DNA of 34,833 bases from Hysterium pulicare CBS 123377 (lineage: Eukaryota > Ascomycota > Dothideomycetes > Hysteriales > Hysteriaceae), in NCBI GenBank assembly GCA_000467715.1, contig AJFK01000744.1, positions 1 through 34,833 of the forward strand, written 5' to 3'. The notes beneath the pieces were generated by a model. The model searched no databases and had not been told where the DNA came from. It saw only the letters and a program-made list of their open reading frames with translations. Below are positions 1 to 34,833 of this stretch, piece after piece (positions within the stretch are counted from its first letter, which is position 1; each line of letters begins with the position of its first letter). A program made the position numbers and the translations under genes.

Positions 1-1
1 G

Positions 2-523
2 GCGAATTTGAGGAGGTTGAGGGGGGATGAGGTTGCTGCTGCCCGTGGGAGTGGGAGTGGGGGTGGAGGGGGAGGGAGGCACAGTCGGAGTGATTCGGAG
101 GGGAAGAAGCGGAGAGGGGGTGTATTGAGTGTGGTTGTTGAGCGGTATGACGAGGAACGCGATACGCAAGATCGAGACGAGGAGAAGTGGGATGAGGGGG
201 TGTTTGTTCGACAGCCTGTTATCGGGCAGAGGGAGGGGCTTGTCGGCGCGTTGGAGATTGATGGGCGCGAAGTCAATGTTGTCGAGTTGCCGACTACGAT
301 TACGCCGAGAGTTGAACGGACGCAGGACGAGGCGTTGGGGTTGACTATGGGGATGAGTATGAGACCGCCACCGCCACCGCCACCACCACCTCCTAGAATG
401 GATAGGGTGGTTAGTTTGAGTAGGGAGATTGCTAGGGAGTGGCAAGAGAGAGAGGCGAGGAGGGATCGAGGGCTGAAAACTCCGTCTCCGGATATAGAAA
501 AGGGTCCTATAAGTCCAATTTAG
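2..523 (+). CDS. C-terminal part of an unknown proline-rich, low-complexity protein
   Basis: The frame is open from the first bases of the window to a TAG at 521-523, so only the last 173 residues are present and the start lies outside. The visible part has a glycine/serine-rich tract (roughly residues 16-26 of the fragment), a basic patch, a charged Asp/Glu/Arg region, a run of ten prolines encoded by repeated CCA/CCG/CCT codons near 364-393, and a charged, probably helical stretch before a short Pro/Ser tail. No catalytic motif or membrane segment is visible. It looks like the disordered cytoplasmic or nuclear tail of a larger protein. Its 3' end faces the 3' end of the F-box-like gene across 264 bp of AT-rich DNA that must hold both poly(A) sites. 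I do not recognise the family; that it is coding rests on its length, codon-like composition and position. Confidence 0.6.
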   Translation, partial: ANLRRLRGDEVAAARGSGSGGGGGGRHSRSDSEGKKRRGGVLSVVVERYDEERDTQDRDEEKWDEGVFVRQPVIGQREGLVGALEIDGREVNVVELPTTITPRVERTQDEALGLTMGMSMRPPPPPPPPPPRMDRVVSLSREIAREWQEREARRDRGLKTPSPDIEKGPISPI

Positions 524-787
524 TGAATAAGAATATACGAAGAAAGTTAGCAATAAAAATGAGATATAATGTAAAGCAATGTACACCTGGAGTAAAACCA
601 ATGATATATAAAATATAAAACATATTCGTTCTATATAATGCCCCTTTACATTGCTTTGGGCTATGGGTATAACTATTTATGGAAGATTACATGGTATATC
701 ATCAATCATATCTACTGAAAATGCGAATAAGCGCCCGGTCCTGCCAGATGCTTATATATGTACGTTTATCTTCGATGCCGCGCTTAA

Positions 788-3166
788 TCACCGTTGAGGT
801 ATCCGCGGCGTCAAATCCTGGTCGAGTTGTGGCTCAACAGCCTCAATGAACGAGTCAGCTTTCGTATCACCCTTAACTCCATCGCTACTAATAACTCCCG
901 CATGCTCGTATTGTTCCGAAAGGCCAACTTGGGGCTCCAAATCCTTATCATGGTATGCCAAATCTCCTTCGTCGTGCTCCGGGTATGCGTCCTCTTGATA
1001 GTAAACCCCATCATCATACACATCCACATCGCCAAAATAATCACCCGTTCCACTATCACCCTCATAGCTTATCCAGTTCGGATCTTCCTCTTCTTCCTCG
1101 TCATCCCATAGATCTTGCTCCACGCCGCTCAGGAACTCCCAAGTGCTTGCAAGCATTTCCTCGGCGGGTAAGAAATAGTTCAAGCTCTCGTTGTCCTCAC
1201 CCGTCCAATCACCCCACGCTTCTAGTATCTCGAGGGAAGGAAAGTGGAAGCGGAGTGGAGAGGCCCAGGATCTGACGAGAGCTTCTTCACTTGCGGGGTC
1301 TAGGGTTTCTTCGGTTGGGGGATTGAGGGATTCTTCGATTAGGGGGTCTATGGGTGCGGAATCGGAGGTTGAGAAGGTATCGGCTGCCGAAGCGAGGAGA
1401 GTTTGTGGACGGCAGATTGCGAGATGGGTAATTCGAGGGAAGAATGGTCTGATATTAGATGTCAGAGTACTAGATCCTGGGTTCAAGTGTGTGTTGATGT
1501 GGAGGCGTGCAGGTGACATTGATTGAGGCAAGTCATGTTTCGGCGAGTCTGGTGCGTTGATCGTAATAGTTGGCGGAGTGTTATTCGGTTGAGACGATAT
1601 GTTTAGACTTTCCAGGCCCATCTGTATACCTGGATCTTGAGCTGGATGGTCGCTATTGGGAATTTCTCCATTGTAGACGCCCTTAGAACTAATATTTGTA
1701 TGCGAAGTCGCATGATTCGATTGCTCTGGACCGGGGTGTTCTTGCGTTGGTGTTTCGGGAGACATGCCAGGAACGGACTCCGGAATCGGAAGAGTAGTAA
1801 GGTCGGATGGTATTTTCAACCGTAGGATCTCGAGCTCAGAACAATGTTTCCCTAGACTATGAATTGCTGTTTTTGCAAACGAGGTTGCTGTCTGCGAATG
1901 CAATTTCACGCAAAGACTTTGTAAGGAAGGGCAATTAGAACAGAACGTGTCAAAATCTTCGCTAGATATTCTAGACCCGTCGATTGCAGAGGGTTCCATC
2001 GCGAAAAGGTTGAGGTGTGTGAGTCCATGGCAGGCACTGGATAGGTTGACGAGAGACGACCCACTAAGTATTGGCAGTGAATCAGAAGAAGGAAAGGATG
2101 TAGCCAGAGCACCAATCCCTATCTTGAGTTGTTGAAGGCGTGAGCAATGTGATAGATCGCATAGAATAGTGTCAAGAAGTATTTTATCTGAATCTTGCAG
2201 TGGGTGGTCCGGTATCCTGCAAAGATCCAACTGTAGGCGTTCAATTGTTCCTAGATGTTTTAGTAAAGCGAGCGCAACTTCAGGATAGCACATTAACGTC
2301 AAGCTCTTCAGCGACTGGAAGAGTGGAGGTGTGATATCTTCGATTACCGGAACGAGCAGAGTACCGGGCTCTAGATCAATCTCTAACTCTTCGAGGCCTG
2401 GTCTTTGACTAAGGTAGCAAAAGAAAGCATCCTTCTCGGTAAAACGATCAGTTTTGATCTCAACATGGGTTATACTGGGAGTCCATTCGAAGTGCGTTTG
2501 GAGGAAACTGGAGCTCAGAACGTCTTCGTCATTTACAATTCCAGCGCCGAATCGAATGGTCTTGAGTTTTTCGCAGGGACCCTGGACCATAACAAGTCAG
2601 CTATATGATGACTGACATCAAGGCAAAACACAGTTTGCTGCAACCTTGGAAACGAGAGATTGCGGACTTACGAATAACGTAGGGAGAATGAATGATTTGA
2701 AATAATCCGCCCCCTGACTCTGATACCCAGAAATCTCGAGGTATTCAAGTTCGGGATGCATCATCGTCCGTATCTGGTCCCCATGTCTCGCGAAATCCAC
2801 GTCCATTTCCAGGGATTTCAAGTTCGGCCAACGCAAGTCTCGCAGATGCTCGAGTGATGCCGGGCTTCCAACAGGAGGACTCATCGTGAATATCTTTCGC
2901 ACTTTGTTGGCATAATGTTGTTTTCGTTCAGGTTCCATAACGGACAACGCCGGAAGATGCGGATAGTTCTCCCAAAGGACAGAGGTGCCTTCGTTTGCCC
3001 ATAGTTTGTTTACTAGAATGCTTGGAACGAGTGTAGGTCGGAATTCGAGAAATTCAACGGGTTGATCGGGCCCAAATTGTCGTTTAACTTTGTATTTCAT
3101 GTCTGACAGCTGGTGGAGTATGTTTGATACAATGTGGCGATTCGCCAAGGCGCGCTCGGCAGCCAT
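788..3166 (-). CDS. F-box-like protein with leucine-rich region and acidic C-terminus (2 exons)
   Basis: The model has two exons, 3166-2672 and 2581-788, joined by a 90-bp GTAAGT...CAG phase-0 intron, giving 762 residues. The first exon starts at the ATG at 3166 and holds a fungal F-box-like segment (about residues 1-75), with a 'VSNILHQL' helix and then 'LVPSILVNKLWANEGTSVLW'-type residues. F-box proteins of this sort recruit substrates to SCF ubiquitin ligases through Skp1; that role here is inferred from the family. Residues 130-400 contain repeated Leu/Ile-rich segments typical of divergent leucine-rich repeats ('LKSLEMDVDF', 'LEYLEISGY', 'LQQLKIGIG', 'LTHLNLFAM', 'LEILRLKIP'). A Ser/Pro-rich linker and a strongly acidic tail (a run of five Glu near residue 660) follow. 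An ATG at 2590 would start the second exon alone but would lose the F-box segment, so the spliced model is preferred. It is divergent from the dehydrogenase at 3856. Confidence 0.82.
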
Positions 3167-3855
3167 ATTGGCGAAGTGAAAGAGTGGAATGTAGAAACGG
3201 TAAAATGATGTTTGAAAAGAGAGTATACGGCAGAAACAAATGAAGGACTGAGAAAAGAACGTGACGTGGGCATCGGAAAGAGAAAGGCATGGGTTAAAAC
3301 ATGGCCACGCGCAAGACAGGCATGCGTAAAATCCCCATGCGAAAGGCAAAAGGCGAAATGCGGATCAGGCCCTACCCGGCCATTTTGCCATCCGAAGGCA
3401 TCGCTCTCCTCTCCTATCCAAAGAAAATCGCCATCCAGTTTCATCTTCTCTACCGAGCATGACGAACGCCTGTAGTTGTTGGACTCCAGCGTTTGTGCGT
3501 AGATAATCCTTCTTGTGCTGTCCAATTTAACGAAAGGAGCATCGATGCGCCTCCCGAGGTCTCCGCAGCTGCAGGTAGAGCACTTGTGCTCGCGTCAGCA
3601 CCAGCCTTATGCAGAGACTTGCACAACAAATCGGACTTGCATTTACACCGGCCTAACGCATGCAGGATTGGCTGAGTGTTATCCTTCGTGCATTCGTACC
3701 AAAGACGGTCGAGATAGTCTTGTAACTCGGGGTTAAGCTGCTGAGCCAGCTCCGGAGCCAAAAGATTAAGAAATCAGCCTTCTTCAACTTTGATCAATCG
3801 TCTTTTTACTTTGAGAACTAACAAGCAACAAACTTATCACACGCAAACCAGTAGC
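3167..3855. other. Divergent intergenic region between the F-box-like gene and the dehydrogenase gene
   Basis: These 689 bp must hold both promoters. No clear TATA box was seen. A minus-strand open stretch (3450-3761) has protein-like composition with a CKCK motif but no ATG and no convincing splice partner, so it is not called a gene. Confidence 0.5.
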
Positions 3856-4662
3856 ATGCATCTCATCCTTACAGGAGCAACTGGCCTCGTTGGCGCTGGT
3901 GTCCTCCAGAACATGCTTGCGATGAAAGAGGTTACCCGAATATCCATCCTGAGCAGGCGACCGGTCATAATGTCGGAACTGAACAAAGACAAAGCGAAGG
4001 TTATCATCCACGAAGACTTCAACAAATACGAGCCAGCGCTGCTGGAAGAGCTCAAGGACGCTGAAGGTTGCGTGTGGGCCCTAGGTGTTTCTCAGACTGC
4101 TGTCGGCAAGAAGTACGTATTTTCTGAGCCTAAGGAGACATAAACGATTCCGTTTGAGACTGAAACTAACATAGTCTTCTCGATATATAGGGAATACGTT
4201 GAGATTACGCACGACTACCCCCTTGCGGCTGCCCAAGCGTTCAGCACTCTCCATCCCGACTCCCCTTTCAAGTTCGTATACGTATCCGGGGAAGGTGCCA
4301 CACAATCTCCTGGCTTGTTCACTCAATACTTTGGAAAGATCAAAGGACAAGCAGAAGCAGCGCTCCTTGCATTCAGCAAAACCACGCCAAACTTCAAAAT
4401 CTACAACGTGCGGCCGGGAGGAGTGGATTGGACTGCGCACCCCGAGATTCGGAACTATATACCCCCGCAGGCTATGTTTAAGAGGGCACTGATACCGGTA
4501 ATGAACACAGCATACAAGAATATGATGACCCCTACTAGGGAGCTGGGAAAGGTCCTGACGGAGCTCTCTATGAGTAAAGGAGAGCCCCTGGAAGGAAAGG
4601 GGGTTGAAGGAGAAGGAAGAACTGTCACAAATATCGGGATTCGAAGGATCGCTGGACTATAG
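3856..4662 (+). CDS. NAD(P)-binding Rossmann-fold protein (atypical short-chain dehydrogenase / epimerase-like)
   Basis: The exons are 3856-4112 and 4191-4662, separated by a 78-bp GTACGT...TAG intron in phase 2 that rebuilds a Lys codon; the product has 242 residues. The N-terminus begins directly with a beta strand and the glycine motif TGATGLVG (residues 6-13), the dinucleotide-binding TGxxGxxG of extended or atypical SDRs. 'ISILSRRP' follows, where an Arg would bind the NADP phosphate. Later come 'FVYVSGEG' and 'YFGKIKGQAE', the position of the SDR catalytic Tyr/Lys; the spacing is Y-x2-K-x-K rather than the usual Y-x3-K, so activity is uncertain. 'IYNVRPGGVDW' is the usual strand after the active-site helix. 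Length and layout fit the fungal YbjT/Fmp52-like NmrA-related group, many of which are uncharacterised. The start was chosen because the ATG immediately precedes the Rossmann strand; an upstream in-frame extension from 3790 lacks an ATG. Confidence 0.85.
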
Positions 4663-5024
4663 CTCTCCGAATATATGTAGAAATGAGAGGTTTCTCTCTG
4701 TGTTGTAGGACTAGATCAATGAAATCCAGTTCAAGCAATGAAGAAAGCCTAGGAAGCCCCCAAGTTGCGAACTGGACTTGATTGCTGTCCCAGAGCCCAA
4801 TCGTATAGTGGATAGCTCTTCCACCGTGATATAATACCCCGTGTCCAATGCCGTTTCCCCCACGCGTCGGCACGTGCTATCGTTCCTCTCGGGCGAACCC
4901 ATGTGCCATGACGCATGAAAGCCCGAGCTTTTAGCTTCCCCACGGTGCCGAACAACAACGCGTCTCTATATTCATATATTCACCCTCTCTCTCTTTTCAC
5001 TATTGACTACCACCACCATTCATA
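4663..5024. promoter_or_regulatory. Intergenic region holding the 3' end of the dehydrogenase gene and the promoter of the LRR gene
   Basis: These 362 bp separate two genes on the same strand. Near the downstream start there is a TATA-like 'TATATTCATATATT' (about 4967-4980), then a CT-rich tract and a short CACCACCA leader up to the ATG at 5025, a usual layout for a fungal core promoter. No other element was recognised. Confidence 0.4.
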
Positions 5025-6551
5025 ATGGAGCAATTCCCTAGTTCTCCTCCACTGCTAGCGCAAGAACTGCCGAGTCTACCCCTTCAGGAGACCCGTGGCT
5101 CCCTTCTGAATGAACTTCCGAATACCTCCAGCGATCCGCCTCTCTTCTCGAGCGATGATACTCCAGACTCTGCAGGCATCGAAAATTACACTGCGCCTCG
5201 CCTGAGGAAGAAAAGAAAGGGGTTTTGGTGGAGACTGGCCTCGGACACGTCCAGTGACGATTTTCCCGTCGCGACCGCCAAGAAACAGAAACTCTCCAGA
5301 AACATCGACAGCGGCGTCTGGATGGCTAGCGACGACTCCTCAGACATGGACACCATATCTGGATCCGAAGAAACAACTCTTTTCCATGGCTTTTCCGGAA
5401 CGCATTCTCGCAATATTGGCTCTGCCGACAGGAGTTACAGCATGACGAGTGGTTCTTTCGAAAGCACAGCCATCAAGATCATAACACGCGGAGTGGAGGC
5501 CAACCGTGAAAGCTACGACATCTCCTGGCTTCATCTTACTTCGCTCAGCAACGCGATAATTGACCCTCTAAAATCCGTAATTCGCGCAGTTCCCGAACCA
5601 GGATCGCACACCCCCGGGCAAGAATACTACGCCGCCTTCATACCTGAGTTGACGCTCAACCTCAGCCGAAATCTACTACAAACGCTACCGCCTGGGTTCT
5701 GGAACCTACAGCACCTCACAGTGCTCATTCTACGCAACAACCGGCTCACCGAACTCTCACCGCAAATCTGCCAGCTCAAACAACTCAAGACACTTGATGT
5801 GGCTCAGAACCAGCTTCGCTACCTTCCCTACGAGATCATGCGGATTCTGCCCGGTCTTCAGCACCTGAACACCTTCGCGAACCCCCTCATCCAAGGCATT
5901 GACGCCGAGCTCCTCAGACGCGAGGCACACCACCCAAATGCATTCACGAACTGGTACCGCTTCCTCTCCAGCGAAGAATTGCAAGAGGACCACAAACAGG
6001 AAACGGCATGGCTGCTGAAAAGCCTCGAGGTATATAAAGACTCTATTCCAAACGACTCGGACCAGAAAGAGCCTCACTTCTTCGGATGCAGCCCTCCAGT
6101 CTACTATCACTTGGACGGAACAGTGCAGAGCGGATCCCCTTTACCCCTTACCGCGGACCAGAGGATGGTCGACGTGGTAGTCAAGAACTCTGGATGGACA
6201 GTCGGAGCGCCAAGGCACTGGTATACGCCGCCCGCCGAAGCCAACTGCGTGCCCTCCCTCTTCGAGCTCGCCCTCCGCTGTACCGCTTCCCTCGCAGCTC
6301 GGGACGAAGCATTGGAGCTGTTTGAGGGTGGAGCCCCAAAGGCTATCGTCAAGGGGCTGGATACCGTCGAGGCTACAAAGAGCTTGACTGGCCTGCCTTC
6401 CAGCTTCTGTTCTACTTGCGGGCGGCCCTATACCTTGGCTCGGGCTGAGTGGATAGAGATCTGGTCACGTGCTTGGCTGGATTTCGTGCCGCTTAGGCGA
6501 AAGGTCTGTTCTTGGGGGTGTGTGCCGGAGGAGGTGAAGGGGGTGGCTTGA
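5025..6551 (+). CDS. Leucine-rich-repeat protein with C-terminal cysteine (zinc-ribbon-like) module
   Basis: A single exon of 508 codons, opened by an ATG just after the CT-rich leader. Residues 1-150 are Ser/Pro/Asp-rich and likely disordered, with a basic RLRKKRKG patch near residue 60 that could be a nuclear localisation signal. Residues 205-300 hold about three to four LRRs of the LxxLxLxxNxL type ('LTLNLSRNLLQTLP', 'LTVLILRNNRLTELSP', 'LKTLDVAQNQLRYLP'), a protein-binding surface. A helical and charged region follows, then a conserved-looking end with CSTCGRPYTLARAEW and, about 30 residues later, KVCSWGC: two Cys pairs that could bind one zinc ion. The overall layout matches an uncharacterised protein widespread in Pezizomycotina as I recall it; no enzyme motif is seen. 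Function is unknown, with a nuclear scaffold role as the mildest guess. Confidence 0.88.
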   Translation: MEQFPSSPPLLAQELPSLPLQETRGSLLNELPNTSSDPPLFSSDDTPDSAGIENYTAPRLRKKRKGFWWRLASDTSSDDFPVATAKKQKLSRNIDSGVWMASDDSSDMDTISGSEETTLFHGFSGTHSRNIGSADRSYSMTSGSFESTAIKIITRGVEANRESYDISWLHLTSLSNAIIDPLKSVIRAVPEPGSHTPGQEYYAAFIPELTLNLSRNLLQTLPPGFWNLQHLTVLILRNNRLTELSPQICQLKQLKTLDVAQNQLRYLPYEIMRILPGLQHLNTFANPLIQGIDAELLRREAHHPNAFTNWYRFLSSEELQEDHKQETAWLLKSLEVYKDSIPNDSDQKEPHFFGCSPPVYYHLDGTVQSGSPLPLTADQRMVDVVVKNSGWTVGAPRHWYTPPAEANCVPSLFELALRCTASLAARDEALELFEGGAPKAIVKGLDTVEATKSLTGLPSSFCSTCGRPYTLARAEWIEIWSRAWLDFVPLRRKVCSWGCVPEEVKGVA

Positions 6552-7516
6552 TCGTGGGGGTAAGGGATTGGGGACTTTTCTTGTATATTAGTTATGATGA
6601 CCCTAGAATAGGGAATGAACTCTGGAGACTCTAGCATTGGGCTCCTAGGTCTATATTACGTTCTCATTGTAGTACCGTGATGAATTGGGCTGCGTACCAC
6701 TCTTGAAATCCAGTTGGCGATGGTGTGAGTACATGGTAGGATGCTTCATAGATGTAGAGAAGGCTATAGTGGCTATCCTAATAGTACTAGAGCTACAGTG
6801 TAACTTCTAGACACCTCTAACTCTAGGAACTCTATACCTAGGTTTCTAGCACTATTTTAAGGGTCCAATGCAAGACCCCGATGGATTGGCCTCTGTACCA
6901 CTCCTCAAATCCAGTTGACGACGGTGGGAGCATGTAGAAAGAAGCTTCATATCAAAGTATAGAATCATATTATCCTATCTTCTATTATCCCCTTAAACAT
7001 TTCCCTTCATATTAAAAAGAAGAAACCAAAAAACCAAAACCTTGAAATCTAAAAACACCCCCTTCTTCTACATCCACCACATATGTCGAGCAAACACAAA
7101 ATCCGCCCAAAAACAATGGCTGTGTACTCATTGGAAAGACTCGAACAAGAAACCGGAAAGACTGTTTTTCATCTCCTTCCCTTTTCAACTTAACTACTGG
7201 CTGTCTAATAGCCTAGTAACCTAGAAGAACCACATTCACAGAAATTACGGAATGAAAGACACTACATCCACCAAACCCGGACTCCAGTTTCGGTGGACTG
7301 TTCACCAGTTCGGACACATGTATGCAGGAAGCGTATTACAAGCCTTAGCCTTGTTTTCCAACGCCACGGTAAGCGTCGGCTCTGCCATAGAGTACGATTT
7401 GGTGCATGGAGGAGGCGTATAGTTCGCCTGGGTACAGGTGTCATAGCATCTGAGTTTTTCATTAGAATACTGAGCTGGCTAGTAATAAGGAGAAAGGGAG
7501 GGATGGGGGGTCAAAT
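6552..7516. other. Gene-poor intergenic region between the LRR gene and the nine-cysteine secreted protein gene
   Basis: No coding region is supported in these 965 bp. The part nearest 6552 is the 3' flank of the LRR gene. It includes a degenerate direct repeat (listed separately) and an AT-rich, A-tract-rich stretch near 7000-7050. Open frames here are short and carry no recognisable motif. Confidence 0.5.
6673..6951 (+). repeat. Degenerate direct repeat, two copies of about 78 bp
   Basis: Copies at about 6673-6750 and 6874-6951 can be aligned with few gaps and share blocks such as GTACCACTC, AAATCCAGTTG and GCTTCATA, at roughly three-quarters identity by eye. The 120 bp between them is not repeated. 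There is no open frame and no terminal inverted repeat; it may be an old local duplication or two remnants of an interspersed element. Confidence 0.6.
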
Positions 7517-7996
7517 TTACGTCTGGAATTTTTCCTGTTCCGTCTGAGGGGCTCCCATGCAAACCAATCCCTCCTCGCAAACCGTCAGGGGCCTGCAGCT
7601 TGTGGACTCGGCTTCGGCAGCTAGACCTGCGCGGTGAAAAGCGGTGACGGGAAGGGGCGTGATCATTGAGGCTGGATCGGATGTTGAAGATGCTGGAGAG
7701 GAGGTGGGGGTTGGTGTAGCCAGTGAAGCGGTGCTGGAACAGTTTGTTGGTGCGGCGAAGGTCATGCGTGAGTACTGGCACTCATCCCAGCAGCTACCGT
7801 GTAAAGGAAATCAGCCATTTAATCCGTAAATGGTGTTGAAGTTTCGCATGAGTAGAGAAGTGACGTACCCGCCATAGGACTCGCCGCAGGCATTCACCAT
7901 CGTATGACATTGTAATTTCGGACAGCCGGTCGGAGCAGGACTAGCTCCGACGATGACGGCCATAGCAATTGAAAAGACGATCGGGATTAGCATCAT
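7517..7996 (-). CDS. Small secreted cysteine-rich protein (nine cysteines), candidate effector
   Basis: Two exons, 7996-7869 and 7793-7517, are joined by a 75-bp GTACGT...TAG phase-2 intron, giving 134 residues. The first 20 or so residues are a clear signal peptide (a hydrophobic Ile/Val/Ala core ending in GASPAP). The mature protein opens with a dense cysteine block, GCPKLQC, then NAC, YGGCWDEC and TNC, continues through a Thr/Pro/Ser-rich linker, and ends with a second cysteine group, SCRPLTVCEEGLVC. The splice restores the YGGC motif, which supports the model: without splicing the frame closes soon after YGG. Two adjacent ATGs open the gene and the first is used here. Similar CPxLxC...YGGCxxxC layouts occur in secreted proteins of plant-associated fungi as I recall them; molecular function is unknown. 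The gene stands alone between two gene-poor stretches. Confidence 0.8.
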
Positions 7997-9974
7997 GGTG
8001 AACTGAATTGGTATCCGTGGCGTCGGAAAATGGCAGAAAGTAGAAGGTAGATGGAGGCAAAGTGGATCCGCCGCGCGTTAAGTGTTCAGATGAGTGAAGA
8101 TTGGAGTTAGATTGATGGGTTGATGGTTTGAAGGCCCTTCTCCGGTCAACACGCCTCTCATTTATAGAGAAGGTGTAGCGAGTGATCGTATGATGAACTG
8201 CAACATCGCGTATCCGAATAGTGATCGAATGAATACTCATCTAAAACTTTCCCCCGGCGATTTGGTGTAGCTGAATCAAGAAAGCACGTCCGGAATTGCT
8301 GTTGCCACCGCAGAAGAACCGTAGAATTTAGAAATCGCCGGTTTGTGCTGCCATGGAGTGGGCTGATTCACTGAAACCTGGTCCTGTATGTGGCCTCGTG
8401 TAGAACACGCAGGTAGCTGAGGACAGTGTGCCCTGGGGAGTTGTAAAATGTCGGAGGCGGTGATGATTTTGGTGCATTCCTTGTAACTGCGGGTAGCATA
8501 TGCAAGGTCGTTAGGAAAATGTCTCAAGATACGAGATATTATGCCTGACATGACCTGACATGGGCAGACTCGAAAGAGACATTAAGAAGCAGGGTCTGAG
8601 ATACCGAATGGAGGTTCGAATTGTTGAACCATTCGAATTGACGGAGAGCGATTGTGTATGATACAGGCTGCCGACGACATGGGCTGCACAGAGGAAAGAA
8701 GATACTTAAGCCGTTCTTTTAAGTGAAATTAATCGCCCTACCACGCAAGAATCATGCACATATTGCGGCTCATTCGTTCAAGCCTCACAGACGGAGGAAA
8801 CCTGACCATAATTGCATGGCAGTAAGGGGGCAGCACCATTAAGCGGTAAGCAGCTGAACGTGCTGATTGATCTTGGCACATGCGCATTAGTGTGATTCAG
8901 CTGTTAGTGATATTTAGGAATGCAACATTAATAAGACACAGACGAGGATGGAACGACGAACGAATTAATGACGCCATGGAGTCTCAAATAAAAAACGTGG
9001 TATCAACTATTGTAGCCGGCGTTGAAAGGTGTACAGCATCTAACCAGTTTACCGAAATGAATCCAGTCTTATTATCGGAAGATTTACGCGAGGTGGTGGA
9101 GTACAAACGTATCTATTGTTACTCTAGTTACTCGTGCACTAGTCAATAGAAAGATCAACAAGCATATGGAGAAAGGAATGCGGACATTGATCAACATCAT
9201 AGGAAAGAATGAGTCCGGGTGCAAGTTCCGCAGAATAAGCAATGGCATTTTACGGCGTGAATGGAGTCTTCTCTATGGTCGGGTGGCATTGCGGTAAGAT
9301 CAGGCACCAGAAAGGTTCACATAAAAGAGGAATCCTGAAGCCAGTCTCAACGGGACCCTGACATATGTGAACAATCTCGAAGAAGTCGATAGGGTACTTG
9401 TTGCGACCAACGGGCAGCGTCGCCCTCAGACATTAATGCCATATCTGACCAAACGGTGATGTGATGTGATGGCAATGTGAAAACTGGATGTGATTAACAG
9501 GTAATACAGGAGGGTAGATACAGTACCTCAATGACGGCATATTGGATCAGATTGAATCAACCCTGGAACGGGTTAAGCTACCTTGTATTAACAGCCTTGC
9601 GTGGGGGAAAGAAGAGTGAGTCTAGACTGTCGTTATCAACTGTAGCAACTTTTGCCTACGTTCCGATCTGAAGTTGGAGGAGATAGGAAGGTTGCGAGCG
9701 CCACGGATAGGTTGATACAAACTGTTTTGTTCAAGTCTCGCGCGCCTTTGACTTGAATATGATGACATCTGAACCGAGACCTTGAAGCCGTTCCTGACCC
9801 TAAGGAGTTCAGAATGAACAAGCGGGCCGGTAGTAGGGAAAGACATCCTCCGCAGCCATAATATGTAATGCACCCCCCTTCCAACGTCATGTCAAGTGGG
9901 TAGGAGAACAACCGCATCCTCTGTTACTCTGGAGACTGCTACCACAAGAAGCAGTGCCAGCACCAGTGCATCAT
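7997..9974. other. Two-kilobase gene-poor region
   Basis: It begins with the promoter side of the secreted-protein gene. No frame longer than about 90 codons has a recognisable motif, and splice-aware reading of both strands gave no convincing chain of exons. No transposon end, tandem array or tRNA was recognised. It may hold regulatory sequence or decayed material beyond recognition. Confidence 0.45.
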
Positions 9975-10110
9975 TTCTCCCGTATACCAGGTTCCGCTTT
10001 TATAATCTTTATTCGGTCCGTTGACCTCACGTTGACCTCATATGTCATACCAAAGGGATCGAAGTTCGCCATTCTGAGCCTGAACGGCAGTGGAACTCAC
10101 AGAGTGGCAA
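9975..10110 (-). pseudogene. Decayed copy of the 3' end of the neighbouring flavin monooxygenase/DUF6314 gene
   Basis: On the minus strand this stretch still encodes pieces matching the last 30-35 codons of the gene that ends at 10153: 'FGMTYEV', then 'GPNKDYKSGTWYT' against 'FGITYEV' and 'GPKKDYTSETWYQ'. An upstream 'CEF' also aligns with the Cys-Glu-Phe of the intact gene. The copy is interrupted by an 11-bp tandem duplication (GTTGACCTCAC then GTTGACCTCAT on the plus strand), which shifts the frame. Only the C-terminal segment is present. It lies about 40 bp beyond the stop of the intact gene, in the same orientation, so a local tandem duplication followed by loss is likely. It is divergent enough (about 60% at protein level by eye) to be old. 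Confidence 0.7.
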
Positions 10111-10152
10111 AAGCCGTAGCGGAACTCGAACCATTCCGGAGATACAATATTC

Positions 10153-12595
10153 TCATCTTTGATACCAGGTCTCGCTCGTATAGTCCTTCTTCGGCCCCTT
10201 TACCTCATACGTGATACCAAACGACTCCAGACTTGCCCCTCTAAATCTGAACTCGCAATGCGACTCGTACATATCTTTCTCGCAAAGATGTGCTCCGTTA
10301 GCAATCCAGCCTTTGTGCAAGGAGTTCGTGTCAGATGATGGTGTTTGAAACCTCATTTCGACGAAGAAGTAGTCGACGGTCTGGCCATCTTCCTTGACGA
10401 ACCAAGCGCTAATCTTATCCGTAACTTCGTTGTATCGGTACACGTACCGTCGATTCGCTCGCAGAGTAAATCCAGTGTCAGTTGTAAGAGTGCCTTCCTC
10501 GATGTAGAGGTACTCGGCAAAATATTCTTGGTCTGTTGGGGTTCTCGGATGGAATTTTGCGGTGCCAATGAAGGTTCCAGATGGAAAGCCTGGTAGTCTA
10601 CTGTCTAGCTTTCGTTGGATGATCCAGTCGCCTTGCATAGCACGAAAAGCTGCGGCCGCAACAAATCGAGCTCGATTGGAAGATTCTTGCAACATGCCAT
10701 GAAGCTCTTGAATTACCTTCGCAGCTTCAGCTTGGTCACAATCCTTGGTCACATATCGTGCAGCAACGCAAGGTCCCTTCCTCCCGTCGAAGCCCGCATC
10801 GTCCCGTTGTACCCTAGCTTCTTGAGCACAACCATCCATCAGGCCCACATAGTCGTTCATCCAGAACTGAGGGACATCGTTGAGGCCTTTGAGCATGGCT
10901 TCCCTGAGAGATCGAGATTCGCTCAGCTCTTTCTGCGATACTTCGTCGGGCGAAGTGTAGTGATCATCTGAGGCTAGCCATTTTTGGGCGACAAGACGGG
11001 CTTGCATTTCCATCACGCCCCAGTATGGGCCCTCGTAGAAGCCGACGAAGGCGATCTCGGGGACACTATCGTTGAAGATAGAGTTATGTTGGAATAGGAG
11101 CGGGAGACGATGGGTCTGGTTATCGTATTCCATGGCATCTAGGACTTCTTGCGGTAGCCAGGAGAGGGAGGTATGGGGTGTAAAGCCAGTGGCGTAGATG
11201 ACTTCAACAACATTGTCGATTGTGGTTTCCTGAATATGTAAGCGATTACGTAAGTACAGCTGTCCAAGTTCATGCTCATACATGTGGCCCATTGAGATCC
11301 CATGGCTCTTCCGATTTCGCTTTCACGATGCAGGCACCTTTCTCAGTCCCGGAGTCAATCCGCCTTACTCTGCCTCGAATTGGGACAATTTCTCCAGACC
11401 TTACAAACTCAAAGTATGTATCTGCAATGCCCGTGTATGCTGGATATTCTGTCTGCTGCTGGCTGTACACAACCTCTGGATGTCCTAGATCTCTCTGGTC
11501 GCCTCCAATAAGCGTCCTTATGAATTGGTGCGACTTCACCGCCGTTTCTGGAGGCATGCGACCATGATAAGGCTGTATAGGACCGTCAGGTCGCCGAGAG
11601 AGGTTATACAAGCACAAATCGAGAGGAAGGAAGTTCGGAGCGAGATTGTAGTTCTGTATTGCGGGGTTGTAAGGTTCTCGCGGGAGGTATCGAGGAAGAC
11701 AGTAGAACGGACGGTTGAAAACATGGTAGATCTTGCAACTAGCATAGTTTGGTTTGGAACCTGGTGCGTGTCTTGCGTTCGATATTTGGAAAGCTGCGTT
11801 TGCTGCTGCTTCAGAACCGCTAATACCGCCACCAATAACCACGACGTTACCATTGATTTCCTCATCGTGAGGTAAGATGTTTGTGAGATTGCGAAACTGG
11901 GAGCTGTGTTGAAGCTTTACTGGAAACGCAGAACCCTTGTAACCGTCTTGTGTCTTTTCGAACGTCAATGGCCGCGCAGAAGAAAAGAATCCGCTCCCCA
12001 CGACCAAATAGTCAAATATCGAGCTGGAAAAAGGCAGGTCTGCTTTATTCGGCATCGTAGAGCCATTGAACGTGGTTTCATCTGGCAAGTTCTTCTGCAG
12101 CACCTTGACCCAATCAACCTTCCATTTCCTGACCCCATCCTGTTGTATCCTCTCGGCCTTTGTGACTCGACTGTTCAAATGTAGTATCTCATCGGGTAGG
12201 TATTTATTCGAGTATGTCTCCAGGTATTTGCCCACCTGCCACGCTTTGGGGAACAGTGGACGGTGGCCAGGACCCTCCCCCAAGTCCACGGAATCCCAAG
12301 CCAGGTCCGAGAAAGCCACGGTAAACCGACTGAGATTCGTAGGCATCTCAGGGCTGAATTTATCACCATGTTCACCCTTCCGCACTCCCCACATTCCACC
12401 AACTCGATCTTTCTGTTCCAGGACCGTTACTTCGAATTTGGCGGAGTGGAGGAGGGTTTTGGCCGCGACTAATCCGGCAGGCCCAGCGCCGACAACAAGG
12501 ACGGATTTCATCTTGTCGAAGCTCGGAGTTGGCAAAGAGACGCGCGAAACTAAAGGGACTGGTCCTAATGATCTCGCCGTAGTATCATGTTTCAA
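10153..12595 (-). CDS. Flavin-dependent monooxygenase (FMO-like) fused to a DUF6314-like C-terminal domain
   Basis: Two exons, 12595-11282 and 11229-10153, joined by a 52-bp GTATGA...CAG phase-0 intron, give 796 residues. The N-terminal half is an FMO-type flavoprotein: FAD-binding VVGAGPAG (36-41), 'VTVLEQKDRVGGMWG', the HSSQF segment matching the FMO HS.xY signature region, a second nucleotide-binding VVIGGGISG (about 252-258), and YATGF (450-454), the ATG-containing motif of this superfamily, lying just after the splice site. Such enzymes use FAD and NADPH to insert one oxygen atom into soft nucleophiles or carbonyls; the substrate is unknown. From about residue 630, starting at MQGDWIIQRKLDSR, a beta-rich domain resembles DUF6314 from memory. 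An ATG at 12511, giving a protein that starts MKSVLVVGAGP, is an equally good start; the extra 28 residues of the longer form do not look like a targeting peptide. A degenerate copy of the gene's 3' end lies immediately downstream. Confidence 0.85.
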
Positions 12596-13000
12596 GAGGT
12601 CGACCAGAGCGTTGAGCTCAATTGCTCAAGGAGAGCATAGGATTGTTGAAGGAGGTTGCGGAGGGGCAAAGACCGCTCGCGAGTCTTTAGCTCATCAAAA
12701 CACATGAAATATAAGAGCGTCTCTTTTCCATAAGGAGCTAATCATAAATAATGTATATATAATTCTATAGGCGCTGATTCGTATTATTCTTCGAAATAGA
12801 CTGTTGAAATTGGGTTTCCAAATTCCAAAACTCGACAAAAACCCATTGCCTTGAATGTGTCATCTAGACCACCGAACATATACAGCGAGGTCTATCTTGG
12901 GTGTTGTTCCTGCTCATATACTGGTAGCTGGATTTTGATATCCACGTAGAGGGTCGCTTTCAGTTCTGTATTTCGAGTTGAGACTTGTAAGCAGATACCC
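12596..13000. promoter_or_regulatory. Intergenic region upstream of the monooxygenase gene
   Basis: These 405 bp lie between the 5' end of the monooxygenase gene and the 3' end of the LYR-family gene, both on the minus strand, so they hold one promoter and one terminator. An AT-rich 'ATGTATATATAATTCTATA' at about 12750-12768 could be a TATA region. Nothing else was recognised. Confidence 0.4.
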
Positions 13001-13538
13001 TTATGCCAAGACATTCGAATTGATCAAAGAGCTCTTCATCGCATCGAACTGGGTCTTTCCGGTCTATTATAGCAACAGGATTTAGCATCTATCGAGCACG
13101 TGGTCGTGTACCAGAAGCAGTTTAGAGGATTACACCTACCGAGATCAGGTATCGAATATGGGTCTGTGGATCAGTGTCAGCTACCCTGCAGGTAAACTGT
13201 TGAGAAGAAAGAACTTACTAAGTCTGTGGCATTTCTGTGCTGCTCAAATTCGGATCTTGCGAAGCCACGAAGCTCTTTTCGTGTGCTCTGGTCCGATATG
13301 GCTTTGAGGAGCGAGAATGAGGCCAAACCAGTCCTGTGGAACGCGGTAACATACCAGAAGTGGTTCTTACGATATCGCGCCAAAGGGCTAATGCCCGCTG
13401 TCTTTGAATGAACTAGGAAATTAAATTAGCTTATTTCAAGTGCAAACAGGTAGAGAAATATACATGATCAAGGCTCACAGGGGCTCTCTTGAGCCGAGAT
13501 GGCCTTTTCACAGCCGAAGTGGCATAATTCCGGAGCAT
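13001..13538 (-). CDS. LYR-motif mitochondrial protein, LYRM2-like (5 short exons)
   Basis: The gene is split into exons 13538-13464, 13412-13355, 13301-13219, 13163-13140 and 13063-13001, with introns of 51, 53, 55 and 76 bp, all GT-AG and all preserving the frame (phases 0, 1, 0, 0). The product has 100 residues. Residues 1-20 (MLRNYATSAVKRPSRLKRAP) are basic and hydroxylated without acidic residues, as in a mitochondrial presequence. 'LDHFIQRQRALALWRDIVR' follows, the helix carrying the LYR motif, here Leu-Trp-Arg; then 'RKELRGFARSEFEQHRNATD', matching the F-containing second helix of LYR proteins, and 'IRYLISTGKTQFDAM'. Human LYRM2 has the same order (QFxxRQ-LYR-DRKYLKDWAREEFRRNKSATEEDTIR). 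LYR proteins bind the acyl carrier protein and act in assembly of Fe-S or respiratory complexes; LYRM2 is linked to complex I. No single exon stands out as a long frame; the model rests on the protein made by all four junctions. The 281-bp divergent promoter is shared with the acetyltransferase gene. Confidence 0.82.
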
Positions 13539-13819
13539 TCCCCCTTGCCCCTTTCCTACATCAACAAATAGAACAATCTTTCTTTGGAAAGGCGACAATC
13601 GTGATATTGCATTGAAGCAACCTTTGATGGACGGCGATGATGCACATCAACACGGAAGCCAGGAAGCTTCGAAGTATATGGGAATGGTCTGTGCATTCCT
13701 GTAATTCACCGCCTTCCCATTCTGCCACGACGCGTCCAGGAGTCCCTCGTCTTGAGCTCAGTACGCTTTATACATCCTATGATATTTTCCCTACATATCT
13801 CAATTCAAGAGAAACCGCA
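13539..13819. promoter_or_regulatory. Bidirectional promoter between the LYRM2-like and Nat4-like genes
   Basis: The two ATGs face away from each other across 281 bp, so both promoters must overlap or abut. No TATA box is evident on the LYR side; 'CTTTATACATCC' (13767-13778) is a possible TATA-like element about 50 bp before the acetyltransferase ATG. Shared regulation is inference from the spacing only. Confidence 0.4.
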
Positions 13820-14632
13820 ATGTCATACTCCAGCTCCTCCTCAGTGAGCATGGCTACCTCACCAAGTCCTACAGGGCCTTCGCCCACTGTCGTCAACATC
13901 ACCAACAATCTCACTCCCGCACAATTCTCATCCAGATTTCTCCCCTTAGACGACCCATTGTTAAACAGCATTCCCTCTGAAAGCACGTCTAGCTCGTACA
14001 AAATCACTCTGAAGGCGTCAAAAGAGCTCACTAGGCCCGAATTCTTAGCCTGCTTCAATCTCATCGAGAGCACAAGCTCCCGTGCATACAGAGCATCGTC
14101 GGTCAAGTGGCAGCCAAGGAAGAAAAAGGCAGAGATGAAAGAAGCAGATATGCGATATCTACTCCTACGGCAAGCCGACTCCTTAAATAGCCCTTCCAGA
14201 CACTCTCCTACTGCTCCCGAGCCGCACTGTACTACGAGCGCCGACGACATCGTGGGATTCCTCTCATTCCAGATAACGTTCGACGACGATTGGGAGGAGC
14301 CCGTTCTGTATATCTACGAAATTCACTTGGATGAATCAATGCGTGGAAAGGGTATTGGAGGACACATGATGCATGTTGCAGATGTTGTGGCGAGGAGAGT
14401 CAATGTTGCTAAGGTCCAGCTTACGGTCTTCACGAGTAACACAGCTGGGAGACGGTTCTACGAGAGATTGGGATACGAGAAAGACAAATGCAGTCCTGAA
14501 GATAGGCAGTTGAGAAATGGCGTTGTGAAGGAGGCGGATTACCAGATATTAACGCTTGATTTGGTGGAGAGGGCGCCAAGCTTCCCGGAGAGGGTGGGCG
14601 ATGGAAGAGCAGAAGAAACACTGAGACGTTGA
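13820..14632 (+). CDS. nat4: GNAT acetyltransferase, Naa40/Nat4-like (histone H2A/H4 N-terminal acetyltransferase)
   Basis: A single exon of 270 codons. The start at 13820 is preferred because the sequence before it (in frame from 13637) shows no conserved-looking content, and the context has a purine at -3. After a Ser/Thr-rich N-terminus, 'CFNLIESTSSRAYRASSVKW' followed by 'KKKAEMKEADMRYLLLR' matches the Naa40 signature (a helix, Tyr, Ser, Trp, then Lys-x-x-Glu-Met before the first strand). The GNAT core follows: 'IVGFLSFQITFDDDWEEPVLYIYEIHLD', then the acetyl-CoA pyrophosphate-binding loop R-G-K-G-I-G (about residues 174-180, the R/Qx2GxG/A motif), and 'FTSNTAGRRFYERLGYE', the usual motif B with its Tyr. 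NatD acetylates the N-terminal Ser of histones H2A and H4 in yeast and human, using acetyl-CoA; this role is inferred from the family. Other GNATs remain possible, but the Naa40 region makes the assignment fairly firm. Confidence 0.85.
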   Translation: MSYSSSSSVSMATSPSPTGPSPTVVNITNNLTPAQFSSRFLPLDDPLLNSIPSESTSSSYKITLKASKELTRPEFLACFNLIESTSSRAYRASSVKWQPRKKKAEMKEADMRYLLLRQADSLNSPSRHSPTAPEPHCTTSADDIVGFLSFQITFDDDWEEPVLYIYEIHLDESMRGKGIGGHMMHVADVVARRVNVAKVQLTVFTSNTAGRRFYERLGYEKDKCSPEDRQLRNGVVKEADYQILTLDLVERAPSFPERVGDGRAEETLRR

Positions 14633-16304
14633 GAGCGGAATGATGGTGTACCTATGCAAGATCTCATGGTATCGGCGTTGGAAAGGAGGAATTGCTTTGA
14701 GATACCCCTAGAGTTCGCATTATGATCTAAAATCTGATTTCACGTGTAGCTGAGGGCGCCCTGAAGCCCCTGAACAATGCTCTGGTTCATGATCACCTCC
14801 AGTGCTAACTCCATGCCTCTCTCTTGAACGACCTGGTTTGCTCACTTTTCTCAAAATGTGGCGGTGTACTCGTGGCGGTGCATCTAATTTAGCCAGAACC
14901 GACCAACGCGGCCTCAATTTGTTCAAATGAAAACGCGCCAGAAAGCCAGGTCTTCAGACACAAACAAACCGGGCTCTCTCAGATTGTCCTGGATGCTTGA
15001 GTCTACGTCGGGTGCGTACACTATGATCAAACCTCCTATCTCAATATCCCTCTTCGGCCTTCTATTACGCGGTCACGATCACCTGAGTCTTTACCTTCCT
15101 TCCTATTCTTGTTTTCCGCCTTCTCTCCGTGCATATATTGATGCCCGCTTGGTCGGGCCTCGTGGTATGCTTCTCCGGTGGGAGCAATGCAGAGACTGGA
15201 ACCAAGTTGCTGATCAGACTTGACCGAGGCCCTCCTCATCCACACCTCAATAATTCTGTTTGATATAACCTTAGGAGGCCAGGGTCTGATCTAGCGCTAA
15301 CCCATTGACTTAACCTTGATTGTATGCATAAGCTCTAAAAAGATCATTCCCTTTGCCGCTCCCCGTGGGGAATTCTAGTGCCTGCATATTCATTCAGATC
15401 CGCGAGGACACGATCATACTCTCAAACAGAACTTTTTCGAATTCATCGTGACTTCTACGAGAGGTTGGATGCTCTGCGCATAGGATACAATGTGAGCCCT
15501 CTGTCCCAGGAACCTGTATTTCCTTCGCCTTGCCCAGACTGGACCACGATCCCGGAAGCTGTGTAAGAGATTTAGATTTGTTTCATTTGTTTCTACCGTC
15601 ACCCCAATAACAACGACGCGTTTAGTTTCGTCACGAGGAACGGCGGTCTTATCCCATTGTCAAGGGCAAAAGTTAAATCCACCAATCGATATATCACTTA
15701 CGCTCCATAACCCTCTTGGAGAAACGCTCCCGTGCACTAAGCCCACCTTCTTCATTTACATGACCTGCAAAGAATACACTAAAAGCGCTTCTCCACTCTA
15801 TCAACCTTCTGGTAACCTTCTAGAAGACTGTTGAGGCGGTGGACAGACAAGCGGATTCTACAGCCGTCTCTCCGACTGATCTCCACCACAAGTTTATCCG
15901 GACCGCACGACACGCGGGTGGAAAGTCTACCTGGATGCAACCAATTTACACTGCACGCCCAGCCGAGCGCTACCTGGATACAACTCAATCTATTTGCATC
16001 GAAAACCAGGGCGAGCCGTCTCTAACATGTCATTTGAGCCTCGCGTTACACAAAGTCTCCAGAGAATCACCATCACAAGACATGGGTCCAGCGAATCAGC
16101 TCTTCGGCATGCATTCCCGCTGTATATTGCTCTCCTTTACAACTCAAGATCGTCAACCATTAGTTTGCAAACCACAAGGGCTTCCAGCTGAGATCGAGGT
16201 TTCAAAGCTCTTTCTCCAAGATGGAGCAACTATATAAGATAACTGGGTGTGCTTGACCACTGTTCTCATCCTCATCCACCAAGCTCCAACTCAAGAGTCT
16301 CATT
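14633..16304. promoter_or_regulatory. Long upstream region of the GH7 gene
   Basis: This 1.67-kb stretch has no convincing gene and includes the promoter of the cellobiohydrolase. One GGCTAA site (the XlnR/Xyr1 core, here as TTAGCC near 14889) and a few SYGGRG sites of the CreA type (GTGGGG near 15366; CTCCAC, the complement of GTGGAG, near 15791 and 15880) are visible, but such short motifs occur by chance. A coding-like stretch at 15339-15710 is discussed among the findings. Confidence 0.35.
16231..16238 (+). promoter_or_regulatory. TATA box of the GH7 cellobiohydrolase gene
   Basis: TATATAAG lies 67-74 bp before the ATG, followed by a short AC/CT-rich leader. This is the usual placement for a strongly expressed fungal cellulase gene. 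Confidence 0.6.
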
Positions 16305-17925
16305 ATGTACACCAAATCGGCCCTTCTCTCCAGCGTCTTCGCTGCTGCGGCTTCTGCCCAGCAGGTGGGTACTCTCACCACTGAGACCCACCCGTCAATG
16401 CCCATTCAGTCATGCTCTGCAGCTGGCAGTTGCTCGACAGTCAACACCGCCGTGACAATGGACGCCAATTGGCGTTGGCTACATTCTACTAAAGGCTACG
16501 ACAATTGCTACGCCGGTAACACCTGGAACTCAACGTACTGCCCGGACGGCAAGACATGCGCGACAAACTGTGCTTTGGACGGAGCTGATTACTCTGGCAC
16601 ATATGGTGTGACCGCCAGCGGAGGGGCTTTAACCCTAAAGTTCGTTACCGATGGCTCATACTCCAAGAACATTGGATCAAGATTATATCTCATGGCTTCT
16701 GATTCAAAGTACGAAATGTTCAAGCTTCTAAACCAGGAGTTCTCATTTGACGTGGACGTCTCAAATCTACCGTGCGGTCTTAACGGCGCTCTGTATCTTA
16801 TTGAGATGGACGAGGATGGTGGTATGGCCAAGTATTCTAGCAACAAAGCGGGTGCCAAATATGGCACTGGATACTGCGATACCCAATGTCCGCACGACAT
16901 TAAGTTCATCAATGGCGAGGTTCGTATCCATCTACTTCTCCTTCCCTACCACGAGTTCTCCCTGTAACCAGAAATACTAACATCCCGAACAGGCCAACGT
17001 CGCAGGCTGGACGCCTAGCACCAACGACGCCAACGCCGGTTCGGGGACATATGGTTCCTGCTGCAACGAAATGGACATCTGGGAAGCCAATTCCGTCTCC
17101 GCAGCCTACACTCCCCACGTCTGTTCAGTCAACGGACAAACTCGCTGCTCCGGTACCGACTGCGGCGACGGTAATGACCGCTACAGCGGAATCTGCGACA
17201 AGGACGGCTGCGACTTCAACTCCTACCGCATGGGTGACACTGGCTTCTACGGCAAAGGCAAGACCGTTGACACAAGCTCCAAGTTCACCGTCGTAACGCA
17301 ATTCATCACCTCCGATGGCACATCCTCTGGCAGCCTCTCCGAGATCCGTCGTATCTACGTCCAAGGCGGAAAGGTAATTCAGAATTCCGTCACCAAGATC
17401 TCCGGCATCACACAAACGAACTCCATCTCCGATAAATTCTGCAACGAGCAAAAAACCGCTTTTGGCGACACCAACTCGTTCGAGAAGCTTGGAGGTCTGA
17501 AGGGTATGGGCGGTGCCATCGGCCGCGGTATGGTTCTCGCTCTTTCAGTCTGGGACGACCACTCCGTCAACATGCTGTGGCTCGACTCGTCGTACCCAAC
17601 CGATAAGGATGCTTCCACGCCTGGTGTAGCTCGTGGAACATGTGCTACTGACTCCGGCGTCCCAGCCACGATTGAAACTTCCGAGGCCTCTGCCAGCGTC
17701 ATCTACTCGAACATCAAGTTCGGAGCGCTTAACAGCACGTACTCTGCTACTGGCTCTACTGGAAACACTGGCTCCGCCGGAAACACTGTCTCAACTGGTG
17801 CCGGTGCGTCGACTGGGACTGTGGCGATGTATGGACAGTGTGGCGGTACTGGGTATACTGGAGCTACCGCGTGCGCTTCTGGTACTTGCAAAGTTGTCAA
17901 CTCGTACTATAGCCAGTGCCAGTAA
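16305..17925 (+). CDS. cbh1: GH7 cellobiohydrolase I with C-terminal CBM1
   Basis: Two exons, 16305-16919 and 16993-17925, with a 73-bp GTTCGT...CAG phase-0 intron, give 515 residues, close to the 513 of Trichoderma Cel7A. A signal peptide (about residues 1-18, ending ASA) is followed by QQVGT, the classic mature N-terminus. The catalytic domain runs to about residue 455 and shows DANWRWLH (substrate-tunnel Trp), many paired cysteines, and [11 protein letters not shown] with the nucleophile Glu231, Asp233 and acid/base Glu236 (precursor numbering). A Gly/Ser/Thr-rich linker ([17 protein letters not shown]) leads to a complete fungal CBM1: [15 protein letters not shown] to the final YYSQCQ. 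The enzyme releases cellobiose from the reducing ends of crystalline cellulose outside the cell. All key residues are present, so it should be active. It is probably under cellulase-type induction and carbon repression, which is known for the family but only weakly visible here. It converges on the P450 gene. Confidence 0.97.
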
Positions 17926-18661
17926 GCGGCTCGCCTCTTAAGGAAGGGAGCTGGAGGTGGACTTGTACATATTGGGATGGTTTGATGGATGGGATGCATT
18001 TGCTTTTCGCTCTTTCTTTTCTATGTGATTATATTTGAGATGGTGGGTTGTGGCGTGGAAAGTGTGGATCTCTCTTTACAATATAGATTAGAATTGAGTG
18101 TGTAAACTTGTATATATGACGCACAATTCGATGACTCGGGTAGTTCCGGTTCTCTGAGGAAGTGAACTCTCCTCTGAGGCTTTTGGAAGCTTTGCGAGGG
18201 CGGGGTTTGGTGGTCTTCGAAGTCTGTTACATGGTTTTAAGATTGAATTTGACTAGGAATTGGTGCGGTATTCTGGTGAGCGTTCCTCGAATATGAGTTG
18301 TAAGCAAGTTAGATAAGAGATCGGGGTCTTGTTCTGGTGACTATTACTGGAAGGAACGTGCATGGAAAGCAAAGAGAAGGTGTAGTGGCAAGAATGGTTA
18401 TGATAAAGATGTTCTCCGAGCGTTGAATGACGAATGTCAGACCTGTGCGTTTTAGCATAAGATCACGTGTTCCATGATCATCCAAATTCTTTTAGAGCGT
18501 TGCAAAGATTAAATACAACTTAGAGAATTCGAATGAAAACTTTAAGTAGAGCAACATTTTCACAGCTCTCACGGAAACATATGCATCCCGTCAACAAGTA
18601 GCGTTGTACGTTCGTAGTGCATCTCAACTCTCAACTTTTCCCTAGCAGCATTCTGCAATAC
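17926..18661. other. Intergenic region between the convergent GH7 and P450 genes
   Basis: These 736 bp hold both 3' untranslated regions and poly(A) sites, including an AT-rich stretch near 18100-18120. No frame with recognisable content was found. Confidence 0.5.
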
Positions 18662-20387
18662 TCACCCCCTCCTCCGTACCTCAACAACTGGCCCATCCCT
18701 AAACCCTAAAATCCAATCTACCATCTGATACTCCCCCTCCCTCCGTCTCCCTTCCTCAGGATCATGCTCCTTTCCTCCACCCACTGGCTCCCCCGCGCTT
18801 CTGACGTCACACTCTAATAACAAATGCGCCAAAGCCAGCTTCAAAGCTATGTATGCCATATTTCTTCCTATGCAATTCATCGGCCCAATTAAGAACGGGG
18901 CGAAGGCTGACTTTGCTGCGACGAGGTCTTCGGGTGTCGTATTGGAGAGCGAGGGGGAGGAAGAGGTAATCCAGCGCTCTGGACGAAAAGTGAAGGGGTC
19001 GATAAAGATGGAGCTGTCGTGCTGCAGAACGTAGAGGGGTACGCCGACTGTGATGCCCGCGGGTATGTAGGTGTCTTCGATTGTGATGCCGCCTTTCAGG
19101 ACATCTCGGGGGAGGGAGGAGGCTTTTGGTGGGTTCAGTCTCAGTGTTTCATCTATGCAAGCTTGGAGGTAGGTCAGGTTTCCTAGCTTTGGATTTCGAA
19201 TCTCATCGGGGCTCGAGAATGCAGAACGGATCTCTGAAGTGAGGGTTTCGAGGGTGGATGGATTTGTGAGGAGGTAGAATAGACAGGCCGAGAGCGTTAT
19301 CCCGACACCATCGCTTCCTGCTGCGATTATAAGTGCGCTGTCGGCTTGCAATTGTTCGGTCGTGAAAGCTTTGCCGGTAACTGGATCCTTCGCGTTGATC
19401 AAGTAATGGAAAGTGTCCTTTCTCTTCCCGTCCTCTTCATCACTTTTTACCCCCTTCTCGCTCAACTTCTTCTCCAAAGCTATCCTCTCTGCCAGTCTCC
19501 CATTCGCGAGATTCGTATACCGCAACGAATCTGCCGCTTCTTGGCCGCCAACGTAATCCTGGATTTTGGTTCCGAGTAAAGGTCGTACGAGTTCGATGAA
19601 AGGTAGATAGCCAAAGTAATATAGGAATCGACTCGCGGATTTCAGAACCCCCGGTATCCACCTATTCTTGTCATCATCTAGCATTCCGAAGGAGGAACCG
19701 TATCCCAAGTCGCTTATGAAATCGAAAGCGAACCATGTCGCCCAGTCAGAGAAGTTTTGAGATGTACTCCACTCCTTCTCTTTCGTCCCGCTGTTTCTTT
19801 GACCGCACTTCAATAGCCCATCAACCAATTTCCTAGCAGAAACAATGATCAACCCCTCCGCCTCTCTCAACGCCCTCTCACTGAACGCCGGCCCTAAAAC
19901 CCTCCTCCTCATCGCATGTTCCGTTCTATCCCTCTCCATCTGCACGCTCGGAGCACCCGCGCTTATATCCAAAGTCTTATACCAATCTCCCTTTTTGACA
20001 TTGGCTTTCGGGCCATGGATAGCTGTCAGAGCTGCTGGAGAAGAAATCGAGAGGGAGTTCGGGGTATAGCGTACGATGGGGCCATAGCGACTGTGGTTCT
20101 GGAATTCCCAGAGATGACGGTCGCCGCGGTAGCAGTGGTATACGAGGGGCCAGGTCGAGATGCGTTGGAGGAGGGGACCGGAGTAGTGGGCGAGGGGATG
20201 GAGTGTTAGGCGATATATGATTACGAGGAGGTGCTATTCGATGAGTTAGATGAACAAGATGTTACGAATCCTAAGGAGACTTTGCGGGACGACATACGTA
20301 TATGATGGCTGAGATTACAACGAGAGCTAGGATATCGTACCAAGCCAAAGGCCTAGCTGCCTCGATGAAATGGCTGGGAGATACCAT
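18662..20387 (-). CDS. Microsomal cytochrome P450 monooxygenase (2 exons)
   Basis: Exon 1 (20387-20298, 30 codons) and exon 2 (20233-18662) are joined by a 64-bp GTATGT...TAG phase-0 intron with a CTAAC branch site, giving 553 residues. The splice builds one membrane anchor: 'WYDILALVVISAIIY' continues into 'HLLVIIYRLTLHPLAHYSGP', the usual TM helix and proline hinge of fungal P450s. Later motifs are in order: I-helix 'AAGSDGVGIT' (about 333; Ser replaces the usual acidic-Thr context), ExxR as ETLR (about 391), FRPERW, and the heme loop 'FLIGPMNCIGRN' with the thiolate Cys484 in an FxxGPxxCxG form. The enzyme would sit in the ER membrane and use a P450 reductase. Overall it resembles the large fungal group annotated as benzoate 4-monooxygenase- or isotrichodermin C-15 hydroxylase-like, so a role in detoxifying plant compounds or in secondary metabolism is possible. 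The substrate is unknown, and no biosynthetic backbone gene lies in the window. Confidence 0.92.
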
Positions 20388-21103
20388 GCTGATGTGTATG
20401 AAAATGAAGGAAATATCGTGAGAGCTGAGTGTGAGAACGAGGTCATTGGAAAGTAACAAAACCGATCATCAATGAGGGGAAGATCTCAATTCCCATGTAC
20501 TGCCCTATCCTACGCCTATCTTATCAACATGCATTGCATATGCACTTCGGGCAATCTAGCGCATGGAGAGGAATAGGCCATCTGGGACGTGAGGAAGCAT
20601 CTTAGCTCTGGTTGCTTCCAGAAGATGATTGCGCCATTGCTCAGTTCACACCATGCTGTGTACGAGTGAGTTCTGCGAGTCTAAATCCTTATCGTCATAT
20701 AGGAAGGGGAATAAAAGCAAAGTTGAAGTTTGATGTAGGTGGTTCTATGATACGCAAGAATTGCCGAGGGCGGGGAACAAGCCTACCTCCGGCTTTTTCC
20801 CCCCTACATTAACCCCAGCCTTGCGAATGACGAATTCAATGAACGATGAACTGCTTAGATTTTGCTTCTACATAAATCTGAAGACATGAATGTTGAAAGC
20901 CGAGCTTTCCTTAAAATTGGTAAATTACGTCTCGTGGGAGGCTATTGCCTCGGTTTGATAAACCTGAAGTGAATGTAATTAGGGGATAGTCATTGCCGCT
21001 AATTCATGATGACTCTAATAAACCAAATACATTAATGAGTGTCTTAGGAAGAGACACGATAAGAAAGCCAATTACAGAAACATAAGAGATATCCCAGCAT
21101 ATT
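20388..21103. other. Intergenic region between the P450 promoter and the first tandem secreted-protein gene
   Basis: These 716 bp hold the P450 promoter on one side and the 3' end of the secreted-protein gene on the other. Frames are short and without motifs; no repeat was recognised. Confidence 0.45.
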
Positions 21104-21565
21104 TCAGGAAGCTGAGCAATCGTGCTTGCACGTGCACTTGTAATCGTCTGCCGGTACCTTCCAAGCACTATCGAATATATGAGTATAACTCCCATTGTTA
21201 GAGCTTTTCACAACTTACCTGAAATACCATTGTTCATAAAAGCGATCTCCCGTTCCCCTGTTGTCGAGTGCGTCCGCGAACCCGTCGACGCACGTATCAT
21301 GATCCATTTCCCAAGGCGTCACACCCCTGTAGCCCAGAAAGAATGACCACACGAAATCGGAAGTGTACGTATAGCAGGCGCGTTCCTGGTGATAGCTCGC
21401 GTTATACGTATGCGTGAATTGGGTACATAGGGAAGGCAGAGTCATGATCGTGGTGTGAATATTGTCACTTGTTGGTACGTTTGGATCTGGGCTACCGCTC
21501 GCGGGTATGCCGGAAGTAGTGGAGATAAGGCTGGAGATAAAGTAGAGAAGGCGTTGGAGATGCAT
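21104..21565 (-). CDS. Small secreted protein, tandem family member A
   Basis: Two exons, 21565-21219 and 21167-21104, with a 51-bp GTAAGT...TAG phase-2 intron (branch CTAAC), give 136 residues. A hydrophobic N-terminus (about 1-19) looks like a signal peptide. The mature part has Cys47, Cys64 (in ACYTY), Cys92 (in DTCVDGFADAL) and, in the last exon, Cys127 followed by CTCKHDC, so this member has three extra cysteines at its end. The order of cysteines, the 'C-x-D/G-G-F/M-x-x-A-L/M' block and the place and phase of the intron agree with the other members at 22127 and 23133, and the first three features also with 24536. There is no similarity I can name. It would be secreted, possibly an effector acting on a host or competitor; that is inference from size, signal peptide and local amplification. 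Confidence 0.75.
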
Positions 21566-22126
21566 CGTAGCTTGGGGATCGATCGTACTTGAAGCTTCAA
21601 AGAGTCTGGTTTGTAGATTGTGAATATGTGGGCTTGAAAAAGCTTTTAATGAAGAGTGATCTTAATCGAGTGTCTGTTTCGTTGAGCAGTTGTGTAAAAT
21701 TGAAGATAATTAATGGTAGGAGTTTGTGTAAAGATTTATAGAGGATAAAAAATCACGTACAAGCTAGAAATGACATTCATACAAGAGTAATACAGATCCA
21801 GTCATAGCGAAAGCAGTTATAGCAAGTAGTTATAGCAAAGGTAGTTATAGCAAAAGTAATTATAGCAAGTAGTTATAGCAAATAGTTATAGCAAACACAG
21901 TTATAGCAAAAGTAATTCTAGCAAGTAGTCATTGCAAAAGCAATTATAGCAAAAAACAGTTATCAACTCCTTGAACGGTAGAGTCAATTCAAGATAGCAC
22001 ATTCGCAAATCCAATTCCAGCCAACATCAGCCCATCCCAGACAACGGTGTCAATCGGAAACAGAATAGAATGAACTATGGACTATTCGGTTCGTTCCACC
22101 GGGAAACAATAGTAAAAAGCCGTGCT
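21566..22126. other. Intergenic region between family members A and B, containing a minisatellite
   Basis: These 561 bp are AT-rich. They contain the promoter of member A, the short tandem repeat at 21801-21965 (listed separately) and the 3' flank of member B. Confidence 0.5.
21801..21965 (+). repeat. Minisatellite, about 11-12 units of 13-16 bp
   Basis: The unit GTTATAGCAA plus 3-6 variable bases (AAGTA, GTA, ATA, CACA) is repeated in tandem with small length and base differences. It lies 236 bp upstream of member A and downstream of member B. Units differ enough for this to be neither a perfect recent expansion nor an assembly artefact. Confidence 0.9.
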
Positions 22127-22590
22127 TTAAGAAGGGAATGTGTGAATACAGGCGACCGCGTCCGGACCCTCTACTACGGCGAAACTGAATACCATTAATA
22201 AGAGTACAGCACCATGTGGGTACTTGGAGTAAATGCATACTGAATATCGACTTCTTCGCCAGAGGCCCATTGATCGTTCTCAGTAAACCATTTGATCTGG
22301 CTGTCACAATTGTCGAGGCTTAAGGTGCCACTCTTTTTGCCCTTCTTGAGTCCGGCGTAGAGCTCGGCATGGTTGGAAAAGGTGTTTTTGGCGATTGGAA
22401 TCGCGGCGCATGTCACCCTATGGCTACCCGCGCCAGAGTTGCCTTTCTGTTGATAGGATCCTTGAAGATCATAGCAAATGGCATCGGCTCTGCCTTGTAT
22501 GGCTTGCAAGTAGTCGCTTACGGATGGGGTATACGCAATGGTTGAAGAAATGAGGACCATGGTTCCGCCGAGGAGACTGAGGAGACGCAT
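22127..22590 (-). CDS. Small secreted protein, tandem family member B
   Basis: Two exons, 22590-22241 and 22184-22127, joined by a 56-bp GTATGC...CAG phase-2 intron, give 135 residues. Without splicing the frame ends 15 codons after the donor, in a tail unlike the other members. With splicing the tail becomes 'HFAVVEGPDAVACIHTFPS', which aligns with the last exons of members A and C. Signal peptide about 1-19 (LLGGTMVLISSTIAY). Cysteines: Cys39 (AICYDLQGSY), Cys61 (RVTC), Cys95 (DNCDSQ) and Cys129 in the last exon. The C1-C2, C2-C3 and C3-C4 spacings are 22, 34 and 34 residues against 17, 28 and 35 in A. A lysine-rich loop (GLKKGKKSG) between C2 and C3 is unique to this copy. Function is unknown. 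Confidence 0.72.
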
Positions 22591-23132
22591 CTTGACTCGG
22601 ACTTCGGTGTATCGCGGGAAAAGTTGTAATATATAGCTGATAAATTTCGAATAACGATGAAGAGTATTCGTAGGTTTAAAAAAACTTGATGATAATTATG
22701 TATGAGAAACTTGTGAGATCGAGTGTGTTACGGAGAAGGATATTGAGAAGAAAAGGGAAACGAGTAGATATTATATGCCGACCCTCAGTTGAGTCAAGTC
22801 TATATCGTCATTGAAAGGGAAGCAACTTGAAGATAGAAAGAAGAAAATATGATTCTTGTGTGTAGTACATTCAATTAGTCAAATACATGTTGTCATATAG
22901 TACAAGTCGCAAAATAGAGAAACAAAGAAAGACTCCTCCGCTCCACTAAGCCGCAATGAAATTGGGGATGAGAATAGCCATGAGGCCGGCAAAGCATTCT
23001 ATCAAAATGAAAGGAGGAAAGAAAACTAAAAGTCTTAGAATCACCAAGGCCTTTAATTAAAGAAGTGAGATATCAGAAGACCAGCACTAACTTCCGTTAT
23101 GTTTCGCCCAAGCGTCCAGTCACTGACTTTGT
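22591..23132. promoter_or_regulatory. Intergenic region upstream of member B and downstream of member C
   Basis: These 542 bp are AT-rich. At 22792-22805 the plus strand reads AGTCAAGTCTATAT, about 203 bp before the ATG of member B; a near-identical element lies at the same distance before member C. No gene is seen. Confidence 0.4.
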
Positions 23133-23639
23133 TCACCAAAAACCTTGAAACACGCATGGGATCGTAGAGTTTGGTGGTTCCGTCGTAATTTTGAAGCTAC
23201 AACCTGGGTCAGCGGTGCTTCAAATGGAAGAGTTTACATTGGCATACGTGTAGGTCCACAGGTCATCCGTCCATGCCGTACCACTTGACGCATCTTTCCA
23301 AGCGCTTAACGCATTTGTCATGCCCCCCCAACACGTATCGAAGGTCATGTTGGTTTCCTTTCCAAGGGATTGCGTTTCACTGAGTGAGACGTTAACTGTG
23401 AGGTAGTTGTTGCTGATTGCGTCGAATTTGTAACATATAAATTTGTCATAGGTGATCGAGCTCTGGTTTCCCGTCTCAAGGATAAAAGGGAATGCTCCTT
23501 GAGTGTCATTGCAGAGTCTGCCACGTACTGCTTCCGCAACGATTCGGATCTCGGTGGAGGGGGGCATCGAATCAGTCAGCAAGGCCGAGACTGAGGAAAT
23601 TAAAACAGCGGAGTAGCCGATAAATGTGAAGAGATGCAT
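23133..23639 (-). CDS. Small secreted protein, tandem family member C
   Basis: Exons 23639-23248 and 23196-23133, separated by a 51-bp GTATGC...TAG phase-2 intron with a CTGAC branch site, give 151 residues. An alternative CAG acceptor 5 bp upstream would close the frame at once, so the TAG acceptor is chosen; the resulting tail 'FKITTEPPNSTIPCVFQGFW' matches the pattern of members A and B (F, then P, then Cys). The signal peptide covers about residues 1-19. Cysteines: Cys43 (RLCNDTQGAF), Cys69 (ICYKF), Cys103 (DTCWGGMTNAL) and Cys145. Several Asn-x-Ser/Thr sites (NDT, NQS, NVS, NMT, NST) would be N-glycosylated if secreted. 'LCNDTQGAF' and 'GNQSSITYDKFICY' are closest to member D ('TQGPF', 'GNQTRMICY'), so C and D look like sister copies. 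Function is unknown. Confidence 0.78.
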
Positions 23640-24535
23640 GATGAACTAGTAGTCGAATCTGAATGAATTTGGAGGATCCTGGTAGGATGTCGATAGCGAA
23701 GAATCTGTTCAGGTATGACCGATATTATGGTCAGGATTGCGAAGTGACTTTAAGCTGGTTTGTGATTGTATTTCGTGATAGCGAAGTTCGAGAATGTTAG
23801 GTAAATGGAGTGGAAACGTGAGGAAGATGAGGTATTTGACCTAGTCAAGATATATTGACTTGGCTTGGAAGTATCGCTTGACTCTTTTGCTCTCGAGGCC
23901 CGTGCGGCAAGGTTACTGATAGTTCTGATTGACTGGTGTTGGTCATCAGAATGCGGTACAGGTAAGAGATGTGGCACCCGCAGTGAAGTTACTCATCGAT
24001 GATAAGAATACGTCATCCAATGACTGCTTCGGAGTGGAGTCTCAGCACAACCTGCGAAAGCGGTACTGCAATGGTATATTTTCGGGACGAGATTATGAAT
24101 CACCGGGTGTACTGTCAAGGGATGGGCTTAGGGCCAGACCAGAATAGCTGGAGTGAAAATATGTAGCCCAGTACAGCGCAAAGTGAAATTGATCAACTGT
24201 CTAGATGTACAAGATATGAAATGGCAAGAAAACCCACACGTTTGTCAGCATTTGTGGGACTTGCTGCAAATAGAGTCACCAGCGGCGAGCAGACGTTAGA
24301 CTATTGAGTCGAGTTACAACTTGCGGGCCATCCAATGATGCCCTGGCAAAGTGGAGGGCCGCACCAAAAAGGATCCGGGGGAGCCCCAGCAGCAGTCCCG
24401 TTCTGCACCTCATAAAAGGAAACACTTGCATAGATTCAGCTCGTGTTCACTTGTCAAAAGTATGTAAACTTACAAATAGCTCCACCAACCCGTACCATAA
24501 GTCTTAAGGAACGGGGCCATGGGCCTAGATTCGCT
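23640..24535. other. Intergenic region between members C and D
   Basis: It contains the upstream region of member C, with AGTCAAGATATAT at 23843-23855 about 205 bp before its ATG, and then, from about 24535 down to about 24300 on the minus strand, DNA that still resembles the tail region of the family (see member D). No other gene is seen. Confidence 0.45.
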
Positions 24536-24853
24536 CTATGCCGACATCGCATGTGTAAAGCCATCTAAACAGGACCCAGTACCTTGTTGCGCTGAATAGA
24601 ATTTACCATGTGGCAATGGCATATTGAACGAAGAACCGAAGATGAAGTAGTTGCTAGCGTTGCGGCCCGAATAACAGATCATTCTAGTTTGGTTTCCGGG
24701 CTGTGTGGAGAACGGTCCTTGCGTAGAATATCCGCAAACATATCTTAAGGTATCATTGATGGACCGTCCCAGACCGAAAGTGGCGTTATCGTTCATCGTC
24801 AAGGCGGCCGAAGTGAAAAGGAGTAAGAGAGCAGACAGAGTTGGGAGTCGCAT
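24536..24853 (-). CDS. Small secreted protein, tandem family member D, shorter than its relatives
   Basis: A single open exon of 105 residues from the ATG at 24853. The signal peptide (about residues 1-19, LSALLLLFTSAALT) is the most typical of the four. Cys40 (YVCGYSTQGPF), Cys60 (MICYSGR) and Cys95 (GSCLDGFTHAM) align with C1-C3 of the family; Asn-linked glycosylation sites are present. The frame closes soon after the third cysteine block, before the intron and fourth-cysteine exon found in A, B and C. DNA beyond the end still looks related to that missing tail, so this copy may be decaying, or it may now make a shorter protein. It is closest to member C. Function is unknown. Confidence 0.6.
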   Translation of the reverse strand: MRLPTLSALLLLFTSAALTMNDNATFGLGRSINDTLRYVCGYSTQGPFSTQPGNQTRMICYSGRNASNYFIFGSSFNMPLPHGKFYSAQQGTGSCLDGFTHAMSA

Positions 24854-25565
24854 GATGAAGCGTGGCCACGAGAAATCGAGATCGAGAATAGTGTTGTATT
24901 AAGAATATCGTAGTATCATCGATTCTAGCTGGAGCAAAGGAGGATCAAGCCAAATATTGAGCCGTGATAAAGCAAATAGATATTGAGAAGAAGAGATGTA
25001 GAGATCTGGTAGGAATATTCTGAATAGAGATATGGTTATAAATGATCCGAAAATTGATCTGCTTGTAGCGGTGGTGAAGTGTGTAACGTTGTAGATGTGG
25101 AAGATGGAAGAACACCATATACGTTTGACGCCGCTCGATGACTGTCGGGCTGGAGTCGCCAAAGGATGTATGACTGGGACCTACTCTTCAAGTTGATTCT
25201 TCGATGGGGCTGACTACTCTTCCACCAACATCATTCTTCAATACCAGTGAAATCTGTTAACGAACCAACCAATCCACTCCCCTCATTCCAAACATCTATC
25301 AATATCGAAAGCAACATACCTCGGTCTTTCGCATACGACTCCTTTAAACTTTGAGAACGAAGTCAGCTATCCGCACAAGCTGAAAGAGCGGCCTTGCCAA
25401 TACGAAAGCCGGTACGCTTACTCAACCTGTCGTTCGCCAACGCGAAGCAAGATACTTCGACCATTTGAGAACCCCTTCTGCGGACTGGACGCCCTAAAAC
25501 GGGGAGACTTCGACTATCGCACAGCTTACATCGACCCCATCTCACAAGTGAATCCATCAATAAAG
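24854..25565. promoter_or_regulatory. Divergent region between member D and the secreted protein at 25566
   Basis: These 712 bp separate two divergent starts and should contain both promoters. No TATA box stands out, and short open frames on both strands have no recognisable motif. Confidence 0.4.
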
Positions 25566-25901
25566 ATGAGGCTCAACGTTCTTTCAAGCCTTATGGCCTA
25601 TCTGGCGCTCACGACAGCTGAGCCAAAGAAGAAGAAACCTTCCCCAACCCCTGATTCAACTCCAACTCCAACATTGACACTATGCGGCCCTTTGTGCACC
25701 TCGAATTTTGCCGAAGTGGAATTTTGTCTCACTGGTGGCGGACCTCCTAACTGCATCGAAGGACAATGGAACGATTACGTGAGTATATCCAGTGTCGAAA
25801 GTCGAGAGCTCCCGTTTAGAAATGAGAGTACAACGCTGATACAAACAATCCTGAAGTCCGACTGTTGTCATAACAATGACTACCCAGATCCCGTTGACTA
25901 G
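25566..25901 (+). CDS. Small secreted cysteine-rich protein, unrelated to the tandem family
   Basis: The ATG at 25566 opens MRLNVLSSLMAYLALTTAEP, a signal peptide, followed by a basic KKKK stretch and a Ser/Thr/Pro repeat linker (PTPDSTPTPTLTL). The cysteine region is CGPLC, EFC, PNC and, near the end, DCC: six cysteines. The frame is open throughout (111 residues), but a strong GTGAGT donor at 25779 and an AG acceptor ending at 25856, with a CTGAT branch-like site between, define a 78-bp in-frame intron. Its removal gives 85 residues and brings the last two cysteines close to the others. I favour the spliced form; the unspliced one cannot be excluded from sequence. The family is not recognised. 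It lies between the tandem cluster and the xylanase, so it adds to the secreted genes of this island. Confidence 0.65.
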   Translation: MRLNVLSSLMAYLALTTAEPKKKKPSPTPDSTPTPTLTLCGPLCTSNFAEVEFCLTGGGPPNCIEGQWNDYVSISSVESRELPFRNESTTLIQTILKSDCCHNNDYPDPVD

Positions 25902-27239
25902 ACGCTGTCGGGGTAGATGATGAAGCTGCAATGATGGCCAAGTGCATGTATCGGGATGCTGTGGGTGGGTGGAGCATATCGTCCTAGATGGGCAGTATTC
26001 ATAGAAGATTGCGGTATTTGGTTTGAAATTGTTTAGTGAGCACTGGCTGCCTGTGACTGTAATGTAGTTAATAAGAAACTGTTGTGATCTAATCTAAAGA
26101 TATCATTGAGAAGACTGTAATTTAGTATAACATTGGGGTAAATATGGAATGCATTGATAACGACTTGACGATTAAGCTCCATAGAGTCCATGGCGCCTAA
26201 ACCTTAAGCCTGGGAAGACTATCCGTTCGAATCTTGTTTCGCAGATATGTAACTATCAGCGTGAAATAATTGGAAGACATCGAGGAGAATGATATTGTAA
26301 GGACTGGCGATGCTTCCCGCTGTTGAATTGGGACTTGCTGAAGAAGGTGTTCATGCGGGTTCAATAGGAACCGGCCGACGTTGAGAGCATCTGCGTAATC
26401 GTTGTTTAGGTCCATTCATCTCCATCGAAGTTCGGAATAGAATAACGTGATTGGAGTTCTTTCGAATCACAAAAATTGCTTTCCCATGTTCAAGCTTGTG
26501 CACAAGAGGGATACTACGACGTGTGGGGGATTGGAGAACAGGTGCGTTCAAAATGCGATCTTCGTGTTATCGGTCGACGATGATGTCAACTGCAACTCGG
26601 TTGCCTCGAAAGAAGCAGCACATGACTCGCGCGCATGGCGGACCGACGAACCCCTTCCCGCGTCTCCACACTTCAACCCTACCCTCCCGACGGTAGAAAG
26701 GAAGCTACAACACCCTCCGACATCTTCACGAAACTATTGAAAAGCGGCAAGGTGAAAACGAGAACCGGGACAATGCCCAACGAAGCCAAACTACCCTCGG
26801 GGTGCCTGCTGACGCGTTGTGCATTGAAGCGCGAACCCAATTCCAGCCGTCTTCATCTATATCACGGCCCTAGCCTCCTCCACTGTTTCGAATCAGCGAC
26901 CCTGAATATATCAAACAAACCCAGAGCACCACCCACCAACCGTCACGAGGAACTTATTCTCCGGTCTTTCTTGAATCCAGGTTCGGTTCCGTCGTCTATA
27001 TTGGATTTCGGCTGCCAAGCTTCTCTGCGTACCCGGTTTTGACTTCAGGCAGAATTTAGAGTGTCGACGGAAGTTCCTGGATTTCAGGACTCTTGCAGAT
27101 CTCTTTTGGAGATGTTTTGGATTGGAGAAGATGTATATATACTGCAATGGATCTTCGTTCCTTGGCTCTTGTCCCTATCCCTGTCGCTGAGGCCTTCGAA
27201 TTCTCGCTCGATACTCTTTGTCGTTAATCTTTATTCATC
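25902..27239. promoter_or_regulatory. Long upstream region of the GH10 xylanase gene
   Basis: This 1.3-kb stretch has no firm gene. The first part is the 3' flank of the secreted-protein gene. A GC-richer block (26600-26900) has an open frame of 135 codons with an ATG but no recognisable content. One CTAGCC (complement of GGCTAG, an XlnR-type GGCTAR site) lies at 26870-26875, about 370 bp before the ATG; a single site may be chance. Confidence 0.35.
27133..27141 (+). promoter_or_regulatory. TATA box of the GH10 xylanase gene
   Basis: TATATATAC lies about 100 bp before the ATG at 27240, followed by a CT-rich leader, the usual arrangement for a strongly induced fungal gene. Confidence 0.55.
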
Positions 27240-28665
27240 ATGGCAATTGCTACCGCACTAACATTCTTTCTTGCTGCTACTGGTATTGTAGCATCTCCTG
27301 TGGAGTAAGTTGTCCAACCTTCGCAGTAACAAGCTCAATGATTGAAGTTGAGCTAATACAAATGCAGATACCGCGCTACAGATGGATTGAACACTCGTGC
27401 TATTGCTGCTGGCAAACAATACTTCGGGAGTGCCACCGATAATCCAGAATTGACAGATACCCCGTATGTCTCTGAGCTCAGCAATACAGCTGACTTTGGC
27501 CAAATCACTCCGGGTAATTCTATGAAGGTAGGACGATCCCCTGGTCATAGCTTTTCATGCCAGAAGGGCTGACACCCGAATAGTGGGATGCAGTTGAGCC
27601 TTCTCGTAATACATTCACCTATACGCAAGGCGACGCGATCGCAAGTCTAGCAAAGAAGAATGGCCAGAAGCTCCGCTGCCACAACCTCGTCTGGTACAGC
27701 CAGCTGCCATCATGGGGTACGCACTCAGCAACTGCTTAACCTCCCTCCAAAATCCATGCCTGACATATTTTCCAGTCTCCAACGGCGGTTTCGACAACGC
27801 CACCCTCATTAGTATCATGAAAAACCACATCACAAACGAAGTGACCCACTACAAAGGCCAATGCTACCACTGGGATGTCGTCAACGAAGCCCTGAACGAA
27901 GACGGCACCTACCGTCAAAACGTATTCTACACAACCATCGGCCCAGCCTACATCCCCATTGCCTTCGCGACCGCCGCAGCCGCCGACCCCAGCGCAAAAC
28001 TCTACTATAACGATTACAACATCGAGTATACGGGTGCGAAATCCACGGGCGCGCAAAACATCGTCAAACTCATCAAACAATACGGCGCCAAAATCGACGG
28101 CGTGGGTTTCCAGTCACACTTCATAGTCGGCCAGACTCCTTCTCTATCCGCACAAACCAGCAACCTGAACACTTTCGTAGCTTTAGGTGTCGAAGTCGCG
28201 ATTACTGAACTCGACATCCGAACAACAACCCCCGAATCCACCTCCGCGCTGGCTCAACAGGCGCAAGACTATGCTAGCACCATTGGTGCTTGTCAAGCGG
28301 TCTCGAAATGTGTCGGTGTTACGATATGGGATTATACTGATAAGTACTCTTGGGTTCCGAATACCTTTTCTGGATACGGTGCCGCATTGCCTTGGGATAG
28401 CAATCTGCAGAAGAAAGCGAGTGTCTACAGTGCGATTGAAAATGCTTTTGGCTCTGGCTCTGGCTCTGGCTCTGGAACTGTTGCGACTTCTGCTGCGGCA
28501 ATCGTCTCTACAGCTGCTCCGGCTTCTACCTCAGCGGTTGCTGCTGCGGGAGGAACCGTTGCGAAATGGGGACAGTGCGGAGGCGTTGGGTATACTGGCG
28601 CTACAACTTGTGCGGACGGCAGCACCTGTACGAAGTCGAATGATTACTATTCGCAGTGTCTCTAA
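27240..28665 (+). CDS. GH10 endo-1,4-beta-xylanase with C-terminal CBM1 (4 exons)
   Basis: Exons 27240-27304, 27368-27527, 27584-27716 and 27776-28665, with introns of 63, 56 and 59 bp (phases 2, 0 and 1), give 415 residues. A signal peptide (about residues 1-19) precedes the catalytic domain, which begins '[21 protein letters not shown]' and continues '[14 protein letters not shown]' and '[15 protein letters not shown]', all typical of GH10. The acid/base is Glu157 in WDVVNEA and the nucleophile Glu264 in AITELD; '[15 protein letters not shown]' closes the (beta/alpha)8 barrel. A Gly-Ser repeat and an Ala/Ser/Thr linker lead to CBM1, '[15 protein letters not shown]' to the final YYSQCL. The enzyme hydrolyses internal xylan bonds outside the cell. 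Catalytic and binding residues are intact, so it should be active. With the cellobiohydrolase 10 kb away it forms a plant-wall-degrading pair. Confidence 0.96.
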
Positions 28666-29342
28666 AAGGCTAGTCAGGACGCTGGATTGAGTCGATGGGT
28701 CATATGCCTTGTTCTTTTACGCAAGTAACTTCTTTTATATATATACACTCAATTTAATCTGTATGTACATAGTTGCGGGCCGTTTTGCATGTAAGCAAAT
28801 TGCATTCAAAGAGGTAGGTCCTCCGTCTCGTATGCCTTTCTCCTCCTTGAGAGCTTCCCGCTCGTGTTACTGATTTCGAAGCTTTTCTTGGATATGTAAT
28901 AATACTTGAAATGTTTTAATACAGCTTATAGTCACTAGCAATTGTGAGCCTTGATAGCTGCAGCCCTATCGGAATCCATCCAATCAGTTCCAGGCTATTA
29001 AATATCTTGTAGGGATTAGATTACAGATCGATCTACCAAGCTCGATTTAGCCGCAGAGCTCGAGGACACCTTGACTTTGACCACACGACACCATTAAAAG
29101 TATGCTCTCGAAAAAAGTACTAGGGAGAAGACCCCCAAAACTTAAGACTTCTTGAACTTCTAGGTTTTAATCGAATCTTAGTCGAGACACAGCCTTCGTG
29201 TACACCGCTGCAGGATAGAGCATCCCCACCTATCCTTTGAGCTTCTTACCATCAAGTGATCCTTAATCAGCGAAGGTCAAGCGTGGTTCTCATACGTCAG
29301 CGCCAGTCCGAAAGCTTGTGGGCCATAGGCTAGGATATCACG
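28666..29342. other. Intergenic region between the xylanase and SET-domain genes
   Basis: These 677 bp contain the AT-rich xylanase 3' flank (TATATATATACA near 28737) and the promoter of the SET gene. No other feature was recognised. Confidence 0.5.
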
Positions 29343-31704
29343 ATGGCGGATCAACAAATCTCCTACGAGGAGTCTCCGAACCGCCTGAAAGAGCTACTCC
29401 AGTCCCAAATCAGCTTAGTCCCCTCTATTTCTTTTCCATCCAAACAAGAACTGGAACTTACGCACTCAAAGAACATCGAACTTCTCATGGCGACTCCACC
29501 GCCGCTGAGAAACATGATCCTACCCCTACCCTACCACCCTTCCATCATCCCAATTCTGGATAAGGAATGCCGGAAGGTTAATATCAAAGATCTCCCTTTC
29601 GATAAGCACGATCCGTGTACAGCCATCATCGTCAGAATCACCGCAGATCCCTACGTCTTTTCCGCAACCGTTACTTTGGTCGAGGATGAACTTGGCAATA
29701 CAGCCAGGCTAACAGTCTGTAACCTTGACGACTCTGCAGCGGATCCTATACTCCCTCGCGGCTTGACTATTGGAATCAAGCAGCCTTGCTTCTCGTTACT
29801 CCCGGACGGAAGCTCGCATATCCAGGTTGACCATCCATCTGATATTGTAGAGTTTAATGAAGAGGACCCGGCATTGCCAGAAGCTTTTAGGGTAGATGGA
29901 TCTCAGTGGGACTCAACCTTTTGGAAGAGGGAGGGAGATCGGTTTTTCCTGAAGAGGAAGTTCCGATTTGCGCAGAAATGGTACGTCTTCCTTGCCCACA
30001 GGCCTCAAATCAACGGCTTCGGTAAGTATATTGAGGTCTATTCCAACGCTGACGCATTTATATTAGCTACACGCTGGCCTCTAAGCAGGCATCTCCAAAC
30101 GACCTTTCCCGCCATGATCTCTTCCGCAAGAAAGCGGGTGTCAACGCCATAATCACACGTCTAGACGAAGCCGCAAAAGATCTCTCCAATGCAGTCTCTT
30201 GTATTCCAGGCGCCAAAGACTCTGCATCACTGATTCCAACACCGCTCTTCGAGGACTGGGTCCACAACGATCACGAGTTCAACGACGAAGCTTTCTCAAC
30301 ATTCGCGGTTCCTAAAGCGATTCTAGATCTAAGTTGGCGCGTCAAATACGCTCTAGGCCTCCAGCAAGAACAGCCAGTATACGATTTCGAAGAGCTCTCA
30401 TCTACAGTTGCCGAGCTCAATACCTCCCTCCAAGTACCTAGCTGGACAGCTGCCACCCGTATCGACCAAACTGAAGGGCATGGCCGAGGACTTTTTACTC
30501 GCCGACCGTTCAACACTGGAGATCTCATTATGGTTGAGAAGGCTTTCTCATTGCCTGTTTACGCTATGAGAGATGTATCCAACGATTGCATGCTGTACGA
30601 TTTCCGACATGATAGGCGTTCACCGAGGCCAGGGGCTCTGCTGTTCAAAGATCTTGTTCGGAAACTACGAGAGAATCCATCCTTGCATGCAAGCTTCTTC
30701 GATCTAGATGCTGGTGATTATCAGAAAGGGGACTTCTTCAAATCGTACGACAGAAGTAGAAGACCAATATATGAGGAGGCACCCATAGATGTGTAAGTAC
30801 TTAGTTCCTATATACCTATCTGCCACAGCACAACTAAAAACGCATCAGATTCGCCATTGAAGCCATCCGCCAACGCAACTGTTTTTCCTGCCCCATCCGC
30901 TCCTCTGATCTTCTAACTACCTACCTCGCCCCGACTCAGAACACAGAAATGCACACCGGCCTGTGGATGCGCGCCTCATACATCAACCACTCCTGTATCG
31001 CCAATGCGGTCCGCACTTTCATAGGCGACGTCATGATCCTCCGAGCTATTCGCTCCATCCCCGCAGATACAGAAATAACTCAGCAATATGTCTCCCCCGA
31101 CGCCGATTTCCAGACACGCCAGAACCAGTTCCAGCAGAGTTGGGAGTTTGAATGCGATTGCGAGTTGTGCGGGGCGGATAAGGAGACATCGGACCGGGTG
31201 GTAGAGGAGAGGAGAGAGTTGTTCCACGTTATTAGGGATATGGTTATGAAGCAGAGTGGGACTTCTGCTGCTCGGCCTACTAATACATTCATCAAGAAGG
31301 TGGGGCGTATGACGGCTAGGTTGGAAGATACGTATGTACAGTCTCGGCCTCCGTTTCCGGCTGATTTGCCTCGTTTAAGCCTGGTTCATCCTACGATTTG
31401 GCTGCTTGATGCTTGGAGGGGCGTGGGTGGGCCGGGTAGTAAGGATAAGGTTCTCGATTATGCTTTCAAATTGATGCGGAACTTTGGTGTCTTTGTCGAG
31501 ATCAGAGATGGGACGGTGGAGGTAAATGCAGCGAAGGCGCTGATCAATGTGGAGGTCTTGAAGGCGATCAGATATGCGCGAGAGGTCTATCTGGAGAAGG
31601 GTGAAGAGGGGATTGCGGACCAGCTTCTTGAAGTTGCGAAGGTTTGGTATGTATGTATCACAGGCTGTAAGGTCGGGATGGAGGAGTTTTTGGCAGTATC
31701 CTAG
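29343..31704 (+). CDS. SET-domain protein (SMYD-like, without MYND finger), probable protein lysine methyltransferase
   Basis: Three exons, 29343-29980, 30067-30792 and 30849-31704, with 86- and 56-bp introns, both phase 2, give 739 residues. The N-terminal 210 residues are not recognised; a helical region follows (about 213-320) that may be a degenerate TPR-type stretch. The SET domain starts at about residue 345 with 'GHGRGLFTRRPFNTGDLIMVEKAF', the first SET motif. Instead of a MYND zinc finger the insert is an unrelated charged stretch with only 'CFSC' (466-469). The core motif YINHSC (499-504) and 'ITQQYVSPDADFQTRQ' follow, then a Cys-rich post-SET-like 'FECDCELCGADKE' that would complete a zinc site with the cysteine of NHSC. 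Such proteins use S-adenosylmethionine to methylate lysines; the substrate is unknown. The terminal ~170 residues are helical. The joined frame across both introns gives continuous SET sequence, which supports the model. Confidence 0.88.
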
Positions 31705-32766
31705 GCACTGGTATAGTGAATTAGCTAGCAGATTCAATGACTGTATTACAATATCAGAAATATGAAGCTTTTCTAGCTGAGTTTGACACATAAAGTATAA
31801 GTTTTTGGGGTCCGATCGAAGTAGCAAGCCGTGATATCAAAGCACTAGCAGCTTGCGTGTAGGGTTGAATAGAGGAAATGCCTCCTGCTGCATTGTAGAA
31901 ACGGAATACGGGAGCGTCCGTGAGACTGTTTAATACTTTCTGGATTTTTGTGGCGTTCTTTGATGGGCTTGAGACTGCAATGTAGGGTTTAAATCGCACT
32001 TTAGCGAGGCGACGCGGACACTCATTGAAGATGCGTATCTTCCAGCAGAAAGAGGCACGTGAAACCCAATTGCAATCTTAAGAGAGACAAAAAATAGGAA
32101 ACAATGCTTGCATTCATTCTATATACAAGAGTAAATAACTGGCCTTCCTACCACCAAAACCCTCACAATCAGTGAAAAGATTTACGCCTCATATCAGGCC
32201 GAACGCTGAAAATACTCACAGCGCCGGCTATAATCAACAAGGCACATTCCAACCTGGATACTTTGCGCCGGTGCCGCATGAGAGAAGCTATCGAGTTGAG
32301 CTATCTCATACAGCTTGGCCTGCGAACTCCAAGGAAGATAATGAGGAACAAGTTTCCATTGAGAAGCGAGAAACTATATACACTCGCTTAGCTACAGCTT
32401 ACATCATCTGGCGCGCTTTTGGTGAGCGTGGGTTTGTTTTGGTCAGTCTTGCTTGTGGGGGCTTCTTTCCCTTTCCACCAACATCACGCCTTGCTACAGT
32501 AACAACAAACCGACTACATAGCAAACTTCCAGAAAGAGAGACATCTTTCACTTCATTATTTACAGCTGCGTTCTTGCCGCGACCACATTTTCTTACCTAC
32601 AAAACTTTCAGCTACGTATGGGACGACAACCGCCGAGTGAACGTCATCCGACACCTCGCTAAATACGTGCGAGCAATAGCGTTCCTGTCTTGAATAGCTT
32701 GGAGTTTTGGCGGTATGGACATCAATTGGATTTAAGTAAGTCTCCGGCTTACCCTACCCTCGTTCC
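31705..32766. other. Gene-poor region downstream of the SET gene
   Basis: It contains open frames of 81 codons (minus strand) and 173 codons (plus, 32172-32693, opening with GTG), neither with an ATG and recognisable content. No repeat copy falls here. It precedes the first copy of the 190-bp element. Confidence 0.4.
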
Positions 32767-32945
32767 TGGCAACGACCTGATGGGCCAGCCTTTTCCGTGG
32801 CTTCTCTCATCTTGTGAGTCTCCGAGGAGGCTCTTAATGTCAAGCCTATAGCATCCTATTGGAAAATGCCTTCATAAACTGAATTAGCAGTGGCGGGTTG
32901 GCGAGTTCCTTCTCCCGCTGATAAGAAGAAGAGTGTAAATCTTAT
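32767..32945 (+). repeat. Copy 1 of a 190-bp tandemly dispersed element
   Basis: It opens TGGCAACGACCTGATG, contains CTTGTGAGTCTCCGAGG and CTCTTAATGTCA, and ends in a weaker block near GGCGAGTTCCTTCTCCCGCTG and GTAAATCTT. The first 70 bp align to the other copies without gaps. A hairpin with stem 32816-32822 / 32827-32833 and a four-base loop is present. Confidence 0.75.
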
Positions 32946-33243
32946 TACTTCCCAGCAACCTTCGCTTTGTTTGAATCCATTCGCTAACTTTTTTGAGTGG
33001 AAATAGGAAAATTGCTCTCGCTGCTAGGGATCTTACAATATCGCCTTGTACTTCTTCAACAACTACAATTGGAGTCTTGTGAATCTTGTTCCATCTGAAC
33101 CCCACTTCGAGTGCTCTCGTTCGCCATTGAGCTGAAACCTGCAGCTAATTCTGTAGTAATGATACTAAAACTAGAGAGACAGTGCTTCCCTTCTACTACC
33201 AGCTCATTTTACATTCTAGTCAACCATAACAACTACAACACAA

Positions 33244-33442
33244 TGGCAACGACCTGATGGGATAGCCTTTTCATTGGTTTCGCTCGTCTTGTGAGTTCCT
33301 ACGGGAGCTCTTAATGTCACGCCAAGAGCGTCCAATCGGGGTTTTCGATCTGAATCCCATATGGAAAGTGCGCGAGTGAACCGGGCAATCGGCGCGAGTT
33401 TCTTCACCGAACAATTGACTACACGACGCGCAAATATCTTGA
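33244..33442 (+). repeat. Copy 2 of the 190-bp element
   Basis: It has the same opening block TGGCAACGACCTGATGGG and the same order of blocks, ending GCGAGTTTCTTC ... GCGCAAATATCTTGAA. The hairpin stem (33293-33299 / 33304-33310) has different bases from copies 1 and 3 but remains fully paired, and its loop is TACG closed by C-G. Confidence 0.75.
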
Positions 33443-33686
33443 ACTTCTACCGGAAGCTTCAAGTACATAGTGCTATAACAAGTCGAAATCAAAATCTATA
33501 CATGGTAACGTCTCTTCTAAAGTCTGTTTTGATTTGAAGCTAACCTATCTAGTGAAAACAGTTCTTCCCGTTCTCAAAAATCCCGCAGTGTCGAATCCGT
33601 ACCACTTCCATCTCCTCCCAGTGCTAACATCCCTTACATCTTCTCCCCGGAATCCGATGTGACCAAAATACAATCTGCAGGAACTG

Positions 33687-33873
33687 CTGGCAACGACCTG
33701 ATGAAGGAGCCTATTCAATGGCTTCGCTTATCTTGTGAGTCTCCGAGGAGGCTCTTCATGTCAAAGCCTAGAGCGTCCGAACCCTCGAGCTTGGCTGGAG
33801 TGTGCTTAGTTGTTTCAGGGCGAACAGTGCGAGTTTCTTCGCTGTGAGCTTAGACGAGGCGCAAATCTTTGAA
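33687..33873 (+). repeat. Copy 3 of the 190-bp element
   Basis: It opens CTGGCAACGACCTGATGAA, shares the GAGTCTC-CGAG-GAGGCTC hairpin with copy 1 (33737-33754), and shares the distal GCGAGTTTCTTCG and GCGCAAATCTT blocks with copy 2. A frame of 62 codons is open through this copy, but it is not kept open in copies 1 and 2. Confidence 0.75.
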
Positions 33874-34582
33874 TGTATTCAATGCGTTGTGTGATGGATC
33901 AGTAGCATAGGAGTCAAAATACTGAAGTCACATTCCCTAATACTTGGTCTTTGCTGAGTTCAATCTATAGCCACCATTGCACCACTGACTTCCAGCAATC
34001 TGAAACCTCCGCATTGCATCAAATTGCGCCCGTTGTATGAACTATTGTATGAGGTATGCGAACTCTGAGGCCCAAAACCAGTTGATTTGAGTTATCTACG
34101 ATTGTATGAACTACTCTAAAACCCCTCAGATTCACCCATACTGCACCCTCTCAATCTACCCGTCGAAAGCTCATACAATTTCCATACACGCCGAGGTTTT
34201 CAAGTAAGTATAGCCTCGTAGCTAGATCAGTGGATCCCGTTAACTTCCAACTTCAATTCCCAACCCGAAGTCCAAGATCAATAGAAACTTATATCAGAGT
34301 TGTCAGGCGGTCCAGCAAGTGTCTTCGAAGGCGAGCGGGCAGTAAGACTACACTTCCACTCGTAAAGGAAAGAAGAGTGAAAGCGGCATAGGGGTACATT
34401 GGAAAGATGTGCAGGAACACTTGATAACATATCCGAAAGCCATAGATCCTTCCAAAATCCCTCCTTAGTATTTCCCTCTCCGAAACCCCTCTAACCGACT
34501 CGCACGATGCCAAGCCATGCCTCTCCCCCAGGCAACCCCCAAAGCACGTGACGCGCCCCAAGCACAGACGCGTCCAGCCAGA
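33874..34582. other. Gene-poor region at the right end
   Basis: No supported gene. Short repeats of TTGTATGAACTA occur near 34030-34115. The last part, with CACGTG at 34543-34548, is upstream of a TATA-type promoter. Confidence 0.4.
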
Positions 34583-34589
34583 TATAAAA
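34583..34589 (+). promoter_or_regulatory. TATA box of a gene probably starting near the right edge
   Basis: TATAAAA is followed by a long CT-rich tract (34593-34625) and an ATG at 34627. This is a classic fungal core promoter layout. The reading frame after the ATG stays open for only 31 codons; a GTATCT...CAG intron at 34690-34731 would be just 42 bp, shorter than others here, so the gene itself is not called. Confidence 0.45.
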
Positions 34590-34833
34590 GCCGCCCCTCC
34601 TCTTCCTCTTTCTTTTCTTCTTTTTCATGGAAAAAAATGCTACTCCCACCCTGGCATTCGTCGCGATACTTGAGGCTCAACAAGCTCAGGTATCTGGCAG
34701 TGACCCGACTGCTATCTGACCTTCTTTGCAGAACCTCATTGCACCTTGGGGTTCGGGTCAAGCGGCACAAATTTTGCTATACACCTTGCGTTTATGCATA
34801 CTCACTTTTCATTGATTGCACCGGCTTGTCTGG

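What the first reader, a model, noticed from the sequence alone, without database searches (positions are those of the whole stretch)
21104..24853. Tandem family of four unrecognised small secreted proteins with a conserved phase-2 intron
Four genes on one strand share a signal peptide, three aligned cysteines (C1 at residues 39-47, C2 at 60-69, C3 at 92-103) and a block of the type (D/S)xxCx(D/G)GFxxAL, weaker in member B. A, B and C also share a phase-2 intron at the same place and a short last exon with a Phe, a Pro and a fourth cysteine. Sequence identity is otherwise very low, so they are old duplicates that diverged fast, as effector families do. The short terminal exon is easily missed because the unspliced frame closes soon after the donor. 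I cannot name the family.
Basis: partly seen in the sequence, partly recalled or inferred. Interest (0 to 1): 0.78.

Follow-up and report, generated by a model that had tools for sequence, protein, structure and literature searches.

The report
Tandem orphan secreted fungal protein family
Four neighbouring fungal genes look like very old copies of one small secreted protein, linked by their cysteines and, in three of them, by an intron at the same place; families of this sort are common in fungi, and this one has no detected relative and no known function.

Summary
The observation largely holds. Four minus-strand genes (A, B, C, D) have signal-peptide-like starts and three cysteines at the stated places. 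A, B and C each have a phase-2 intron 65-83 nt after the third cysteine and a short last exon with a fourth cysteine; dinucleotide shuffles give such a phase-2 model in only 3, 3 and 4 of 2000.

Corrections: A's last exon has no Phe; B lacks the GFxxAL block; D is cut off by an in-frame TAG just after its third-cysteine block, upstream of a donor-like site in the same phase, so D looks like a decaying copy. Kinship is clear for C-D, moderate for B, modest for A.

No relative was detected: Pfam, the protein collection and the own genome, the last tool being insensitive. The RNase-like (RALPH) idea is not supported: the intron lies near the C-terminus, the genome's T1-type RNase genes have a phase-1 intron elsewhere, and the low-confidence model has two helices. 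Most likely an ordinary, fast-diverging family of disulfide-stabilised secreted proteins, perhaps KP6-like (unproven). New member of a known kind.

The parts
21219..21565 (-). Member A, first exon (115 codons + 2 nt); cysteines 47, 64, 92
21168..21218 (-). Member A intron, phase 2, 51 nt, GTAAGT...TAG with CTAAC branch-like site
21104..21167 (-). Member A last exon (20 complete codons + stop), Pro and three Cys, no Phe
22241..22590 (-). Member B, first exon (116 codons + 2 nt); cysteines 39, 61, 95; lacks the GFxxAL block
22185..22240 (-). Member B intron, phase 2, 56 nt
22127..22184 (-). Member B last exon (18 complete codons + stop) with Phe, Pro, Cys
23248..23639 (-). Member C, first exon (130 codons + 2 nt); cysteines 43, 69, 103
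23197..23247 (-). Member C intron, phase 2, 51 nt, CTGAC branch-like site (a phase-1 alternative donor shares the acceptor)
23133..23196 (-). Member C last exon (20 complete codons + stop) with Phe, Pro, Cys
24536..24853 (-). Member D open frame (105 codons) ending in an in-frame TAG just after the third-cysteine block; probably a decaying copy
24474..24535 (-). Stretch after D's stop that still has a W-rich end and a phase-2 donor-like GTAAGT from 24473 down
22739..22755 (-). 17-nt element upstream of B, shared (94%) with 24979-24995 upstream of D
   Evidence: B-D upstream score reached by 4 of 500 shuffles
24979..24995 (-). Copy of the same 17-nt element upstream of D

Best explanation
A, B, C and D are old tandem duplicates of one gene for a small secreted protein. 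Each product would enter the secretory pathway by its N-terminal signal, fold as a compact alpha-beta-beta-beta-alpha-beta domain held by two disulfides made from the four conserved cysteines (the last strand and fourth cysteine coming from the short last exon), and act outside the cell. As the core is fixed by cysteines and the surface diverges freely, the most likely role is binding of varied extracellular partners: plant host molecules (effector-like) or microbial competitors. D has lost its C-terminal part through a nonsense codon and is probably decaying. Shown by sequence or statistics: gene layout, cysteines, introns, kinship (A weakest), D's stop. Inferred: secretion, disulfide pairing, fold, role.
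For: Hydrophobic starts, cysteine positions and coding-frame codon usage in 4 of 4. Phase-2 intron and last exon with Cys in A, B, C against 3-4 of 2000 shuffles. Kinship by pairs and profiles; in the window-frame scan (245 frames of at least 60 codons) no frame other than the members scored above 5.1 bits. A third-cysteine-block pattern has 11 exact matches in the 37.2 Mb genome, two of them A and D, 3.3 kb apart on one strand; a first-cysteine-block pattern has 11, two of them B and C; the other nine in each list lie, by eye, in frames unlike these genes. B and D share a 17-nt upstream element. AlphaFold of mature A: mean pLDDT 57.7, helix-strand-strand-strand-helix. Orphan status: Pfam 0 of 4 at E<=1; protein collection none.
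Against: A is not significant in any pair. Two profile tests are weak or fail: BC to A, 88 of 5000 shuffles as good; AD to B, 1071. Against a profile of A, C and D, B ranked 110th among itself and 2000 shuffles. The two motif patterns match the genome about as often as their reversed controls (11 against 9; 11 against 6), so only the co-location counts. Upstream regions: five of six pairs unconvincing. The models are of low confidence (C 37.4, A 57.7; five models of A span 39-58) and match nothing. No RNA evidence for the introns. Organism and lifestyle unknown, so an effector role is a guess.
Confidence: 0.68

Rival explanations
1. The family is KP6-like: the small two-helix alpha/beta fold with two to four disulfides that many fungal effector candidates and one antifungal killer protein share, acting on host or on competing microbes.
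For: [quoted passage not shown] the model of A has two helices and three strands, with a further strand likely in the last exon (the last part inferred), and A, B, C have at least four cysteines.
Against: No KP6 structure stands among the rows shown, though the model is too poor to count that as a test. No sequence match. A first strand before the first helix, which I recall for KP6, was not seen in A.
Confidence: 0.25
2. RNase-like (RALPH-type) secreted proteins whose conserved intron marks descent from a fungal secreted ribonuclease.
For: The same style of argument (fixed intron, eroded sequence) was used for RALPHs (PMC3582587 passages; PMC6759760 passages; PMC12830362 passages). D has a YxC (Y-V-C) at its first cysteine.
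Against: The intron is in a different place from RALPH genes and from the two T1-type RNase loci of this genome, phase 1. No Ribonuclease Pfam match for any of four. YxC is absent at the first cysteine of A, B and C. [quoted passage not shown]
Confidence: 0.05
3. Only B, C and D are related; A is an unrelated small secreted protein that happens to sit next to them, its cysteines and intron being convergent.
For: A's pairwise scores are not significant, z 1.6-1.8; the BC profile finds A only weakly (88 of 5000 shuffles as good); A has three Cys in its last exon and lacks the Q-G block.
Against: BCD profile finds A (1 of 5000 shuffles as good; first of 2000); A and D share the third-cysteine block; same phase-2 intron; same strand and neighbourhood.
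Confidence: 0.15
4. The genes are relics of no present function: D is broken, and A, B and C may be decaying copies too.
For: D ends at a TAG before the place of the conserved intron.
Against: A, B and C have open frames up to plausible introns and in-phase last exons and gene-like codon usage; no repeat-induced point mutation signature (index negative in 4 of 4 kilobase bins 21001-25000).
Confidence: 0.1

Closest known systems
Orphan candidate effectors of Pezizomycotina (Derbyshire and Raffaele 2023, PMC10462633; passages seen)
   Same: Short, cysteine-bearing, signal-like start, no Pfam match, diverged beyond sequence recognition.
KP6-like effector families (PMC9632046, PMC10942635; passages seen)
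   Same: Two predicted helices, several strands, cysteines for two or more disulfides, several paralogues.
   Different: No sequence or structural match shown; model confidence is low.
RALPH / RNase-like powdery mildew effectors (PMC3582587, PMC7857584; passages seen)
   Same: Small secreted proteins with eroded sequence and an intron at a conserved place, often clustered.
   Different: Intron near the C-terminus rather than 163-201 bp after the signal peptide; no RNase match; YxC in 1 of 4 only.
Ecp20 and Ecp32 families of Dothistroma and Fulvia (PMC9493481; passages seen)
   Same: Paralogues of very low identity within a species (14.2-40.9% and 22.1-42.1% in D. septosporum); Ecp20 proteins have four cysteines; intron position was used there as evidence of common origin.
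   Different: There introns are present in some paralogues only; here A, B and C share one.

Membership tests
Orphan candidate effector (criteria of PMC10462633) | No Pfam match | tested here: met
   0 of 4 at E<=1
Orphan candidate effector (criteria of PMC10462633) | At most 300 residues | tested here: met
   About 135-151 residues for A, B, C by exon lengths; 105 for D
Orphan candidate effector (criteria of PMC10462633) | Secretion signal | tested here: inconclusive
   Hydrophobic N-terminus in 4 of 4 by hydropathy; no signal-peptide predictor at hand
Orphan candidate effector (criteria of PMC10462633) | Not more than half of the mature chain disordered | not tested
   No disorder predictor run
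RALPH (RNase-like) | Intron 163-201 bp after the signal peptide, mostly between the first and second beta-sheet | tested here: not met
   Intron about 290-335 nt after a putative 19-residue signal, 65-83 nt after the third Cys
RALPH (RNase-like) | YxC motif | tested here: not met
   At the first cysteine only D has Y-V-C; A, B, C do not
RALPH (RNase-like) | RNase-like fold | tested here: inconclusive
   Low-confidence models with two main helices; no structural match
KP6-like | Two helices, several beta-sheets, two to four disulfides | tested here: inconclusive
   Order helix-3 strands-helix in A at pLDDT 57.7; four or more cysteines in A, B, C; disulfides not testable
KP6-like | Structural match to a solved KP6 | tested here: inconclusive
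   Not among the rows returned; model too poor

The most novel reading that the evidence does not exclude
A lineage-specific secreted family with its own disulfide-held fold, outside the described effector fold groups, whose C-terminal phase-2 intron is a marker that would recover distant members in other genomes where sequence search fails.
Probability: 0.12. Interest if true: 0.5.

Novelty: new member of a known kind. Interest (0 to 1): 0.3.

Why it matters
If right, it adds one more orphan family to the fast-diverging secreted proteins of fungi and gives a further case, beside powdery mildew RALPHs, where a fixed intron shows kinship that sequence nearly hides. It also warns annotators: the short last exon with the fourth cysteine is lost if the unspliced frame is taken as the gene.

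Tried and rejected

Repeat-induced point mutation was considered for the divergence and for D's stop: the composite index is negative in 33 of 34 kilobase bins and in 4 of 4 bins 21001-25000, so no sign of it. A search for 5.8S rRNA to place the organism found none (39 of 1289 candidates scored). Rfam at gathering thresholds found nothing in the window. Literature: five searches listed no paper that I could recognise as describing this family, but none could search by its sequence. PMC9816061 was opened for passages only and held nothing of use.

Full report
Setting. The window is contig C492 of a 37.2 Mb genome in 596 contigs. Its content is fungal in kind: a family 7 glycosyl hydrolase with a cellulose-binding domain (16305-17925, two frames), a cytochrome P450 (18665-19972) and a family 10 glycosyl hydrolase with a cellulose-binding domain (27712-28665). 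The four genes lie between these.

Observation. Four minus-strand frames start at 21565 (A), 22590 (B), 23639 (C) and 24853 (D). All four have a hydrophobic N-terminus, three cysteines within the stated ranges, and codon usage that prefers the gene frame: log-odds per codon 0.19, 0.30, 0.22 and 0.13 in frame, negative in both other sense frames of all four, and lower in the antisense frames (B's best antisense frame reaches 0.24). In A, B and C a phase-2 donor stands 71, 65 and 83 nt after the third cysteine, with introns of 51, 56 and 51 nt and an in-phase last exon of 20, 18 and 20 complete codons that holds a Pro and a Cys. Under fixed rules for such a model, dinucleotide shuffles of the same 240-nt stretches give a phase-2 solution in 3, 3 and 4 of 2000. 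The rules were written after the introns had been seen, so these rates are somewhat flattering. C allows a second, phase-1 donor to the same acceptor. The claim of a Phe in the last exon holds for B and C, not for A.

Member D. Its frame closes at TAG 24538-24536, directly after the third-cysteine block. The same frame then runs 62 nt further through a W-rich stretch to a phase-2 GTAAGT at 24473. Of the three acceptors listed downstream of that site, none of the in-phase frames holds a cysteine. One search found no model for D, but its rule excludes donors behind a stop, so that adds nothing. D is most simply a copy that has lost its C-terminal end; a sequencing error cannot be excluded. It was not read through.

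Kinship. Local alignment of mature first exons gives z 7.4 for C-D (0 of 1000 shuffles as good), 3.5 for B-C (7 of 1000), and 1.6-1.8 for B-D and the three pairs with A. With profiles, the counts of 5000 shuffles that score as well as the true protein are: CD to B 10, CD to A 4, BC to A 88, BC to D 0, BCD to A 1, AD to C 0, AC to D 37, AD to B 1071. In an earlier run with three-member profiles A, C and D each ranked first against 2000 shuffles and B ranked 110th. So C and D are kin, B very probably belongs with them, A probably does, and A and B show no direct likeness. Two genome-wide motif scans fit: the third-cysteine block has 11 exact matches in the genome, two being A and D, and the first-cysteine block has 11, two being B and C. 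The reversed control patterns gave 9 and 6 matches, so the totals are near chance and only the co-location counts; I judged the other nine in each list by eye to lie in frames unlike these genes. A 17-nt element upstream of B and D (94% alike) adds a trace of duplication (4 of 500 shuffles for that upstream pair; the other five pairs were reached by 18-273 of 500).

Relatives. None were found: Pfam 0 of 4, three protein-collection searches, own genome. The own-genome tool failed to link C and D with each other, so remote copies may have been missed.

Fold. C with three relatives gave mean pLDDT 37.4, unusable; its order was a strand in the signal region, helix 27-45, strands 67-71 and 79-87, helix 100-119 and a short helix 125-128. 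Mature A with three relatives gave 57.7 (the five models 39.1-57.7), with helix 15-24, strands 29-36, 39-50 and 53-61, and helix 71-83; a further strand is likely in the last exon (inference), which was not folded. Structure searches with the model of A gave nothing significant. The two-helix layout is like the published description of KP6-like effector candidates (PMC9632046 passages), but that is a resemblance, not a test.

RNase idea. RALPH-type avirulence genes have their intron 163-201 bp after the signal peptide, mostly between the first and second beta-sheet (PMC7857584 passage). Here it is near the C-terminus. The genome search found two T1-type RNase loci, both with a phase-1 intron by my reading of the sequence. 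YxC stands at the first cysteine of D only. The RNase reading is therefore not supported.

Verdict. A real, old tandem family of small, probably secreted proteins with a shared C-terminal intron in three members and one copy decaying, without detected relatives. This is a common kind of thing in fungi: one survey says that more than 95% of fungal small secreted proteins lack known functional domains (PMC10462633 passage). A role as effector remains a guess. Interest is modest.

Noticed in passing
21800-21963: Tandem repeat with a 13-nt unit (AAGTAGTTATAGC-like; longer periods 28, 43, 56 also called) upstream of A and downstream of B.
   Followed up: no
22739-22755 and 24979-24995: A 17-nt element shared at 94% by the upstream regions of B and D.
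   Followed up: partly
25566-25901 (+): A further small frame with a signal-like start, a Lys/Pro-rich stretch and several cysteines, on the other strand; no Pfam match, and no non-member frame of the window scored above 5.1 bits with the family profiles; it may have its own intron.
   Followed up: no
16305-17925 and 27712-28665 (+): Glycosyl hydrolases of families 7 and 10 with cellulose-binding domains flank the cluster.
   Followed up: no
10156-12595 (-): A flavin-dependent oxidoreductase frame followed by a DUF6314 frame, possibly one gene across an intron.
   Followed up: no
L004 and L005: Two T1-type RNase loci of the same genome, both with a phase-1 intron before a GADRV-type block, read by eye.
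   Followed up: partly
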